A DNA stretch of 64,000 bases from the NCBI GenBank assembly GCA_009922615.1, contig RFVF01000005.1:1-64000 (forward strand), given 5' to 3'. The translations under genes and the position numbers were made by a program. The notes under the pieces were generated by a model. It saw only the letters and a program-made list of their open reading frames with translations, had not been told where the DNA came from and made no database searches. This stretch comes from Pseudomonadota bacterium (lineage in GTDB: Bacteria; Verrucomicrobiota; Verrucomicrobiia; Limisphaerales; SXTU01). Below are positions 1-64,000 of the stretch, in pieces (the first letter of the stretch is position 1; every line of letters starts with the position of its first letter).

Positions 1-1
1 G

Positions 2-115
2 GAAGGAGCGCGGCGCCTGGCGGATTTGATTGAGTTGCACGAGGTAGAGTGGCGTCGCGTGGGGGAGGATTTGATGCTCACAGCGCGGGTGGCGACGGGA
101 GAGCGTCGGAAGTGA
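2..115 (+). CDS. C-terminal end of a probable RibD-type deaminase/reductase (5' truncated by window edge)
   Basis: The frame is open from the window edge to a TGA at 113-115 and gives 37 residues. The tail VGEDLMLTARV resembles the last strand of the RibD reductase domain, which commonly ends in a V-G-x-D-L-x-L-x-G/A-R pattern. The next gene, 26 bases downstream on the same strand, is riboflavin synthase, and ribD-ribE adjacency is common. If correct, the protein makes 5-amino-6-ribitylamino-uracil phosphate for riboflavin. Only the extreme C-terminus is visible, so the identification rests mainly on context. Confidence 0.45.
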   Translation, partial: EGARRLADLIELHEVEWRRVGEDLMLTARVATGERRK

Positions 116-141
116 GAATAAGAGCAAGAGGCGAAACGATC

Positions 142-756
142 ATGTTTACGGGAATTGTGGAAGAGACGGGGACGGTGGCGCGGGTGCGGCCGTCGGACAC
201 GGGCATCGAGTTGACCGTGCGTTGTCGCGTGACCGGGCGCGGGCTGAAGTTGGGCGACAGCGTGGCGGTGAACGGTTGTTGCCTGACGGTGGTGAAGCAA
301 AAGGCGAGCGGAAGGGACAAGCTCGTGCGATTCGATTTGCTGCGTGAGACGTGGGTGCGGACGAATCTGCAATTCGCGGCGGAAGGATCGCTGGTTAACT
401 TGGAGCGATCGCTGGCGGTCGGGGCGCGGCTGGGCGGGCACTTTGTGACGGGACATGTGGATGGCGTGGGCCGAATCACCCGGTGGGAACGAGCGGGGGC
501 GGATCATGTGCTGGACATCGCCGCGCCGAAAGAGGTGCGGCGCTATGTGGTTTTCAAGGGTTCGGTGGCGGTGGACGGCATCAGCCTCACGGTGGCGGGC
601 GTGACCAAGGCGGGGTTTCGCCTGTGGATCATTCCGCACACGTTGGCGGTGACGGTGTTGCGCGAGCGGAAGGTGGGCGACGTGGTGAATTTGGAGGCGG
701 ATTTGCTGGGCAAGTATGTGGAGCAGTTCCTCAGCGCACGGAACAAGCGGCGTTGA
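142..756 (+). CDS. ribE: Riboflavin synthase, alpha subunit
   Basis: This 204-residue protein has the family's usual length. It dismutates two 6,7-dimethyl-8-ribityllumazines to riboflavin plus the pyrimidine precursor. It starts with the diagnostic MFTGIVEETG and carries the two lumazine-binding repeats: the first contains GDSVAVNGCCLTV, the second starts near GHFVTGHVDGVGRI and contains GSVAVDGISLTV. An upstream in-frame start at 49 would add 31 residues of no family resemblance and overlap the preceding gene, so the ATG at 142 is chosen. The context (probable ribD end upstream) suggests a riboflavin operon. No FMN riboswitch lies inside the window; it would be upstream of the first gene. 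Confidence 0.97.
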   Translation: MFTGIVEETGTVARVRPSDTGIELTVRCRVTGRGLKLGDSVAVNGCCLTVVKQKASGRDKLVRFDLLRETWVRTNLQFAAEGSLVNLERSLAVGARLGGHFVTGHVDGVGRITRWERAGADHVLDIAAPKEVRRYVVFKGSVAVDGISLTVAGVTKAGFRLWIIPHTLAVTVLRERKVGDVVNLEADLLGKYVEQFLSARNKRR

Positions 757-843
757 GCGCGGCCGGTGTGAAAGGGGGAATTCCCTCGACTCCGGCCCAA
801 GGTCCGACCAGCGTTCGGCCGACAGTCACAACGTTGCCGCCCA

Positions 844-1479
844 ATGAAAATTTTGATCGCCGATGACAGTTTGGTGGTGCGCCATCGACTTGCCTCTTTG
901 CTCAAGGAGTGGGGGCACGAGGTGGTGGAGACGCAGGACGGGGCCCAGACGTGGAAGCTGCTATGTAGTGATTCAGTGCCGCCCATTGCCATCCTTGACT
1001 GGATCATGCCGGAGCCGGACGGGGTGGAATTGTGCAAGCGCATCCGCGAGACGCCAGCGCTCAAACAAATGTATGTCCTGATGCTCACCGGCATGTCGGA
1101 TCCGGAGCACATCGTGGCCGGGCTGGATGCCGGGGCGAACGACTTCATCGTCAAGCCGTTCAACGAGGCGGAGCTTCGTGCGCGGATCAACGTCGGGGTG
1201 CGGATGGTGGAGTTGCAGCGGGAATTGTCCAACCGCGTCCTTGAGGTGGAGCGGGCGCTGGCAGAGATCACGGAGCTGCGGGGCATCCTGCCCATCTGCG
1301 CGTATTGCAAGAACGTGCGCGACGACAGTAATTACTGGCAGACGGTGGAACAATACATTGGTAGCCACGCTGACATCAAATTCAGCCACGGCGTCTGCCC
1401 CAAGTGCATGGAGGCGGTGGTCAAGCCCGAGCTGGAGCGACTGGAACGGCAGATCAAGGCACAGCAGCCGACGAGCTAA
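844..1479 (+). CDS. Response regulator with C-terminal Cys-rich module
   Basis: The protein has 211 residues. Residues 1-120 are a CheY-like receiver: acidic pair D7-D8, phosphoacceptor D52 in AILDWIMP, the conserved Thr in MLTGM, and Lys in FIVKPF. A helical linker (about 125-150) follows. The C-terminal module has ICAYCKNVRDD and, about 30 residues later, HGVCPKCM, giving a C-x2-C ... C-x2-C arrangement that could bind a metal. This tail recurs after receiver domains in many bacteria; its function is not established. There is no DNA-binding output domain, so it probably works by protein interaction or as part of a phosphorelay. No cognate kinase is adjacent. Confidence 0.9.
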   Translation: MKILIADDSLVVRHRLASLLKEWGHEVVETQDGAQTWKLLCSDSVPPIAILDWIMPEPDGVELCKRIRETPALKQMYVLMLTGMSDPEHIVAGLDAGANDFIVKPFNEAELRARINVGVRMVELQRELSNRVLEVERALAEITELRGILPICAYCKNVRDDSNYWQTVEQYIGSHADIKFSHGVCPKCMEAVVKPELERLERQIKAQQPTS

Positions 1480-1498
1480 AACCAGCGGGAAGGGATGT

Positions 1499-1583
1499 TG
1501 GTGCGCACGGCAGGACTTGAACCTGCACGCCTTACGGCACTACCACCTCAAAGTAGCGCGTCTGCCAATTCCGCCACGTGCGC
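1499..1583 (-). tRNA. tRNA-Leu (anticodon GAG)
   Basis: Read on the minus strand this is an 85-base class II tRNA. The 7-bp acceptor stem is GCGCACG pairing with CGTGCGC, the discriminator is A and CCA is encoded (1499-1501). It has a D-arm of the GGCGGAATTGGCAGACGC type, a long variable arm, and a TΨC arm containing GGTTCAAGTCC. The anticodon loop TTGAGGT places GAG at the anticodon, decoding CUC/CUU. It lies between two plus-strand genes, so it is an antiparallel single-gene transcript. Confidence 0.97.
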
Positions 1584-1688
1584 GACGAACGGCGCGCATT
1601 CAATACGTTTTCCCCGGCAGCGCAAGCGCAATCTCCTTTTATCGACGCGGCAGCGTGATTTGAAATGGATTTTACCGCAGTGGTTCAC

Positions 1689-1694
1689 TAGGCT
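1689..1694 (+). promoter_or_regulatory. -10-like hexamer immediately before a start codon
   Basis: TAGGCT ends six bases before the ATG at 1701. The same TA(A/G)GCT plus short C-rich gap plus ATG arrangement occurs at 22710 and 26527. No good -35 at the right distance is visible here. If it is a true -10, the mRNA would be leaderless or nearly so. Confidence 0.3.
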
Positions 1695-1700
1695 CCCGCC

Positions 1701-3098
1701 ATGGCAGAGAAGAGCTTGAATGACATTCCGCGTGCCCTGCGCGAGCAGTATGACAAGGGCGTTTTTGCGATGGAGCGGAACAATGTGGACTACGGCATCG
1801 AGCTGCTGCTCGCCGTGGTCAAGGCCGAGCCGGCCTTCCTGGCCGGGCGGGATGCGTTGCGGAAAGCCGCGCTGAAAAAAGCCGGTGCCAGCACCGGCCT
1901 GTTCAAGAAGTTGGTGAGCAGCGCGGGCAGCGGACCCGCGTTGGCCCGGGCGAAAATGCTCGCCGAGAGCAAACCACTCGAAGCTATTTTTCTGATTGAG
2001 CAAGCCCTCGTCAGCGATCCGCGCAACAGCCTGGCGCATGGCATTTTTGCCCAGGCCGCCCTGGCGGCCAATATGCCGCGCAGCGCCATTCTCTCGCTGG
2101 AAGCCCTGCGGCAGGATTCTCCGGCCGACCGCGAGGTTTCCATCAAACTCGCGGAAGCCTATGCGTCGATTGGCCAGAACGAAAAAGCCGAGGCTGTTTA
2201 TACCGCGCTGCTGCGCCAGTATCCAAACGACCCCGAGCTGTCCATGATGGCGAAGAACATCTCCGCCAAACGCACGCTCAATGAAGGCGGCTACGAATCC
2301 TTCGCCGATGGCAAAGGCTCCTTCCGCACTGCGCTCAAGGACAAGGAGGAAGCCAACCGGCTCGAACAGGAAACGCGCATCCACAAGGATGCCGCGCAAT
2401 CCGAAAGCCTGATCCAGCAATACGAGGCCCGGCTGGCCAACGAGCCGACGAATGTCAAGTTGCTGAAGAACATCGCCGAGCTCTATACGCAGCAGAAGGA
2501 TTACTATCAGGCCATTCATTATTACAATTTGATCGAAGCCTTGCCCGGGGCCATGGACAGCACGCTAGAGCAGGCGCGCAACGAGGTGACCGTGCGCCGC
2601 TTCAACCAGGTGATCGAGCAGCTTGATCCCGCGGCGGAAAACTATGACCAGCAAAAGGTCGAGCTCACCGCTCAGCGCGACGCCTTCGTGCTCGACGATT
2701 GCCGGAAGCGGGTGGAGCGGTATCCGACGGATCTGGCGATCCGTTATGAACTGGGCGTGCTCTACTTCAACATGGGCCGCATCAGCGAGGCGATCCCCGA
2801 GCTGCAAAAGGCGGAAAACCATCCGAGCAAACGACTCAGCGCGATGCTCTACAGCGCCCGGTGTTTTGCCACGCGCAACATGAACGACATGGCCGCGCGG
2901 AAACTTCAGGCAGCCTTGAAGGAAAAGGCCAACTTCGACGAGGAACGCAAGGAGTTGCTTTACACGCTGGGCTGCGTGCTGGAGAAAATGGGCAACCGCG
3001 AGGAATCCATCAAACAGTTCCTGGACATATACGAGGTGGATGTCAGCTATCGCGACGTGGGGGCACGCGTGGATGCCTATTACGCCAGCAAAGGGTGA
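1701..3098 (+). CDS. Tetratricopeptide-repeat protein
   Basis: This is a soluble-looking 465-residue protein with no signal peptide. It is built of TPR-type helical pairs through most of its length (e.g. AHGIFAQAALAANMPRSAI, KLAEAYASIGQNEKAEAVY, IRYELGVLYFNMGRISEAI, LYTLGCVLEKMGNREESI). A charged stretch around residues 200-250, rich in Lys/Glu, probably forms a long helix or coiled coil between two TPR blocks. TPR proteins are scaffolds; no enzymatic domain is visible. The stop codon overlaps the GTG start of the VanZ-like gene (GTGA), so the two are probably translationally coupled. The partner is unknown. Confidence 0.85.
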   Translation: MAEKSLNDIPRALREQYDKGVFAMERNNVDYGIELLLAVVKAEPAFLAGRDALRKAALKKAGASTGLFKKLVSSAGSGPALARAKMLAESKPLEAIFLIEQALVSDPRNSLAHGIFAQAALAANMPRSAILSLEALRQDSPADREVSIKLAEAYASIGQNEKAEAVYTALLRQYPNDPELSMMAKNISAKRTLNEGGYESFADGKGSFRTALKDKEEANRLEQETRIHKDAAQSESLIQQYEARLANEPTNVKLLKNIAELYTQQKDYYQAIHYYNLIEALPGAMDSTLEQARNEVTVRRFNQVIEQLDPAAENYDQQKVELTAQRDAFVLDDCRKRVERYPTDLAIRYELGVLYFNMGRISEAIPELQKAENHPSKRLSAMLYSARCFATRNMNDMAARKLQAALKEKANFDEERKELLYTLGCVLEKMGNREESIKQFLDIYEVDVSYRDVGARVDAYYASKG

Positions 3099-3580
3099 AG
3101 GCCGAGCTCACGCTTCGGCAACGCCTCCGGGCTTGGCTTCCGGCGGTCTTTTGGATGGCGCTGATCTTCGTGGCTTCCACCGACCTGGGCGGCACACGGC
3201 ACACATCTCGATTCATTGTGCCCTTGCTGCGCTGGCTGGTCCCGGGCTTGGCTCAAGAAGCGCTGGAGGCCATCCATTTTACCGTTCGCAAATCCGGTCA
3301 CGCACTAGGTTACGCGGTGTTGGCCGGGCTGATTTGGCGGGCGTGCCGGGCGGGGCAGAACAGACGGGCAGGTGACTGGTCTTGGCGTCACGCCAGCATG
3401 GCGTTCACATTGGCTGCCTGTTACGCGGCCACGGACGAATGGCATCAAACGTTTACGGCCACCCGTGATGGTTCGCTTGCTGACGTGGTTTTGGATGCTG
3501 CAGGTGCGGCGATGGGGCTGGCGGCGATTGGGGTTTGGTGCTGGTGGCGGCGGACTCGGAGCGCGGCAATGCCGACTTGA
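3095..3580 (+). CDS. VanZ-like family membrane protein
   Basis: This 161-residue protein has about four membrane helices. The VanZ-family signature is present: a helix ending in HFTVRKSGHALGYAVLAGL, then a later ATDEWHQTFTATRDGSLADV segment followed by a Gly/Ala-rich helix. The family is named after a teicoplanin-resistance accessory protein, but most members have no known function. The GTG start overlaps the TGA of the upstream TPR gene by four bases; this coupling decides the start over longer upstream alternatives. No glycopeptide-resistance genes are nearby, so resistance should not be inferred. Confidence 0.85.
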   Translation: MKAELTLRQRLRAWLPAVFWMALIFVASTDLGGTRHTSRFIVPLLRWLVPGLAQEALEAIHFTVRKSGHALGYAVLAGLIWRACRAGQNRRAGDWSWRHASMAFTLAACYAATDEWHQTFTATRDGSLADVVLDAAGAAMGLAAIGVWCWWRRTRSAAMPT

Positions 3581-3596
3581 ACTTTGGGCAACTGGA

Positions 3597-3638
3597 GGAT
3601 TGCGTCTGCGTTCGGCGGCGCTAAGGTCGCCGCAATCC
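3597..3638. repeat. Short palindromic element upstream of comEC
   Basis: GGATTGCG at 3597-3604 is the exact reverse complement of CGCAATCC at 3631-3638. Nested inside, GCGGCG (3615-3620) pairs with CGCCGC (3628-3633) around a 7-base loop. It occupies the gap between the VanZ-like stop and the chosen comEC start. A frame reading through it would give comEC an N-terminal extension of repeat origin. Confidence 0.55.
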
Positions 3639-3697
3639 ACCGTGTGAGCAGTGCAGCGAGCCAGGTTGATTTCGCGAAAGGGCCGGGTGCTGAGGGG

Positions 3698-6151
3698 ATG
3701 GTGGAAGCGTTTGCGCTACGGCATCCCTTCGTCCCGCTCGCGCTCGCTTATGTGTTTGGGGTTTGTTTGGGTTGGAGATGGGCGCTGCCCTTGCCGTGGC
3801 TTTTCACAGCGGCCTTTCTCTGCACGTTTGCGGTGATTTGCCGACCGGCTTGGCGCGGCGCGATGCTGTGGCCACTCCTCGTCTGTCTTGGATGGACCAA
3901 CATGGCGTTCCGCTCCGCCGTGGTCTCGCCGCACGATCTGCGCGTGCTGGCTGTGGGGAAACCCGAATTGCTCGTCCTGCGCGTGCGGCTGACCGAAACG
4001 CCTTCGTTCAAGGTCTTCGTGCGCGACGAACAGGAATCTTGGCGCTCGCATGTTGTCGTGGAAGTCGAGGCGCTGAAGCGGCACGGCGAATGGCAGCCAG
4101 CCAACGGCCTCGTTGCCGTGGTGACACCGGGCGTCGTGGCGACGAATTATTTTACCGGCCGAGTCGTGGAGATGACCGGCATTCTGCGGGTTCCGCCGGG
4201 CCCACCGGCGGCGGATTTGTTCGACTACCGCGCGTTCCTCGCCTGGCAGGGAATCCATTTTCAACTGCATTGCGCTGACACGAATGACTGGCGGTTGATT
4301 GACGAGGCGAGCGGGCCGACGGCCCCGCCGTGGACAGACCGGTTTCTCGGGTGGTCGCAGCGGGTGCTGGCGCGCGGGCTGCCGGTGGAGGACGAAGAGT
4401 TGCGGTTGCTCTGGGCAATGACGCTGGGCTGGAAGACGGCGTTGACCGATGAAGTCTCGGAGCCCTTCATGCGCTCGGGCACGATGCACATTTTCGCGAT
4501 CAGCGGGCTGCACATCGCGTTGATCGCGGGGATCCTCGTTGCGGTGTTGCGGGCGATGCAACTGCCGCGCGGGGCGTGCGGGGCGATCATCGTGCCGGTC
4601 ATTTGGTTCTACACGGCGGCGACGGGCTGGCAGTCTTCGGCGATCCGCTCGACGATCATGATGACGGTCATCATCGTGGGCTGGGCGGTGCGGCGGCCGA
4701 GCAACCTGCTCAACTCGCTCGCGGCGTCTGGCTTCATCATTCTCATCTGGGAGCCGACGCAATTGTTTCAAGCCAGCTTTCAGCTCTCCTTCTTTGTGGT
4801 GTTGAGCATTGCCCTGTTGATGCCGCCGTTTGAAGTGTTTCGCCAGCGTTGCCTGCAAGCGGATCCGCTTTTGCCAGACGAACTGCGACCGCGCTGGCGA
4901 CGCTGGCTGGACCCGGTGATCCACGCGGTGAGCACGAGTCTCGCGACGTCACTTGCGGCGTGGTTCGGCTCGCTGCCGTTGATCGCCTATTACTTTCACC
5001 TGTTTACGCCGGGCAGCTTGCTGGCGAACCTGATCGTCGTCCCGTTGAGCAGTCTGGCGTTGATGTGCAACCTCGGCGCGCTGGTGTGCGGCGACTGGCT
5101 GCCGTGGGTCACGGATGCTTTCAATCATTCCGGCTGGCTCTTCATGCGCGGGATGATCTGGTTCAGCAAATGGAGCATCACGTTGCCGGGAGCCTTCTGG
5201 CATGTCCGCACGCCGACGCTGTTTGTGTTTTTTGCCTTTTACGCAACGGTGCTTTTTCTCGTGTTGGGCTGGCTGTGGTCGCCGAGTCGCCGTGTCCTAG
5301 CGTGGTCAGTGCTGGCGGTGTTGGCGGTGATCTGGCTCGGCGCGGAATGGCAGACGCGCGACGAGGTGCGGGTAACGGTGCTCGGGCACGGTGGCAATGC
5401 CATCTTCTGCGACCGGCCGGGCAAGGAGAACGACCTGCTCGTGGATTGCGGCGGCGAGTCTGGAGTGAAATTTCTCGTGGAGCCATTTTTGCACGCGCAG
5501 GGCCTCGACTCGTTGGCGAATGTCGCGCTCACACACGGGGATCAACGCCGGGTCGCGGGTTTCAAGCGAATTGATACGGTGTTTCATCCACAGTTCATTT
5601 TCACGAGTCCGGTTCGCTCGCGATCACCGGCCTATCGTGAGGTGCTCGACCAGCTCGAAGCCGCCCCCGCACGTTGGCACAAGGTTTCCGCTGGCGATTC
5701 AGTGGCGGACTGGGAGGTGCTGCACCCAGCCCGGGGCAGCAAGTTCGACCGAGCGGATGACAACGCGCTGGTGTTGCGGAGCACGATCCACGGGCTGCGG
5801 GTGTTGCTGCTGTCCGAACTGGGCGCGGCGGGGCAACGCGACTTGCGCACCAAGCAACTTGATTTGCGCGCGGATGTCGTCATCGCCGCGATGCCCGATC
5901 AAGGCGAGCCGTTGAACGAGGAATTGCTCGCGGCCATTCAGCCACGCCTGATTGTGGTGGCGGATTCGGAATACCCGGTCTTGAAGCGGGCCAAGCCCGC
6001 TTTGATCGAGCGATTGAAAGTGACCGGGGTGCCGACGTTGCAACTGGCGAAGACGGGCTCGTTGACACTGAAGTTTGCGTCCGATGGCTTGGCGGTGAGG
6101 TCGGTGGAGGGTGTGGCGCTGGCCATGTTGGCTCCGCTGGCTGAGCGCTGA
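3698..6151 (+). CDS. comEC: ComEC/Rec2-family DNA-uptake channel protein with degenerate metallo-beta-lactamase domain
   Basis: The protein has 817 residues from the ATG at 3698; the frame is open from 3584, but that part crosses a palindromic repeat. Order: N-terminal membrane helices and DUF4131-type soluble segment (about 1-230); the Competence domain with its conserved SGLHIALIAG helix and several membrane segments (about 250-560); a C-terminal metallo-beta-lactamase-like domain (about 580-810). ComEC carries single-stranded DNA across the inner membrane during natural transformation. The C-terminal domain has lost the usual HxHxDH pattern: the corresponding segment reads LTHGDQRRVAG. The later LLTGD-type motif reads LLLSELG, so a nuclease role for this domain is doubtful. 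No other competence genes are in the window. Confidence 0.9.
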   Translation: MVEAFALRHPFVPLALAYVFGVCLGWRWALPLPWLFTAAFLCTFAVICRPAWRGAMLWPLLVCLGWTNMAFRSAVVSPHDLRVLAVGKPELLVLRVRLTETPSFKVFVRDEQESWRSHVVVEVEALKRHGEWQPANGLVAVVTPGVVATNYFTGRVVEMTGILRVPPGPPAADLFDYRAFLAWQGIHFQLHCADTNDWRLIDEASGPTAPPWTDRFLGWSQRVLARGLPVEDEELRLLWAMTLGWKTALTDEVSEPFMRSGTMHIFAISGLHIALIAGILVAVLRAMQLPRGACGAIIVPVIWFYTAATGWQSSAIRSTIMMTVIIVGWAVRRPSNLLNSLAASGFIILIWEPTQLFQASFQLSFFVVLSIALLMPPFEVFRQRCLQADPLLPDELRPRWRRWLDPVIHAVSTSLATSLAAWFGSLPLIAYYFHLFTPGSLLANLIVVPLSSLALMCNLGALVCGDWLPWVTDAFNHSGWLFMRGMIWFSKWSITLPGAFWHVRTPTLFVFFAFYATVLFLVLGWLWSPSRRVLAWSVLAVLAVIWLGAEWQTRDEVRVTVLGHGGNAIFCDRPGKENDLLVDCGGESGVKFLVEPFLHAQGLDSLANVALTHGDQRRVAGFKRIDTVFHPQFIFTSPVRSRSPAYREVLDQLEAAPARWHKVSAGDSVADWEVLHPARGSKFDRADDNALVLRSTIHGLRVLLLSELGAAGQRDLRTKQLDLRADVVIAAMPDQGEPLNEELLAAIQPRLIVVADSEYPVLKRAKPALIERLKVTGVPTLQLAKTGSLTLKFASDGLAVRSVEGVALAMLAPLAER

Positions 6152-6169
6152 GAGGGCTGGAATCCATTC

Positions 6170-6197
6170 TTGCGCTTTGAGGGTTCATTCCTAGACT
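6170..6197 (+). promoter_or_regulatory. Candidate sigma-70-type promoter for the cysteine desulfurase gene
   Basis: TTGCGC at 6170-6175, a 16-base spacer and TAGACT at 6192-6197 lie upstream of the start at 6229, just after the comEC stop. The spacing is right and both boxes are partial matches. Confidence 0.45.
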
Positions 6198-6228
6198 CGC
6201 CGTCCCGCTGGTGATTTCCGGCGGCAGG

Positions 6229-7395
6229 ATGAGCGAACGACGGACTTATTACTTCGATAACAACGCCACCACCCGGGTCGCCCCGGAGGTGGTGGATGCG
6301 ATGATGCCTTTCTTCACCGAGCGGTGGGGTAATGCATCCAGCGCCTACTCGTTTGGCAATCAGGTGGTGAAGGATCTGGACCGCGCGCGGGAGCAGGTGG
6401 CGGCGTTGATCGGTGCTGATCCGCGTGAAATCGTCTTCACCAGTTGTGGCACTGAGGCCAACAACACGGCGTGGAACAGCGCGCTCATCACGCAGCCGGG
6501 CAAACGCCACGTGCTCACCACGGCGGTCGAGCATTCCGCGAACATCAAGTTTGGCGAATTTCTGCGGCGGCGCGGCTATGAAGTGACTTTCCTGCCGGTT
6601 GAATCGGATGGCTCTATCGATCTGCACCTGCTGGAAAAATCGATTCGTCCGGACACGGCGCTCGTATCGGTCATGTGGGCGAACAACGAGACGGGCGTGC
6701 TGTTTCCGCTCGAAGAGATCGCCGCGATCTGCCGCAGCAAAGGCGTGCTCTACCACACCGACGCCGTGCAGGTGCCGGGCAAGCTCAAGGTGGATGTGGA
6801 CGAACTGGGCGTGGATTTTCTTTCCCTCTCGGCGCACAAGCTGCATGCCCCCAAAGGCGTCGGCTTGCTCTACTGCCGCTACACTGCGCCGTATCATTCG
6901 TATCTCATCGGCGGTGGTCAGGAGAAGGGGCGGCGCGGTGGAACGGAGAACGTGCCTTACATTGTCGGGTTCGGCCGGGCGGCCGAGCTGGCGCTGGCGT
7001 CGATTCAGGAGGAGAACACCCGCATCCGGGCGTTGCGTGATCGGCTGGAGCAGACGATTCTGGCGACGATTCCCGACACGTGCCGCAACGGAGCGCGGGA
7101 TGCGCGGTTGCCGAACACGAGCAATCTTTCCTTCGGCGGCTGCGAGGCGGAGGGCTTGCTGCTGCTGCTGGATCGTGAGGGCATTTGCGTATCGAGCGGT
7201 TCGGCCTGCACGACGGGTTCGTTGACGCCGAGCCACGTGTTGACCGCGATGGGCCTGACGCCGGCCCGGGCGAAAAGTTCCATTCGCATCAGCTTGGGCA
7301 TCTACACCACGGCGGCAGAGGTGGATTACCTGCTGGAGAAGCTTCCGCCAATCGTTGCCCGGCTCCGCGCCAGCCCGGAAATTGTGAAGGCCTGA
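6229..7395 (+). CDS. Cysteine desulfurase, NifS/IscS-type (first copy)
   Basis: This 388-residue PLP-dependent class V aminotransferase-fold enzyme removes sulfur from cysteine for Fe-S clusters or thio-modification. The N-terminus YYFDNNATTRVAPEV is typical. SAHKLHAPKGVG carries the PLP-binding Lys. GGGQEKGRRGGTENV is the conserved phosphate/substrate region, and SSGSACTTGSL carries the catalytic Cys in a short loop. A GTG at 6211 is an in-frame alternative start; the ATG at 6229 gives the canonical N-terminus. No iscU, iscA or thiI lies next to it, so the acceptor cannot be told. A second paralogue lies at 11217, with only modest resemblance outside the motifs. Confidence 0.93.
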   Translation: MSERRTYYFDNNATTRVAPEVVDAMMPFFTERWGNASSAYSFGNQVVKDLDRAREQVAALIGADPREIVFTSCGTEANNTAWNSALITQPGKRHVLTTAVEHSANIKFGEFLRRRGYEVTFLPVESDGSIDLHLLEKSIRPDTALVSVMWANNETGVLFPLEEIAAICRSKGVLYHTDAVQVPGKLKVDVDELGVDFLSLSAHKLHAPKGVGLLYCRYTAPYHSYLIGGGQEKGRRGGTENVPYIVGFGRAAELALASIQEENTRIRALRDRLEQTILATIPDTCRNGARDARLPNTSNLSFGGCEAEGLLLLLDREGICVSSGSACTTGSLTPSHVLTAMGLTPARAKSSIRISLGIYTTAAEVDYLLEKLPPIVARLRASPEIVKA

Positions 7396-7549
7396 AGGGA
7401 GCGCAGCTGTGCCGGGCTCCTGAATCCGGGAGCGATGAAGTTCCCAGCAAGTGCTTGCCGTAGGAGCGGGCGCATGGGTAGTCTCCGCGCGTCGGCATCG
7501 TCGCGCTTGGAGTTTGACGGGCGTAAGGCGAGGCCGCAGCGCGCAGCAC

Positions 7550-9409
7550 ATGCGAATCATTTATAGCTATCAGGGCAAAGAAGAAGTCCGCACCTTCGAG
7601 CGGTCGGAAATTCTCATCGGTCGGCTCAGTCCGTTGAGCGCGCCGGACTTGGACTTCGGAGCTGACCCGACGGTTTCGCGCAAGCATTGCCGCATCAAGG
7701 TCAGCAACGGCGAGGTTTGGATCGAGGATTTGCGCAGCACCAACGGCACCGTCGTGGACGGCGAATACGTGGAGAACGCCCAGATTACTCCCAACAGTGT
7801 CGTGCGCACCGGGGAGACTTCCATCCGGCTGGAGTTTACGCCCGCACCCGCACCCAAAGCAGCGCCGACTCCGGTGCAGCCCCGAGCGGCTGCGGCTGCG
7901 CCCGCAAATAATCTGCTCATTCCGGCAACGAACACCATGGGGCAAGCGGCGGCCGCGGCCCCGGCCCCGGCCCAGCCTGTTAGCGCTGGACCATCAGGCA
8001 TCCTGCCGCCCAAGCCCGGAGTGTTGCCGACTCCGCTCGTGGCCAAGCCTGTCGCAGTAGCCACTCCAGTGCCAACACCGGCAGAAGCCCCCAAGCCGCT
8101 GGTCATGGCGAAGCCCGCCGCGCCGGAGCCAGTCGCCCCGCCCGCGCCCGCGCCAGAACCGCCCGCTCCGACGCCCGCCCCGGTGCCGGAGCCGAAGACC
8201 CTTGCGGCAACACCCCAGCCCGTGGTTCGCGCTGCATCGGCTTCGGTGGATTCGCCGGCGGATCTCGATTTCAAACGGCGGCTGGCCAGCCTCTACCAAG
8301 TTCCGTTGACGTTTACTCCGGACATGCGGCTGCCAGACATGCTGCAGGCCATTCTCGCCCGAGTGCTCACATTGATTCCCGGGGCCAAGCGCGGTGCGCT
8401 CATGCTGCACGATCCTGCCTCCGGTCGCGTGCAAGTTGGGGCCAGCATCCCGAAGGGCGAAGTCATCGTCAGCGAATCACTCGCCCGCCGTGTGATGGAG
8501 GAAGGTCACGGCTTCATCCTGCAACGCAGCAACGAATCCGGCGCACTCGACACCAAGCTCGTCACCGTCGAGACCGGCATGTATGCGCCGTTGCTGCTCA
8601 AGGAGAAGCCGCTCGGTGCGATCTATCTCGATGACCCGGCTCACAACGAGCCCTTCAGCGAGGACGACATGCAATTCTTGCTGGCGGTGGCGCATTACAT
8701 CGCTGTCATCATTTTCAATCAGGACTTGCAGACCAAGCTGGCGCACAACGCCTCCTTGCTCGACCGCATCACCGCCAAGTTCCCGCCCCGCGTGCAGGAA
8801 CGCTTGCTCGAAAATCTTCGCCTCGAACGGCTCGCTCCGGCCGTGGAAAAATCCGACCTGCCTGTGCTGGTTGCGGACCTGCGCGGTTTTTCTGCCCTGG
8901 CCGGCCTGTCGGCGGCGGAAGCGGGAGCCGTCATGCGCGATTACCACGGAGCCGCGCTGGATGCCATTTTCCGTTACGATGGCACGCTGGTGCAATCCGG
9001 TGCCGAGATCGTGGCTGTTTTCGGCTCTCCGGAACCGGACTTGCAGCAAAACGAGAAATCCGTCTGCGCAGCCATCGCCATGGCCGAGGCCATCCGGGAG
9101 ATCAACAGCAAGCGCGCTGACCAAGGCGCGGCCGTCTGCGAACTCTCCGTTGGCGTTCACATCGGCGAAGTGCTGCACGGATTCGTCGGCACGCTCGAAC
9201 GCATGGACTTTGTTGCACTCGGCTCTGGCGTCACGCGCGCCTCCAACTACAGCAAGGGCGCGCAAGCGGGAGAAGTGCTTATCGGTCCCGAAGTTTACCA
9301 AAAGGTCTTCAAGATCATCGAGGCCGACCGCGCCACCGTGGCACACAAGGAACTTGGCGACTTCCATTGCTACCGCGTCAAGAGCCTCAAGGGCGGCAAG
9401 CCGGCGTGA
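7550..9409 (+). CDS. FHA-GAF-nucleotidyl cyclase-like protein (cyclase domain probably inactive)
   Basis: The protein has 619 residues. Order: FHA domain (about 1-100) with SRKHCRI and LRSTNGTVVDG, which binds phosphothreonine; a long Pro/Ala-rich linker (about 105-245); a GAF domain (about 265-410); and a class III nucleotidyl cyclase homology domain (about 440-600). The first metal Asp is kept in VADLRGF. The segment holding the second metal Asp reads VQSGAEIVAVFG instead of K-x-x-G-D-x-x-x-A-V-F. The nucleotide-recognition stretch reads ALGSGVTRASNY instead of G-D-x-V-N-x-A-A-R-L. It is therefore more likely a regulatory pseudo-cyclase than an active enzyme. No signal peptide is present. 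The frame is open upstream to 7451, but only the ATG at 7550 gives an FHA start. Confidence 0.88.
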   Translation: MRIIYSYQGKEEVRTFERSEILIGRLSPLSAPDLDFGADPTVSRKHCRIKVSNGEVWIEDLRSTNGTVVDGEYVENAQITPNSVVRTGETSIRLEFTPAPAPKAAPTPVQPRAAAAAPANNLLIPATNTMGQAAAAAPAPAQPVSAGPSGILPPKPGVLPTPLVAKPVAVATPVPTPAEAPKPLVMAKPAAPEPVAPPAPAPEPPAPTPAPVPEPKTLAATPQPVVRAASASVDSPADLDFKRRLASLYQVPLTFTPDMRLPDMLQAILARVLTLIPGAKRGALMLHDPASGRVQVGASIPKGEVIVSESLARRVMEEGHGFILQRSNESGALDTKLVTVETGMYAPLLLKEKPLGAIYLDDPAHNEPFSEDDMQFLLAVAHYIAVIIFNQDLQTKLAHNASLLDRITAKFPPRVQERLLENLRLERLAPAVEKSDLPVLVADLRGFSALAGLSAAEAGAVMRDYHGAALDAIFRYDGTLVQSGAEIVAVFGSPEPDLQQNEKSVCAAIAMAEAIREINSKRADQGAAVCELSVGVHIGEVLHGFVGTLERMDFVALGSGVTRASNYSKGAQAGEVLIGPEVYQKVFKIIEADRATVAHKELGDFHCYRVKSLKGGKPA

Positions 9410-9480
9410 CGTGAGTTTCAGTAGTCAGGCGAAGCCGCGCGCCGGGCAGATGTTCGATCCCGGCTAAAAACTGAAAACGG
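9410..9480. repeat. Intergenic degenerate-word repeat (AGTTTTCAGT type)
   Basis: GAGTTTCAGTAGTCAGG lies near the start of this spacer, and a segment whose reverse complement contains TTTTCAGTTTTTAG lies near its end (around 9466-9478). This gives a weak inverted arrangement built from ACTGAAAA-like words. It resembles the other AT-rich spacer elements in the window but is the least convincing of them. Confidence 0.3.
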
Positions 9481-9494
9481 AAAGCTCCACGCGC

Positions 9495-9974
9495 ATGATC
9501 CACGTTGGCATCGGCTACGACGTCCACCAGCTCGTCGAAGGGCGCAGGCTCATCCTCGGCGGTGTGGACATCCCGCACACGAAAGGCCTCGACGGTCACT
9601 CCGACGCCGATGCCCTCATGCACGCCATCACCGACGCCGTGCTCGGTGCCATTGGCGAGGGCGACATCGGCCAGTTTTTCCCCAACACCGATCCGCGTTG
9701 GAAAGGTGCGCCCAGCCGCATCTTTCTTGAGGAAGCCGCGCGGCAAGTCACCTTGCGCGAGGGCCGCCTCGTCAACGTGGACGCCTCGCTCATCGCGCAA
9801 GCGCCCAAGCTCATGCCGCACGTTCAGGCTATGAAAGCCAACATCGCCGCCGCGCTCGGCCTCGATCCGAGGAAAGTTGGCATCAAGGCCACGACCAACG
9901 AGAAGATGGGCTTCGTCGGCCGCGAGGAAGGCATCGCCGCGATGGCCGTGGCGAGCGTGGATTTGCCTGAATGA
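9495..9974 (+). CDS. ispF: 2-C-methyl-D-erythritol 2,4-cyclodiphosphate synthase
   Basis: The 159-residue length matches the family. It converts CDP-ME-2-phosphate to the cyclic diphosphate in the MEP isoprenoid pathway and acts as a homotrimer. Zinc ligands are visible as D9 and H11 in GYDVHQ and the His of GHSDADAL. The [11 protein letters not shown] stretch and the C-terminal [13 protein letters not shown] motif are family signatures. ispD is not adjacent. The product feeds the isoprenoid precursors that the squalene-hopene-type cyclase at 13.4 kb would ultimately depend on. Confidence 0.97.
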
Positions 9975-9989
9975 ATCCGAAACGAGAGC

Positions 9990-10073
9990 GGTTGGTGATT
10001 AGTGGTTGGCAATCAGTAATCAGACAACAGTGCTTCCGCTTCAACTAACTGCTAATCTCTAACCACTAAGCAC
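9990..10073. repeat. AT-rich imperfect inverted repeat made of TTAGTGGTT/AATCAG words
   Basis: The left arm (about 9994-10022) contains GATTAGTGGTTGG and AATCAGTAATCAG. The right arm (about 10041-10071), read on the other strand, gives GCTTAGTGGTTAG followed by GATTAGCAGTTAG. Arms are about 25 bases with several mismatches, far more AT-rich than the flanking genes. It lies between ispF and the small gene at 10082. Confidence 0.6.
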
Positions 10074-10081
10074 GCTCCTTC

Positions 10082-10357
10082 ATGGCCATCAAATCCGAAG
10101 TCGGCTGGACCCGCAAAAACGAGGACGGCACCAAGGTGGAAATCTCCTGCCGCCACTTCGGCGGCCGGTGGTTGTTCTTCCAGCAATTCAGGCGCGCCGA
10201 AGACTGGCAACCCGTCAAAAATCCGCCGCTCGAAGATTGGCTCGAACTTCTCGACACCGTCCGCCGCCGCATCAACCGCCGGCTCCTCAAACCCGACGAG
10301 GAAACGCGCGTGAAGAAAATGATCTACGACCGCTTCCCTGGAACGAAGCTTGACTAG
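10082..10357 (+). CDS. Conserved-looking hypothetical protein, 91 residues
   Basis: I do not recognise the family. It is small, basic and soluble-looking. It opens with GWTRKNEDGTKVEISCRHFG and continues RWLFFQQFRRAEDWQPV, a pattern of alternating hydrophobic and charged residues that suggests a short beta sheet. The C-terminal half (LEDWLELLDTVRRRINRRL, then a Lys/Arg-rich helix) looks helical. Coding bias at third positions matches the neighbours. It is a solitary gene between two repeat-containing or short spacers, with no operon partner that suggests a role. Confidence 0.65.
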   Translation: MAIKSEVGWTRKNEDGTKVEISCRHFGGRWLFFQQFRRAEDWQPVKNPPLEDWLELLDTVRRRINRRLLKPDEETRVKKMIYDRFPGTKLD

Positions 10358-10469
10358 GAGGCGAGGAGGATGACTTGTCAGGAAAGCCGGAAGGCAGGAG
10401 GGCGCGGAAACAAGCATCACTTTGTCCACCGGTCTTTGCCTACTGCTTTCCTGCTCTCCTAATCAAAAC

Positions 10470-11213
10470 ATGGCACCGCTCATCCTCGTCACGCCCTGCC
10501 AGCAGGCGGCTGGCACCGAGTTCGCTGACGCCTCCATTAGTCTCTCGAACCGCTACACGCAGGCCATCAACGACGCCGGCGGAATGCCGCTCGTTCTCCC
10601 GGTTACCGCCACGCGCGACCAAATTGCCGAACTCGTCCGCCGCGCCGATGGCGTGTTGCTCACCGGCGGGGAAGACATCGAACTCAAACACTACGCCCCC
10701 GACATTCCTCCCGAACTCGCCGCCAAACTTGGCGAAGTTGAGCCGCAGCGCGACGTGCTGGAATTCGCCCTCGTCGACGAAGTCTTCCGTCAGCGCAAGC
10801 CGCTGCTTTGCATCTGCCGCGGTCACCAGATGCTCAACGTCGCGCTCGGCGGCACTTTGATCGTGGACATTCCCACGCAACTCCCCGGTGCGCTCGCTCA
10901 TAAGCAGGTTGAAAGAAAATTCGAGCTCGTCCACGAAGTGACGTTCGCTGTGGACTCGCAGATCGCCGCACTCCTCGGAACCATTCAGTCCGGCACCAAC
11001 AGCACGCATCACCAGGCCGTCGCCCGTGTCGCCGACGCATTGCGCGTCACTGGAACGACCAGCGATGGCGTCATCGAGACAATGGAACTAAAGGACCCTT
11101 CGCAACTGCCTTTTCTGCAATCCGTCCAGTTCCATCCCGAGCGCCTCTACGACCGCCACCCGCATTTCGCCGAACTGTTCCGTGATTTCATCCGCACCAG
11201 CGCGGGCCGTTAA
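10470..11213 (+). CDS. Class I glutamine amidotransferase-like hydrolase (peptidase C26, PuuD-like)
   Basis: The protein has 247 residues. Members hydrolyse gamma-glutamyl bonds, for instance gamma-glutamyl-GABA in putrescine breakdown. The oxyanion region is GVLLTGGEDI; the nucleophile Cys is in LLCICRGHQMLNVALGG; a conserved TNSTHHQAV motif follows; and the catalytic His-x-Glu is in VQFHPERLYD. The start at 10470 gives the usual APLILVTPC opening. No putrescine-utilisation genes are nearby, so the substrate is unknown. Its stop is three bases before the GTG of the next gene, suggesting one transcript. Confidence 0.85.
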   Translation: MAPLILVTPCQQAAGTEFADASISLSNRYTQAINDAGGMPLVLPVTATRDQIAELVRRADGVLLTGGEDIELKHYAPDIPPELAAKLGEVEPQRDVLEFALVDEVFRQRKPLLCICRGHQMLNVALGGTLIVDIPTQLPGALAHKQVERKFELVHEVTFAVDSQIAALLGTIQSGTNSTHHQAVARVADALRVTGTTSDGVIETMELKDPSQLPFLQSVQFHPERLYDRHPHFAELFRDFIRTSAGR

Positions 11214-11216
11214 GCC

Positions 11217-12377
11217 GTGCTCTACTTTGACCACAACGCCACGTCGCCGCTCCATCCCGCCGCCCGGCAGGCGTGGCTGGATGCCTCGGAGCGGTTCATC
11301 GGCAATCCGTCGAGCCCCCATCGCATAGGCGCACGGGCGGACGCCGCCTTGAGCGAAGCCCGGGAAAGGCTCGCTCGAATTCTCGGCTGCGACGCGCTCG
11401 ACCTCGTCTTCACCTCTGGCGCGACCGAATCGGCCAACACTGTCTTTCACCACGCCGCGCGCACGATTCCGCCCGATGCCGAAGTCTGGCTCTCCGCCAT
11501 CGAACATCCCTGTGTGACGGCAGCCGCACGTCATCATTTTGCCAAACGCCTTCGGTGGATTCCTGTCACGCGCGAGGGAGTTTTGGATCGCAATTGGTTG
11601 GAGAAACAATTGAAGCGGAGCCATCCCAGATTGATCGCTGTGATGGCAGCGAACAACGAGACGGGAGTTGTTCAGCCGTGGCACGATGTCCTGCGGCTTT
11701 GCCGCGAGCGGGACGTGCCGTTTTTATGTGACGCTGTGCAGTGGATCGGGAAACTTCGCGCGCAAGGTTTGGGTGAATGCGATTTCACGATGGGCAGCGC
11801 GCACAAGTTCGGTGGTCCACGCGGGGTCGGTTTTTTGAAATGCCCAAAACATGGCCGCTTCGAGCCCTTGCTGCGCGGTGGCTCGCAAGAAGAAGCCCGC
11901 CGCGCCGGCACCGAAAATGTCCCCGGCGTGCTGGCGATGCTGGCAGCGCTTGAGGTGCGTGAGGAGAGCATGAAGGACGATCTGCAATCACGCTCCCATG
12001 CCATCGTCCGCAAGTGTGGCCTGCAACGAGCGATGATTGAGAGCATCCTCAACCAACTCCCCGGCACGGAAATCGTCGGGGCAAAGCATTTCAGATTGTG
12101 GAATACCATTTGCTTGTTGATGCCTGAAGTGGATTGCCGTGTTCGCTGGGTTGTGAAACTCGACAAACTCGGCGTTGCCGTCTCCACCGGCTCTGCGTGC
12201 GCCAGCGGCAAGGAAGAGCCGAGTCCAGTCCTCACCGCGATGGGCTACACACCTGCGCAGGCCGCGCGCGCGCTTCGCTTCAGCGCTGGCTGGGAAACGA
12301 CCCGGGAAGATTGGGAACAACTTTTGGACCTGCTACTGCAAGCGCAACTGGAAATTAAACCGCGCCGCAAGAAATAG
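11217..12377 (+). CDS. Cysteine desulfurase-family protein (second copy)
   Basis: This 386-residue class V PLP enzyme starts at a GTG three bases after the amidotransferase stop. LYFDHNATSPLHPAA is the typical N-terminus. GSAHKFGGPRGVG contains the PLP Lys, RGGSQEEARRAGTENV follows, and STGSACASGKEEPSPVL holds the candidate sulfur-carrying Cys. It differs from the copy at 6229 in most non-motif residues, so it is an old paralogue, not a recent duplication. The neighbour tadA, which modifies tRNA, makes a tRNA-thiolation role conceivable, but nothing in the sequence proves it. Confidence 0.9.
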   Translation: MLYFDHNATSPLHPAARQAWLDASERFIGNPSSPHRIGARADAALSEARERLARILGCDALDLVFTSGATESANTVFHHAARTIPPDAEVWLSAIEHPCVTAAARHHFAKRLRWIPVTREGVLDRNWLEKQLKRSHPRLIAVMAANNETGVVQPWHDVLRLCRERDVPFLCDAVQWIGKLRAQGLGECDFTMGSAHKFGGPRGVGFLKCPKHGRFEPLLRGGSQEEARRAGTENVPGVLAMLAALEVREESMKDDLQSRSHAIVRKCGLQRAMIESILNQLPGTEIVGAKHFRLWNTICLLMPEVDCRVRWVVKLDKLGVAVSTGSACASGKEEPSPVLTAMGYTPAQAARALRFSAGWETTREDWEQLLDLLLQAQLEIKPRRKK

Positions 12378-12444
12378 CGGTGTCTGAGTTTCTGTCCGAC
12401 TTTTCCCGCGTGCCGACGTTTCTCCTTCGTGCTTCCATCACCTT

Positions 12445-12957
12445 GTGACCGACGAGCCGATCATCGACCTGCAAAGCGACACCTACTTTATGGGGGAAGC
12501 GTTGCGCCTTGCGGCTCGGGCTTACGAAGCGGAGGAGGTGCCCGTTGGTGCGGTCGTGGTGCGGAACGGACGCATCATCGCCCGTGCGTTTAACCAGGTG
12601 GAGTTGCTCAAGGATGCCACGGCGCACGCCGAGATGCTCGCCATCACCCAGGCGGAAGAAGCTGTCGGCGACTGGCGGCTCAACGACTGCACGCTCTACG
12701 TCACCAAGGAGCCGTGCCCCATGTGCGCCGGGGCAATCGTTCACGTGCGTTTCGCCCGTGTCGTCTTTGGTGTCGGCGATGCGAAAGGCGGCGCGGCCGG
12801 CGGTGCGTTGAACCTCCTGCAATTTCCCGGTCTCAATCACCAGTGCGACATCACACGCGGCGTCCGTGAGGAGGAATGCCGCGCACTGCTCCTGAGTTTC
12901 TTTTCAGAACGTCGCGCCGCCAACAAAGCCGCGAAGATCGGAACGGAAGCAGAGTAG
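12445..12957 (+). CDS. tadA: tRNA-specific adenosine deaminase
   Basis: This 170-residue zinc enzyme deaminates A34 to inosine in tRNA-Arg(ACG). The HAEMLAI motif gives the zinc His and the proton-shuttle Glu, and EPCPMCAGAIVH supplies the two zinc Cys. The GVGDAKGGAAGG loop and a C-terminal L-L-x-x-F-F helix are TadA-like. The start is a GTG; the next Met, 15 residues in, would also leave the domain intact. Guanine or cytosine deaminases share the fold, but the motif set fits TadA best. Confidence 0.93.
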   Translation: MTDEPIIDLQSDTYFMGEALRLAARAYEAEEVPVGAVVVRNGRIIARAFNQVELLKDATAHAEMLAITQAEEAVGDWRLNDCTLYVTKEPCPMCAGAIVHVRFARVVFGVGDAKGGAAGGALNLLQFPGLNHQCDITRGVREEECRALLLSFFSERRAANKAAKIGTEAE

Positions 12958-12977
12958 CCACCAAGCCTCCTGGCGGT

Positions 12978-13295
12978 TCAGCTCAGGGAAATCAGCGACA
13001 CCCGCTCGTTCTTGTCGTTGCGGCCGATGCCCTTGGCCAGCGGGTCCAATGTCGGCACACCGTCCACGAGGAACCAGTAGCGGTGGTGGCCGTTGGTGAG
13101 CTGAACCTGCACCACCCAGTTGCCATCCGGGGAACGTTGCATCGGGTGAGAGCTCGGATTCCACTCATTGAAATCGCCTGCGATATGGACGGCCTTTGCC
13201 GCCGTGGCGGAGCAGAAGAAGTTGACCGGCTTGGTGAACGCCTTGCCGTTGTAGAGCTTGCCGGACGCGCCGGCCGCGAGTTTGTAGGATGACAT
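12978..13295 (-). CDS. Isoamylase N-terminal/CBM48-like carbohydrate-binding protein
   Basis: The protein has 105 residues and is essentially a single domain. KAVHIAGDFNEWNPSSHPM, followed by a segment containing DGNWVVQVQL and YWFLVDG, is the early-set/CBM48 fold that binds glycogen-like glucans in branching enzymes and AMPK beta. A free-standing copy probably serves as a glycogen-targeting or adaptor protein. The ATG at 13295 gives a clean MSSYKLAAG start; an in-frame extension to 13388 would run into the divergent cyclase gene. Codon use matches the neighbours. The partner is unknown. Confidence 0.8.
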   Translation of the reverse strand: MSSYKLAAGASGKLYNGKAFTKPVNFFCSATAAKAVHIAGDFNEWNPSSHPMQRSPDGNWVVQVQLTNGHHRYWFLVDGVPTLDPLAKGIGRNDKNERVSLISLS

Positions 13296-13412
13296 GTTCG
13301 GAGCGCCACCGTTGCTGCCGCAACAGGCACCGCAGTGACGACGAAACGAAAGCAAATCCTCCCGACCGCAAACAAGCGTGAAAATCACAACGCATCATCG
13401 CACACTTGCGAC

Positions 13413-15356
13413 GTGTCTGACAAACCCGTTGCCCCGCTGGCTGTCCCGCGCATCGACCGCGAGCGGCTAAACCGAGCGCTGACGAAAGTCCGCGCCGCGC
13501 TGCTCGCCGAGCGCGGCCCGCATGGTCATTGGGAAGGCGAACTCTCCAGCAGCGCCCTTTCCACCGCCACGGCGGTGACCGCGCTCGAACTCTGGCAACG
13601 CTACGCCCGCCCCGAGTCCCAATCCGCAATCCCCAATCCGCAATCTGCAATCGCCGCAGGCCTCCAGTGGCTCGCCGCGCACCAGAACGCCGACGGCGGC
13701 TGGGGCGACACCACGTTGAGCTTTTCGAACATCAGCACCACCGCACTCTGCTGGGCCGCGTTCGGCGCAGTGCCGGGCGCGGCGGCGAAGTGGCCGGAGA
13801 CGGTGCGGCGGGCGGAGGACTGTTTGGCGAAGCAGTGTTTAGTGATTAGTGATAAGTCGTCAGTCCCAAGGCCGTCCGAACCGTCCGCGACGACTAATTA
13901 CTCTCCCCTCGACCGCACCGCACTCATCATCGCGATAATCTCGCGCTACGGCAAGGACCGCACCTTCTCCGTCCCCATTCTCACGATGTGCGCGCTGGCT
14001 GGGCGACTCGGCGAAGGCAAGGAGGCCTGGCGACGCGTCATCCAGCTCCCGTTCGAGCTGGCCGCGCTGCCGCAGAAATTCTTCGCCGCGCTGCGTCTGC
14101 CCGTGGTGAGCTACGCGCTGCCGGCGCTCATCGCCATCGGGCAAGTGCGGCACCATCACTTGCCCACGCGCAACCCCGTGCTGCGCTTGCTGCGAAACCG
14201 CGCGCGGGCGAAGACGCTGCGCGTGCTGGAGCGCATCCAACCGCCGGGCGGCGGCTTCCTCGAAGCCACGCCGCTGACGAGCTTCGTCACCATGAGCCTC
14301 GCGGGCAGCGGCAACGCGGACCATCCCGTCGCGTTGCGCGGCGTCGAGTTCCTGCTCAAGTCTATGCGCGCCGACGGGAGCTGGCCGATAGACACGAACC
14401 TCGCGACGTGGGTGACGACGCTCGCCGTCAACGCGCTCGGCCCGAGCATCCACGAGGTGATGAGCGCCGAGGAGCGCGCGCGCATCCTCGACTGGCTGCT
14501 CGGCCAGCAATACCGCACGGTGCATCCTTACACCGATGCCGCGCCCGGCGGCTGGGCTTGGACGGACCTCCCCGGCGGCGTCCCCGACGCGGACGACACG
14601 GCAGGCGCGCTGATGGCGCTGAAGCAGCTTGATGATGGCAGCCCGAGCGTGCGCGAGGGGGCCATCGCGGGGGTGAAGTGGCTGCTGGACCTGCAAAACC
14701 GCGACGGCGGCATCCCGACTTTCTGTCGCGGCTGGACGAACCTGCCCTTCGACCGCAGCAGCCCGGACATCACCGCGCACGCGCTTATCGCTTGGTCCGC
14801 GTGGATTTTTGACCTGCCAATGCCACTACAGACGAAAGTGCGTGAAGCCGTGCAACGAGCGACGGTGTTTTTGGCCAAGATTCGGGCTCCGGACGGGGCT
14901 TGGGAACCACTCTGGTTCGGCAACCAGCATGAGCCCAAAGAAGCCAACTCGACTTACGGCACTGCACGAGTAGCGCGCGCGCTGGGGTGGCTTGGCCCCT
15001 TGCATTACGGAAACTCAATAGAACTGTGGAAAGCAGGTTACGGCTGGTTGATTCGAGCCATCGGGGTGAAGGGAGGCTGGGGAGGAGCCGCCGACTGTCC
15101 GTGTTCGGTGGAGGAGACGGCGCTCGCGGTCGAAATGCTTGGAGCAAGTGCGAAGCGTCCGATGGGAGAATACGCCGCCGCGCTTTGGCGTGGAACCGAC
15201 TGGCTCCTCGCCCGCGTCGAAGACGGCTCTTGGACTCAGCCTGCGCCCATCGGCTTCTACTTCGCCAAGCTGTGGTATTACGAGCGGCTGTATCCGATGG
15301 TCTTCACCGTCGCCGCGCTCGAAGCCGTCGCGCGGCTGGAGGCGACGGAGCAGTAG
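13413..15356 (+). CDS. Squalene-hopene cyclase-type class II triterpene cyclase
   Basis: The 647-residue length is usual for squalene-hopene cyclases, which fold squalene into hopanoid membrane lipids at the membrane surface. The protonating DxDD motif is DADD at residues 392-395 in PDADDTAGAL, close to its place in the Alicyclobacillus enzyme. QW-type repeats are visible (e.g. NADGGWGDTT, NRDGGIPTF, PDGAWEPLWFGNQ). It starts at the GTG at 13413; another GTG at 13335 would overlap the divergent promoter region. Two in-frame stretches look like insertions of repeat DNA (13618-13652 and 13836-13908). The TAG stop lies inside the inverted repeat of a 216-bp element. No other hopanoid gene is in the window, so another triterpene product is possible. 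Confidence 0.88.
   Translation: MSDKPVAPLAVPRIDRERLNRALTKVRAALLAERGPHGHWEGELSSSALSTATAVTALELWQRYARPESQSAIPNPQSAIAAGLQWLAAHQNADGGWGDTTLSFSNISTTALCWAAFGAVPGAAAKWPETVRRAEDCLAKQCLVISDKSSVPRPSEPSATTNYSPLDRTALIIAIISRYGKDRTFSVPILTMCALAGRLGEGKEAWRRVIQLPFELAALPQKFFAALRLPVVSYALPALIAIGQVRHHHLPTRNPVLRLLRNRARAKTLRVLERIQPPGGGFLEATPLTSFVTMSLAGSGNADHPVALRGVEFLLKSMRADGSWPIDTNLATWVTTLAVNALGPSIHEVMSAEERARILDWLLGQQYRTVHPYTDAAPGGWAWTDLPGGVPDADDTAGALMALKQLDDGSPSVREGAIAGVKWLLDLQNRDGGIPTFCRGWTNLPFDRSSPDITAHALIAWSAWIFDLPMPLQTKVREAVQRATVFLAKIRAPDGAWEPLWFGNQHEPKEANSTYGTARVARALGWLGPLHYGNSIELWKAGYGWLIRAIGVKGGWGGAADCPCSVEETALAVEMLGASAKRPMGEYAAALWRGTDWLLARVEDGSWTQPAPIGFYFAKLWYYERLYPMVFTVAALEAVARLEATEQ
13618..13652. repeat. 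In-frame tandem words AATCCGCA inside the cyclase gene
   Basis: Four degenerate copies of an AATC-C/T-GC-like word follow each other and encode SAIPNPQSAI. The stretch is compositionally unlike the surrounding GC-rich codons. Confidence 0.6.
13836..13908. repeat. In-frame AT-rich inverted-repeat element inside the cyclase gene
   Basis: The left part (from 13836) reads GTTTAGTGATTAGTGATAAG, then TCGTC. The right part (about 13888-13905), on the other strand, gives GAGTAATTAGTCGTC. The same ATTAGTCGTC word occurs at 18345 and a near copy at 50525. The encoded peptide (LVISDKSSV ... TTNYS) is out of character for the cyclase. Confidence 0.6.
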
Positions 15357-15568
15357 GACCGGCGTCCCCGCCGGTCATCCATCTGTCTGTGTGGGCAACC
15401 TTCGCAGGCTGGGCCATGCAGTTACGCGGCGCAGTTCCCGCATAAGCGGTCGGTCGGGAGCGCGGGGGTCTGACTTCTGGGGTAGAAGAGGGGCGTTCCT
15501 GTCCGTGGCGTCGTCGGCCAAAATCCGCTGAAGTGGTAGATGGATGACAGGCGGGACGCCTATCCTAC
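15353..15568. mobile_element. 216-bp MITE-like element with ~31-bp terminal inverted repeats
   Basis: The left arm 15353-15384 begins GTAGGACCGGCGTCCCC. The right arm 15538-15568, read on the other strand, begins GTAGGATAGGCGTCCC. Both arms end GTCATCCATCT, giving roughly 27 of 31 matching positions. The interior has no convincing gene. The element starts one base before the TAG stop of the cyclase gene. It is directly followed by a second, decayed copy of that gene's 3' end. A shorter element with related arms lies at 58113-58203. Confidence 0.7.
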
Positions 15569-15643
15569 GGGACGTTGCCAAACTGTGGATCACGAGCGGC
15601 TGTATCCGATGGGTTTCACCGTCGCCGCGCTGGAAACCGCCGG
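15569..15643 (+). pseudogene. Decayed duplicate of the squalene-hopene cyclase 3' end
   Basis: From 15574 the sequence repeats the cyclase segment that begins near 15265. The words ACGAGCGGCTGTATCCGATG and TTCACCGTCGCCGCGCT are shared, with scattered substitutions and small indels that break the frame. The original encodes KLWYYERLYPM ... FTVAALEAV. The copy ends just before the convergent beta-lactamase-like stop at 15653. Confidence 0.75.
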
Positions 15644-15652
15644 CACGCATTG

Positions 15653-16594
15653 CTACTTCAACTCTTCCACCACCTTGCGTGCGATGGCGTGGATGATGCC
15701 GCGTTCGCTGGCGTGGTCAGTGGTGAAGGTCACGAGGACGAACTTTCGGCCATCGGCCAACTCCACATACGCGCAGTCGTGACGAGTCTGGCTGGTCCAG
15801 CCGGCCTTGGACCAGAGCTTCGCGCCCTCGGGCAGCGCGGAGCCGGTGAACTTGCTTTGGTTGTCGGCGTCCTTTTCCTTGCTGAACGGGTCGCGCCGGA
15901 GCAGCGCCATCATTTCGCCGCAGCGTTTGGCGGAGACGCATTTACCGGTGACGATTTCCGTCATGAGCCGTGCGGTGGCGTCGGTGGTGAGTGCGTTGCG
16001 TTTCGGCTCGAAAAGTTTAATGGCCTGCGTCTCGCGACCGTAGGGGCCTTCGCACCACGGCTTCTTGTTCGCGTTCACGCCGGTGTAGCCTAGCGAGGTG
16101 AAGTAACGGTTCACCGCGTTGCGTTGGTCGAACCACTCCTTGAGTTGCGCCTCGGGAAGTTCCGGTCCGCTGGTCGTGCCGGTGAGCACGTCGAGCACGT
16201 AGTGCGTCGCCTCGTTGTAGCTGTGGACAATCATGTCGCTCATCGCTCGACGCAGCTCGGGCGTATCGGTGAGCTTGCCGTCCTCCATCCAGCGATGCGC
16301 AGCGGCGAGGTAGAAAAGCTTGATCACGCTGGCCGGGTAAATCGGCTCGCCCCCGCGATGCGTGCCGCGCGCGGGTTTCGCGGGGTCACGCAAATCCACG
16401 AGCGTTACGGCAATTTGACTCGGCTGAAGTTTGGGAAATTGTTTGCGCGCCTCGGCGACGGCGGCGTCCACGACGGTCTGCAAGCGCGGCGCGGGCGGAG
16501 CAAAATCGGCGGGAGTTTGGGCGTGGGCGCGTGGCACGGGAGAGACGAATAGCACGGCGGCCAGGAGAAGTTGAGCGCGGAACAGGATGTTCAT
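15653..16594 (-). CDS. Class A beta-lactamase-like serine hydrolase, exported
   Basis: The protein has 313 residues with a clear Sec signal peptide (MNILFRAQLLLAAVLF ... AHA). Penicillin-binding-fold motifs: Ser-x-x-Lys in PASVIKLFYL, a SYN (SDN-type) motif in HSYNEATHYVL, and KAG (KTG-type) in LWSKAGWTSQ. Such proteins are either beta-lactamases or peptidoglycan/ester hydrolases. The KAG variant and long insertions mean resistance cannot be assumed. The frame is open upstream to 16735, but the ATG at 16594 begins the signal peptide. It converges with the cyclase gene, and the repeat at 16643 lies in its upstream region. Confidence 0.85.
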   Translation of the reverse strand: MNILFRAQLLLAAVLFVSPVPRAHAQTPADFAPPAPRLQTVVDAAVAEARKQFPKLQPSQIAVTLVDLRDPAKPARGTHRGGEPIYPASVIKLFYLAAAHRWMEDGKLTDTPELRRAMSDMIVHSYNEATHYVLDVLTGTTSGPELPEAQLKEWFDQRNAVNRYFTSLGYTGVNANKKPWCEGPYGRETQAIKLFEPKRNALTTDATARLMTEIVTGKCVSAKRCGEMMALLRRDPFSKEKDADNQSKFTGSALPEGAKLWSKAGWTSQTRHDCAYVELADGRKFVLVTFTTDHASERGIIHAIARKVVEELK

Positions 16595-16642
16595 GCGGTG
16601 AGTTAAAACGATGGGGTAGGGGAGGGCAACGCTGCGAGGGCG

Positions 16643-16730
16643 GTGGAGTTGATCGTGGGTGAGTTCATAGTTGATAGCTGCGCTCTGACTGCGAGACCAG
16701 CTCTCAACTCGCCAAACTCTCAACCTGCTT
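16643..16730. repeat. Imperfect inverted repeat made of GAGTTGA words
   Basis: The left side (16643-16680) contains GTGGAGTTGATCG, GTGAGTTCATAG and TTGATAGCTG. The right side (about 16698-16728), on the other strand, reads GCAGGTTGAGAG, then CGAGTTGAGAGCTGG. It lies between the divergent beta-lactamase-like and GntP genes. Confidence 0.5.
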
Positions 16731-16741
16731 GGCATCCTGCC

Positions 16742-16771
16742 TTGACCATGGTGCGCGGGTAGTGGTGAAGT
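16742..16771 (+). promoter_or_regulatory. Candidate promoter for the GntP permease gene
   Basis: TTGACC at 16742-16747, an 18-base spacer and TGAAGT at 16766-16771 lie about 30 bases before the ATG at 16800. The -10 match is partial. Confidence 0.35.
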
Positions 16772-16799
16772 CTCGCCAACAAATCCGCCGCGCTCCGCG

Positions 16800-18323
16800 A
16801 TGCCGCCGATGTTATTCGCCGTGGTCAGCGAAGTCAGCTTATGGCCCTTGGCCGTGCTGGCGATCTCGTTTGCGTTCGTGGTGCTGTTGATCTCCTACCT
16901 GCGGGTGCCGTCGTTTCTCGCGTTGATTCTGGCGGCAGTGTTGACGGGCTTGATGGCGGAGCAATTGCCCGGCGCGAAAGCCCGTGTGCCCAAGCCTGAT
17001 TCGCCGGTGGTTTCACCCGATGGCCGGCCACTACGCAACCACTGGGTGCAGGCGGTGGAGTTGACGAGCATCGAGTTCGGGCGCACGGCCGGGAGCATCG
17101 CCATCGTCATCGGTCTGGCGACGATCATCAGCATGTGCCTGATGGAAAGCGGCGCGGCGGACAAAGTCGTGCGGCGGTCGCTGGCCTACTTCGGTGAACG
17201 CAACGCCGGCGTGGCGTTGCTGTTGAGCACTTACATTTTGTCGGTGCCGATCTTTTTCGACACGGTGTTCATGCTCATGGTGCCACTGGCGCGGGCGCTG
17301 CATCTGCGCACGGGCAAGGACTACCTGCTCTTCATGCTGGCGGTGTGTTCGGGCGGTGTCATCACGCATTCGATGACCGTGCCGCACCCGGGGCCAAGCT
17401 ACGTGGTGGATTTTCTCAAGCTAGACGTGGGTTTCTCGATCCTCGCTGGAATTGGGGTCGGGTTGTTCCCGCTCGCCGCCGGCTGGTTTGTCTGCAAGTG
17501 GCTGAATCGCCGCTATGCTTTTCCCATGCGCGAGACGCCCGGCACCACGCTCGCTGAGTTACGTGCCGTCGCGGACAAGCCGGAGTCCGAGCTGCCCTCG
17601 CTCGGCTGGGCCGTCGCGCCGGTCGTCGTGCCCGTCCTGCTCATCACCCTCGCGTCGTTCATGTTCATCGGGCGGAGCAACGCGGGCTTCGTCAAACTGT
17701 TCGGCGGCAAGGCGGCCTTCGAAGTGGCGTTCGCCATCGCCGAGTTCGCCGGCAATCGGAATGTCGCGCTGCTCGTCGGCACGGTGCTGGCGATGATTTT
17801 GCTGGCGCGGCAGAAGGGCTACACCGTGGCCGAGATCGACCGGTTGATCGGTCGTCCGCTCGAAACGGCCGGCGGCATCATCCTCATCACGGCGGCGGGC
17901 GGAGCCTTCGGCCTCATGTTGAAGAACGCCGGCGTGGGCGATGCGATCAAGGCACTTGCCGCCGATCACAAGATGAACCTGCTCTGGCTCGCGTATCTGG
18001 TGGCCGTGGTGATCCGCATCGCGCAAGGCTCGGCGACCGTGGCGATGATCACGACCTCCGCGATCATGTATCCGCTGCTGGCGGGCGGCACGCTGCATTG
18101 CGATCCGGTGTATTTGTTCCTGGCGATTGGCTTCGGCGGCTTCGCGTGTTCGTGGATGAATGACAGCGGCTTCTGGGTCGTGAGCAAGTTCGGCGGGCTC
18201 ACCGAAGCTGAGACACTCAAGACGTGGACCGTGCTGCTCACAGCGAACTCATTGGTCGGGATGCTGGCCACGTGGGTGCTGTCGATGGTGTTCCCGTTTC
18301 CGATCGGGAAGCCGGGGCCGTGA
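16800..18323 (+). CDS. GntP-family gluconate:H+ symporter
   Basis: This 507-residue integral membrane protein has about 12-14 predicted helices. It starts at an ATG with the hydrophobic SLWPLAVLAISFAFVVLLIS segment soon after. Family-typical stretches include the IPIFFDT-like element (VPIFFDTVFMLMVPLARAL), GGVITHSMTVPHPGPSYVV and the C-terminal GFGGFACSWMNDSGFWVV. Members import gluconate or related sugar acids driven by protons. No gluconate kinase or dehydratase is adjacent, so the substrate is assigned by family only. Confidence 0.92.
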   Translation: MPPMLFAVVSEVSLWPLAVLAISFAFVVLLISYLRVPSFLALILAAVLTGLMAEQLPGAKARVPKPDSPVVSPDGRPLRNHWVQAVELTSIEFGRTAGSIAIVIGLATIISMCLMESGAADKVVRRSLAYFGERNAGVALLLSTYILSVPIFFDTVFMLMVPLARALHLRTGKDYLLFMLAVCSGGVITHSMTVPHPGPSYVVDFLKLDVGFSILAGIGVGLFPLAAGWFVCKWLNRRYAFPMRETPGTTLAELRAVADKPESELPSLGWAVAPVVVPVLLITLASFMFIGRSNAGFVKLFGGKAAFEVAFAIAEFAGNRNVALLVGTVLAMILLARQKGYTVAEIDRLIGRPLETAGGIILITAAGGAFGLMLKNAGVGDAIKALAADHKMNLLWLAYLVAVVIRIAQGSATVAMITTSAIMYPLLAGGTLHCDPVYLFLAIGFGGFACSWMNDSGFWVVSKFGGLTEAETLKTWTVLLTANSLVGMLATWVLSMVFPFPIGKPGP

Positions 18324-18339
18324 GTCGGGGAGAAAGTCA

Positions 18340-18412
18340 TTGGTAATTAGTCGTCACCCAACCATCACCATCGCCATCGCAGCATTTTACTAAACACTAA
18401 TCAGTAATCACT
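18340..18412. repeat. AT-rich repeat element with ATTAGTCGTC and TAATCAGTAATCAC words
   Basis: GTAATTAGTCGTC lies at the left end and ACTAAACACTAATCAGTAAT at the right. The reverse complement of the right end (GTGATTACTGATTAGTG) is of the same type as the left words, giving an imperfect palindrome. It fills the spacer between the GntP gene and the PQQ-propeller gene. Confidence 0.55.
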
Positions 18413-18420
18413 TTTCCCTC

Positions 18421-19836
18421 ATGCGTCTCCTCCTCGCCCTCACGCTCCTCACCACCGCTACGCACGCTGCCAATTGGCCACAGTTTCGCGGGCCGGATGC
18501 GGCGAACACCGGCACCGGCAAACCGCCCGTCCACTTCTCGCCCAAGACGAATTTGGTTTGGAGCACCGAGCTTCCGCTCGGCCACTCCGCGCCAGTCATC
18601 TGGGGCGAACGCATCTTCCTCACTGGCGTGGATAGTGGGAAGTTGGTCACGCTCGGGCTCGACCGCGCCACCGGCAAGGTGCTTTGGACCACGCCCGCAC
18701 CCGCCGAAAAGCTCGAAGCCACCCATCGCATCAATAACCCCGCCGCGCCTACCGCCTGCACAGATGGCGAGCGCGTCATCGTTTATTTCGGCTCCTACGG
18801 CGTGCTCGCCTATGACTTCGCGGGCAAGGAGCTGTGGCGGCATCCGTTGCCCGCGCCCGTCGTCGAGTTTGGCGCGGGCAGTTCGCCGGTGATCGTCGGC
18901 GACCGCGTGATCCAGCTTTGCGACAGTGACATGAACTCGTTCCTCGTCGCGCTGGACAAGCGCACTGGCAAGGAAGTCTGGAAAGTTGCGCGGCCCAGCC
19001 ATCGCCGCGGCTTTGCCACGCCGTTCGTCTGGCGGCACGACGGTATCGAGGAACTCATCGTCAACGGCTCGCTGAAAGTTTCCTCCTACGATCCCAAGGA
19101 CGGCACGCTCCGCTGGACTTGCCGCGGCATGGCCCGCGTGGCGAACGCCTCGCCCACGGCCGGCGACGGGCTGCTCTTCATCGCCAGTTGGAATCTCGGC
19201 GGTGATCCCGGCGACAAGCTCGCGCTACCGCCGCACGCGGAGTTCCTCGCGCAATACGACAAGAACAAGGACGGCTTGCTCACCAAGGACGAGTTTCCCA
19301 ACGGCCCGTTCAAGGACCGCTTCAGCCAGTTCGACCTCGACAAGGACGGCATCGTGACCAAGGCCGAGTATGAAGGCATGGCCGACCAGTTTGCTGAGGC
19401 CGAGAACTGCCTCATGGCGATCAAGCCTGGCGGGCGCGGCGACATCACCGCCACGCACATCGCATGGAAGCAAACGCGCGGCCTGCCTTACGTGTCCTCG
19501 CCGATCTACTACCAAGGCCGCGTCCACACCGTGCGCAGCGGCGGCATGGCCTCGGCGTTTGATGCGAAGACCGGCGAGCCCAGCTACCGCGACGAGCGTC
19601 TTGGCGCGTTGGGTGATTATTACGCGAGTCTTGCCGCCGTGGATGGCTGTGCTTTGGGAAGTAGGAGTGCTATCCGCTGCGCACCGCAGAGACGGGTCGA
19701 ATGTTCAGGGCACGCCAGTTATACCTTCGGTAACGCTTACGCCACTTCTGATGTGAAAAAATCGAAGTCCGCCGAGTGTGTCACCAATCGAAGCGGACGA
19801 GTTAAAGGTGCCATCGATTTGAACATTAAGTTGTAG
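18421..19836 (+). CDS. Secreted PQQ-binding-like beta-propeller protein with EF-hands, 3'-truncated
   Basis: Residues 1-16 form a signal peptide, followed by the family opening NWPQFRGPDAANT. Propeller blades follow (e.g. GKVLWTTPAP, GKELWRHPLP, GKEVWKVARP). Two EF-hand calcium loops are inserted: YDKNKDGLLTKDEF and FDLDKDGIVTKAEY. Homology stops at GDYYASLAAVDG (about 19647), where a final blade would be expected. The remaining ~60 codons are unrelated and come from repeat-like DNA. They also overlap, in antisense, the gene at 19705-20115. The gene therefore looks truncated by a rearrangement and may be a pseudogene. Intact relatives are common secreted proteins of Planctomycetes and Verrucomicrobia with unknown substrates. 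Confidence 0.8.
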   Translation: MRLLLALTLLTTATHAANWPQFRGPDAANTGTGKPPVHFSPKTNLVWSTELPLGHSAPVIWGERIFLTGVDSGKLVTLGLDRATGKVLWTTPAPAEKLEATHRINNPAAPTACTDGERVIVYFGSYGVLAYDFAGKELWRHPLPAPVVEFGAGSSPVIVGDRVIQLCDSDMNSFLVALDKRTGKEVWKVARPSHRRGFATPFVWRHDGIEELIVNGSLKVSSYDPKDGTLRWTCRGMARVANASPTAGDGLLFIASWNLGGDPGDKLALPPHAEFLAQYDKNKDGLLTKDEFPNGPFKDRFSQFDLDKDGIVTKAEYEGMADQFAEAENCLMAIKPGGRGDITATHIAWKQTRGLPYVSSPIYYQGRVHTVRSGGMASAFDAKTGEPSYRDERLGALGDYYASLAAVDGCALGSRSAIRCAPQRRVECSGHASYTFGNAYATSDVKKSKSAECVTNRSGRVKGAIDLNIKL

Positions 19837-20115
19837 TGGGCCGGTGTAGTTGGTGCGGTGTGCGGTGAACTCCATCTGCCGAGCATGAAAGACCAGTCTC
19901 ACCGGCACGTTGGTTATGCCGGTCTGCGTCGTCAGCCCGGATTGGAAGCGCCAGACAATCTGCCCGCCAGGAGTGCCTTGCAGGTCCATCACCATCTCGC
20001 GCGGGCCGTAGAGTTTCAGGACTAGGGGGATGGCGACTGCCAGAAGGAGCAGCGAGCCCACCACGACTATCCAGCCGGTGAGACTGTCGCGCTTAGACTG
20101 CGGATCTGCGGACAT
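19705..20115 (-). CDS. Hypothetical single-pass membrane protein
   Basis: I do not recognise the family. It has 136 residues with a charged N-terminus (SADPQSKRDSLTG), one strong membrane helix (about 14-34, WIVVVGSLLLLAVAIPLVL) and a C-terminal domain rich in short beta strands, presumably periplasmic. The last ~45 codons overlap, in antisense, the unrelated tail of the PQQ-propeller frame, and its own C-terminus may also be disturbed by that junction. It follows the GDH-like gene at 20153 on the same strand, separated by a strong GC hairpin. Confidence 0.55.
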   Translation of the reverse strand: MSADPQSKRDSLTGWIVVVGSLLLLAVAIPLVLKLYGPREMVMDLQGTPGGQIVWRFQSGLTTQTGITNVPVRLVFHARQMEFTAHRTNYTGPLQLNVQIDGTFNSSASIGDTLGGLRFFHIRSGVSVTEGITGVP

Positions 20116-20126
20116 GGCACAAGCAG

Positions 20127-20143
20127 GCGGGCGGCCCGCCCGC
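20127..20143. terminator. GC-rich hairpin between two minus-strand genes
   Basis: GCGGGCG (20127-20133) pairs perfectly with CGCCCGC (20137-20143) around a 3-base loop. There is no clear T-tract on either side, so it may be a palindromic repeat and not an intrinsic terminator. The flanking CTCTAC/GTAGAG resembles the ends of the GTAGG-type elements at 15353 and 58113. Confidence 0.4.
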
Positions 20144-20152
20144 TCTACTTTG

Positions 20153-22474
20153 CTACTTCGCGGCCACCTTATTGACCGTGTTGTAGATGGTCTGGTTGAT
20201 GGGAGTGCCGTCGGCAGCGTTGATGTTCATACGGATGCGCATCTGCATCACAGGCTTCACGCCGCCTTCGATTTCGAGAAAGACGGTTTTCTTGTCGGCT
20301 GAAAGTTTCGCGGATTTTACGTTGAGGTCTTCGCCGCCGAACTTGGAGTTGGCGATTTTATTCTCGCCGAGGACCTTGGTCGGGTCGGTCGGAGAATACA
20401 TCTTCGAACCGTAGTTTGCGGTCCAGTTGTAGTTCCAGTGGTCCACGGCCCAGTTGCCGTCGTCGTTGGCGGTCTTGGGGTCGAGTTCGGTGGTGAAGGT
20501 AATTTCGAGGCCGTTGGGCTTCACATGGAATTCCTTCGGCATGGCGACGGGTTTGCCGGTGTAGCGCACGCGGTGGAGCGCGCCAGTCTTTGCGCCGCTG
20601 CTCTGCCAGACGCGCAGGCCGGTGACGTAGAGCTGGCCGTCGCGCGGGCTGAAGTGGCCGCGCATGATGCCGGATTCGAAGTTGAGCGGGAACCGGAACG
20701 CGCCGGCCTGCGGCTGCCCGCCGACGACTTCCTGCATCACCTTGAAGAGCGAGCAACTGCCGTAGCTCATATGGAGGAGATCGCCCTTGAACGGCCCCCA
20801 CTTGTCGCTCGTGACCCACACCTGGCCGCCGCTGGAGTTGTCCATCTGGTGCGGGAGCCAGAGCAGTGGCTTGTCGTAATCCGTCGGCGGCACACTCGTG
20901 TGCGCGGTGTGGACGTGGCCGTAGAAGCCACCGGGCTTCATCAGGTTCACGCGCGAGCTGGGCACCCAGTTGCCTTCGTTGTCGGAGGAGGTGAGTTCGT
21001 CGTTCGGTCCGACGCACAGGCCGTTGGGCGCGCGGTAGCCGGTGGCGACGACATCGAGCCGCGAGCCGTCCTTCGCCACGCGCGCCAGCACGCCGTGATG
21101 CTGGTGTTTCGCGGGGCCGAGGTTGCCGCCCTTGTTGAAGTAAAAGTTGCCGGCGCGGTCTGTTTCCAAGCCGAGACAGAACTCGTGGTAGTGCGAGCTG
21201 ATGGCCACGTCGTTGTTGAAGTTCTCGTAGAAGTCCGCCTCGCCGTCGCCGTTCAAATCATGCAACCGAGTGATCTGGTCGCGGCCCAGCACGTAGATTT
21301 TTTCGTCCACGATTTTCAAACCCAACGGCTGAAAGAGTCCGGTGGCGAAGCGTTTCCACTTCAGCTTGTCGAGCTTTTCGTCGATGCCACTCAGAATCCA
21401 AACGTCGCCACTCACGCTGCAAATCGCGGCTTTTGTTGCGTCCGCGAAGAAGTCCATGCCGCTGGTGCGAATCCACGAGTTCCACGGGTTCGCCTTGCCA
21501 TCGGGCAGCGTGAGTGTGTCCACGATGTAGGGGCCGTCGTTCTTGCCGAGCACGCCGGCGGTTTCGAGCACGGGCAGCCACTGCGGCGCGCCGCCCTTGG
21601 TGAGCGCGGGGAGATTGGGAATCTGCGCCTTGTAAGCGGCGACGGTGGCGGGCGTGGCTTTCTCACCGAACCACATCGCGACTTGGAAAGTGATGGCCTG
21701 TTTTTGCGGCGGGAGTTTCATCACGATGAAGCCGTCAGGATGCTTCTCCAGCTTCGCGCCTTCGATCGCGTAGCCGTTCATGCTGAACAGCCCGGCGGGC
21801 GGCTGGCAGAGCAGAAGCGTCAGGGCAGGGGACGGCCCCTCGAAGTGGAACGTGCGGGTGAACGCACCGCTGGCCGCATCGTAGCCGGGCAACTCAAGCA
21901 CGCCGACTTTGCCGACCGTGTAGCTCAGGATGGTCTGCTTGCCGTTGACGTATAGGCCGCGCCACTTGGCCCAGTCTTTGGGTAACGGGCCGAAGGAGAC
22001 GAGTTCCTTGCCGTCCTTCTCAGGCGGCTTCGGCTCCTTGAAGCTTCCGCTTGCATCTGCCCAGCCGGGCAGCACGGCGGACTTGAACGCGACTTCCCCA
22101 ACGGGTGAGGCGACGCCTTCCAAACCTTCACGGCCAGTGGGCAATTTCAAAAAACCGCCTCGCCAGCCGATGGCTAGACGCAGCCGCTCGGTGTCGAAGC
22201 ACACCGTCGCGTCATTGCCGAGGTTGATGGTCACACCCTTGAGTGCGGGGCGAAACACGTCGCCATTGTCGCCGGGCACTTGCAATCCGCCGCTGAAGAA
22301 TGGCCCGAGGTCCATCGTATCCCACTGCGTGCTGGTGGGCTTGGGCTTGGGGGCTGCTGCCTTTGCTTTCTTCCCTTCTTTCGTGTCTTTCTTCGCCTCC
22401 GCCGCAATCAGCGGAAGGCAGGTGAAGGCCAGGGCGGCAGTGAGGATGAGCGGCTTCAAGAATGGCGTATGCAT
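20153..22474 (-). CDS. Large secreted glucose/sorbosone dehydrogenase-like protein (PVC-type, DUF6797-like N-terminus)
   Basis: The protein has 773 residues with a signal peptide (PLILTAALAFTCLPLIAA) and then a Lys/Ala-rich spacer. The N-terminal domain (about 50-320) contains WDTMDLGPFFSGGLQVPG and resembles the PVC-specific module found ahead of such propellers. The second half (about 340-680) is a six-bladed, PQQ-glucose/sorbosone dehydrogenase-like propeller with FQPLGLKIVDEKIYVLGRDQ, LHDLNGDGEADFYENF and YRAPNGLCVGPNDEL. A C-terminal beta domain ends the protein. No heme CxxCH motif is present, unlike many relatives. It probably acts outside the cytoplasm on sugars or as a binding protein; the activity is not known. 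The ATG at 22474 begins the signal peptide. Confidence 0.8.
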   Translation of the reverse strand: MHTPFLKPLILTAALAFTCLPLIAAEAKKDTKEGKKAKAAAPKPKPTSTQWDTMDLGPFFSGGLQVPGDNGDVFRPALKGVTINLGNDATVCFDTERLRLAIGWRGGFLKLPTGREGLEGVASPVGEVAFKSAVLPGWADASGSFKEPKPPEKDGKELVSFGPLPKDWAKWRGLYVNGKQTILSYTVGKVGVLELPGYDAASGAFTRTFHFEGPSPALTLLLCQPPAGLFSMNGYAIEGAKLEKHPDGFIVMKLPPQKQAITFQVAMWFGEKATPATVAAYKAQIPNLPALTKGGAPQWLPVLETAGVLGKNDGPYIVDTLTLPDGKANPWNSWIRTSGMDFFADATKAAICSVSGDVWILSGIDEKLDKLKWKRFATGLFQPLGLKIVDEKIYVLGRDQITRLHDLNGDGEADFYENFNNDVAISSHYHEFCLGLETDRAGNFYFNKGGNLGPAKHQHHGVLARVAKDGSRLDVVATGYRAPNGLCVGPNDELTSSDNEGNWVPSSRVNLMKPGGFYGHVHTAHTSVPPTDYDKPLLWLPHQMDNSSGGQVWVTSDKWGPFKGDLLHMSYGSCSLFKVMQEVVGGQPQAGAFRFPLNFESGIMRGHFSPRDGQLYVTGLRVWQSSGAKTGALHRVRYTGKPVAMPKEFHVKPNGLEITFTTELDPKTANDDGNWAVDHWNYNWTANYGSKMYSPTDPTKVLGENKIANSKFGGEDLNVKSAKLSADKKTVFLEIEGGVKPVMQMRIRMNINAADGTPINQTIYNTVNKVAAK

Positions 22475-22709
22475 GGTCAAGAGGGCGGCAAAAGTGGCGG
22501 GCTGGACGCGAGGCGGCAAACAAATTTTCCGGGCGGGCGCAAACAGCGGGGAGGGCATTCCGTATCCAGCGCGCTGTGGAATGGCCGTGTCTCCAAGCGG
22601 GAGAGGCGCGAAGTTACGGGTGAAATGTGCGACGAGATGACCGTGACATCAGGCAGTGCAACTCCAGATCGAGGGCCAACTTTTTGTCGCCCGTCGCTCG
22701 TCATCGCGG

Positions 22710-22715
22710 TAGGCT
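22710..22715 (+). promoter_or_regulatory. -10-like TAGGCT eight bases before a start codon
   Basis: TAGGCT plus CCGCGCCC plus ATG is the same layout as at 1689 and 26527. A TTGTCG at about 22685 could be a weak -35, but its spacing of 20 bases is long. Confidence 0.3.
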
Positions 22716-22723
22716 CCGCGCCC

Positions 22724-23692
22724 ATGAAATCCGTTCGCCGCCCGTTCCTCCGCACGCTTGCTCTCCTCGTCGCGTTCGCGCCTCTGCTGGCGCAGGCACA
22801 GAAGACTTATTCCTTCGGCATGATTGCCAAATCGCAAGGCAACATGTTTTTCCTCGCCGCCCGCGCCGGAGCTGAGGACGCCGCCAAAGAACTAAGTGCC
22901 AAGCATGGGATCAAAATCAAGATCGACTGGCGCACGCCCAACGAGGAGGACGCGCAGCGCCAGGCCGAATATATTGAGCAACTCGTCCTCGCCGGCACCG
23001 ACGGCATCATCATCTCCTGCTCGGATGCAAACAAGTTGACCGACGCCATCAACAAGGCCGACCGCCAAGGCGTGCCCGTGGTGACATTTTCGGGCGATGC
23101 TCCGGCCAGCAAACGCTTCGTGAGCATCGGCATCGATGACTTCAAGTGCGGCGAGCAGACCTTCATCGAGCTGGCCAAGCTTATGGGAGGCAAGGGCACC
23201 GTGGCCGCGATTGACGGCAATCCCAACGCGCAAAACCTTCAGCAGCGTGCCGCCGGTTTCCGCGCCGCTGCGAAACGCTCGCCCGGCATCAAGGTGCTCG
23301 ACATTTTCTACCACAAGGAGACGCCGCAGGACGCTGTTGCCAAGATCGAGCAGGTGCAGCAGTCCAACCCCGACATCGCCGGCTGGGGTTTGCTCGGCGG
23401 CTGGCCGCTCTTCACTGGCAACGCGCTCAAGTGGCCCGCCGGCACCGTCAAATGCGTCTCGGTGGATGCGCTCCCGCCGCAGCTCGCCTACGTGCGCAGC
23501 GGTCATGTGGAAATCCTCCTCGCGCAAGATGTCTATGGCTACGGCCAGCACGCCGTGCAGCACCTCGTCAACAAGCTGGTGCTCAAAAAGAACCCTGCTT
23601 CCCCGCAGGATGTCACGCCGCTCATCGCCGTGACTAAGGCCAACGTGGACGCCTACGCCAAGAACTGGGAGAAGTGGCTGCCGAAGCAGTGA
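22724..23692 (+). CDS. Periplasmic sugar-binding protein (ribose/xylose ABC type)
   Basis: The protein has 322 residues with a signal peptide ending near LLAQAQ. It is a type I periplasmic-binding fold: YSFGMIAKSQGNMFF opens the first lobe. GTDGIIISCSDANKLTDAI and GVPVVTFSGDAP are the usual hinge/ligand strands, and the second lobe starts near GKGTVAAIDGNPNAQNLQQR. Relatives bind ribose, xylose or similar sugars for an ABC importer or a sensor kinase. No ATPase or permease gene is adjacent, so it is an orphan here. It converges with the Sel1 gene; their stops are only seven bases apart. Confidence 0.9.
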   Translation: MKSVRRPFLRTLALLVAFAPLLAQAQKTYSFGMIAKSQGNMFFLAARAGAEDAAKELSAKHGIKIKIDWRTPNEEDAQRQAEYIEQLVLAGTDGIIISCSDANKLTDAINKADRQGVPVVTFSGDAPASKRFVSIGIDDFKCGEQTFIELAKLMGGKGTVAAIDGNPNAQNLQQRAAGFRAAAKRSPGIKVLDIFYHKETPQDAVAKIEQVQQSNPDIAGWGLLGGWPLFTGNALKWPAGTVKCVSVDALPPQLAYVRSGHVEILLAQDVYGYGQHAVQHLVNKLVLKKNPASPQDVTPLIAVTKANVDAYAKNWEKWLPKQ

Positions 23693-23699
23693 CCTCGTA

Positions 23700-24488
23700 T
23701 CATTTACCCAGCACCTTGTTCAGATTGTCGAGCTGGGTCTGCGCCTTGTCCTTGAGCGTCTGGGAATCAGCGTTCTTCACCGCTTGCTCCAGGAGTTTCT
23801 TCGCCTCGCCGTAGTCTTTCAGCACCCCGTTCTCCGTGATGTAGCGCATCGCGAGGTCGAACGATGCTTGGGGGTCACCGCCCTCGGCCCGTTTGGTTTG
23901 CGATTCAATGACCTTGCGCAAGGTTTCCTCTGCCGATTGTGACGGTTTGGCGGGCGTGGTGTTGGGCTTGGCGGGCGCGGCGCTCGTGCCGGCCTTGCTC
24001 GTGCTGGCGGTGCTGGAGCCCGTGCTGCTCCCCAGTTTGAGTGCGGCGGCGTGCGCGCGGCCAGCCAACTCAGTGCTGATTGCGTTTTTGCCTGCGATGC
24101 CGGTGAGCGAGTAAAAGTAGTTGAGATCGTCGTCGGTCTTCCACGCCTTGTCCGGCCCGGCGGACTGGACGATGAAGCCGTTCTTCGGCACATCGACGGC
24201 GAGGCGATACGCGGTGCCCCACGGGTCCTTCGATTTGTCGCGCGTTTCCTTGCCGCCCTTCTCACGCAGGTTCTCTTTGAGAAACGCGCCGAAATCCTCC
24301 ACCGGCAGGTCTTTGGTATCGATGAAGTCCTGCGCCACGGCTTCGGCAATGCCCTGCATCTCGACGCCGGAGGTGGCGGCGACCTGCACTTTGCCGATGA
24401 TGTTGAGATTCTTCTTCAGCGTGTCGGCGTTCATGACGGCGACGCCGGCGGCGGCGGCCACGGGCAGGAGCTTGAGGAGTGCGCTCAC
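23700..24488 (-). CDS. Pseudopilin-like domain plus Sel1-type repeat protein
   Basis: The protein has 262 residues. After a short hydrophobic N-terminus (LLKLLPVAAAAGVAV), residues about 55-130 contain DPWGTAYRLAVDV and FIVQSAGPDKAWKTDDDLN. This is the C-terminal calcium-loop pattern of type II secretion major pseudopilins (GspG). A Ser/Thr/Ala/Pro linker follows (about 150-185), and then one or two Sel1/TPR-like repeats (DPQASFDLAMRYITENGVL). The usual prepilin cleavage motif is not evident. It starts at a GTG overlapping the stop of the upstream cyclic-nucleotide-binding gene by four bases, so the two proteins are likely made together and may interact. Confidence 0.75.
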   Translation of the reverse strand: MSALLKLLPVAAAAGVAVMNADTLKKNLNIIGKVQVAATSGVEMQGIAEAVAQDFIDTKDLPVEDFGAFLKENLREKGGKETRDKSKDPWGTAYRLAVDVPKNGFIVQSAGPDKAWKTDDDLNYFYSLTGIAGKNAISTELAGRAHAAALKLGSSTGSSTASTSKAGTSAAPAKPNTTPAKPSQSAEETLRKVIESQTKRAEGGDPQASFDLAMRYITENGVLKDYGEAKKLLEQAVKNADSQTLKDKAQTQLDNLNKVLGK

Positions 24489-26416
24489 TGGGCGCCCCCT
24501 TTCTTCCGAAGCTCCACCACACGTCGGTCGGACGTGCGCTCGATGGCGATGCCGGTGAGGAAATCGCGGCTGATGAGTTGTAGAAAACTTTCCTTGCCGA
24601 GCTTGAGGCAGCGGCTGTTGCGGATCGCGGCTACGTCGGCCGATGCGGCCGTGCCTTGCAGCAGACTGATCTCACCGCAGAAATCACCCGGCCCGAGCGT
24701 GGCCACCTGCGCGCCCTTTTTTCGGACGCCGAACTCGCCTTCGTAGATGATGTAGAACCACTCGTTGAGCCGGCCCTCTTTGATGACTTCCGCGCCGGCG
24801 CTGCAATCCTGAAAGGTGAACTGCCCGGCCACTTTCATCAGCGCGTGGGGCGGCCAGTCGGCGAAAAGGGAATTGCGCCGCAGGAACGCGCATACCTGCA
24901 CGGCCTCCTGAATCTTCTTTGCCCCGAGTGTCGACAGCAACAACCGGTCGAAGTCCGCCTTCTTCAGCGCAAACAACTCCGTCTTCTCCATCGCCACGAC
25001 CGAACTGTTGCGGGGCACTTGTTGCAGGAGTGCAATTTCACCGAAGACATCGCCTGCGCCGAGCTGTGCCACGGGCCGCAACGCACCGGCCTCGTCCTCT
25101 TTCAGCACCTCGACACGACCGGTGCGGATGGCGAACATCTGGTCGCCTTGGTCGCGCTCGCGGACGAGTAACGTGCCGGGCTGGACGGTGAGAAAGTCCA
25201 TAGCCTCGGCGACTTGTCGGACCTCCTCGGGCGAGAGTTGTGAGAACAGCAGCGTGCCCGAGAGAAACTTGACCGTCTCCTCCTTGCCGGGCCTCTGCGC
25301 GCCGCTGGGGCTGCGCGACAGACCCGCCTCGGCCGAAGACAGCCGGGGAGCCAGCAGCCGATGCCCGGCCTTGCCCACCAGCCACAGGCCATAGACCAGC
25401 GGGGCGGCCACCACGAGGGCGAGAAACAAGATCACCGTCTGCGCCCCCGGCTCGAACATGAGGTTGGCCTGCCGATTCAACAACTCCGAGGCGAACCGAA
25501 ACACCGCGCCGAGCCACAGCACCGCCCACGTCGAGTGCATGATGAAGTAGCGCTCTTCGCTCAGGGACTCCTTCCAGTTCAGCAGTTGCGCGAGGAACTT
25601 CTGGTTCAGAAACGTGTCCGCGCAGCGCGGCAGCTCGTGGCGTTTGCGAAACAACGCATGCAACAGCGCGTGCGCCGGCGAGCCGCCGAAGGGAGACGTC
25701 AGCACTAGTGCCGTTACCCAGCCGGCGAGGAACACCGGCGTGGAGTTCGCTGCCCAGCCCACCAGCGCAAACGCAAACGGGGTTGCCAGCATCTGCAACG
25801 CCGTCAGCGCCTCCACCATCCGCCCGCCCATCAGCGCATCCCGCGTGTCCACGGAAAAGAACGGCAGCACCAGATCCAACCGCACTTCCGGTTGATACAC
25901 CTCGCGGCCCAGCCCGCTCAAAACCGCGCCAGCGAGCAGGTGCGCCAAACTCAGGCACATCGACACGCAAAACAGCATGAGAAACCAGCCCGGCAGATCG
26001 GGAATGAGCGGCACCTCGGATACCATCACCGCCGTCGCGCCTGCCGCGATAAGACAGCAAGCCAGCGCCAAGGCGGCCGAGGCCGTGCAGCGCACCGGCC
26101 ACCGGCTGCCGGTCACATGGTCTGCGTGCGTCGTGGTCAAGCCGACCGGGGCGAGAAATCCCTTGGCCTTTGCCGTAATGACCAGATCGTAAAACGCGCC
26201 GATCTTGGGATGGCCTTCCAGATGCAGTAATCGTTCCAGCACATCCTGCACGGTCCGCTGGCCGTCGAACTCCATCAGGATGTTTTCCTGCTGCGCAGTG
26301 AGACCGAGATATTTGCCGCGATTGGTCTGCTTGAGCAGGCGCGTTCCGTCGGGTAACTCTTTGCGCTCCAGCGAGCGGGAAAACCGGAGCTTTTGATCGT
26401 TGAACGAAGGTGTCAT
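24485..26416 (-). CDS. Membrane protein with PqqD-like N-terminus, M50-like helices and two cyclic-nucleotide-binding domains
   Basis: The protein has 643 residues. The N-terminus (about 1-95) has DGTRLLKQTNRGKYLGL and ILMEFDGQRTVQDVLERLL, resembling the PqqD-like modules ahead of membrane M50 'peptide zinc metalloprotease' proteins. About eight membrane helices follow (110-350). Where HExxH would lie, the sequence is LSLAHLLAGAVLSGLG, so proteolysis is unlikely. Two Crp-type cyclic-nucleotide-binding domains end it (about 380-500 and 510-620). The first keeps FGEIALL ... PRNSS with the phosphate-binding Arg; in the second the cassette is CGEISLLQGTAAS without it. It probably senses cAMP/cGMP, or is a relic of such a sensor, at the membrane. 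It overlaps the following pseudopilin-like gene by GTGA. Confidence 0.8.
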   Translation of the reverse strand: MTPSFNDQKLRFSRSLERKELPDGTRLLKQTNRGKYLGLTAQQENILMEFDGQRTVQDVLERLLHLEGHPKIGAFYDLVITAKAKGFLAPVGLTTTHADHVTGSRWPVRCTASAALALACCLIAAGATAVMVSEVPLIPDLPGWFLMLFCVSMCLSLAHLLAGAVLSGLGREVYQPEVRLDLVLPFFSVDTRDALMGGRMVEALTALQMLATPFAFALVGWAANSTPVFLAGWVTALVLTSPFGGSPAHALLHALFRKRHELPRCADTFLNQKFLAQLLNWKESLSEERYFIMHSTWAVLWLGAVFRFASELLNRQANLMFEPGAQTVILFLALVVAAPLVYGLWLVGKAGHRLLAPRLSSAEAGLSRSPSGAQRPGKEETVKFLSGTLLFSQLSPEEVRQVAEAMDFLTVQPGTLLVRERDQGDQMFAIRTGRVEVLKEDEAGALRPVAQLGAGDVFGEIALLQQVPRNSSVVAMEKTELFALKKADFDRLLLSTLGAKKIQEAVQVCAFLRRNSLFADWPPHALMKVAGQFTFQDCSAGAEVIKEGRLNEWFYIIYEGEFGVRKKGAQVATLGPGDFCGEISLLQGTAASADVAAIRNSRCLKLGKESFLQLISRDFLTGIAIERTSDRRVVELRKKGGAQ

Positions 26417-26502
26417 GGCCGGCTGGAGGCAAGGGCTTATCAGCAAAATATCGCCTGAGCAAGGCAGAAGCCTACATAGCCTTGGTGCGTCTGGCCCGCA
26501 AG

Positions 26503-26532
26503 CTGGACGGGCGGTTTTGCACGGGTTAAGCT
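26503..26532 (+). promoter_or_regulatory. Candidate promoter, near-leaderless, for the M42 peptidase
   Basis: CTGGAC at 26503-26508, a 17-base spacer and TTAAGC/TAAGCT at 26526-26532 precede the ATG at 26541 by only eight bases. Confidence 0.45.
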
Positions 26533-26540
26533 TCGGCCCC

Positions 26541-27611
26541 ATGCGCTCTGAATCACTGTCCTTCCTCACCAAATTGGTCAACACCCCCAGCCCGTCGGGG
26601 CACGAGGCGCGCGGGCAGCGCGTGTGGCTGGATTATGTGAAGACGTTCGCCGATGAGACGTTTTCGGATGCTTACGGGAATTGCGTGGCCGTGCTCAACA
26701 AGGGCGGCGGGCCGCGGCTGATGCTGGCGGCCCATGCGGATGAGATTTCGCTCGTGGTCAATTTCATCGATGACAATGGCTTCATCTGGGTGCGCAAGCT
26801 CGGCGGGGTGGATGCCATCGTCGCCAAGGCGCAGCGCGTGGTGGTGCATTCGCGCAAGGGGCCGGTGCCGGGCGTGATCGGCAACGTGGCGCCGCATCTC
26901 TCCAAGCTGGAGAAGGAACGCAAGGTGCCGGAGATCGCGGACCTGTTCATCGACATCGGCGCGCTGGACAAGGCGGATGCGCAGTCGCTCGTGCGGGTGG
27001 GCGACCCGATCACGATGACGAATGAGTTCGAGCATCTGCGCGGGGATCTGGCGGTGGCGCGGGCGTTTGACAATCGCATCGGGACGTTCGCGGTGGCGGA
27101 GGCGTTGCGGCTGCTGCGTCCACAGAAGAAGCGGCTCAAGGCGGAGGTTTGCTTTGTCTCGAACATCATGGAGGAAGTCGGTCTGCTGGGCGCGCGGCAG
27201 ATTGCGTATTCGCTCAAGCCGGATGTGGCGCTGGTGGTGGACGTGACGCACGCGACGGATTATCCGACGGTGAGCAAGCAGTTGCACGGGGACATCAAGC
27301 TCGGCGGCGGGCCGGCGGTGACGCACGGGGTGTGCAATCATCCGGCGGTCGTGGAGCGTTTGGAGCAGGTGGCGCAGCAGCTCAAGATTCCTTTGCAACA
27401 CGAGGCGACGAGCGCGACGAGCGGCACGGATACGGATGCGATCTTCTGGACGCGTGGCGGCATCGCCAGCGGGCTAATCAGCCTGCCGAACCGCTACATG
27501 CACTCACCGGTGGAGATGGTGAACTTGCGGGACTTGGAACAGATTCCGGAGCTGATGGCGGGCTTCGCGCTGTCGCTGAAACACGGCGAGGAATTCAAGG
27601 TGCGGATCTGA
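26541..27611 (+). CDS. M42-family metallo-aminopeptidase
   Basis: This 356-residue cytoplasmic dinuclear-zinc aminopeptidase is related to glutamyl aminopeptidase and FrvX/TET particles. Likely metal ligands and catalytic residues: His and Asp in AAHADEISLVV, Asp in RAFDNRIG, the Glu pair in MEEVGLLGA, Asp in VVDVTHATDYP and His in NRYMHSPVEM. The N-terminal NTPSPSGHE is the family opening. An in-frame extension to 26400 exists, but the ATG at 26541 fits the family start and has a promoter-like element just before it. It degrades peptides released by other proteases. Confidence 0.93.
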   Translation: MRSESLSFLTKLVNTPSPSGHEARGQRVWLDYVKTFADETFSDAYGNCVAVLNKGGGPRLMLAAHADEISLVVNFIDDNGFIWVRKLGGVDAIVAKAQRVVVHSRKGPVPGVIGNVAPHLSKLEKERKVPEIADLFIDIGALDKADAQSLVRVGDPITMTNEFEHLRGDLAVARAFDNRIGTFAVAEALRLLRPQKKRLKAEVCFVSNIMEEVGLLGARQIAYSLKPDVALVVDVTHATDYPTVSKQLHGDIKLGGGPAVTHGVCNHPAVVERLEQVAQQLKIPLQHEATSATSGTDTDAIFWTRGGIASGLISLPNRYMHSPVEMVNLRDLEQIPELMAGFALSLKHGEEFKVRI

Positions 27612-27665
27612 GCCGGGCAGTTCAGTTCCCGAGCTTGGTGCCGGTGTGCAGCGCGCGGTTGGATT

Positions 27666-27687
27666 GCTGCATCGCGATGGATGCAGC
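27666..27687. terminator. Perfect 8-bp hairpin between convergent genes
   Basis: GCTGCATC (27666-27673) pairs with GATGCAGC (27680-27687) around a 6-base loop. It lies in the 146-base gap between the ends of the M42 and RlmI-like genes. No T-tract follows on either strand, so this is a terminator candidate by position only. Confidence 0.35.
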
Positions 27688-27757
27688 CTTCACCGACAGG
27701 TCCTACCGCTTCATCGGGTGGGCAACAGGGTAATGGTGCCGACGGACGGGCCGAGTT

Positions 27758-28990
27758 TCACCGCACGACTTCGAAGGCATAGCCCTTGAGGTATTCCGTC
27801 TCGGGTATGCTGGGGATGAACGGGTGGTCGGGGGATTGGGTGAAGGTGGCGACGCGGCGCAGGATGCGGCGGGTGTCGAAGGCGGCCGAGAGCGCGACGT
27901 CCTGAAAGGTCGCAGCGTCCACGTGGTGCGAGCAGCAGAAGGTGGCCAGCAGGCCACCGGGCTTGAGGAGCTTGAGTGCGCGAAGATGGATTTCCTTGTA
28001 GCCGCGGAGCGCATCCGGCACGGAGGCGCGATTGCGCGTGAAGGAGGGGGGATCGAGAATGACGGCGTCGAACTTGGGAATGAGTTTTTCGTGCGGGCCG
28101 ACGGTGGTTTGGGCCTTCAGCCAGTCGAAGACATTGGCGTTCTCGAAGGTGCATTGCGCGGCGAGGCCGTTGGTCGTGGCATTGCGGTTGGCCGCCGCCA
28201 CGGCATCCGCGCTCTGATCCAGCCCGAGCACATGCTTCGCGCCGGCGCGCGCCGCGTGCAACGCGAAGCCGCCCAGGAAACTGAAGCAGTCGAGCACCGT
28301 GGCGCCAGGGGTGAGGGCGATCAAATCGGCGGTGCGCTGGTAGTTGGCCTGCTGGTCGAGATAAAGCCCGGTCTTGTGCCCGGCACGGAGGTCGGTCTCG
28401 AACTTCAGGCCGTTCAGGGTGACGGTCACCGGGCCGTCGAGCGTGCCTTCGAGGAGGCCGTTGGCTTCGGCAAGGCCTTCAAACTTGCGCGAAGCCATTT
28501 CGTTGCGCTCCACAATGGTCCGGGGTGAGAGCAGCTTCTTCAACGCAGCGACGATCGTTTGCTTCCGCAAATCCATGCCGAGCGCGGAGGTTTGCAGGAC
28601 GAGCACGTCATCGTATTTGTCCACGATAAGTCCGCTCAGGAAATCCCCCTCGGCGTTGACGACGCGGAAGGAGGTCGCCCCGGGTAGATGACGACGGCGC
28701 ACTTCGAGCGCGGCCTGGATGCGCGCCTCGAAGAACGCCTGATCCACGGTGGTGTGATCGGGCGTGATGACGCGGACGGTGATTTTGGATTGGGCGTTGT
28801 AGAGGCCGATGCCCAACCAGTGCTTGCGATGGTCCTTGATCTGGACGAGGCCGCCGTCGGCCACGGGGCCGGCGACGTGCATGATGGCGCCGGCATAGAT
28901 CCAAGGGTGGCCGGCGACGACACGGTCGGCTTCGCGGGGCTTGAGGATGACGGTGGGCAGGGCGGCTACGGTGGAGGCGGGCGTGGTCAT
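27758..28990 (-). CDS. RlmI-type 23S rRNA cytosine-5 methyltransferase
   Basis: The protein has 410 residues. The PUA RNA-binding domain (about 10-90) has READRVVAGHPWIYAGAI. A central EEHEE-like region follows, then the Rossmann methyltransferase with VLDCFSFLGGFALHAA (SAM binding), VLGLDQSADAV, AVILDPPSFTR, and the catalytic-Cys-region motif TFCCSHHV. It probably makes an m5C in 23S rRNA using S-adenosylmethionine. The ATG at 28990 gives the family start; the open frame continues upstream without resemblance. It is a single gene; upstream, TerC is on the same strand 109 bases away. Confidence 0.92.
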   Translation of the reverse strand: MTTPASTVAALPTVILKPREADRVVAGHPWIYAGAIMHVAGPVADGGLVQIKDHRKHWLGIGLYNAQSKITVRVITPDHTTVDQAFFEARIQAALEVRRRHLPGATSFRVVNAEGDFLSGLIVDKYDDVLVLQTSALGMDLRKQTIVAALKKLLSPRTIVERNEMASRKFEGLAEANGLLEGTLDGPVTVTLNGLKFETDLRAGHKTGLYLDQQANYQRTADLIALTPGATVLDCFSFLGGFALHAARAGAKHVLGLDQSADAVAAANRNATTNGLAAQCTFENANVFDWLKAQTTVGPHEKLIPKFDAVILDPPSFTRNRASVPDALRGYKEIHLRALKLLKPGGLLATFCCSHHVDAATFQDVALSAAFDTRRILRRVATFTQSPDHPFIPSIPETEYLKGYAFEVVR

Positions 28991-29099
28991 GTTTGTAAAC
29001 AGGTGGCGCAGGCCGGAGTTGGGTCCGGCACTGCGAGCTGGAGATGAAGGCAGAGCGATGCCGAGGCGGAAAGTCTTTTGTTGCGCGGGGCAGGGGAAG

Positions 29100-30077
29100 T
29101 CAGGCCGACGGAGGGCGGGCGGAATCGTTGCGGCCGGGGTGCAGTTCCCGTTTCCGACGCGCTTCCCAGATGGAGGCTGCGATGGAGATCCCAATCAGGG
29201 CGAGCACCACACCCAAGGCCAGCCCGGCGGGCAGAATGATCTGCCAAATCGCCAGCAACATTTTTATGCCGATGAAGATGAGCACGAGCGAGAGGCCGAA
29301 CTTGAGAAAGTGGAAGCAGTTGATTGCCCCGGCCAGCACGACATAGAGGGAGCGCAGGCCGAGGATGGCAAAGATGTTAGAGGTGAACACGATGAACGTG
29401 TTTTGCGTGACCGCGAAGATGGCGGGCAGCGAGTCCACGGCGAAGAGCAGATCCGTGGTTTCCACCATCACCAGGACCAAGGCGAGGGGAGTCAGCGCCA
29501 GTCGGCCGTCGAGCCGGGTCACGAACCGTTGACCGTCGAATTCCTGCGAAACGGGGAAGAACCAGCGCGCCAGCCGAATGAAAAGATTACGCTCGGGATG
29601 CACCCCGTCCTCCCCCACGAAGAGCATGCGCACGCCGGTGACGACGAGGAAGCCGCCCATGACGTAAAGCACACCGTGGAATTGCCGGATCAGCGCGGCC
29701 CCCAGGCCGATCATCACGCCGCGCATCACCAGCGCACCCAGAATGCCCCAAAACAGCACACGGTGCTGTTGCTCCACCGGGACGCGAAAGTAGGCGAAGA
29801 TGAGGGCGATGACGAAGATGTTGTCCATCGAGAGACTCAGCTCGATGACATAACCGGTTACGAACTCAATGGCTTCACCGGGCGGGCGAAACGCATGCAC
29901 CAACCCGGCGAACAGCAACGCCAGGACGAACCAGAACGCTGTCCAGCCCAGGGCCTCGCGATAATGGATTTCATGCGCCTTGCGATGGAAGACACCGAGG
30001 TCCATCGCGAGCAACCCGAGCACCGCGACAACAAAGCCGACGTAGTGCGTCGAGGTGATTTCGATCAGGTCCGGCAT
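29100..30077 (-). CDS. TerC-family membrane protein (probable metal ion exporter)
   Basis: This 325-residue protein has about nine membrane helices. The signature acidic membrane motifs are present: LSLSMDNIFVIALIFAYF and LLFAVDSLPAIFAVTQ. TerC proteins include Mn2+ exporters and Sec-associated metallation factors; the name comes from tellurite-resistance clusters, but no other ter genes are here. It lies just after secDF on the same strand (93-base gap), which would fit a role near the translocon. The C-terminal tail is basic. I looked upstream for a yybP-ykoY Mn riboswitch and saw none. Confidence 0.92.
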   Translation of the reverse strand: MPDLIEITSTHYVGFVVAVLGLLAMDLGVFHRKAHEIHYREALGWTAFWFVLALLFAGLVHAFRPPGEAIEFVTGYVIELSLSMDNIFVIALIFAYFRVPVEQQHRVLFWGILGALVMRGVMIGLGAALIRQFHGVLYVMGGFLVVTGVRMLFVGEDGVHPERNLFIRLARWFFPVSQEFDGQRFVTRLDGRLALTPLALVLVMVETTDLLFAVDSLPAIFAVTQNTFIVFTSNIFAILGLRSLYVVLAGAINCFHFLKFGLSLVLIFIGIKMLLAIWQIILPAGLALGVVLALIGISIAASIWEARRKRELHPGRNDSARPPSA

Positions 30078-30170
30078 AGGCGGCGCAGCAACTCAGTTCG
30101 CGTTGCCGGGCGAGAGATGGACGCCTGCGCCTCCGGTTCCTTCGCGGGGTTTGTGCCGCCGTGGGGAAAC

Positions 30171-32744
30171 CTACGCCGTGCGTGAGGCCGCGGCGTGTTG
30201 CGCTCCGTCCACGGCCACCTGCGAGACCGTCCCGATGTCGGGCCGCTGGCCTTTGTTCCACCAGAGCACCAGCGCACTGGCGATGTAGATGGAGGAGTAG
30301 GTGCCGGTGATGACACCGACAAGGAACATGAACGCGAAGTCGTTGATGACGCCGCCGCCGAAGACGTAGAGGACGAAGGTGGCAATGAACACCGTGCCGC
30401 TGGTGATGATCGTGCGGCTCAGGGTCTGGTTGAGCGCCTGGTTCATCAATTCCCGGAACGTGCCACGGACTCCGAGTTTCAAGTCTTCGCGGATGCGGTC
30501 GAAGATCACGATGGTGTCGTTGATCGAGAAGCCGATGATCGTGAGGATGGCGGCGACGCTGGTGGCGTTGAACTGCCGGCCTTCGCTCCAGAGCGAGGTG
30601 AGGCAGTAGATGCCGATGGTCATCAGCACGTCGTGCAGCACGGCGAGGACCGCGCCGACGGCGAAGCTGAATTCGTAGCGCACGGCCACGTAGATCAGGA
30701 TGCCAAACAGCGAGAGGAGGATAGCCCAGATGGCCGTGGTCATGATCTCCTGACCGATGACCGCGCCGACTTGGCGGGATTGCTTCAGTTCGAATTTCGC
30801 CTCCGGGAAGGCTTTCACCATGGCCGTCTTAACGGCCTCGGCAGACTGTTCCGGCACGGTGACGCGAAGGGACTCGGATTTTGCCGCGAGGTTCTTTTGA
30901 TACTGGATGAGCGGGTCGCCGACCTTGCGCTTCTGCACGGCGGCGTTTTTGGCTGCCTTGTCCTTATAGTCGTATTCGACCTTGGCGACGGCCTCACGCA
31001 ACTTGTCAGTCTCCACTTTCTTCTCGAAGTTGAAGACTAGCGCATCACCGCCGACGAAGTCCGGGCCGAAAACCTGTTTGCCCCGGACGAAGCCGCCCCA
31101 GCAGCAGCCGATGATGATGATGGTCCAAGAGGCGATGAACGCGGGCTTGGCCAGTTGCATGAAGTCAATGTTGGTGGCCTTGATGAGGTGCATCATCGAG
31201 AGATCAGCGAGGCCGCGGGTGAGCATCCAGTCGAAGATCAGGCGCGTGATCACCAGGGCGGTGAACAAGCTCAGGGCCACGCCGATGGTCAGCGCGACGC
31301 CGAAGCCTTTGACCGTGCCGGTGCCGAGATAGATCAGGATGACGGAGGAAATCAGGGTGGTGACGTGGGAATCGAAGATGGTGCCAAAGGCCCGGTCATA
31401 GCCGGCGGCAATCGCACCGCGAACGGATTTGCCCTTGGCGAGTTCCTCGCGGATGCGCTCGTAGATCAGCACGTTGGCGTCCACTGCCATGCCGATAGTG
31501 AGCACGATACCCGCAATGCCGGGGAGGGTGAACGTGGTGCCGATCGAGCACATTACCCCGAGCAGGATAATGCTATTGAAGATCAACGCAACGTCGGCCA
31601 CGAAGCCGGACTTGCGGTAGTAGATCAACATGAAGACCGCGACGGCGAGCGTGCCGAAAATGGCGGAGTGCAGGCCGCTGTCGATGGCGTCCTTGCCGAG
31701 CGAGGGATCGACTTCCTCGGTGTCGAGCAGGCGCACGGGGGTTTCGAGCGGGTTTTCCAGGACGTTGGCGAGCTGCCAGGCTTCCTTGAGATCAAAGTCA
31801 CCGTTAATCACGCCACGCCCGCCGAGGATGGGCTCGTTGATGACGGGGGCGGAATACAATTCACCGTCGAGCACGATGGCCATGCGTTCGCGGGTGTGCT
31901 TGGTGGTGAGATCGCCGAAGATTTTGCCGCCCTCGCTGTTGAACTCGAAGCTGATCTGCGGGCGGTTCGAGACGTTGTCACGGATCACGGACGCACTCTT
32001 GATGTATTTGCCGGTGAGCCCGCCTTCAGCCTTGTTCTTAACCAGGACGCGATCGAGATACTCGCGACCGTCCTGGCCTTTGCGGCGCTGAGTGAGCACT
32101 TCATGGCCGGGCGCCATCAGGCCGTCGCGGGTCATGCGGTCGCTGTCCGGGTGGACAAGGCGGAATTCGAGGTTCGCGGGCTTGGTGAGGGCTTCCTTGA
32201 CCTGATCGCGGGCGGCCTGGTCCAAGCCGGGCATCTGGATGACGATGCGATCCTCGCCTTCCGCGACGATGATCGGTTCCGCGACGCCGAATTTGTCCAC
32301 GCGTTTGCGCAGCACTTCGATGGCCTGAGCAACGAGCGATTTCTTGTCTGCCGTGGCATCGAGCTTGGAAGTGTCCAGACCCACGAGGAAAGACGTGCCG
32401 CCGCGCAAGTCGAGGCCGAGCTTGATCTTGCCGGAAGCCACGCGCTGGAGGCGGTTCATGATCGCGCGGTTGGGATCCTTCTCGCCGCTCACGCTGTAGC
32501 TCACGAAGTTGGTCAGCGAGTTGGTGCCGATGGCGTCGCGCAGGTTGGCAAAGTTGCGCTCCGGGAATTCTTTGTCCAGCGCGCGGGCCTTGGTGATGAT
32601 CGCGTTGAAGTTCGTGCCCTTTTGCGTGGCCTGCTCTTCCAGCACATCAATGATGTTCCGGTTGGTCGGCGGGTAGATTTCGAAGAAGGCCCAGACGGTG
32701 ATGAAGAGAACCAGCAGGGCGCGCCAAGTGTTATTGCGTTGCAT
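30171..32744 (-). CDS. secDF: Protein translocase subunit SecDF (fused)
   Basis: The protein has 857 residues, with SecD and SecF fused in one chain. It uses the proton-motive force to help pull exported proteins through SecYEG. The SecD part has an N-terminal membrane helix, GLDLRGGTSFLVGLD, a periplasmic head (about 90-380) and six C-terminal helices with VDANVLIYERIREEL. The SecF part begins near FMQLAKPAFIASW and has the matching SINDTIVIFDRIREDL. Both cytoplasmic RIRE-type signatures are intact. It starts 36 bases after yajC, forming the common yajC-secDF operon. Confidence 0.96.
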   Translation of the reverse strand: MQRNNTWRALLVLFITVWAFFEIYPPTNRNIIDVLEEQATQKGTNFNAIITKARALDKEFPERNFANLRDAIGTNSLTNFVSYSVSGEKDPNRAIMNRLQRVASGKIKLGLDLRGGTSFLVGLDTSKLDATADKKSLVAQAIEVLRKRVDKFGVAEPIIVAEGEDRIVIQMPGLDQAARDQVKEALTKPANLEFRLVHPDSDRMTRDGLMAPGHEVLTQRRKGQDGREYLDRVLVKNKAEGGLTGKYIKSASVIRDNVSNRPQISFEFNSEGGKIFGDLTTKHTRERMAIVLDGELYSAPVINEPILGGRGVINGDFDLKEAWQLANVLENPLETPVRLLDTEEVDPSLGKDAIDSGLHSAIFGTLAVAVFMLIYYRKSGFVADVALIFNSIILLGVMCSIGTTFTLPGIAGIVLTIGMAVDANVLIYERIREELAKGKSVRGAIAAGYDRAFGTIFDSHVTTLISSVILIYLGTGTVKGFGVALTIGVALSLFTALVITRLIFDWMLTRGLADLSMMHLIKATNIDFMQLAKPAFIASWTIIIIGCCWGGFVRGKQVFGPDFVGGDALVFNFEKKVETDKLREAVAKVEYDYKDKAAKNAAVQKRKVGDPLIQYQKNLAAKSESLRVTVPEQSAEAVKTAMVKAFPEAKFELKQSRQVGAVIGQEIMTTAIWAILLSLFGILIYVAVRYEFSFAVGAVLAVLHDVLMTIGIYCLTSLWSEGRQFNATSVAAILTIIGFSINDTIVIFDRIREDLKLGVRGTFRELMNQALNQTLSRTIITSGTVFIATFVLYVFGGGVINDFAFMFLVGVITGTYSSIYIASALVLWWNKGQRPDIGTVSQVAVDGAQHAAASRTA

Positions 32745-32780
32745 GAGCGGGAAAGCAGGAGAAAGGGTCGAGGAAACGGA

Positions 32781-33158
32781 CTAGTTGTTCGCGGCAGGAG
32801 TGGCGACGACGGGGTCGGCCTTGTCGAAGTCTTCGACCACTTGCACGACGGCGGACTTGAGCACCTCCAGCTTCGTGTCTTCCGAGCGGATGCTGACGGT
32901 GCGCTCCTTCACGCCGACGACCGTGCCGAGAATGCCGCTGGTGGTGACGACCTTGTCGCCCTTCTTGAGCGCCTTGATGAGGGCCTCCTGCTTCTTGCGC
33001 TGTTCGTTCTGCGGGCGGATGAGGATGAAGTAAAACGCCACCAGCATGATGACCATCATGCCCACGGTCTGCATCATCTGCGCCTTGGGATTGACCTCCG
33101 AGCCCGTCAGCGGAGCAGGGTCGGCGGCGAATAAAAAAACGGTATCGAGCAATGTCAT
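32781..33158 (-). CDS. yajC: Preprotein translocase subunit YajC
   Basis: The protein has 125 residues: a short N-terminus, one membrane helix (about 27-50, ending FYFILIRPQNEQRKKQ) and the small cytoplasmic domain with LKKGDKVVTTSGILGTVVGV. This is the classic YajC layout. It associates with SecDF in the holotranslocon. It is the first gene of the yajC-secDF operon. The ATG at 33158 is chosen because longer starts would extend beyond the promoter-like element at 33176-33203. Confidence 0.95.
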   Translation of the reverse strand: MTLLDTVFLFAADPAPLTGSEVNPKAQMMQTVGMMVIMLVAFYFILIRPQNEQRKKQEALIKALKKGDKVVTTSGILGTVVGVKERTVSIRSEDTKLEVLKSAVVQVVEDFDKADPVVATPAANN

Positions 33159-33175
33159 AGCCACAAGAGCGGCCC

Positions 33176-33203
33176 AATCTAGGGAGGAGCCGCACTTTGG
33201 CAA
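33176..33203 (-). promoter_or_regulatory. Candidate promoter of the yajC-secDF operon
   Basis: On the minus strand TTGCCA (33203-33198), a 16-base spacer and TAGATT (33181-33176) precede the yajC ATG by 17 bases. Confidence 0.5.
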
Positions 33204-33287
33204 GCTTAACCTCTGCCGAGCGGATGCGTTGACGCGCGGGAGAGGGCCGTGGCCGGCTCGGGTGCGATCTCCGTGCTTTCGCCTGTC

Positions 33288-34574
33288 CTACCCGGTGGAC
33301 GGCGGAGGCGATTCCACCGGGCAAGGCTTGCGCGCCGGCCACTGGAGTGGCTCCACGGGGCCCAGAACGAATGCGTATATCGCCGCGCCACTGAGCACCA
33401 CTCCCGCCGCGACGACGAAGGCCCAGAAGAACTCGCCGGTCTGCTCCACCACCAAGCCGGTGATCGCCGGGGCGGCGACGCCCGCCATGTTGGCGATGCA
33501 GTTTTGCAGGCCCGTCCATTTTCCCACGGCGGCCGGTCCGGCGATGGTTTGCGAAATGGCCCAATGGCTGGATGCAAAAATCCCGTAGCTGAGGCACGCG
33601 AGCATCAGGATTACCATCGCACCAGTTGATCCCGGCACAAACACCACGCCCACCACCACGGTGGCACAGCCGAGCCCAACTATCGTGCACGTCTTGCGCA
33701 CCTTGGTCGGAGTGCCCCCCGCCGCGATCGCGCGGTCCGCCAGCCAACCAGTGGTCATGGTGGCTCCCGCCGTCACGCAATACGCCGCCGCGCTGATCGA
33801 GGCCATCTCCTCCATGGAAAAACCGCGCGCCTTGACGAGGTAGAACGGCAGCCAAGTCAGCAGGAAATACCAAAAGTAGTTACCGCAGAATTGTCCCAGA
33901 AAGGTCGCCCACGCGGATCGTTGCGCCAGAATCTCCCCGAAGCTGGGGCCCTCGTCTGCGCCTGTCTGGCCCGTGCTCCGTGCCCGGGGCATCCAGAGCA
34001 GCCAGGCTGGCAACCAGACCAGACTGCCCAATCCCAGGATGACAAAGACCGGTCGCCAGCCATATCGGGCCATGAGCAAGCCGCCCACCAAACTGCCCAG
34101 CGCTGGCCCCACCTTGGTGCCGGCGTCGATCAGGGAGTTGACCAGCCCCCGCTGATGTTCCGGAAAATGCGCGGAAACGATTTTGGAGTAACACGGATAG
34201 GCCACCGATTCGCCCACGCCCAATAGGAGACGAAAAACCAGCAGAGCCGTGAACGTGTTCGCCCATCCGGTCGCCGCCGTTGCGAGCGACCAGGCGAGAA
34301 AGCCCGCCGCCATCACCCACTTCACTTCGTAGCGGTCCACCAGCCAGCCGGAGGCGATTTGCAGAAGCGAATAGGTCCAGAAAAACGCGGACAGCAGCAT
34401 GCCAAGTTGTGCCGGAGGAATGTTCATTTCCGGCACCAGCAGCGGGGCCGCGATGGAAAGACTGCCCCGGTCGATGTAATTGATGGCCACCGACAGCACC
34501 ATCAGCCCCAACACGACCCAGAGCGGGCGCGGAATCCGCAGTTGCAGCAGCGATGGCTCGGCGGGCGCGATCAT
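33288..34574 (-). CDS. Major facilitator superfamily transporter (ACS-like)
   Basis: This 428-residue protein has twelve predicted helices in two halves. The first helix segment ends AINYIDRGSLSIAAPLL, and the motif A region is SGWLVDRYEVKWVM. FRLLLGVGESVAYPCYSKI is typical of the anion:cation symporter family, which imports sugar acids such as galactonate and glucarate. The substrate cannot be told. It is a stand-alone gene on the same strand as the TPR membrane gene behind it (54-base gap). The enolase-superfamily enzyme 2 kb away could be a metabolic partner, but this is speculative. Confidence 0.88.
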   Translation of the reverse strand: MIAPAEPSLLQLRIPRPLWVVLGLMVLSVAINYIDRGSLSIAAPLLVPEMNIPPAQLGMLLSAFFWTYSLLQIASGWLVDRYEVKWVMAAGFLAWSLATAATGWANTFTALLVFRLLLGVGESVAYPCYSKIVSAHFPEHQRGLVNSLIDAGTKVGPALGSLVGGLLMARYGWRPVFVILGLGSLVWLPAWLLWMPRARSTGQTGADEGPSFGEILAQRSAWATFLGQFCGNYFWYFLLTWLPFYLVKARGFSMEEMASISAAAYCVTAGATMTTGWLADRAIAAGGTPTKVRKTCTIVGLGCATVVVGVVFVPGSTGAMVILMLACLSYGIFASSHWAISQTIAGPAAVGKWTGLQNCIANMAGVAAPAITGLVVEQTGEFFWAFVVAAGVVLSGAAIYAFVLGPVEPLQWPARKPCPVESPPPSTG

Positions 34575-34628
34575 CGCAGGGGCTTTCCGGGAGCGCTGGT
34601 TTTCATCGAGGTTGAATTCGCCGGAGAA

Positions 34629-36389
34629 TCAAGGCTTGGGTTGCGCCCGCAACCGCTCCGCAGCGGCGGCGTGTTCGCGGGCGAGTTCGGGCTTGCCCTG
34701 TTTGGTGAAGGCTTCGGCGAGTTGCGCGTGAGCTTCGGCGCTATTGGGTTGAAGTTCGACCGCGCGCAGGAGGTGCTCGATGGCGCGCGGCAGATTGCCC
34801 TGCGCCGATGCGGCGATGCCGTAGTTCAGATGAGCTCCAGCGTGGTCGGGCTTCAGGCGTAACGCGGCTTCAAACGAAATTGCTGCATCATTCCACTGGG
34901 CTAGGCGGGCCAGCGCGTTGCCGAGATTGTAATGCAGTTGAAAGGTCGCGGATGACGGGCTGAGGGCCAAGGCATCGCGATAGCTGGCGACAGCGGCGGC
35001 GTCATCCTCCAGATCAGCGTGGGCGTTGCCGATCTTCAGCAAGGCCTGACTGCGGTAGTGCGGGCTGCGGAGCTTGGCCGCCATGTCGCTGAAGAACGTC
35101 AGATCCCTGTGCCAGATGGCGGTTTGACGCCAGCTCATCACCGCCAGGAGCATTGTCACCGCCACCCCTCCGGCCAGCAGACCTGCCGGTCTCACGCGTT
35201 TCTGCGCGAGTTGCCACAGGACTCCCGTCATCGCCACGGACCAGAGAATGCCATCAATAATGCTGTAGCGGTCATGTGAGTAATGCGGTCGTTCCGTGAG
35301 CCCGAGCATCGGCACCAGGAGGCCGAGATGCGCCAGCCATAGCGCGAACGCACCAGGCCAGCTGAGACGTTTGGCGAAGAGAGTTGCGGTCGTCATCACG
35401 ACGGCGACCGCGCTGAGGACGAACACCGGCTCGGTGAACCGGCTCTCCATCAACAGCGGATAAACCGGGCAGAGGTTCAGCGGAACGAGGGGCTTCCAAG
35501 CATAGTAGGCCCAGAGGTAGCCGGCCTGCATCGCGCGGGCGAAGGGCGGAAAGTTGTCCAGCGTCACCGGTTTGTCCCACGTGCCGGTGACGTGAAAGCG
35601 GCCATACACCGTGCCGGCCACGAGCAGCAGCGAGAGCGCAAGGAACGGGATTTTCTCCCAAATCATGCGTCGTAACTCCGTAAACGAAGTCCAGCGGCGC
35701 AGCGGGTAAAAATCCAACGCGAGCAGCGCGGCCACGAAACCGAGCACGATGGGATAAGCGAGCACGGCCAGCGCGAATATGCCGACGGACAGCCAGTAAG
35801 CCTGCCGTTGTTGTGGGGCGGCCAGTCCCGGCGAATGCGCCCGCAGATAGCTCAACGTCGCCAGCAGCAGAAACAACAGTGACAACCCGTAGGGCAGGCC
35901 CGTCACCCACGCGACGGGTTCGACTCGCAGCGGGTGCACTGCCCAGATCAACGTTCCCAGGGCGGCACAGGAATCGGGGGAAAATGGAGATTTGAGATCT
36001 GAGGTTTGAGGTTTGAGGATCGCTGCTGGTGCCGGGTTGGCTTGAGCGGAAAGTTGCAGCAGGCGGCGCAACAGGAGGAACACCAGCACGCTGTTGACGC
36101 AGTGCAGGAGCACGTTCGCCAGATGATAGCCAAACGAGTTTAGGCCAAAGCATTCATACACCAGCGCCCACGCGAGCCACGAGAGTGGTTTGTAGCGGAT
36201 CGCTTGCTCGAAGTCCGTGAACATCCAGCGCAGGTTGGCCGCCGTGAGGCCTTGCACATGCGGGTTCTCGAAGACATTGATGTCGTCGTCCCAGCGGAGA
36301 AACCCGGCTTCGAGTGTGTTGAAGAACACCCCGAACACGATTGCAACCAGCGCGAGGAGCAACCCAGCGGTGCGGTGGTGTGGACGCAT
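34629..36389 (-). CDS. Multi-pass membrane protein with C-terminal TPRs (TMTC/GT-C-like)
   Basis: The protein has 586 residues. The N-terminal part has about ten membrane helices. The first large loop carries FLRWDDDINVFENPHVQGL, the Asp-rich signature of GT-C-like O-mannosyltransferase relatives (TMTC family), and AVHPLRVEPVAWVTG is also family-typical. The C-terminal third (about 430-575) has three or four TPRs (e.g. NYGIAASAQGNLPRAIEHLL). A glycosyltransferase role using a lipid-linked sugar is plausible but unproven. Residues around 120-135 (ILKPQTSDLKSPF) are encoded by repeat-like DNA inserted in frame in a loop. Confidence 0.8.
   Translation of the reverse strand: MRPHHRTAGLLLALVAIVFGVFFNTLEAGFLRWDDDINVFENPHVQGLTAANLRWMFTDFEQAIRYKPLSWLAWALVYECFGLNSFGYHLANVLLHCVNSVLVFLLLRRLLQLSAQANPAPAAILKPQTSDLKSPFSPDSCAALGTLIWAVHPLRVEPVAWVTGLPYGLSLLFLLLATLSYLRAHSPGLAAPQQRQAYWLSVGIFALAVLAYPIVLGFVAALLALDFYPLRRWTSFTELRRMIWEKIPFLALSLLLVAGTVYGRFHVTGTWDKPVTLDNFPPFARAMQAGYLWAYYAWKPLVPLNLCPVYPLLMESRFTEPVFVLSAVAVVMTTATLFAKRLSWPGAFALWLAHLGLLVPMLGLTERPHYSHDRYSIIDGILWSVAMTGVLWQLAQKRVRPAGLLAGGVAVTMLLAVMSWRQTAIWHRDLTFFSDMAAKLRSPHYRSQALLKIGNAHADLEDDAAAVASYRDALALSPSSATFQLHYNLGNALARLAQWNDAAISFEAALRLKPDHAGAHLNYGIAASAQGNLPRAIEHLLRAVELQPNSAEAHAQLAEAFTKQGKPELAREHAAAAERLRAQPKP
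35984..36021. repeat. In-frame tandem GAGGTTT words in the TPR membrane gene
   Basis: GGTTTGAGGTTTGAGG and the preceding GATTTGAGATCT are degenerate copies of one AT-richer word. They encode the KPQTSDLKS stretch on the minus strand. Confidence 0.55.
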
Positions 36390-36423
36390 GGTCAGGGCAG
36401 GGGAGGTGAGGGAGGAAAATCGC

Positions 36424-36518
36424 GATTAAGATTATGAGTGAGATCAAGAATTTGAGCAGCGGCCAAACGCGCACTCGACTTCATGCTCTTACTCATACTC
36501 AGGTTCTTCATCTTAATC
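36424..36518. repeat. 95-bp palindromic element with perfect 9-bp ends
   Basis: GATTAAGAT (36424-36432) is the exact reverse complement of 36510-36518. Inside, both arms contain ATGAGT-type words (ATTATGAGTGAGATCAAGAA on the left; TGAGTATGAGTAAGAG on the other strand at the right). It lies between the TPR membrane gene and the enolase-superfamily gene. Confidence 0.65.
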
Positions 36519-36527
36519 CCCCTTTCC

Positions 36528-37967
36528 TCACTCCCATTCCCACGCATCCGCGTGGGTGAACTGGCTCGTGTTCAACAGGGACTTCACCCCGAACGCCGCC
36601 TCGTTCACCGAGCCGAGCGCAACCCGCCCGCGCTCGATTGTCAGCGTCGGCCAACCAGCGGGGCTGGGATGATAGAGATCGAAATGCGAGCGCAGGATTT
36701 CCTCCTGCACGGCGCGCGGAAATTCCGCCAACCCCGCATTGTAATGGTGGCCGTTGCGCTCGACGCTCTTGATGCCCAGCGCGGCGCAGACGGCGAGGTC
36801 TTGGAGCAACGCCACCGGGCCGACATTGCACAGGTCTTCGCCGCTCATCAGCAGCGGGCGCACGGGCTGCTGGCGCTGGCGCTGTTCGAGCAGGCAGCGG
36901 TTCGCGATGCCTTTGATGACACCCTTGCAGTTTTTGTGACTCGTGCCGTCGTAGCCCAGGGCGAGCGCGGTGGGGAGGCTGTGCAATTCGCCGTCAGACT
37001 CGTCGATGATGAACGGAGGGCGCTCCGGCCAGTCCGCGAGCGTGGCGGCGGCGCTCCGGTTGAGTGCGATGGAGCGGTGCAGCGGTTGCTCGACGAACAG
37101 CAGCTTGGCCAGAAACCCCTTCAACGCATCGTCCGCCCGCAGGGTTTCCCAAAATTGCCGGAATTCGGCGAACGAGCGGAACTGTTCATTGCCGTCCATC
37201 GAGAACGCAAAATCACCGCCACATTCCGTCTGCAGGACTTGGGCGATCTTCCTCAGTCGGTCCGCGTCGTGCGCCGGTTCGCCGTTCACCTTGAGTTTGA
37301 AATGGCGGAGCCCGTAAAAGCGGATGCTCGCGGCTAGCGACTGCGGCAGGCCGTCGGTCAATTGCTCGCCGCGCGCGATGTCCTGATCCGTGAGCGGATC
37401 GCTCAGGCCCACGGTGTGGCGCACGATGATCTCGCTGTGCGGGCGCGCGGGCAGCCAGGCGGACGGCGCGAAGCCGGCCAGCTCCGGATGCAGTTCCCCT
37501 AGTCGGAGGTCAAAATCGTTGTCGAGCACTGCGCGGTGAAACGGCTTGGCGGTGGCCCGGCAGAAAGCGTCTATCACAGCACGTTCGACGAGCGAGGTGC
37601 CGAAGTGCGCGAGCGGCGGCGGTTTGTTTTCCGCATGCGCCCAGGCCGTTTGTGAATCGTGCACGTGGAGCCACAGGTCAAACACGCTCGGTGCGTTCTG
37701 GCCTTCCACCGTCTCCAGCGCGACCTCGATCACGTCGAGCATCTCGTGGATTTCGTCGAGCACGTCCCGCTGCGGGTCTTTGGTGAACCACTTGGGCGGC
37801 AGCAGATCCGCCGCCACGCCCAGCACCGGCGGCCGACCGTTGATCTCCAGCGCCACGCGCACGAATGCCATCGGCATGTGCGTCATGGTGGCGATGCCGT
37901 ATTTGAACGGCATGCGCGTGTGTAAATTGTGGAGGTGCAAATCGCCCTCGCAGACCCGGATGTTCAC
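36528..37967 (-). CDS. Enolase-superfamily (mandelate racemase/muconate lactonizing-like) enzyme
   Basis: The protein has 479 residues from a GTG at 37967; the frame stays open to 38306, but that part overlaps the divergent gene. The barrel residues expected of the superfamily are present: K-x-K in HFKLKVNGE, metal-ligand Asp in SMDGNEQF, Glu in LLFVEQPL, acidic residues in IIDESDGEL and a Lys in GTSHKNCKGV. These enzymes abstract a proton alpha to a carboxylate and then eliminate, racemise or cyclise; the substrate cannot be deduced. It is longer than typical members (~370-400) because of an extended N-terminal capping domain. It is divergent from a secreted Gfo/Idh gene. Confidence 0.82.
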   Translation of the reverse strand: MNIRVCEGDLHLHNLHTRMPFKYGIATMTHMPMAFVRVALEINGRPPVLGVAADLLPPKWFTKDPQRDVLDEIHEMLDVIEVALETVEGQNAPSVFDLWLHVHDSQTAWAHAENKPPPLAHFGTSLVERAVIDAFCRATAKPFHRAVLDNDFDLRLGELHPELAGFAPSAWLPARPHSEIIVRHTVGLSDPLTDQDIARGEQLTDGLPQSLAASIRFYGLRHFKLKVNGEPAHDADRLRKIAQVLQTECGGDFAFSMDGNEQFRSFAEFRQFWETLRADDALKGFLAKLLFVEQPLHRSIALNRSAAATLADWPERPPFIIDESDGELHSLPTALALGYDGTSHKNCKGVIKGIANRCLLEQRQRQQPVRPLLMSGEDLCNVGPVALLQDLAVCAALGIKSVERNGHHYNAGLAEFPRAVQEEILRSHFDLYHPSPAGWPTLTIERGRVALGSVNEAAFGVKSLLNTSQFTHADAWEWE

Positions 37968-38073
37968 GGGCGGAGTGTAAGTGGTGGCCGGGCCGAGGGC
38001 CAGCCTCCGTCGGTGCCCGCGAATTTTCCTGGCCAGCGCGTGGTCGAAAGCTCGCGTCCGAAAAACCACCAAC

Positions 38074-39036
38074 ATGAAACGAACCTTCCTCGCTCTGAGT
38101 TTAGCCGCCCTCGTCCTGCCCGCCGCCGCCGCCGACCTGCGCATCGGCATGATCGGCCTGGACACGTCGCACGTGCCGGCGTTTACCGAGATTCTCAACA
38201 ACCCGCAGAACAAGAAACACGTGCCCGGCGCGAAGGTTGTCGCGGCCTTCAAGGGTGGCAGCCCGGACATCGAGTCCAGCGCCTCCCGCGTGGACGGTTT
38301 CACCAAGACCCTCGTTGAGAAATACGGCGTCAGGCTCTACGACTCCATCGAAGAGATGTGCAAAAACGTGGACGCCGTCATGATCGAAAGCGTGGACGGC
38401 CGTCCGCACTTGGCACAGGCCATCCCCGTCATCAAGGCGAAGAAACCGCTCTTCCTCGACAAGCCCATGGGCGGCTCGCTCAAGGACGTCCTGGAAATCT
38501 TCCGCCTCGCCAAGGAAGCCAACGTGCCCGTCTGGAGCTCCTCTTCCCTTCGCTACGGCAAAGGCATCCCCGCCGTGCGCGCCGGCTCCATCGGCAAAGT
38601 TAACTACGCCGAGACCAGCAGCCCCGCGAGCCTGGAGAAAACGCACCCGGACCTTTTCTGGTATGGCGTGCATGGCTGCGAAGCCCTCTTTGCCGTGATG
38701 GGCACGGGTTGCGAAAGCGTCAAGCGTGGCAAGACCGAGGACGGCCGCATCGAGGTCATCGGCAAATGGAAAGGTGGCCGCACCGGCATCTTCCGCGAAG
38801 CCAAGACTTACGTCGGCATCGCCAAAGGCGAAAAAGGCGAAGCCGTGGTTGGCGCCTACGACGGATACGACCCGCTGGTCGTCGAGGTCATCAAGGCCTT
38901 CCAGTCCGGCATCGTGCCCGTGAAGGCCGAGGAAACCATCGAGCTCTTCGCGTTCATGGAAGCGGCCGACGAGAGCAAGCGCCGTGGCGGTGCGGAGGTC
39001 ACGCTCGCCGAAGTTCTCAAAAAGGCCGGCAAGTAA
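38074..39036 (+). CDS. Gfo/Idh/MocA-family oxidoreductase with signal peptide
   Basis: The protein has 320 residues. Residues 1-20 (KRTFLALSLAALVLPAAAA) form a signal peptide, so the protein is probably exported, as is common for this family in Verrucomicrobia and Planctomycetes. The Rossmann start is DLRIGMIGLDTSHV, with a non-standard Gly-rich turn. The usual E-K-P motif appears as FLDKPMGGS. The C-terminal domain is short. Relatives oxidise or hydrolyse sugars and inositols with bound NAD(P). No C-terminal catalytic His is obvious to me. It faces the enolase-superfamily gene across a 106-base divergent spacer and may share its regulation. Confidence 0.85.
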   Translation: MKRTFLALSLAALVLPAAAADLRIGMIGLDTSHVPAFTEILNNPQNKKHVPGAKVVAAFKGGSPDIESSASRVDGFTKTLVEKYGVRLYDSIEEMCKNVDAVMIESVDGRPHLAQAIPVIKAKKPLFLDKPMGGSLKDVLEIFRLAKEANVPVWSSSSLRYGKGIPAVRAGSIGKVNYAETSSPASLEKTHPDLFWYGVHGCEALFAVMGTGCESVKRGKTEDGRIEVIGKWKGGRTGIFREAKTYVGIAKGEKGEAVVGAYDGYDPLVVEVIKAFQSGIVPVKAEETIELFAFMEAADESKRRGGAEVTLAEVLKKAGK

Positions 39037-39218
39037 ACTAGCTTCAGCGCGGCGTCACCGGGCAGCCCGCGCAAATGCACCAAACTTTTTCCCGTGGCTT
39101 TATTGACGGCGTTTGGCAGTCTTCGCCCGCCTTTCGAGTGCAGGGTTTCACGGGCTGAGAATACTGGATCAGCAGCCCAGATCGTCACTCGCAAGTGCTG
39201 TGGTCTTCCGGCCCCAAT

Positions 39219-39293
39219 GCCAGTTTAGCTCAGTGGTAGAGCAACGGTTTTGTAAACCGTCGGTCGTCGGTTCAAATCCGACAACTGGCTCCA
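39219..39293 (+). tRNA. tRNA-Thr (anticodon TGT)
   Basis: This is a 75-base tRNA. The acceptor stem is GCCAGTT pairing with AACTGGC, the discriminator is T and CCA is encoded. The D-arm contains AGCTCAGTGGTAGAGC. The anticodon arm is ACGGT-TTTGTAA-ACCGT with anticodon TGT, decoding ACN. The TΨC arm contains GGTTCAAATCC. It is a single gene with no other tRNA beside it. Confidence 0.97.
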
Positions 39294-39419
39294 CTTTCTT
39301 ATCAAGGACTTAGGTTGATTCAGCGGCTTTGAAGGGGGGATTGAATTCGGGAACGGGCGGGGCTTGAACCGATTGGCCGCTGTTGGCGGGGAAGTTGCCG
39401 GCAAGAGAAACGTGACCGC

Positions 39420-39556
39420 TCTCCCTCACCCCGGCCCTCTCCCGCTGGGAGAGGGATGAAGTTCGACCGCCACGGGCGCTGCGCGACGCGCCCCGGAAGA
39501 CGACGCGGCCAGGCCGGCTCCCCTCTCCCGGCGGGAGAGGGAAAGGGTGAGAGAGA
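39420..39556. repeat. 137-bp element with 36-bp CTCTCCC-rich terminal inverted repeats
   Basis: The left arm 39420-39455 begins TCTCCCTCACCCC. The right arm 39521-39556, read on the other strand, begins TCTCTCTCACCCT. About 31 of 36 positions match. Each arm is itself a small hairpin (CCCTCTCCCGC-GGGAGAGGG type). Similar CCCTCTCCC/GGGAGAGGG elements are widespread in environmental bacterial genomes. The rest of the 324-base gap between tRNA-Thr and the DUF6714-like gene shows nothing recognisable. Confidence 0.75.
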
Positions 39557-39617
39557 ACGGCGACGGGGTGATGAGACTGATTGACAGAAGCCGCTGGGCA
39601 GCGGCGTTGAGCGAAGT

Positions 39618-40094
39618 CTAGCCCCGCGCGTCCTCTTCTTCACTCCTCCAGTAGGTTGCCAGAGCCCTCTCGATTTCCGGCCAATCATACTCGTGTTCTG
39701 GATCGCCTCGCCTGAACAGCAAGAACTCACGAACTGCTTCCTTCTGTGCTGCCGAGAGCATCGACAACTGACTCTTGCTGTGATCAGACAAGTCCGTCAG
39801 ATGGAAAATGAACGACGTGCGGTCCAAGCCGCCCTGCAACTCGGCAATCAAGAACGCCGGCAGATGAAAGCGCATCCCTTCTGCATCGAAGAACGAGAGG
39901 CTGCTAGAACACTCGTTGAGGTCGGCGACGCGAAGTAGTGTCCAATCGAGCTTCTCGTCCCGAAGGCGTTCCTCCAAACCTTTCCTTCCCCCGTCCTTGG
40001 CCTGCCCTTGTTGCAAGCCAACGCCATTGCCGAGGGGCACGCCTCGGAACGCATCGCGAATCTTCAGGACAACACTTTCCTTCGTAGGAGGCAT
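39618..40094 (-). CDS. DUF6714-like hypothetical protein
   Basis: The protein has 158 residues and no membrane segment. It resembles the DUF6714 family in its opening (VVLKIRDAFRGVPLGNGVGL, then a Q-A-x-D pattern) and in a second block, SSLSFFDAEGMRFHLPAFL, followed by a helical tail. The function is unknown; such proteins often occur singly or near immunity-type genes. Base composition is visibly lower in G+C than most neighbours, which may indicate recent acquisition. It begins four bases after the stop of the FG-GAP gene on the same strand, so it may be co-transcribed with it. Confidence 0.75.
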   Translation of the reverse strand: MPPTKESVVLKIRDAFRGVPLGNGVGLQQGQAKDGGRKGLEERLRDEKLDWTLLRVADLNECSSSLSFFDAEGMRFHLPAFLIAELQGGLDRTSFIFHLTDLSDHSKSQLSMLSAAQKEAVREFLLFRRGDPEHEYDWPEIERALATYWRSEEEDARG

Positions 40095-40098
40095 CTAC

Positions 40099-41271
40099 TC
40101 ACTTCCCCGTCTCATTCCACAGGATGCGCAGGTTCTTCGTCGCCCGACCAGCGAGGATGAGGTCGGGCTTACCGTCGCCGTTGAGGTCGGCGGACTTCAT
40201 GTCTTCGATGGCCACTTCGGCGCCGGAGAGTTCGGACTTGCGCCACTGCTTGCCGTCCTTGTCCAACGGCGTGAGGAGCCGCACGCCGGGCACGCCCTTG
40301 GGGTTCATCCCGCGCCAGCCGATCGCAATCTGGTCACTGCCGGTGCCGAGGAAATCGTTCACCACGACGGCGTGGCCGTCCTTGAGCGTGTCGTCGAGGA
40401 CAAGGCGCGGCCAGAGGCCCTTGTTGTTCGCGGGCTGGGTGTAAACGGCGCTGGTGGTGCCGTGCATCGGCTCGATGGTGGCAAAGAAACGCGTGCCGTT
40501 GGGGAGCTTGCCGTCGCGGACCTCGCCGGTCCATTGGTCGGAATACTGGCGCTTCTTCCATGCGCCGGTGCTGCGGCCCATGAACCAAACGCCTTCCTTC
40601 GCGCCGACGAGCAGCTCGTGCTCGGGGTCGTTGTCCCAATTGATGGGCTGGAAGTTATGGCTCGCGTGGGTGAAGTCGCTGACGAGGGAGAGCTTCCAGG
40701 GGTCGTGGGGATTGGCGGGCGGCGTGTAGCAATAGACTTTGCTGCCGTCGCCCTCGTTGTTCTTGTTGCCGCGCCCGTGCAGCGGTTTGACGATGAGTTC
40801 CCACGCACCGCTCGGAGCCTTGACCCAGTGCATCCGGTGAACGGTCGGCTCGTGGTGCAGGCGGATGGCTTCCCACTTTTGCGTGCGGTCCTTGGGCGCG
40901 ACGAGGTAGAAGACCGCGCCGCTTTTGTTGGTGTCGCTGGTCTCGCCGGGGTTCCAGCCCGCACCGACGGCGATCTCGCACTTGCCGTCGCCGTCAATGT
41001 CCTGGGCAGCGATGCAGACGTTGTCCTGCGGGGTGAGGTTCTCGGCGATGATGTGCTTCTTCCAGTCGGGGTTGTGATACCACTGGATAGTGTTCTTGTC
41101 GGCGAGGAGGATGTCAGGCTTGCCGTCGCCGTCCACGTCCGCGATGGCGATGCCGTAGCCGATGTTCACGGCGGTATCAATGTCCTGCACTCGGAACTTG
41201 GGCTGCGGCGGCTCGGCGGCGAAAGCCGTGGCGGCGGTGAGGGACAGGCAGGTGAGGAGCAGAGTTTTCAT
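40099..41271 (-). CDS. Secreted FG-GAP/VCBS-repeat beta-propeller protein
   Basis: The protein has 390 residues with a signal peptide (KTLLLTCLSLTAATAFA). At least three calcium-binding FG-GAP loops are visible: IADVDGDGKPDILLA, AQDIDGDGKCEIAVG and SADLNGDGKPDLILAG. Further propeller blades lie between them. The fold is an integrin-like seven-bladed propeller, and such proteins are abundant secreted or surface proteins in this phylum with unknown ligands. The ATG at 41271 starts the signal peptide. No catalytic motif is visible. Confidence 0.88.
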   Translation of the reverse strand: MKTLLLTCLSLTAATAFAAEPPQPKFRVQDIDTAVNIGYGIAIADVDGDGKPDILLADKNTIQWYHNPDWKKHIIAENLTPQDNVCIAAQDIDGDGKCEIAVGAGWNPGETSDTNKSGAVFYLVAPKDRTQKWEAIRLHHEPTVHRMHWVKAPSGAWELIVKPLHGRGNKNNEGDGSKVYCYTPPANPHDPWKLSLVSDFTHASHNFQPINWDNDPEHELLVGAKEGVWFMGRSTGAWKKRQYSDQWTGEVRDGKLPNGTRFFATIEPMHGTTSAVYTQPANNKGLWPRLVLDDTLKDGHAVVVNDFLGTGSDQIAIGWRGMNPKGVPGVRLLTPLDKDGKQWRKSELSGAEVAIEDMKSADLNGDGKPDLILAGRATKNLRILWNETGK

Positions 41272-41375
41272 AGCGAGTGGCAGGGAGCGTATGGACCGGC
41301 GGTGGGGAGGTCAATCACTGGCCACGGGAGGCCAAAATAGTGGGCAACCCTTTTCTGGAGCGTGTGCCAAATTCA

Positions 41376-41402
41376 TTGCCCGACGGCGGGCGGACCGATA
41401 AT
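41376..41402 (+). promoter_or_regulatory. Candidate promoter nine bases before the aminotransferase start
   Basis: TTGCCC at 41376-41381, a 15-base spacer and GATAAT at 41397-41402 lead to the ATG at 41412. The -10 match is good, the spacer short, and the resulting transcript would be nearly leaderless. Confidence 0.45.
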
Positions 41403-41411
41403 TTCCCGGCG

Positions 41412-42575
41412 ATGCAAACACCGTCTGCTTTCAAAGCGCCGGTCCGGCTCCTTATGGGACCGGGACCGAGCAATGTCGCCCCCGCAGTGCTTCAGGCCTT
41501 AAGCCAACCGCTCGTCGGGCATCTGGACCCAGTGTTTGTGAAGATGATGGAGGAACTCAAGGCCATGCTGCGAGCGGTGTTTCTCACCCAGAATGAAATG
41601 ACCTTCCCGGTCAGCGGCACGGGCAGCGCAGGCATGGAGTTTTGCTTCGTCAACCTGATCGAGCCGGGGGACGAGGTGATCGTGGGTGTGAACGGAGTGT
41701 TTGGCACCCGCATGGTGGAGGTGGCGGAGCGTTGTGGGGCACGGGTCACGAAGGTCGAGTCCACCTGGGGCAACATCATCACGCCGCAGCAGGTCGTGGA
41801 GGCGCTGAAAACCGTGCCGAAGCCCAAGCTGGTGGCGATTGTTCACGCCGAGACGTCCACTGGAGCGCTGACGCCGGTGGAGGAGATTTCCAAGCTGGTG
41901 CACGATGCCGGAGCGTTGTTGCTGCTGGACACGGTCACCTCGCTGGGCGGTTGCCCGGTGCGGATTGATGAGTGGAACGTGGACGCCGTTTACAGCGGCA
42001 CGCAGAAGTGTCTGAGTTGCCCGCCGGGGCTCGCGCCGGTTTCGCTCAACGCCCGTGCGCTGGAGGTGGCCCGTCGCCGTCGCACAAAGGTGCAGAGCTG
42101 GTATCTGGATGTGAATCTGCTCGCGTCTTACTGGGGGCAGGAGCGTGTTTATCACCACACCGCGCCCATCTCGATGAACTACGGGCTGCATGCCGCCTTG
42201 CGCCTGGCCTTGGAGGAGGGGTTGGAAAATCGCTGGCGGCGGCACAAGCAGAACCACCTCGCGCTCAAGTCCGCGCTCGGGGCCATCGGCCTCGAAATCG
42301 CCTCGCAGGAAGGACACCAACTCTGGCAGCTCAATGCCATTCGCGTGCCGTCGGGCGTGGATGAAGCCGAGGTGCGGAAACGGCTGCTCAACGAATTCAA
42401 TCTCGAGGTCGGGGCCGGCCTCGGCCCGCTCAAGGGCAAAATCTGGCGCGTGGGCCTCATGGGCGAAACCTCGACCCGCGAGAACGTCCGGCTGTTTCTC
42501 ACGGCCTTCTGCCAGATGCTCAACGAGTGTGGCCGGAAGACCGACACGAAGGCGGCTTTGGCGGCTCTGGAGTAG
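41412..42575 (+). CDS. Class V PLP aminotransferase (alanine/serine-glyoxylate or serine-pyruvate type)
   Basis: The protein has 387 residues. It starts with LLMGPGPSNVAPAVLQAL and GHLDPVFVKMMEEL, the hallmark of the alanine/serine-glyoxylate aminotransferase group. TGSAGMEFCFVNLIEPGD is the PLP-phosphate region. VDAVYSGTQKCLSCPPGLAP contains the PLP Lys, and VGLMGE near the end completes the substrate site. It transfers an amino group from Ser or Ala to glyoxylate or pyruvate; which pair is used cannot be told. The upstream extension of the frame to 41277 has no family resemblance. Confidence 0.9.
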   Translation: MQTPSAFKAPVRLLMGPGPSNVAPAVLQALSQPLVGHLDPVFVKMMEELKAMLRAVFLTQNEMTFPVSGTGSAGMEFCFVNLIEPGDEVIVGVNGVFGTRMVEVAERCGARVTKVESTWGNIITPQQVVEALKTVPKPKLVAIVHAETSTGALTPVEEISKLVHDAGALLLLDTVTSLGGCPVRIDEWNVDAVYSGTQKCLSCPPGLAPVSLNARALEVARRRRTKVQSWYLDVNLLASYWGQERVYHHTAPISMNYGLHAALRLALEEGLENRWRRHKQNHLALKSALGAIGLEIASQEGHQLWQLNAIRVPSGVDEAEVRKRLLNEFNLEVGAGLGPLKGKIWRVGLMGETSTRENVRLFLTAFCQMLNECGRKTDTKAALAALE

Positions 42576-42664
42576 TCTGGTCGCCCGATTATTTGCTATG
42601 AAGGCCGCCGCGCAACCCTCATATTCGCCCTTGTTTCTGACGCCTGCTTTGCAAGCGTGAGCCT

Positions 42665-43612
42665 ATGACCAAGACTTCTTTGACACGCACATTGCAGGAC
42701 GTGGAGGCGGTGCCCGCCGCCGTCACGCCGCCCGACCACCCGACGGAGACGTCGTTCATCAAGAAACCCAAGCTGGCCTCAGGCAAATCGCGTAAGCGCG
42801 ACATTCCCGAAGGGCTTTGGACCAAATGTCCGAAGTGCGCGACCATGCTCTATGACAAGGAGCTGGATGCGAGCCTCAAGGTGTGCGCCAAGTGTTATCA
42901 TCATTTCGCCATCGGATCGCGCGAGCGGATCAATGCGCTGGTCGAGACCTGTTCATTCGAGGAGATGGATGCCGGCATGACGAGCGTGGACGTGCTCAAG
43001 TTCACCGGCGTCGCGACCTACACTTCCAAACTGGAAGCCTATCGTAAGAACACCGGGCTGAAGGACGCGGTCATCACCGGCATCGGCACGATTGGCACGC
43101 AACGCGCGGCGTTGGGTGTGATGGACTTCAGCTTTCTTGGCGGTTCGATGGGATCAGTGGTGGGCGAGAAGCTCACGCGGCTCATTGAGGCGGGCACTGA
43201 CCGGGGTTTGCCGGTGGTCATCATTTCCACCAGCGGTGGGGCGCGGATGTATGAAGGCATGTTCAGCCTCATGCAGATGGCCAAGACCAGCGCGGCGCTG
43301 GCCTATCACGCCCGGAACAAACTTCCTTACATCAGTGTCCTGACACATCCGACCACCGCCGGGGTGATGGCCAGCTACGCCAGCTTGGGGGATCTCATCA
43401 TTGCCGAGCCGGGCGCGATGATCGGGTTCGCCGGCCCGCGCGTTATCAAGGACACGACCCAGGCCGAACTGCCAGCGGGATTTCAGACAGCCGAATTTCT
43501 CCTCGACCACGGTTTGATCGACGCCATCGTCCCGCGCGCCGACCTCAAGTCCGCGCTCTGCGGATACCTCGAATGCATGATGGCAGGGACGCGGCGGCAG
43601 CAGGCCGCGTGA
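42665..43612 (+). CDS. accD: Acetyl-CoA carboxylase carboxyltransferase subunit beta
   Basis: The protein has 315 residues. It transfers the carboxyl group from biotin to acetyl-CoA to make malonyl-CoA, as an alpha2beta2 complex with AccA. The N-terminal zinc ribbon is LWTKCPKCATMLYDKELDA followed by CAKCYHHF. The crotonase-like core has MDFSFLGGSMGSVVGEK, STSGGARMYEGMFSLMQM and the oxyanion-region GVMASYASLGD. A 40-residue N-terminal extension, rich in Pro and Lys, precedes the ribbon. accA is not in the window. Its stop is one base from the end of the convergent coiled-coil gene. Confidence 0.96.
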   Translation: MTKTSLTRTLQDVEAVPAAVTPPDHPTETSFIKKPKLASGKSRKRDIPEGLWTKCPKCATMLYDKELDASLKVCAKCYHHFAIGSRERINALVETCSFEEMDAGMTSVDVLKFTGVATYTSKLEAYRKNTGLKDAVITGIGTIGTQRAALGVMDFSFLGGSMGSVVGEKLTRLIEAGTDRGLPVVIISTSGGARMYEGMFSLMQMAKTSAALAYHARNKLPYISVLTHPTTAGVMASYASLGDLIIAEPGAMIGFAGPRVIKDTTQAELPAGFQTAEFLLDHGLIDAIVPRADLKSALCGYLECMMAGTRRQQAA

Positions 43613-43613
43613 C

Positions 43614-44408
43614 TTACTTGGCCTTCGTGCGCTTCTTCGCTTCGAAGAACTCCTTGCGCAACTCGCCCAGCGCCACCGTGTAGCGGCCCTTGTCGTTGTT
43701 GGCGTCCAGCGCCTCCATGAGCAGCTTGAACTTTTCCTCGATCTGCGGGCGCGTGACGAAATCATCGGCGCGCAAGGCCGGAAAGCACATTTGCGTCAGC
43801 CGGGCGAAACAGGTGTTCAAGTTCTGCTCGTCCCGCTGGCGCTCATCGCGGACGCGCAGGAACGAGACCGAGGCGGAGAGAAAATTCTCGGCGGCCAGCG
43901 GCTGGTTTTTCGCGTTGGCGGCGCGGATGGCGTAGTCGAAATAGACCATGCCAAACAACTGGGCGTAGCGTCCCTCGATCAAGTCCGGCATGAGCTGGAA
44001 CCGGCGGATGATGTCCTCATTGAGCTGGGCCAGCGTGTTGCTGGAGACGCCACCGGAGGTGGCCATCTGGGTGCGCAGTTGCTGGGCCAGCTCGGTCACT
44101 TTGCGATCCATCGCCTGCTCGCGCGCGGCCAGGTGGGAGTTGAGCGTTTTCTCGAGCTCCCGGTTGAAGGCGGCGTAACGGTTTTCGTTTTCCTTTTCCA
44201 AAGACTGCTGGATCGCCGCCTTGTCCTGTTCGTAATTCTTGTGGCTGGCGAACCAGGCGAAGACCACGAGGATGGCCGCCATGCCGATGAGCAGGCCGGC
44301 ATAGACCTTGACCATGTCCAGCAAGCGGCGCTCGTTTTCGTGCAAGGCCTGCACCTGGGCTTTCAGGTTTTCCAGTTCGGAATTCAAGTTGCCTGGGTCG
44401 GCGCTCAT
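43614..44408 (-). CDS. Coiled-coil single-pass membrane protein, unknown
   Basis: I do not recognise the family. The protein has 264 residues. A coiled-coil N-terminus (NLNSELENLKAQVQALHENE) is followed by one membrane helix (about 38-58, YAGLLIGMAAILVVFAWF). A long charged helix follows (about 60-130, with QQSLEKENENRYAAFNRELE), then a helical C-terminal domain. It lies 60 bases downstream of the receiver-kinase gene on the same strand and may be the last member of that operon. The start at 44408 is chosen over 44456 because the extra residues are not hydrophobic or conserved-looking. Confidence 0.65.
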   Translation of the reverse strand: MSADPGNLNSELENLKAQVQALHENERRLLDMVKVYAGLLIGMAAILVVFAWFASHKNYEQDKAAIQQSLEKENENRYAAFNRELEKTLNSHLAAREQAMDRKVTELAQQLRTQMATSGGVSSNTLAQLNEDIIRRFQLMPDLIEGRYAQLFGMVYFDYAIRAANAKNQPLAAENFLSASVSFLRVRDERQRDEQNLNTCFARLTQMCFPALRADDFVTRPQIEEKFKLLMEALDANNDKGRYTVALGELRKEFFEAKKRTKAK

Positions 44409-44468
44409 GGTTCTGGCAGCAGCGTGGCCCTCGCCGCGTGACTTGTCCAATTTCAAATGCCCGGCGGA

Positions 44469-46499
44469 TTACTCCGCGAGTTCCTCCGCTTCGGTTCCGC
44501 CCGCCGGCAACATGATGCTCACCGTGCTGGGTCTGGTGCGCTGCACCTCCAGCCGCCCGTGGTGCAGTTCGACGATCTTCTGCGTCACCGTCAGTCCGAG
44601 GCCGAGGCCGACGGTCCGCTTGGAATAGAAAGGCTCCGTGGCATGGACGGCGCTTTCCGCGTCGAAGCCCGCGCCGGCGTCCTGCACGTTGATGCGCACC
44701 CAACGCGACCCGTCCGGGTGAGTTTCATTCGCGGAGCTGACGTGCACGGTCTGGTCGTCCGCCGTGGCTTGCAGGGCGTTGAGCAGGACTTCGACGAGGG
44801 CGTGTTTCAAACCGGCACGTTCCGCGACGAGCGTTAACGGTTGTCCCCCGCTCTCGTATTGCAGCCGTGCGGCGGCACGCGGACTTTCCGCGTGCGCTTC
44901 GGAAAACGCCTCTTCAATCAACTGGGCCAGCGGCAGTTTTTCCATCCGGCGCAAACCATCGCGGGAGAGATGCTGCATCTGGCGGGCGAGGCGGGTGATG
45001 CGGCGAACGCTTTCGCCCATGATGCCAGCAACTTCCTTGCGAACGGTGGGATCCTCCGCGCCGGTGCTCAACAGTTGCTGGGTGGTGGAGAGCGGCACGA
45101 GTGAGTTGCCAATTTCGTGGGCCAGTTGCTCCGCCATTTTGCGGACCAGGCGGAGGTTCGCAGCTTCGATCTCCATCTGTTGCGCGCGGTCGGCCTGCGT
45201 CACGTCTTCGAGGAGGAGCAAGGCTGCGTCTGGCCTGGTTGCGCCCGCTCGTTGAAACGGCTTGAGCGTCACCCGGAATATGGCCTCGCCCGCACCGGGC
45301 AGCCGACATCGGCTGACGGCCGGAGATTGACCGGATTGCAACGTTTCAAACACCTTGCTCCCGAGAGATTGGGGCAGGTCTGCAAACGTGAAGTTCCCGA
45401 TCGCTCCGCCGCGCCTGAACAGGCTGCGCGCGGTCTGGTTTGCTTGAAGAATGGTCAGGTCATGGGCCACGACAATCACCGCGCTGCCGAGTTGGTTCAG
45501 CGTGTCGGTCATCATGCCGTGCTGCTGGGCGAGCGCGTCGTGCAGCCAGGCGTTGCGGATGGCCAGGCCAAGTTCCTCCAACAAGTGGAAGACGAGGGCA
45601 AGTTCCTCGCTGGCAAACAGCTCACCCGTCAGGCGACCATCGAAGACGGCAATGCCCAGCAATGATTCGCGGTCGAAAATAGGAATAGCGACTTGCGCGC
45701 CCAGCAATTCGAACTCGCGGGCGATGTCGGGATCTTGTGCGGTCTCAGCGGTGCCGCGCCGAAGGATGCGCGCGTGGCGCTGGAGGTGCGCGCCGATGCC
45801 GCCTCTGAGGGAGAGAGCGAAATGATTGAGCAACTGGGGGGAGATGCCCAGCGCGCAGGCGGCGGCCAGGGTGGGTGAGGTGAAGTCGCCGCCGGGGGCG
45901 GTGGGCGTGTTCGACGGCGCTGGCAGACCGCCGTCGCTACGCAAAAAAATGGCGGCGCGATTCACGCCGAGGATTTCGCGCAGGAGTTGGAGAAATTCAC
46001 GGAGCAGCGCATCGGTGTGCAGGCTGTGCGTGAGGATGCCGGAGAAATCGCGCAACGCACCGAGAGCCGGTTCGGGCTTGCGCGCGGGAGCGGTCATATC
46101 GGCGACCGTGATCGGCGGCGGGGCGGGCAGCGGTTTGGAATCCTTCCGCCAACTGCGCTCCAAGAGAGAGGTCAGCAACCGCACGCGGACGGGCTTGGTG
46201 AGGATGTAGTCCACCCCGAGCAAGTAAGCTTCTTCTTCCCATTCCCACTGCGTGGCGGTGGCATAAATAATCACCGGACAGCCGGGCAGGGCGCGTCGGA
46301 GGTGCTCGATGGCGCGGATCGGACGCACGTTCGTCAAGTCGGCGTCGAGAAGGATGGCGTCCACCATGCCCTGGTTGAACAAAGGTTCGGCCGCCCAAGC
46401 CTCGGCATGATGCAGCACTCTGAATTCGCCGGTGTCCAACACGGCGCGCACGGCCTCGGCGAGGCCGGGGTGCTGGGCGATCACGACGAGGTTTTTCAT
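44469..46499 (-). CDS. Receiver-GAF-PAS-histidine kinase (NtrB-like kinase core)
   Basis: This 676-residue cytoplasmic protein has, in order: a receiver (about 1-120, phosphoacceptor Asp in DAILLDADL, Lys in LTKPVR); a GAF domain (about 145-330); a PAS domain (about 335-450); a dimerisation/H-box helix with EQLAHEIGNSLVPLSTTQQL; and an HATPase with N-box EVLLNALQATA, G1 in QDAGAGFD and GLGLGLTVTQKIV. All phosphotransfer residues are present. It overlaps the upstream membrane kinase by ATGA, with a good GGAGG seven bases before the start. The receiver may be the target of that kinase, giving a two-step phosphorelay. No DNA-binding output is present. Confidence 0.88.
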   Translation of the reverse strand: MKNLVVIAQHPGLAEAVRAVLDTGEFRVLHHAEAWAAEPLFNQGMVDAILLDADLTNVRPIRAIEHLRRALPGCPVIIYATATQWEWEEEAYLLGVDYILTKPVRVRLLTSLLERSWRKDSKPLPAPPPITVADMTAPARKPEPALGALRDFSGILTHSLHTDALLREFLQLLREILGVNRAAIFLRSDGGLPAPSNTPTAPGGDFTSPTLAAACALGISPQLLNHFALSLRGGIGAHLQRHARILRRGTAETAQDPDIAREFELLGAQVAIPIFDRESLLGIAVFDGRLTGELFASEELALVFHLLEELGLAIRNAWLHDALAQQHGMMTDTLNQLGSAVIVVAHDLTILQANQTARSLFRRGGAIGNFTFADLPQSLGSKVFETLQSGQSPAVSRCRLPGAGEAIFRVTLKPFQRAGATRPDAALLLLEDVTQADRAQQMEIEAANLRLVRKMAEQLAHEIGNSLVPLSTTQQLLSTGAEDPTVRKEVAGIMGESVRRITRLARQMQHLSRDGLRRMEKLPLAQLIEEAFSEAHAESPRAAARLQYESGGQPLTLVAERAGLKHALVEVLLNALQATADDQTVHVSSANETHPDGSRWVRINVQDAGAGFDAESAVHATEPFYSKRTVGLGLGLTVTQKIVELHHGRLEVQRTRPSTVSIMLPAGGTEAEELAE

Positions 46500-48679
46500 C
46501 TCTCGTCCTCCAACGTGGCCGCCGCTGGTGAGGCAGGGGGAGCGAAATGCACGGGCAGATCCACCGTGACAGTGGTGCCCTTCTTTTCTTCGCTAGTAAT
46601 GTTCAAGTTGCCACCGTGTTGATGAACGATCTTGCGGCAGATGGCGAGCCCAAGGCCGAAGCCGCGATTTTCATCGCCGGAGTCCTTCGTCGTGAAATAG
46701 GCCGAGGTGAGACGCTGGAGGTTTTCCCGGCTGATGCCTTCACCGTGGTCGATCACGCTCACGCGGACCCATTCGCGGCCTGCCTCGGTGGCGGTGAGAT
46801 TCTGCACCTCGATGCGCACGGTGGAGCCGAGCGGCGAAGCGTCGATGGCGTTTGAGAGCAGGTTGCCCAGGCAGCGTTGAATTAGCACGGCATCCATTTC
46901 GACGACCGTCGCCGGAAATTCAGGCAGCTCGGCGCGCACTTGGCGGCGCTTGAGCTTGGGCTCGGCCAGCTCGACCACTTTGCGGATGAGCTCGCCGATC
47001 TGCATGCGGGAAATCTGCACGGTGTGGTTTTGCGAGAAGAACAGCGCATCCTTTACGTAGGCTTGGATGGTGCCGACGTTGCGCAGGCAGGTGGGGAGCA
47101 GTTCGTTGGCCCCGTCGGTGTTGCCGTTGACGGTGGCCTGGGTCATCTGCAGGAAAGTGGAGACGGGCGTGAGCAGGTTGTTGAGGTCGTGCGCCATGCC
47201 GCGGGACATGCGGCCCAGCAGCTCCAGTTCCTCCGCGAGCAGCACCTGCTTTTTGAGGCGGATTTGGTTGAGGATGAGGCTGAGGTTTTTGACGAGACGC
47301 GTGAGCAAGAGGAGGTCGTTGGGCGTGTAGGGTGCGCCGCTGACTTTCTCGCCGATGAGCAGCAGCCCGAACGGTTCGTCGCCACTGAAGAAGGGGAAGC
47401 AGAATTCCGGCTCGAAGCGTTTCAGGAGCTGTCGTGCTTCGCGCTCCATCTCGGTCTCGCCGGGCATGATGTAGGCAAGATTGAAGGCGAGGTAGCTGGC
47501 GGTGGTGTTCTGGAAGATCTGGAAGATGGGTGAATCGGCGCGCAGCTCCGGGAGTTGGAGCGATGGCGTCCTCGGGTGGCCCCGAAACGCGGTAAAGACG
47601 TGCGTGGATTCATCGAGCAGGATGATTTGATACGTGCGCACGCGGATCGTCTTCACGAAGAGCGCGTCGAGATCGTTGAGTAGCAGGTCGGCGTTGTTGT
47701 AGAACTGCACCTCCTGCAGGAACGAGCGCACCTTGTCGTGATATTCGAAGCGGTCGCCATAGCGGTCGCTGAGGATGCGTTGTTCGAGGGATTCGTCGCC
47801 CTTGCCAAACAGGCGCGGGAAGAAAATTGAGGCCACCAGCGCGCTGACCAGCAGCACTCCCAGCGAGGCGAGGAAGGTGAAGCCCGTGAATTCGCCGGGG
47901 CGGAAGACATTCAGCAGCAGTAGTAGCAGCAGCCCGATGAGGAACAGGAACAAGAGGCGCACCGCGTGCGCAGCCGCCTTGCCCAGCGTGACGTGGATGT
48001 CCAGCAGATGGTGCTGGAGCACGCTGTAGCCAACGATGATGCCGTAGAAGATCGCTGCTGCGCTGCCAAAGGGGAAGATAGCGATGCGGGTGAATGGATA
48101 TGTGTCGAACCCGACGATGGGCAGGATGTCGTTCCAGCCGAAACCAATCAGGATACCATTGGCCCAGAGCAGCGCCTTTACCCGTGCACGGTGGAGGCGC
48201 TGCAGTGTGTCCAGTTTCCGGTAGAGGATGACGACCGTCGCGGTGGTGACGATGACATAGCTGGCTACGAACGCCCAAAAGCCCGGTCCCGCGACGGAGT
48301 AATAATAGGCGCCGCCGAGATAGTGCACGCCGGAGGTGAAGAAGCCGAAGGCGTTGGTCAGCGCCAGCAGTCCAAACCAGCCGTAGAGCCCCGGCAGCCA
48401 GCGGGGCAGCTTCACTTGGGCGATTAAGAGGCTGAGGTGGAACAGACTGATGGGCAGGAAAATCACGCCGTAATGGAGGAAGGCCGACCAGAAGCGTGCC
48501 GAGGCTTCCTCCTCCACGCTGAACATGAAGAACGTGCCGAAATTCCACACAGAGATCGACAGGCCCCAGAGCAGATACACGCGGTTCAGCGTCGAGCGCA
48601 GGTCGCGCGTCAGCACGAACAGCGTCAGCGCCAGATTGGTGACGGCGGCGGTCAACGGGATGAGCTCGTAGAACTTCAT
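46496..48679 (-). CDS. Membrane histidine kinase with N-terminal multi-helix sensor and GAF domain
   Basis: This 727-residue protein has about eight N-terminal membrane helices (1-300), starting FYELIPLTAAVTNLALTLF; this is the architecture of the 7TM/His_kinase_N sensors seen in PrsK/PEP-CTERM-type kinases. A GAF-like domain follows (about 330-490), then the H-box SRGMAHDLNNLLTPV, N-box NLLSNAIDAS, and G boxes DHGEGIS and GFGLGLAICRKIV. All key residues are intact. It overlaps the ketosynthase-like gene before it by four bases (ATGA), with AAGGAG upstream, and the receiver-kinase after it, also by ATGA. It probably senses a membrane or lipid signal. Confidence 0.88.
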   Translation of the reverse strand: MKFYELIPLTAAVTNLALTLFVLTRDLRSTLNRVYLLWGLSISVWNFGTFFMFSVEEEASARFWSAFLHYGVIFLPISLFHLSLLIAQVKLPRWLPGLYGWFGLLALTNAFGFFTSGVHYLGGAYYYSVAGPGFWAFVASYVIVTTATVVILYRKLDTLQRLHRARVKALLWANGILIGFGWNDILPIVGFDTYPFTRIAIFPFGSAAAIFYGIIVGYSVLQHHLLDIHVTLGKAAAHAVRLLFLFLIGLLLLLLLNVFRPGEFTGFTFLASLGVLLVSALVASIFFPRLFGKGDESLEQRILSDRYGDRFEYHDKVRSFLQEVQFYNNADLLLNDLDALFVKTIRVRTYQIILLDESTHVFTAFRGHPRTPSLQLPELRADSPIFQIFQNTTASYLAFNLAYIMPGETEMEREARQLLKRFEPEFCFPFFSGDEPFGLLLIGEKVSGAPYTPNDLLLLTRLVKNLSLILNQIRLKKQVLLAEELELLGRMSRGMAHDLNNLLTPVSTFLQMTQATVNGNTDGANELLPTCLRNVGTIQAYVKDALFFSQNHTVQISRMQIGELIRKVVELAEPKLKRRQVRAELPEFPATVVEMDAVLIQRCLGNLLSNAIDASPLGSTVRIEVQNLTATEAGREWVRVSVIDHGEGISRENLQRLTSAYFTTKDSGDENRGFGLGLAICRKIVHQHGGNLNITSEEKKGTTVTVDLPVHFAPPASPAAATLEDER

Positions 48680-49935
48680 GCGCGCCGATACTCCTTGAAC
48701 ACGAGGCACGAATTCTTGCCGCCGAAGCCGACGTTTAAATTCATCGCCGCCCGCACCGGGTAGGGGCGTGAGCGGCCGGCGACGTAGTCGAGATCGCAAC
48801 CATCAGCGGGTGCGGCGAGGTTGGCCGTGGGTGGAATTTCGCGGTGATGGATCGTCAGCGCCGTGATGACGGACTCCACTGCGCCCGCCGCGCCGAGCAA
48901 GTGGCCCGTCACCGGTTTGGTGCCGCTGACCGCGATGCGATGTGCGTGCTCGCCAAAGAGTTTCTTGATGGCCTTGGTCTCTACCACGTCGTTCGCCTCC
49001 GTTGCGGTGGCGTGAGCGTTGATGTAGTCGATTTGCGTCACGTCGAGACGCGCGCGCCGCAGGGCTTTCTCCATCGCGCGGTGTAGGCCGATGCCTTCTG
49101 GATGCGGCGAAACCGAGTGAAAAGCCTCGCAGTTGCGCCCGTGGCCGGCGATTTCGGCGTAAATTTTTGCGCCACGGCCGAGCGCGTGCGCGAGCTCCTC
49201 CAACACGAGAAACGCCGCGCCTTCGCCCAGCAGGAATCCATCACGCGACTGGTCGAACGGCCGCATCGAGGTCTTCGGCTCGTCATTACGCGCGGTCATT
49301 ACCTTGGTCAGGCAGAATGCACCCCACAGCGGGGCGAGGATCGGGGATTCGGCACCGCCGGCGACGAAAATGTCTGCGTCGTCACGCTGTATCAGATCGA
49401 AGGCATGGCCCACGGCGTCGTTGCCCGAGGCGCTGCCAGTGCTGATGGAAATGGCGTGGCCCCTGATGCCCAGTTCGAGCGCGATTTCCCCGCTGCCGCC
49501 ACCGCAGTAGGCGTTGATGAGGGTGAAGGGGCTCATGTGCTTGAACCCGCGTTCCTCGAACATGGTCTGGCCTTTGAACGAGCTTTCCATGCCGCTGACG
49601 GTGGTGCCTTCGATAATGCCCGCGCGGTCAGGATCGAGGTGGTTGAAGTCCACCCCGGCGTCGGCCGCAGCCATCCGGGCCGCGCCGATGCCGTAGCGGA
49701 TGGACAGCTCGAAGCGCCGGGCCTTCTTCGCGTCCATGTGGCGGCTCGCGTCGAAGTCGCGGACTTCGCACGCGATCTTGTTGGGCAACTCGCTGACATC
49801 AAAGCGCGTGACCGGGGCCGCCGCGCTGCGCCCTTCGCGCACCGAAGCCCAAAATGTCCCGAGATCGCAGCCGTTGGGCGCGACCACGCCGAGGCCGGTG
49901 ATGACCACGCGGCGTTGGGGCAGGTCACGCATCAT
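48676..49935 (-). CDS. Beta-ketoacyl-ACP synthase-like protein with Ser in place of the active-site Cys
   Basis: This 419-residue FabF-type thiolase-fold protein has RVVITGLGVVAPNG at the N-terminus. The catalytic His residues are kept in INAHATATEANDVVE and TKPVTGHLLGAAG, and GFGGKNSCLVF ends it. At the nucleophile, where FabF has T-A-C-T-S-G, this protein reads STGSASGNDA: residue 168 is Ser (AGC codon at 49434-49432 on the minus strand). It may be a decarboxylating, chain-length-factor-like or otherwise repurposed ketosynthase. It starts at the ATG at 49935, overlapping the methyltransferase stop (ATGA), with AAAGGA eight bases upstream. It is translationally coupled to a methyltransferase and a kinase, not to other fatty-acid genes. 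Confidence 0.9.
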   Translation of the reverse strand: MMRDLPQRRVVITGLGVVAPNGCDLGTFWASVREGRSAAAPVTRFDVSELPNKIACEVRDFDASRHMDAKKARRFELSIRYGIGAARMAAADAGVDFNHLDPDRAGIIEGTTVSGMESSFKGQTMFEERGFKHMSPFTLINAYCGGGSGEIALELGIRGHAISISTGSASGNDAVGHAFDLIQRDDADIFVAGGAESPILAPLWGAFCLTKVMTARNDEPKTSMRPFDQSRDGFLLGEGAAFLVLEELAHALGRGAKIYAEIAGHGRNCEAFHSVSPHPEGIGLHRAMEKALRRARLDVTQIDYINAHATATEANDVVETKAIKKLFGEHAHRIAVSGTKPVTGHLLGAAGAVESVITALTIHHREIPPTANLAAPADGCDLDYVAGRSRPYPVRAAMNLNVGFGGKNSCLVFKEYRRA

Positions 49936-50495
49936 GCCTGCGGTCCTTTCCACGGAATGATCGCCGGGGTGCTGCCTTGATACGCGCGGTAAGCCTCGCC
50001 GAACTTTTCCACCAACGCCGTTTCTTCGAGGCGCACGCGCGCTGCCAACGCGGGGACGAAACACAGCAAAACCACCCCGAGCGTGGCGGGCGCTTGCAGG
50101 AGCAAGGCGGCGGCGAGGAGTTCCAAAATCATGGAGAAGTAGGTGGGGTGTCGCATCCACCGAAAGGGTCCGGTTCGGACGAACTGGTGCGACTCGCGAA
50201 TCTCGACGTGCAGGCTCCAGAATTTTCCCAGCGCGGCGATCGCGCTGCGCCGGATGCCGATGGACGTGACGGCGCACGCCCAGCCCAAAACGAAGGTGGT
50301 CAGGTTCCACTCAGGTTTCCGCCAGCCGAACTCCACGAGGGCACCCACGAGCATCAGCGTGCCGGTCCCGACGAACCAAGTCAGCGTCCGAGTTTCGCGC
50401 ACTTGCCCGGGGAGGGTGTCCCGTTTGGCCCGCAGTTCCACCATCCGGGCAAGGTAAATGCCCAGCACCGAACAGACTGCCAGCCAGTTTGCCAT
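49932..50495 (-). CDS. Isoprenylcysteine carboxyl methyltransferase-like membrane protein
   Basis: This 187-residue protein has about four to five membrane helices. The C-terminal half has the ICMT/PEMT signature: HQFVRTGPFRWMRHPTYFS, then an E-E-x-x-L segment (RLEETALVEKFGEAYRAY). The family methylates carboxyl or phospholipid amine groups with S-adenosylmethionine at the membrane. Bacterial members are often next to type III polyketide synthases or lipid genes; here the partner is a FabF-like protein. It is the first gene of a four-gene operon whose members overlap by four bases each. The bacterial substrate is unknown. Confidence 0.85.
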   Translation of the reverse strand: MANWLAVCSVLGIYLARMVELRAKRDTLPGQVRETRTLTWFVGTGTLMLVGALVEFGWRKPEWNLTTFVLGWACAVTSIGIRRSAIAALGKFWSLHVEIRESHQFVRTGPFRWMRHPTYFSMILELLAAALLLQAPATLGVVLLCFVPALAARVRLEETALVEKFGEAYRAYQGSTPAIIPWKGPQA

Positions 50496-50782
50496 CAGGA
50501 ATGCGCGGTGAGGGTTCTACCCCAATTAGTCGTGGTGCTGCAACTGGTTTGACACGCTATTTGGTGGTTTTCCGAAAAGCAGCGAGCCGGGTCGCTGCGT
50601 GAAAGCAGCAGCCTTGGGACATCAGTTTGCACTTGCCCGCCCGACGCAAAGGGCGACCATCCAGTGCAAGGTCAGTCATTGTTCCTTTCCCGTTCACCCG
50701 TGCTGGTCAGTGCGAGTTCATGGTTCCGCATCGGTCTTCCGCTCCCGCTGAATAGCCCCTGCCCGTTGCCGTCCGCTTTCCC
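50496..50782. other. Divergent intergenic region
   Basis: This 287-base spacer lies between the divergent ICMT-like and cytochrome genes. It contains the repeat word AATTAGTCGTGGT (about 50524), a perfect TTGACA (50549-50554) without a convincing -10, and a 7-bp hairpin GCAGCGA/TCGCTGC near 50580-50600. No gene is visible. Confidence 0.4.
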
Positions 50783-51589
50783 ATGTTCGTCGGAATTCCG
50801 TCAGTCAACCGGTGCGTGCTCGGGTTTGTGTCTGGGTTCATCGCCTGCGTCGGCTCCTTGTCCGCCGCCGCCCCGGACTTCAAGGGCACCGTCGTCCCGT
50901 TCCTGAAAAAGCACTGTTACGAGTGCCACGGGGAAAAAACGAAGAAGGCGGATCTCGACCTGACCAAGTTCAAGGACGACGCCAACATTCTCAAGGAGCA
51001 CAAACACTGGAAAAGCGTTCTCCAGCAGGTCAACTCCGGCGAGATGCCGCCGAAGAAAAAGCCGCAGCCTTCGCCGCAGGAACTGACCGCCTTGAATTCC
51101 GCCATCGAAAACGCATTCACCCTCGCGGAAAAAAAGACTCCGCCCGATCCCGGCCGCGTGACGGTTCGGCGGCTCAACCGCACGGAATACAACAGCACTG
51201 TCCGCGATCTTGTGAACTTGGATTTCAATCCCACCGAGGATTTCCCGGCTGACGACATCGGCTACGGGTTCGACAACATCGGCGACGTGCTTTCGATTTC
51301 GCCCGTCCATATGGAGCGCTACCTCGCGGCGGCCGAGAGCATTGCCGCCCGCGCGATCGTCCTGAACCGGCTCAACGGCGCACAAATGACGGGGTGGCGC
51401 CGTCCGCGCCGGCGTGACCAACGCCCCCGATGCCGCGCCCGTCAAGATGGCCCTGATCGTGGACGAGGTGGAGAAGCAGTCCGTCACCGTCACCGCGCCG
51501 ATCAAGAAGTGGGAGAACTTCGAGGTGACCCTGAACCTGCCGGCGGGAGAGCACACCTTCAGCATCAAGTATCTCAACCCCGTCACTAG
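50783..51589 (+). CDS. N-terminal fragment of a DUF1587/DUF1592-type c-type cytochrome (frameshifted)
   Basis: The frame encodes 268 residues. A signal-peptide-like N-terminus is followed by a heme c motif (KKHCYECHGEK) and the DUF1587 stretch VRRLNRTEYNSTVRDLVNLD ... FPADDIGYGFDNIGDVLSISP. Homology stops at about residue 205 (NRLNGAQMTG, near 51395). The remaining ~65 codons are out of frame: they read the DNA that encodes the next fragment in another frame. With 51414-53015 it would form one ~740-residue secreted cytochrome of the kind found throughout Planctomycetes and Verrucomicrobia. About 70-100 residues also appear to be missing at the junction. Confidence 0.8.
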   Translation: MFVGIPSVNRCVLGFVSGFIACVGSLSAAAPDFKGTVVPFLKKHCYECHGEKTKKADLDLTKFKDDANILKEHKHWKSVLQQVNSGEMPPKKKPQPSPQELTALNSAIENAFTLAEKKTPPDPGRVTVRRLNRTEYNSTVRDLVNLDFNPTEDFPADDIGYGFDNIGDVLSISPVHMERYLAAAESIAARAIVLNRLNGAQMTGWRRPRRRDQRPRCRARQDGPDRGRGGEAVRHRHRADQEVGELRGDPEPAGGRAHLQHQVSQPRH

Positions 51590-53015
51590 CGGCACTACGA
51601 ACCGCATGTTGTTCGTGCAGCAATTCCAAGTGATCGGCCCGTCCGACACCCGGCCTGAGTTCCAGCAGCGCATAGGCGCGCGGTTTGTCAACACCCCTGC
51701 CGATCGCAAACTCCGCGATTTCACACAGTGGTTTCTCCTGCACGCCTTCCGCCGCCCGCCCACTCCGGCCGAGATGGACCGTTATCTAAAGGTGGCCGAG
51801 GCTGCCTCCGTGCAGGCTACGAACCGCTGGGAAGCTGGCGCGCAGCAGCTCCTCAAGGTTGTGCTCTGCTCGCCCAAATTCCTCTTCCGCGTTGAGCAAG
51901 ATTCGCTTCCGCGTTACCCCGGCGCGCATCCGCTGGATGAGTTTCAACTCGCTTCGCGCCTGAGTTATTTCCTCTGGGGCACGATGCCGGACGATGAGTT
52001 GCTCAACCTTGCCGGCAAGAACCAGCTCACGTCCGGACTGGAATCACAAGTCCGCCGGATGTTGAAGGATCCCCGCGCCGAGTCGCTAACGACCAGCTTT
52101 GCACTCCAATGGCTCCAACTCCAGCGCCTCTCGACCTTTGCACCGGACAACAAGCTGTTCCCCAGCTTCGACGAACGTCTCCGTCGCGCGATGCTGCGCG
52201 AGACGCAGCTCTTCTTTGGGGAAATCGTCCGCGAGGACCGCAGCGTTCTGGATCTGGTGGATGCGAATTACACTTACCTCAATGAAGCCCTAGCCAAGCA
52301 CTACGGCATCGCCGACACCGCCGGCAACGCGCTGTATCAGAAGAAGACCAAGCCCGACGGCAAGCCGATTCCGCGCGATCAGTTTGTGCGCGTTTCCCTT
52401 GCCGGTTCCGAGCGCGGAGGCCTGCTGACGCAAGCCAGCATTCTCACCGTCACCTCGAATCCCACGCGCACCTCGCCCGTGAAGCGTGGCAAATGGGTGC
52501 TCGAACAAATTCTCGGCACGCCGCCGCCGCCGCCGCCGCCCAACGTCCCGGAACTCGACCAGCAGAAGAAGCTCACCGGCACGCTCCGCCAACGCATGGA
52601 GCAGCATCGGGAGAACCCGAGTTGCGCCAACTGCCACAAGCAGATGGATGCCTTGGGTTTCGCCTTCGAAAACTACGACGCCGTCGGCCGCTACCGCACG
52701 AAGGATGCGGAGGGAAACATCGATCCCTCCGGCACGTTACCCGACGGCAAGACGTTCAACGGCCCCGCCGAACTGAAGACCATCCTCAAGGCGAAGAAGG
52801 AACTCGTCGTGCGCAATCTCGCGGAAAAACTGCTCACCTACGGCATCGGGCGCGGCCTTGAATTTCACGACAACCGTGCGCTGAATCAAATCTGCGACCA
52901 AGCCGCCCGCTCCGATTACAAGTTCTCCGCCCTCATCACTTCAATCGTGAAGAGCGACCCCTTCCGTCTCCGTCGCGGGATGGAGTTGGTGAAGCAGCAG
53001 GAATCCGGGCAATAA
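51414..53015 (+). CDS. C-terminal fragment of the same cytochrome: DUF1592, DUF1588, DUF1585
   Basis: The frame gives 533 residues from the first Met/GTG. It opens inside a beta-sandwich segment (APVKMALIVDEVEKQSVTV), with no signal peptide of its own. Then come DUF1592 (LLHAFRRPPTPAEMDRYL ... YFLWGTMPDDELL), DUF1588 (GGLLTQASILTVTSNPTRTS) with a second heme c site (NPSCANCHKQMDALGFAFEN), and DUF1585 (ELVVRNLAEKLLTYGIGRGL) at the end. A Pro run (PPPPPPPN) precedes the heme region, as is usual. Together with 50783-51589 it is a broken gene. The DUF1552 partner gene that normally accompanies such cytochromes is absent. The cellular role of the family is unproven, probably electron transfer linked to polymer oxidation. 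Confidence 0.85.
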   Translation: MTNAPDAAPVKMALIVDEVEKQSVTVTAPIKKWENFEVTLNLPAGEHTFSIKYLNPVTSGTTNRMLFVQQFQVIGPSDTRPEFQQRIGARFVNTPADRKLRDFTQWFLLHAFRRPPTPAEMDRYLKVAEAASVQATNRWEAGAQQLLKVVLCSPKFLFRVEQDSLPRYPGAHPLDEFQLASRLSYFLWGTMPDDELLNLAGKNQLTSGLESQVRRMLKDPRAESLTTSFALQWLQLQRLSTFAPDNKLFPSFDERLRRAMLRETQLFFGEIVREDRSVLDLVDANYTYLNEALAKHYGIADTAGNALYQKKTKPDGKPIPRDQFVRVSLAGSERGGLLTQASILTVTSNPTRTSPVKRGKWVLEQILGTPPPPPPPNVPELDQQKKLTGTLRQRMEQHRENPSCANCHKQMDALGFAFENYDAVGRYRTKDAEGNIDPSGTLPDGKTFNGPAELKTILKAKKELVVRNLAEKLLTYGIGRGLEFHDNRALNQICDQAARSDYKFSALITSIVKSDPFRLRRGMELVKQQESGQ

Positions 53016-53044
53016 AAATCCCCGCCTCCTCACGAAGGCGGGGA
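53011..53044 (-). terminator. Strong intrinsic terminator for the peroxiredoxin operon
   Basis: TCCCCGCCT (53019-53027) pairs perfectly with AGGCGGGGA (53036-53044) around an 8-base loop. On the minus strand it is followed by TTTTTATT, giving a classic Rho-independent terminator. It overlaps the end of the convergent cytochrome gene. Confidence 0.85.
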
Positions 53045-53064
53045 TGGGTGATGGGAAATGCGGC

Positions 53065-53607
53065 TTAGTGCTTCGCGGCCACGCCGAGTTCCTTCAGCTT
53101 GGCGGCGATGTCGGTGGCCGCCGTGGCTGGCTTTACTGCCTTGTCCACGAACAGGATTTTGCCGTCCTTGCCGATGTAGTAGGTCCAGCGCGAGGCCATG
53201 CCCTTTTCGTTCAGCACGCCAAACGCCTTGGCCGTGTCCTTGGTCGGATCACTCAAGATCGCGTAATCCAAGTCCAGGGACTTCGCGAAGGCGGCGTTGC
53301 CTTTCTCGCCTTCGACTGCGTCCACGCTGGCGGTGAAGTAGGCCACGTCGAACTTTTTCAATGCGGAACCCTCGGCTTTGAGGTGTTTGCACTCGGCCGT
53401 GCAGCCGGTGGTGAAGGCTTTTGGAAACCACGCGACGACGACGGCTTGCTTGCCTTTGAAGTCGGCGAGGTTGTAGGTCTTGCCGTCGCTGCCCTGAAGT
53501 TTGAAGTTCGGGGCGGGATCGCCGGCCTTGAGATCAGCCGCGACAGCGGTCATGCCCGCGAAGGCAAATCCGGCCACGGCGGCGCAGAGGAGGGAGAGGG
53601 TTTTCAT
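53065..53607 (-). CDS. Exported peroxiredoxin (Bcp/PrxQ-like)
   Basis: The protein has 180 residues with a signal peptide (KTLSLLCAAVAGFAFAG ... AVAA), so it is periplasmic. The AhpC/TSA-like fold has the peroxidatic Cys in FTTGCTAECKHL; a second Cys four residues later forms a C-x3-C pair. It reduces hydroperoxides using a thiol donor. It is the second gene of a two-peroxiredoxin operon (34 bases after the cytosolic copy) and ends at a strong terminator. The best-supported promoter is the one upstream of the first gene. Confidence 0.9.
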   Translation of the reverse strand: MKTLSLLCAAVAGFAFAGMTAVAADLKAGDPAPNFKLQGSDGKTYNLADFKGKQAVVVAWFPKAFTTGCTAECKHLKAEGSALKKFDVAYFTASVDAVEGEKGNAAFAKSLDLDYAILSDPTKDTAKAFGVLNEKGMASRWTYYIGKDGKILFVDKAVKPATAATDIAAKLKELGVAAKH

Positions 53608-53641
53608 GGTGCTGACAAGGACGGCGCGGAGCCGTCGCAGG

Positions 53642-54121
53642 TTACTTGAGCTTGGCCAGCACTTCCTTCACAGCGGCGAAGTTCGGCAGATCCTTCACGG
53701 TCGTCGTTTGCTCGCTGTATTGCACGACGCCAGCCTTGTCCACGACGAAGGCCGCGCGGGCGCTGACCGCTCCGAAGCCGGCGAGGTCGGGGAGGAGCAC
53801 ACCGTAATCAGCAGCGGTCTTCTTGTTCAAATCGCTGGCGATGGTGATGCCGATCTTGTGCTGGTTGGCCCATGCTTCCTGCGCGAACGGACTGTCCACG
53901 CTAATGGCGATCACGTCGGCGTTGAGGCCGGAGTAGGCAGCGAGGCCAGCAGTGATGTCGCACATCTCCGTGGTGCACACGCCGGTGAAGGCGAGCGGGA
54001 AGAAGAGGATGACCGTGTTCTTCTTGCCGAAATTGGCGGAGAGCTTCACGTCGTTGACGCCGCTGGCGTTCTTGGACTTGAGGGTGAAATCAGGGGCTTT
54101 GGTTCCGACTGCGATGGGCAT
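53642..54121 (-). CDS. Cytosolic peroxiredoxin (AhpE/Bcp-like)
   Basis: This 159-residue protein has no signal peptide. It opens with GTKAPDFTLKSKNASG; the peroxidatic Cys is in PLAFTGVCTTEMCDI with a second Cys five residues later; a later strand is ISVDSPFAQEAWANQ. It detoxifies H2O2 or organic peroxides. With the exported copy downstream it covers both compartments. It has a well-formed promoter (TTGACA-18-TATATG) 41 bases upstream. Confidence 0.92.
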   Translation of the reverse strand: MPIAVGTKAPDFTLKSKNASGVNDVKLSANFGKKNTVILFFPLAFTGVCTTEMCDITAGLAAYSGLNADVIAISVDSPFAQEAWANQHKIGITIASDLNKKTAADYGVLLPDLAGFGAVSARAAFVVDKAGVVQYSEQTTTVKDLPNFAAVKEVLAKLK

Positions 54122-54161
54122 AGTGTTTTTCTAGTTTTGGGTTGAGCAACCGACGGGCGGA

Positions 54162-54191
54162 CATATACGGCTCGACTTGGGGGTGTGTCAA
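54162..54191 (-). promoter_or_regulatory. Sigma-70-type promoter of the peroxiredoxin operon
   Basis: On the minus strand a perfect TTGACA (54191-54186), an 18-base spacer and TATATG (54167-54162) lie upstream of the ATG at 54121. It is the best canonical promoter in the window. Confidence 0.65.
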
Positions 54192-54240
54192 ATGACGATT
54201 CCTTCGTCGCCTTCGCCCGCTCCCGTTCCTGCGCCTCGGC

Positions 54241-54951
54241 TCAAGCTTCCGGCGTCAGCGGAATCTCCGTGCGCAAATGGACGCGCACCGCGTGCTGGCA
54301 GCGGTAAATCACGTAGCCCACGCCACTGCCAAATCCCCCGCCGAACAGCACTCCCCAGCCGAGCTGCGACAACAGCACCCGTTGCTCGCGGTTCAGCATT
54401 TCGCCAAACAGACGTGCCCCGCCGTCGCCGGGCACCCAGCGCCACCAGACTTCGCCGACGAAATACCCGAGGGCATTGAGGACCACCAGCACGGTGGCCG
54501 CGCGCAAGCATTCCCGCTCCGCGCCGAACCCAGCCACCAACACACCTGCCATCGCCAGCGAGCCGAGCACGGCCCCGGCCACTTCTGCGGCGAGGGTCCC
54601 GTGCAATCCGAACCACGCGCCAGTCCACACGACCGAGTAGGCGGTGAACGCCACTGTAAACAGCGCGTAAATCCGCCGTGTCCCGCCCGGCCCGATCACG
54701 AGCTGGCCGAAAACCGCGCCCGCCAGGCCGATGAAGACCAGCGCGCAGGCCGCGTAGAGCCCGCCCTCGCCGATGGCCTTGCCCAGCTCGCGTCCGCCCA
54801 GCGCCCACACGGCGAACGCCGCTAGGCCAACCAACCCGAAGCCGACGCCACCGATGAACAGCGACTGGCGCAGCGTCGGCACGGATGGAGCCACGGCTTC
54901 GGCTGCCACGCGGCTGAGGATGCTTTCCGTCTCGAGGCCAAACAGATTCAT
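54241..54951 (-). CDS. Hypothetical multi-pass membrane protein
   Basis: I do not recognise the family. The 236-residue protein has about six membrane helices (e.g. SLFIGGVGFGLVGLAAFAVW, AACALVFIGLAGAVFGQLVI, GVLFGGGFGSGVGYVIY) and a short hydrophilic N-terminus. The third-position GC bias is like that of the neighbours. A 34-codon reading frame overlaps its ATG by four bases upstream. Confidence 0.65.
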   Translation of the reverse strand: MNLFGLETESILSRVAAEAVAPSVPTLRQSLFIGGVGFGLVGLAAFAVWALGGRELGKAIGEGGLYAACALVFIGLAGAVFGQLVIGPGGTRRIYALFTVAFTAYSVVWTGAWFGLHGTLAAEVAGAVLGSLAMAGVLVAGFGAERECLRAATVLVVLNALGYFVGEVWWRWVPGDGGARLFGEMLNREQRVLLSQLGWGVLFGGGFGSGVGYVIYRCQHAVRVHLRTEIPLTPEA

Positions 54952-55052
54952 CGCCCGCCAGCTTGCGCGAGCGTGGGGTTCCGCGCAACCCAGCCGTGGA
55001 AACTGGCTTCGAGTAGAATGAGCGCTTGGCTTTCGGCTTGCCGAGAGGTCAT
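54948..55052 (-). CDS. Possible 34-residue leader ORF coupled to the membrane protein
   Basis: An ATG at 55052 opens a 34-residue frame (MTSRQAESQALILLEASF at its start) whose TGA overlaps the ATG of the next gene (ATGA). The overlap pattern is what translational coupling looks like, but the peptide is too short to recognise. Confidence 0.3.
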   Translation of the reverse strand: MTSRQAESQALILLEASFHGWVARNPTLAQAGGR

Positions 55053-55110
55053 CGGATGATAGTTTCGGCGCACCCTGCGAACGCCGAAGCCGCAGGACGC
55101 AGGAACCCCG

Positions 55111-57312
55111 ATGCCAATTCTGCCGCGCGCCATAGCTAGTTCAGTTCAACCGCCACCCTTGGCTGTGCTTGCATTCGCCGCTGCCCGCCGTCGCCTTTTT
55201 GCCCTCTGTCTGGGTGCCACATTCGTTGTGGGCGATTCCATTCTCGCGCAATCACCACGGGTTCCTGTGCAGCCCATCGGCAGTTCCTCGGCCACGATCA
55301 GGGCCGGTAGCGAAGACCCCGAAACGTTGCGCGTTCGTGCCGACGCGTTGGCCAAGCGCGGCCAGATCGGCGAAGCCCTGAACCTCACGCGGCGATTGCT
55401 CAAGCTCGATCCCGGCAGCGCGCAGGATCGGTTGACCGAGGCGCAATATCTCGCATGGCTCGGTCGCACTGCCTCCGCAGGAGAACGCTATCGGCGGTTG
55501 ATGCAGGAAAATTCCACTGATGCCGCCGCCGCTGAAGGCTACGGCAACACGCAGCTTTGGCGCAGCAACTGGCGCGAGGCGCAGGCCGCTTACGCCAATG
55601 CCATCAATGCTTCCAGCGCGGACAACGTCTCGGCCCAGCTTGGCTTCCAGCGTGCGCTGCTCGCCGCCGGCCACGCGACCCCCGCCTACCGTCAGGCGCT
55701 CGAGTTGGATCGCCGCACCGGCCGTCAGGACGCGGAGGTCGGCCTGTTCCTCGCATCCATTCACGGTGCGGTGGATGATGATGACGCGGCCTTTCAGTTG
55801 GCCGGCCGTCGGACGACGGATCCCGACGTGCAAGTGCGGCAGACCACATTTCTCGCCCAGCGCCTCATCCAACGCGGTCGCAAGGAAGAAGGTTTGAACC
55901 TCATGGCCTCCTTTGCCGAACGGCACGCGCAGAGCTACAACGCGCTCGTCGCCGCCGGGGAAGTATTCACCGTCGCGCATGAATCTGATGGCGCGCGCGA
56001 ATTCCTCGACCGTGCCACGCAACTCGCTCCCGATCGCGACGAGGCGCCGCTCGCACTCGCCCGGCTCGCGCGCCAACGGGGCAAGTCCCGTGACAGCCTC
56101 GCGCTTTACGAAGGCGTCGTGGCGCGCAACCCGGAGTCGTTGCCCGGCTGGCTTGGCGTCGCTGATCTCGCTCAGATGCGCGGTGATTTGAACCGCGCGT
56201 GGCAGGCCTTGGACTCGGCGCAGCACATTGCTCCGGGCTCGGCTTTGATTTACCGAGAACGGCTCAAGATCAGTTTCCGCGAGCACGATGCCGACACCTT
56301 CAGCGCGGTGCTGGGTGATTACCATCGCACCCAACCGGCGGATGTGTGGCCCGAGCTGTGGGTGCAAAAATGGGCCGATGCCCACGGCGGCGATGTGAAT
56401 GTCGCCGCGCTCGAAGCCCTCCTTGATCCGCTCGCTCCCGAGTCCACCGGCGAAGCTCTTCGCATGATCCGGCGGCACTCCGGCCTGTCGTTGCAGCAGG
56501 CCGCCGCGCGCGTGCCCGCCGCGCCGGGCGTGGAGTTGCAGGAAGCTGCGCAGACCAAGCTCGGCAAACAGGTCCGCGCCGCCGATCCCAGCATCATCGG
56601 TGTGAGCACGGGCTATGAGTTCGCGACGCTCCACGACACCACCGGCGCGGGCGCGCATCTGCAAGCGTGGCACGAGGGCTATGTCGCGGCCTACTGGCGG
56701 CGGCAACTGGGCATGAGCGTCTCGGGCGAGTTCCGCAGCTTCTCGCGCTTCGGTCAGGTGGCGAATCAAATGCTCTTGGGCTGGAACACCCACGTCACCC
56801 CGAGTTGGATCGTTGGCCTCGAAGCCGGCGGGGCGCTCAACGGCGGCTACATCCCGCGTTGGCGCGTAGGGGCGCGCACGGAATACTTTTTCAACGAGCA
56901 ATTCTCCACCGACCTCAGCGTGAGCCATCTGCGCTTCGCGGATGAACCCGTCCTGCAAGTCGTCCCCGGCGTCCGCTGGCAATGGCATCCGCAGTGGTCC
57001 TCCTACGCGCGGATGTATGTGACGCACGACGAGCCCAAGGGCGGGCAGGTGAACACCGGGTTTGCCGGCCTCGTGGGCACGACGTGGGAGTTCACGCCCC
57101 TCTCCTCGGTCAGCGTCAGCTATGCGCTGGGCAGCGAGAACGCCACCCAGCTCATCAAGGGCCTCATCGGCGAGAAGAATTTTCAAAGCGTGGGCGTGGA
57201 CTTCAAGTGGGGCATCAACGAGCACCTGAGCGTGCAACCCACCTACCGCTACGAGACGCACAACCTCTTCGACCTCCACGCCATCGGCCTGAACCTGCAA
57301 CTGCGCTACTAG
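55111..57312 (+). CDS. TPR protein with C-terminal outer-membrane beta-barrel (YaiO-like)
   Basis: The protein has 733 residues. The N-terminus has a hydrophobic export signal (about 25-45, RRLFALCLGATFVVGDSI). Residues about 65-470 are TPR repeats (e.g. ALNLTRRLLKLDPGSAQDRL, LALYEGVVARNPESLPGWL, GDLNRAWQALDSAQHIAPGS). The last ~240 residues are alternating amphipathic strands typical of an outer-membrane barrel (GYIPRWRVGARTEYFF, SVSVSYALGSENA, LSVQPTYRYETHN), ending in the aromatic -RY expected for BamA recognition. The layout resembles YaiO/PgaA-type polysaccharide-export proteins. No exopolysaccharide synthase is nearby. Confidence 0.82.
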   Translation: MPILPRAIASSVQPPPLAVLAFAAARRRLFALCLGATFVVGDSILAQSPRVPVQPIGSSSATIRAGSEDPETLRVRADALAKRGQIGEALNLTRRLLKLDPGSAQDRLTEAQYLAWLGRTASAGERYRRLMQENSTDAAAAEGYGNTQLWRSNWREAQAAYANAINASSADNVSAQLGFQRALLAAGHATPAYRQALELDRRTGRQDAEVGLFLASIHGAVDDDDAAFQLAGRRTTDPDVQVRQTTFLAQRLIQRGRKEEGLNLMASFAERHAQSYNALVAAGEVFTVAHESDGAREFLDRATQLAPDRDEAPLALARLARQRGKSRDSLALYEGVVARNPESLPGWLGVADLAQMRGDLNRAWQALDSAQHIAPGSALIYRERLKISFREHDADTFSAVLGDYHRTQPADVWPELWVQKWADAHGGDVNVAALEALLDPLAPESTGEALRMIRRHSGLSLQQAAARVPAAPGVELQEAAQTKLGKQVRAADPSIIGVSTGYEFATLHDTTGAGAHLQAWHEGYVAAYWRRQLGMSVSGEFRSFSRFGQVANQMLLGWNTHVTPSWIVGLEAGGALNGGYIPRWRVGARTEYFFNEQFSTDLSVSHLRFADEPVLQVVPGVRWQWHPQWSSYARMYVTHDEPKGGQVNTGFAGLVGTTWEFTPLSSVSVSYALGSENATQLIKGLIGEKNFQSVGVDFKWGINEHLSVQPTYRYETHNLFDLHAIGLNLQLRY

Positions 57313-57366
57313 CGCAGCTTGCCGCCTCTTGCTTGTAATTCTAATTTTATCCCGCTCCGCTTTCCC

Positions 57367-58116
57367 ATGTCCTCCGACCTCATCCTCGTCACCGGCGCGG
57401 CCGGCCGTGTCGGCCAGGCCGTCGTGCGGGAACTCCTCGCGCGCGGCGAACGCTTGCGAGCCTTTGACCGCGTGCCCACGCCGGGCGTGGCGGACTCGCA
57501 CGTCGGCAATCTCACCGATGCCGCTGCCGTCCGCCGCGCTGTCGAGGGCGCACACGCCGTCATCCACCTCGCCGCCACGCCTGACGATGCTGACTTCCTG
57601 ACCGACCTGTTGCCGAACAACATCATCGGGCTCCATCACGTCATGGAAGCCACGCGCCTCGCGGGTGCGAAGCGCCTCGTCCTCGCCAGCAGCGGCCAGG
57701 TGAACTGGTGGCAGCGTGAACGCGGCGAGATCCCGATTTGTCCCGAGCATCCGCTCACCCCGCGCTACTGGTATGCCGCCGCGAAAGTCTTCGCCGAATC
57801 CATCGGCCAGGGCTTTGCGGAGACGCACGGCCTGAGCGTGATCGCCGCGCGGCTTGGCTGGTGCCCGCGTCCGGGGCAGGAGGCGGAATTCGCTTCTTAC
57901 GACTGGGCCCGGGACGTTTACCTCAGCCCCGGCGACGCCGGGACCTTCTTCCACGCCGCTGTGAAAGCCCCGCTCACGATCCGCTACATCGCGCTCAACG
58001 CCTTCAGCCGCCCGGTGAACGTGACGCACTTCGACCTCTCGTTGACCAAGCAAGTGCTCGGTTGGGAACCGCGCGAGCAATGGCCCACTGGGATGCTGAC
58101 GGCGGCTCGGATGTAG
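57367..58116 (+). CDS. NAD-dependent epimerase/dehydratase, extended SDR (uronate dehydrogenase-like)
   Basis: The protein has 249 residues. The Rossmann Gly motif is VTGAAGRVGQAVV, with DAAAVRRAVEGAHAVIHLAA as the usual second strand. The catalytic pair is Tyr-x3-Lys in RYWYAAAKVFAE, with a Ser in LASSGQVNW. The size and the RYWYAAAK neighbourhood resemble uronate dehydrogenases and sugar epimerases; the substrate is inferred only. The TAG stop is bases 2-4 of a palindromic element (58113-58203). Confidence 0.85.
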   Translation: MSSDLILVTGAAGRVGQAVVRELLARGERLRAFDRVPTPGVADSHVGNLTDAAAVRRAVEGAHAVIHLAATPDDADFLTDLLPNNIIGLHHVMEATRLAGAKRLVLASSGQVNWWQRERGEIPICPEHPLTPRYWYAAAKVFAESIGQGFAETHGLSVIAARLGWCPRPGQEAEFASYDWARDVYLSPGDAGTFFHAAVKAPLTIRYIALNAFSRPVNVTHFDLSLTKQVLGWEPREQWPTGMLTAARM

Positions 58117-58203
58117 GGCAGCGCGTCCCGCCTGTCTGCTGACTTCACTTTCCGCTCAAGCGGCTTGTTTCAAATGGAGGTCAGGCAAGATGCGCTGACC
58201 TAC
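58113..58203. repeat. 91-bp GTAGG-type inverted-repeat element
   Basis: The left arm 58113-58136 begins GTAGGGCAGCGCGTCCCGCC. The right arm 58180-58203, read on the other strand, begins GTAGGTCAGCGCATCTTGCC; 19 of 24 positions match. It sits between two convergent genes and supplies the TAG stop of the epimerase gene. The arms are of the same type as those of the 216-bp element at 15353. Confidence 0.65.
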
Positions 58204-58223
58204 GCAGCGCTCAGGCCGGCAGT

Positions 58224-60998
58224 TCACCGCACCACCGTCAAGCCGGGCAACGCCGCCTGCAATTTCGCCACCGCCTCGTCGCTCACCTTGTTGCCCTTGA
58301 TGTCCAGCGTGCGGAGGGATTTTATTTTGGCGAGCGACTCCAGGCCGGCGTCGGTGATCTGTGTGCCGGGGATGAGCAACGTTTCGAGCTGCGGGAGGTT
58401 GGCGAGGTGGCGGACGCCTTCGTCCTTGATCGCACCGGAGACGCGCAGCACGCGCAGGCTGGGGATCATCCCGGCCCACTTCGCACCTTCGGGCGAGGCC
58501 TGTTTGTCGCCGAGGTCCAGTTCGCGGAGGTTCTTCAAGGGGACGAGGCTGGCGACCGCCGCGCCCGTGGCGTCCTGGCTGCCGATTTGCAGGCGGCGGA
58601 GCGAGGTGAGCTTGGAGAGGTGCAACGCGCCCGCGTCGGTGAAGTGCGTGTGGACGATTTCTAGGCGCTCCAAGTGCTGGAGCCGGGCGATCTCCTGGAG
58701 GCCGGCGTCGTTCACCGGCGTGTAGTGGAAGTTCAGGTTTTCCACTGCTTGCAAGGCGCCGAGGTGCACGAAGCCTTCGCCGGTGCATTTGGCCGAGGCG
58801 AACGAGAACACACGCAACTTGGTGAGCCCCGCCAGCGGCTTGAGGTAGGCATCGGTCAGCGGGGTGAGGGTGAAGTTGAGCCGCTCCAAGTTCTTGAGCG
58901 TGCCGATGTGCTTCAGGCCTGGGCCGCGCACGTCGCAGTTGGCCACGTCGAGATTCGTCAACGTGGTGAGCCCGGCCACGCGGGCGAGCCACTCGTCGTT
59001 CACGGTTTTGTTCACGCCGCCCTGGCCTTTGAGCGGGTTGTTGCCGTTGTAGAGATTCACCGAAACGAGCGTGCGGAACGGGGCGAGGGCTTCGGCTCCG
59101 GCGAGGTCCACGAGCCACGCGGGCGCGGGCGTGCTCCAGATGGTTTGCCCGCCCACTTCCTTCGCGGCAGCGTCCACGGCCTGGGCCTGCGCGCGAAAGG
59201 CCAGGGCGTCCTTCAACGCCGGCAGTTCCTTCTGCACGCGCTCACGGAGCTGCGGGTCGGCAATAAGTTTCAACTGCGCGGCGACCGCAGTGGCCTTGCC
59301 CTCGGCCTGCGCGCGGAGGACTGCACGCACGGCCGGCACATCCTGTGACGGCGTCGGCGCAATGATGCGCGACGCGAGCACCTTGCTGTGGTGGATGGTG
59401 TTGGTCGCGACCTTGGCGTCCTTGGGAAACTCGATGGTCTGTGGGCCGCCGGTCTGCGGGTTCGGCTCGTAAAGCGGCGCGCCCGTGCTGGCGACGGTCA
59501 CGCGGATGCGATGGCCCTTGTTGAAGATGATGCTCGTCCAGCCCACGTCGAACGCGAGCTTTGCGGGTTCGCCGGGCGTGAGCAGCCGCTCGTGGTCAAA
59601 GCCTTCGCGATAGCGGGCGCGGCGCGGGTAATCCATCAGGAGCATCGAACGGCCGTCGGGATACACGTCGCTCACGCGCACGAGGAAGTCCGTGTCGCGC
59701 GCCGTGCTGCTCACCCACAGCTCGACCTTCACGAGGCCGGTCCACTCGACCGGTTCGGCGAGCGGCTCGGTGGTGAAGGTGCGGACTTCCGCCTGCGTCT
59801 CGAACGGCCGCGCATCCTTCGCGCCGGGGAAAGCCGCGCCGGGGATGCTCATCGGGTGGAACGGGTCGCTGACGTAACTCGTGGTAGATTTTGCGGCGGT
59901 GGGCGCGGCGGTGGAGAGGTGCCCATTCTCATTGAGGAAGAAACTTTGTGGCGTCGCGTGCGGCGGCCAGTCGAGCGCGGTGCGCCAGACGTTGCCGGGC
60001 GCGTTGGTTTCGCCGGTCGCGCCCATGACGTAGTAGCGGACGGGCGGGTCCTGCATCACGCCGTTGTTCGTGCCCTTGAGGTGATGGTTGAACCACGTCG
60101 TCATGTGAGCATACACGTCGAAGAAGGCGTTGGTCGGGTAGGTCATCTCCGCGATCTTGTTCGACTTCGGGTAGCCGCCGTGCAGCCACGGACCGATGAT
60201 GAGTTGCTGTTGTCCCCGTGAGTTCGGCCCCGCCTGATGCTGCCGACCAATGAAGCTCATCACCGAGCCTTGGCACATGAAGTCATACCAGCTCCCGATG
60301 GTGAAGCACGGCACGTTCATCTTCGGGAAGTGCAGGGAACAATCCTCGTCGCGCCAGTAGCTGTCGTAGTTGGGGTGCCGGAAGGTCTCGGCAAGCCACG
60401 CGTCGTTGTCGGCGGGATTACGCGCGATCGCGCCCATGCTCTTGAAGCGGTTCGGCCGCGTCACGCCGCCAATGCGGTAGCCCTCTTGGTAAAGGCTTAG
60501 GCCGGTGTCGGTCATGTATTGCGCGACGAGGTGCGGCGGCTGGGTGATGGCGAGGAAGTTCTGGGCGTAGCCGGCCTGCGACCCGCCGTAGGTGCCGATC
60601 TTGCCCGTGCACCAAGGCTGGCTCGCGAGCCACTCGCAGGTGTCGAAGCCGTCCTTGAGTTCGCCCCACGCCAGCGCGCGATAGCCGCGCCACTGGCCCT
60701 CGGAGAGTCCCGCGCCCCGGTAGTTGACCAGCGCGATGACGAACCCGCCCTCCGCAAATTTCGCCGCCGCTTTGCGTGAGCCCGCGCCGTGGATGTCCGC
60801 GTAGCGCTGCTCGAAGATGGCGGGCCAGGGCCCCTTGCCGGGCGGGAAATAGAGCCACGCGGAGAGCCGTTGCCCATCGCGCATCGGAATCATCACGTGC
60901 TCCTCGCGCACCGGGCCGAGGTCCAACGGTGCGTCCGCCGCGCGGACGGAATTCAGCAAACAGAGCAGAGCAGCCAGCCGACAGATTCGGGAAAACAT
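58224..60998 (-). CDS. Exported CocE/NonD-type hydrolase fused to a leucine-rich-repeat domain
   Basis: The protein has 924 residues with a signal peptide (RLAALLCLLNSVRA). The alpha/beta-hydrolase (about 30-330) has the nucleophile S140 in GTYGGSQAGYAQNF and the DDI-type opening EHVMIPMRDGQRLSAWLYFP. The X-Pro dipeptidyl-peptidase/CocE C-terminal jelly roll (about 340-560) includes VKVELWVSSTARDTDFLVRV and FNKGHRIRVTVAST. A helical linker (about 570-680) is followed by about nine leucine-rich repeats to the end (e.g. TNLDVANCDVRGPGLKHIGT, LETLLIPGTQITDAGLESLA, LRTLDIKGNKVSDEAV). CocE proteins hydrolyse esters or X-Pro peptides. The LRR fusion suggests substrate docking. The frame stays open beyond 60998 only as antisense of argJ. 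Confidence 0.88.
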   Translation of the reverse strand: MFSRICRLAALLCLLNSVRAADAPLDLGPVREEHVMIPMRDGQRLSAWLYFPPGKGPWPAIFEQRYADIHGAGSRKAAAKFAEGGFVIALVNYRGAGLSEGQWRGYRALAWGELKDGFDTCEWLASQPWCTGKIGTYGGSQAGYAQNFLAITQPPHLVAQYMTDTGLSLYQEGYRIGGVTRPNRFKSMGAIARNPADNDAWLAETFRHPNYDSYWRDEDCSLHFPKMNVPCFTIGSWYDFMCQGSVMSFIGRQHQAGPNSRGQQQLIIGPWLHGGYPKSNKIAEMTYPTNAFFDVYAHMTTWFNHHLKGTNNGVMQDPPVRYYVMGATGETNAPGNVWRTALDWPPHATPQSFFLNENGHLSTAAPTAAKSTTSYVSDPFHPMSIPGAAFPGAKDARPFETQAEVRTFTTEPLAEPVEWTGLVKVELWVSSTARDTDFLVRVSDVYPDGRSMLLMDYPRRARYREGFDHERLLTPGEPAKLAFDVGWTSIIFNKGHRIRVTVASTGAPLYEPNPQTGGPQTIEFPKDAKVATNTIHHSKVLASRIIAPTPSQDVPAVRAVLRAQAEGKATAVAAQLKLIADPQLRERVQKELPALKDALAFRAQAQAVDAAAKEVGGQTIWSTPAPAWLVDLAGAEALAPFRTLVSVNLYNGNNPLKGQGGVNKTVNDEWLARVAGLTTLTNLDVANCDVRGPGLKHIGTLKNLERLNFTLTPLTDAYLKPLAGLTKLRVFSFASAKCTGEGFVHLGALQAVENLNFHYTPVNDAGLQEIARLQHLERLEIVHTHFTDAGALHLSKLTSLRRLQIGSQDATGAAVASLVPLKNLRELDLGDKQASPEGAKWAGMIPSLRVLRVSGAIKDEGVRHLANLPQLETLLIPGTQITDAGLESLAKIKSLRTLDIKGNKVSDEAVAKLQAALPGLTVVR

Positions 60999-61106
60999 AC
61001 GGCAGCATCGGACGACGAGGGAGGGCGGAGAGTTCAATACGTTCAAGCGATTGCGACCTCGTGATTGACACGCGGGCGGCGAGTTGTTTCCGTTCGCGCG
61101 CCAAAC

Positions 61107-62441
61107 ATGAGTAAGTTGAAATTCAAAGTTGTTCCCGGGGCCATTGTCGCGCCGAAGGGTTTCCTCACCAGTGGAGTTTTCTGTGACATCAAACGCCTCG
61201 GCACCGGCAAGGGGTCGAACAAAGGGCCGAAGCGCGACCTCGCGCTCATCGTGTCCGAAGTGCCCGCCAGCGTGGCGGGGATGTTCACGACGAACCAGAT
61301 TTGCGCCGCGCCGGTAAAGGTCTGCGCCGAGCGCGTCAAGCGTGGCGTGGCTCAAGCCGTCGTTATCAACTCCGGCAACGCCAACGCCTGCACCGGCAAG
61401 CAAGGCATGAAGGATGCGCGCGCCATGACCGCGCTCACGGCGAAGCAGCTTCACATGACGGAGGAGCACGTGTTCGTCGCCAGCACCGGGCGCATCGGCG
61501 TCACGATGCCGATGGAACAAGTGCGCGCGGGCATCGTCGCCGCCGAGCGCTTGCTCAACCGCGAGCACACCAGCGCCGATCACGCCGCCGAGGCCATCAT
61601 GACCAGCGACACCCGGCCCAAGCAGATCGCCATTGAGTTCAAGTTGGGGGGCAAGACCGTGCTCATTGGCGGGATGTGCAAGGGCGCGGGGATGATTCAG
61701 CCCGGCATGAGCGCGACCGGCGCGCGACCGGCTGCGCTGCCGCAAGGCCTGCACGCCACGATGCTGTGCTTCATCACGACCGATGCAGCCATTGAGGCGA
61801 AGGCGCTGCAAGCCTGCCTCCGCGAAGCCGTGGCGAACAGTTTCAACCGCATCACCGTGGACGCCGACATGAGCACGAACGACACCGTCCTCGTGCTCGC
61901 GAACGGATTGGCGGGGAATGCGGAGTGCGGAGTGCGGAGTGCGGAATTGAAGACCTTTCAGGCCGCGCTTCAGCACGTCTGCCTCGAACTCGCCAAGATG
62001 ATCGTGCGCGATGGTGAGGGCGTGCATCGCGTCGTGACCGTGCGGGTCGAGGGCGCGAAGACGATTCAGGACGCCGACGCCGCCGCGCGTGCCGTGGCGA
62101 ACAGCGCGCTGGTCAAGACGAGCTGGCACGGCGGCGACCCGAACTGGGGCCGTATCATTGACGCGCTCGGCTACAGCGCCGCGACCGTGGTCGAAGACAA
62201 GGTGGACATCGGCTACAGCGCGCCCGGCAGCCGGAAGATTCTCTGGAGCCTCAAGCGCGGCCAGCCGACTAAGGCCACCTTCAAGCAACTCTGCGCCGCC
62301 GCCGCCCCGAAGGAGTTCGACCTCCACATTCGGCTGAACCTCGGCCAGGCCGCCGCCCTCATGTATGCCGCCGACCTGACCGAGGCCTACGTGGATTACA
62401 ACAAAGGCGACGTGACCGATCCGACGACGCTGGGAGGATGA
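61107..62441 (+). CDS. argJ: Bifunctional glutamate N-acetyltransferase / ornithine acetyltransferase
   Basis: The protein has 444 residues. It recycles the acetyl group from N-acetylornithine to glutamate in arginine synthesis; the precursor cleaves itself before a Thr in the sequence A-T-M-L. Family motifs: MFTTNQICAAPV, AVVINSGNANACTG, VASTGRIGVTMPM, VDADMSTNDTV and HGGDPNWGRI. Before the cleavage Thr (T218) the usual G-M-I-x-P-N-M-A-T-M-L is interrupted by 14 residues (202-215, starting SATGARPA). A second odd stretch, NAECGVRSAEL, is encoded by tandem heptamers. A TTGACA at 61065-61070 may belong to its promoter. argB follows after one interposed gene. Confidence 0.94.
   Translation: MSKLKFKVVPGAIVAPKGFLTSGVFCDIKRLGTGKGSNKGPKRDLALIVSEVPASVAGMFTTNQICAAPVKVCAERVKRGVAQAVVINSGNANACTGKQGMKDARAMTALTAKQLHMTEEHVFVASTGRIGVTMPMEQVRAGIVAAERLLNREHTSADHAAEAIMTSDTRPKQIAIEFKLGGKTVLIGGMCKGAGMIQPGMSATGARPAALPQGLHATMLCFITTDAAIEAKALQACLREAVANSFNRITVDADMSTNDTVLVLANGLAGNAECGVRSAELKTFQAALQHVCLELAKMIVRDGEGVHRVVTVRVEGAKTIQDADAAARAVANSALVKTSWHGGDPNWGRIIDALGYSAATVVEDKVDIGYSAPGSRKILWSLKRGQPTKATFKQLCAAAAPKEFDLHIRLNLGQAAALMYAADLTEAYVDYNKGDVTDPTTLGG
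61920..61947. repeat. Four tandem GCGGAGT heptamers inside argJ
   Basis: GCGGAGT at 61920, 61927 and 61934 is followed by GCGGAAT at 61941. The encoded residues (about NAECGVRSAEL) fall between VLANGLAG and the helix beginning FQAALQHV. Confidence 0.75.
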
Positions 62442-62447
62442 GTGCCT

Positions 62448-62852
62448 ATGGATACACTTGAAAAACTGCGCGCAGATTTTGATGCCATAGAGCGGCAAAC
62501 GGATAACGAAAAGCGAGTTTGGCTGTTTCTGAATGCCGCTGCTCACACCTCGAGAATTTTGTCCGCAGTTGAAAGCAAGGGCAATCCGGAGGACAAGGAG
62601 TATTGCGAGGCCATTAGAAATCTGCGCCTTGCACATACGCGGCAGTTTATGCGTTCCACCAAGTATTCTAGGTGGCCCAGCAATGAGTGCTCGATGCAGG
62701 CAGCCATAGCGCTGACCTATCACGCGGCTTTTGAAACCAACAAACTGATTTTGGAAGATCGGGAACTCGAAGCGATCTTGGAAGGCTTGATCAGTATTGA
62801 GGGGCCTCATCACGCCGATCACTATCGAAATCTGCTTCGGGGCAGGAAGTAA
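62448..62852 (+). CDS. Unknown AT-richer gene inserted between argJ and argB
   Basis: I do not recognise the family. The 134-residue protein is soluble and helical (MDTLEKLRADFDAIERQTDN at the start), with many charged residues, a central TRQFMRSTKYSRWPSNE segment and a His-rich end (IEGPHHADHYRNLL). A GTG at 62442 is an alternative start. GGAGG lies 11 bases before the ATG, overlapping the argJ stop region. It is visibly less GC-rich than argJ and argB and uses codons they avoid, suggesting later insertion into the arg operon without disturbing reading order. argB starts two bases after its stop. Confidence 0.7.
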   Translation: MDTLEKLRADFDAIERQTDNEKRVWLFLNAAAHTSRILSAVESKGNPEDKEYCEAIRNLRLAHTRQFMRSTKYSRWPSNECSMQAAIALTYHAAFETNKLILEDRELEAILEGLISIEGPHHADHYRNLLRGRK

Positions 62853-62854
62853 AT

Positions 62855-63736
62855 ATGCACGACCCCATCACCAAAGCCGCGACGCTGCTCGAAGCGTTGC
62901 CTTACATTCACAAGTTCAGCCACGCGACGTTCGTCGTGAAATACGGTGGCAGTTTCATGGACTCGCCTGATCCCGCCGTGCGCAACGGCGTCGCGCGCGA
63001 TGTCGTGTTCCTCGAAGCGGTGGAGATCAATCCCGTGGTCGTCCACGGCGGCGGCAAGGCCATCACGCGCGCGATGGACGCCGCCGGGTTGAAGGCGAAC
63101 TTCATTCAGGGGATGCGCGTGACGGATGAAGCGACGGTGGGCGTGGTGGACCAGGTGCTGTCGCGCGAGATCAACCCGGAGATCGTCCGCACCATCGAGT
63201 CGCTCGGTGGCAAGGCGCGGGGCTTCGCGGGCACGGACATCTTCACCTGCCGCAAGCTGTGGCTGGATGACAAAGCCAACCCCGGCCAGAAGCTGGACAT
63301 CGGCTACGTGGGCGAGGTCGTGGGGGTGAACACCGCGCCGCTCCTGGACTGCATCGCGCACGGCATCACGCCGGTCATCAGCCCCACGGCGCGGGGCGAG
63401 GACGGAAAGGTTTACAACTGCAACGCGGACGTGGCCGCCGCACAAGCCGCCATCGCGCTCAAGGCCCGTCGACTCGTCTTCATGTCCGACGTGCCCGGCC
63501 TCATGCGCGACCCGAAAGACCCGGCCACACTCATCACGCATCTGCAAATCAGCGAAGTGCCCGCGCTCAAGGCCACTGGCGTCGTGGACAAGGGGATGAT
63601 TCCCAAGGTGGACAGCGCGGTCGCGGCCATCCAGTCGGGCGTGGAGAAAGTGCAGTTCGTGGACGGTCGGCAGCAGCATTCCGTGCTGTTGGAAATTTTC
63701 ACGGACGAAGGAGTTGGCACTGAGGTGGTCGGATAA
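62855..63736 (+). CDS. argB: Acetylglutamate kinase
   Basis: The 293-residue length is normal for the arginine-inhibited hexameric type. It phosphorylates N-acetylglutamate in the second step of arginine synthesis. KYGGSFMDSPDP holds the phosphate-binding Lys-x-Gly-Gly, NPVVVHGGGKAITRAMDAAG the second Gly-rich loop, and VYNCNADVAAAQAAIAL the acetylglutamate site. GGMIPK-type motif: KGMIPKVDSAVAAIQSG. AGGAA seven bases before the ATG at 62855 supports the start. Confidence 0.96.
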   Translation: MHDPITKAATLLEALPYIHKFSHATFVVKYGGSFMDSPDPAVRNGVARDVVFLEAVEINPVVVHGGGKAITRAMDAAGLKANFIQGMRVTDEATVGVVDQVLSREINPEIVRTIESLGGKARGFAGTDIFTCRKLWLDDKANPGQKLDIGYVGEVVGVNTAPLLDCIAHGITPVISPTARGEDGKVYNCNADVAAAQAAIALKARRLVFMSDVPGLMRDPKDPATLITHLQISEVPALKATGVVDKGMIPKVDSAVAAIQSGVEKVQFVDGRQQHSVLLEIFTDEGVGTEVVG

Positions 63737-63746
63737 GACTTCACTG

Positions 63747-63764
63747 GCAGTCGGTGGCGACTGC
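63747..63764 (+). terminator. Perfect 7-bp hairpin after argB
   Basis: GCAGTCG (63747-63753) pairs with CGACTGC (63758-63764) around a GTGG tetraloop, ten bases after the argB stop. No T-run follows, so termination is only likely by position. Confidence 0.4.
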
Positions 63765-63781
63765 TGATAAGAATGCGAACG

Positions 63782-64000
63782 ATGAATGCGACTTTGCCGA
63801 TTCAAGTGCCGCCGGGTTTGCCCATTTGGGTGGACCCGCAGCGCATGAGCGGTGCGCCGTGCTTCTATGGAACGCGGGTGCCGGTGGACGCGCTATTCGG
63901 TAACTTGGAGAGCGGTTTGAGCTTAGATGAGTTTCTAAACTGCTTCCCCGATGTGACGCGCGAGCAGGCGGTCACCGTGCTGGAATCCGCGCACCAGTCG
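63782..64000 (+). CDS. DUF433 protein (antitoxin-like), 3' end beyond window
   Basis: The frame runs from an ATG at 63782 to the window edge (73 codons). WVDPQRMSGAPCFYGTRVPV is the DUF433 signature, followed by a short helix-turn-helix-like part (LESGLSLDEFLNCFPDVT) and TREQAVTVLE. Members are 70-85 residues, so only the last few codons are missing. DUF433 genes usually precede a DUF5615/PIN-like toxin gene, forming a VapBC-type pair; that partner would lie just outside the window. The protein resembles DNA-binding antitoxins. Confidence 0.85.
   Translation, partial: MNATLPIQVPPGLPIWVDPQRMSGAPCFYGTRVPVDALFGNLESGLSLDEFLNCFPDVTREQAVTVLESAHQS

Follow-up and report, generated by a model that had tools for sequence, protein, structure and literature searches.

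A conserved Verrucomicrobiota gene set joining a FabF-like ketosynthase to sensor histidine kinases, with a possible role in lipid signalling

In Ralstonia, a fatty-acid methyl ester is produced and perceived through the phcBSRQ operon (PMC8578825). As set out in the relevant parts of two reports, it encodes a methyltransferase, a sensor histidine kinase, a soluble protein that joins a receiver to a histidine kinase, and a further receiver protein; its receiver proteins are without a DNA-binding domain, and PhcB is described as a SAM-dependent methyltransferase (PMC8578825, PMC6989110). Single components of other described systems are also relevant here. A rhizobium FadL protein takes up long-chain AHL signals, and no kinase features in the part of that report that describes it (PMC9938287). 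Photopyrone signals are made by a ketosynthase, again according to the part of the report that deals with them (PMC4578411).

We analysed a window of DNA (the whole stretch studied, 64,000 nucleotides) in which four genes run on the minus strand from position 50495 down to 44469. The first encodes an ICMT-like membrane methyltransferase of 187 aa (49932-50495, minus strand; hereafter ICMT). It is followed by a FabF-like ketosynthase of 419 aa with serine at the catalytic cysteine position (48676-49935, minus; KS), recognised by its PRK07314 match and predicted fold and carrying the ketoacyl-synt N and C domains; by a membrane histidine kinase of 727 aa (46496-48679, minus; HK1) with HisKA_7TM, HisKA and HATPase_c domains (PF16927, PF00512 and PF02518); and by a pseudoreceiver-GAF-PAS-histidine kinase of 676 aa (44469-46499, minus; HK2), in which Pfam detects Response_reg, GAF and HATPase_c. 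Two further genes, one of the FadL/OmpP1/TodX family (PF03349) and one encoding a receiver-HisKA-HATPase protein (RECHK3), were found to belong with these. As judged from gene neighbourhoods, the operon thus holds four of the six members of an envelope module comprising ICMT, KS, HK1, HK2, the FadL channel and RECHK3.

Like phc, the module places a methyltransferase, a sensor kinase and receiver-kinases together (ICMT, HK1, HK2 and RECHK3), a likeness of gene kind and order only. The phc operon, in the available parts of its description, has neither a ketosynthase nor a FadL-family channel, and the HK2 receiver of the Verrucomicrobiota module is degenerate. The rhizobial case is similar in having a FadL-family channel that handles a hydrophobic signal, but the signals described for it are AHLs. 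The photopyrone and dialkylresorcinol systems (PpyS/PluR, DarABC), in so far as their descriptions were available, share the principle that a ketosynthase makes the signal. PpyS and DarB, however, are ketosynthases of other classes, and their signals are received by LuxR-type solos instead of kinases. A literature search on combinations of the module parts, with most subscription papers outside its scope, returned no relevant description. The preliminary description, too, knew of no described system of this composition. Compared by description, the logic of the module resembles that of Phc while the parts appear to differ.

Adjacent genes overlap by four bases at all three junctions, as first reported, and the sequence read directly is ATGA each time (ICMT/KS, 49932-49935; KS/HK1, 48676-48679; HK1/HK2, 46496-46499; all minus strand). 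The overlaps do not show the fixed stoichiometry that had been drawn from them: ATGA overlaps of 4 nt abound in bacteria, and in this family the arrangement is not kept everywhere. With start codons picked by script, the ICMT-KS junction was −4 in 18 of 23 rows (15 of 20 after removing three rows that repeat a genome), the other spacings being −19 (L035), +8 (L179), +134 (L021), +159 (L043) and +313 (L042). The four genes are under purifying selection. In comparisons where dS was near saturation, dN/dS values against L021, L023 and L026 were 0.08-0.10 for KS, 0.09-0.14 for HK1, 0.18-0.24 for ICMT and 0.15-0.20 for HK2; against L025 they were 0.28, 0.20, 0.21 and 0.30, respectively, so that HK1 was lowest in that pair.

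Relatives of HK1 were sought by a scan over 84,980 species genomes (the query carried one extra residue before the methionine; alignments begin at the methionine). It found 142 relatives, and the best 80 were retained and yielded 78 loci. Matches in 29 of these (L021-L049) extend beyond the kinase core; the remainder were judged to be generic kinases. Together with L170-L173, L175 and L179, these 29 make up 35 distinct HK1-chosen loci. Omitted from this set were L174 and L176 (second contigs of G036 and G046), L178 (G054), repeats of a genome and the FadL-RECHK3 loci of the source genus; L211-L215 were counted separately. Because the scan stops at the best 80 of 142 and depends on exact 8-residue patterns, it may miss distant carriers.

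Across the 35 HK1-chosen loci (29 of them from the best 80 of 142), KS adjoins HK1 in 33 and HK2 is present in 34, compared with 21 for ICMT, 12 for FadL and 13 for RECHK3, the last two occurring together in 12. KS is missing only from L045 and L047, both of which start inside HK1, and HK2 only from L048, where KS too is just a fragment. The KS-HK1-HK2 arrangement also occurs in L211, L212, L214 and L215, accompanied by ICMT in L212 and L214, and L214 has all six module genes. Gene order is kept between HK1 proteins of down to 39% identity. By these comparisons the gene set is kept in synteny across many Verrucomicrobiota genomes from at least two orders, the orders being inferred in part from record titles (‘Limisphaerales’ for L024). 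Synteny confined to the source genome, which would have undermined the original proposal, is thus not what was found, and its conservation across many genomes shows a real linkage, as proposed, of an acyl enzyme with kinases.

A neighbourhood arising by chance or peculiar to a lineage, with no joint function, is highly improbable given the order retained at such identities and in at least two orders, and given joint presence and absence within the source genus. It could nevertheless be argued from the restriction to Verrucomicrobiota in the searches made, from the fact that ICMT and the FadL-RECHK3 pair are not always adjacent, and from loci without KS. L213 is HK1-HK2-RECHK3, and in L178 an HK1-like kinase matching only from residue 262 adjoins RECHK3, with no KS, HK2 or ICMT found within 18 kb. 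As for the source genus, searches of G006, G008 and G009 detected neither HK1 nor the operon KS, ICMT or RECHK3 at the cut-offs applied, absences that are confounded by small genomes with few kinase candidates and by completeness (71% for G008, 80% for G009).

The distribution of HK1 is patchy. It was present in 16 of 58 genomes, its own included, in 20 of 197 genomes of the Chthoniobacter flavus order, C. flavus among them, and in 2 of 387, one of them its own, in a phylum-wide sample in which two candidates were scored per genome. The records for L021-L049 are labelled Verrucomicrobia or subgroups, except L022 (‘Proteobacteria’), L027 (‘Klebsiella pneumoniae’) and L041 (‘bacterium’); the labels of L022 and L027 look wrong, a second genome collection placing both in the source genus. 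No full-length HK1 relative outside Verrucomicrobiota was seen in limited searches. Plasmids gave no tblastn match to HK1 at 1e-25, and at 1e-60, with two to three candidates per genome and no positive control, HK1 was found in 0 of 297 genomes from the phylum of L095 (titled Holophagaceae) and 0 of 398 from that of L094 (titled Rhodospirillales). Zero counts of this kind are not in themselves evidence of absence.

The position of the FadL and RECHK3 genes varies. Outside the source genus, both lie downstream of HK2 in L025, L028, L030, L032, L035, L036, L170, L171, L172 and L179; they come after HK1 in L048 and precede KS in L175, and RECHK3 alone precedes KS in L049. In G036 and G046 the pair is near the end of another contig (L174, L176), and may thus be contiguous with the operon. 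In seven genomes of the source genus (G000, which is the genome of the window, and G001, G002, G003, G005, G007 and G010) the pair occupies a separate second locus, at about 46360-48575 of contig C2 in G000. In the G000 copy of RECHK3, stretches 20-99 and 162-418 of the query match in different frames, an interruption that may be real or may be an assembly error. The operon is present in G004, but no RECHK3 was detected there at 1e-45. The presence of a FadL-family channel in the module fits a hydrophobic, acyl-type signal; channels of this family carry ordinary fatty acids and hydrocarbons too.

The N-terminal region of HK1 matches PF16927 (HisKA_7TM) at 47.3 bits (cut-off 28.6). The kinase had been described as ‘7TM-like’, but the model of the sensor region shows nine membrane helices (7+2), with a hairpin between helices 4 and 5, and a GAF-like domain (pLDDT 78.2, pTM 0.51, moderate confidence). 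The GAF-like domain is supported by profile and fold, the Pfam GAF models scoring below cut-off, and the best structural matches of the sensor were a GAF-containing kinase and, weakly, GPCR bundles. Residues were counted after exclusion of genome repeats and of proteins under a length limit: the phospho-acceptor His497 and eight other catalytic positions of HK1 are kept in all 33 rows. A PrsK/PEP-CTERM system was considered and rejected; the likeness to PrsK (TIGR02916) is confined to the kinase domain (residues 427-710), which scores 94.6 bits against a cut-off of 300, and the membrane part is unmatched.

The two receiver-containing kinases differ in their receivers. In HK2, where PAS_4 and HisKA score below the Pfam cut-offs, the phospho-acceptor His461 is kept in 28 of 28 rows and the receiver passes its Pfam score (37.3 against 30.2). 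With receiver positions assigned by eye, the acidic pair after strand 1 is present in 0 of 28 rows (three have one Glu) and Ala occupies the strand-4 Thr/Ser position in 19, whereas D52 is kept in 25 and K102 in 27. On these residues the HK2 receiver is degenerate. The RECHK3 receiver, by contrast, is canonical, with D27, D28, D70 and T98 each in 20 of 20 rows, as is its phospho-acceptor histidine. A relay, if there is one, should therefore run to RECHK3, and not through the receiver of HK2 as had been envisaged.

ICMT matches the Pfam family PF04140 (66.8 bits, cut-off 24) and aligns with the ICMT of 4a2n (phmmer E 1.7e-11), but scores only 87.1 bits against the 160 of NF040696, the protein-S-isoprenylcysteine O-methyltransferase equivalog. 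No isoprenoid gene was recognised in the module either, and the prenyl signal that had been offered as an option was rejected. ICMT was not found in nine of the 35 loci that do have upstream sequence (L029, L030, L032, L044, L046, L049, L171, L173 and L175), nor in L211 and L215, which implies that methylation is not a core step.

In another reading there is no dedicated signal. KS and ICMT might tailor a membrane lipid, with HK1, HK2 and RECHK3 tuning their expression or activity to the state of the envelope. Kinases commonly sit by genes they control, FadL and ICMT are envelope proteins, and no autoinducer logic is visible. We nevertheless consider this quite unlikely: KS and HK1 stay joined at loci without ICMT, three kinases for two enzymes would be unusual, and Pfam recognises no DNA-binding domain in any of the module proteins, six in all.

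KS is a close relative of FabF that departs from it at the nucleophile. It exceeds the cut-off of the PRK07314 subfamily (468.8 bits against 387) and falls below that of the FabF equivalog TIGR03150 (472.5 against 493.75). FabF enzymes are its nearest relatives of solved structure (identity 35-44% over the 50 matches listed), and the AF2 model (pLDDT 86.5) has the thiolase fold of KAS II, with a TM of 0.93 to the solved FabF 4b7v (Foldseek E 8.8e-53). In alignment with 4ls5, codon 168 (AGC, 49432-49434, minus strand) places serine at the catalytic cysteine position; His308, His345 and Lys340 are kept, so the Cys-His-His triad of FabF is incomplete. Among 36 distinct readable orthologues this site is Ser in 25, Cys in 11 and nothing else, and the His/Lys/His residues are kept in the rows checked. 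The site in L173 was read by eye; apparent insertions in that gene (G036) were considered as introns and rejected, being runs of N.

In a tree of 44 rows, built without nine rows repeating genomes and without fragments of 360 aa or less, a 100/100 branch splits 29 operon KSs, as a clade of their own, from 15 housekeeping-type FabFs. The Ser/Cys state needs two changes on this tree, and Cys looks ancestral because the outgroup has it. L214, with six genes and a Cys KS, shows that the module is not tied to serine. A housekeeping-type FabF was found (E 1e-80) in 18 of the 20 genomes searched, all but G002 and G012, and on this evidence the operon KS is an extra paralogue. The possibility that it is itself the housekeeping FabF of its genome was rejected: G000 has a second FabF-type gene on contig C47, and the tree separates the two. 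When the whole window was used as a DNA query in its own genome, 410 bases matched the gene on C47 and 40 bases matched C247.

The ordinary condensing synthase of the preliminary description is at odds with the serine nucleophile in this KS. Serine mutants of ketosynthases are usually poor condensing enzymes. The main rival to a signal-making role is that KS is an input subunit of the kinases, binding acyl- or malonyl-ACP without condensing it and so reporting fatty-acid synthesis to HK1 and HK2, with FadL and RECHK3 reporting fatty acids from outside. We regard this as unlikely, although the data do not separate a reader of acyl-ACP from a maker of signal. Cys is swapped only for Ser within an otherwise retained FabF fold and active site, dN/dS against L021, L023 and L026 is lower for KS and HK1 than for the other two genes, and KS stays beside HK1 more often than ICMT does in the HK1-chosen loci (mostly from the best 80 of 142) counted above. 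Yet both histidines would be needless in a pure binding protein, Cys is kept in 11 of the 36 orthologues, a neighbouring SAM enzyme suggests chemistry, and against L025 KS is not among the slowest-evolving genes.

The reading we favour, plausible but somewhat short of probable, is that the module makes or tailors, and senses, a fatty-acyl-derived and often methylated lipid signal. An acyl enzyme, a SAM enzyme and a channel for hydrophobic compounds, joined with kinases, fit a fatty-acyl lipid that the cell makes or tailors and senses at its membrane. As Ser alone replaces Cys, a nucleophile is probably still used. KS would load Ser168 with an acyl group drawn from acyl-ACP, supplied by the housekeeping fatty-acid synthase, and hand it on by acyl transfer, not by normal chain elongation. 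ICMT could then cap the product with SAM, for example as a methyl ester or enol ether, and the FadL-family channel would give this hydrophobic product a route over the outer membrane. HK1, with its membrane helices or its GAF domain as the sensor, would detect it and autophosphorylate on His497; HK2, soluble and with a dead-looking receiver, may modulate, and phosphate would pass to the canonical RECHK3 receiver and on to an unlinked regulator.

In favour of this reading are the synteny, the standing of KS as an extra paralogue under purifying selection with only Ser or Cys at its active site, and the precedents of Phc, of AHL uptake by FadL and of photopyrone synthesis. The joint absence of HK1, KS, ICMT and RECHK3 from G006, G008 and G009, confounded as it is, may also speak for it. 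Several observations weigh against it: the module has no recognisable gene for a carrier protein, reductase or dehydratase, ICMT was not found at the loci listed above, serine ketosynthases usually condense poorly, kinases occur without KS (L213, L178), some KSs keep Cys, the dN/dS of KS against L025 lies above that of ICMT, and RECHK3 has no match in G004 and is interrupted in the genome of the window. Of the lipid-signal device first proposed, what survives is a conserved set of acyl enzyme and kinases into which FadL fits; fixed stoichiometry, the relay through the receiver of HK2, an ordinary condensing synthase and a prenyl product are not supported.

A further proposal, and in our view a rather doubtful one, is a lipid-status or lipid-signal system in which a Ser ketosynthase is dedicated to a membrane kinase as its partner. 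The ketosynthase would serve as a non-elongating, signal-making acyltransferase or as an acyl-ACP-reading subunit, together with a FadL channel, a three-kinase relay and an unlinked output. If such a partnership is true, it would represent a form of bacterial signalling that is so far undescribed. Verrucomicrobiota are common in soil and fresh water, and if the favoured reading is right the module would be a candidate lipid-based signalling system for them, with Chthoniobacter flavus Ellin428 (L035), a cultured bacterium that has all six genes and is not known as a pathogen, as a named carrier. It would also mean that a fatty-acid ketosynthase has been recruited into signal transduction through a change of its catalytic residue, and more systems would then share the organisation of Ralstonia Phc.

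The membrane region of HK1, the first of the two histidine kinases encoded by the operon, spans window positions 47996-48679 and is predicted to form a seven-helix bundle, in which a beta hairpin connects helices 4 and 5. The predicted bundle shows weak similarity to GPCR bundles (e.g. 8jmt, E 1.5e-3, TM 0.63 by target). In genome G004, the HK1 match carries a single in-frame TAA (locus L008, on a contig shared with L022).

In the window, the operon is followed on the same strand by a gene for a 280-aa protein (window 43614-44456), which is without a Pfam match. Across the 30 loci compared, its cluster comprises only the window, L021 and L022.

An EthD-domain protein (PF07110; L032:8335-8688) is encoded directly upstream of the ketosynthase gene in L032, a locus without the ICMT-like gene. 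In seven loci (L030, L034, L035, L036, L038, L044 and L046), the module is preceded by what we take to be an NrdR-like gene. This gene is followed in some of the seven by one for a 185-aa protein, the L035 copy of which gave no Pfam match, and by one for what is presumably a HIT-like protein.

In the genome from which the window comes, the FadL-RECHK3 locus, which encodes the FadL-family channel and the receiver-containing kinase, lies on contig C2 (L162:6361-8576), and its RECHK3 gene is interrupted near where the receiver domain ends.

The module was also present under the record titles 'Proteobacteria bacterium' (L022), 'Klebsiella pneumoniae' (L027) and 'Akkermansia muciniphila' (L023 and L033). 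All four titles look wrong, and the genomes appear instead to belong to the window's genus or order.
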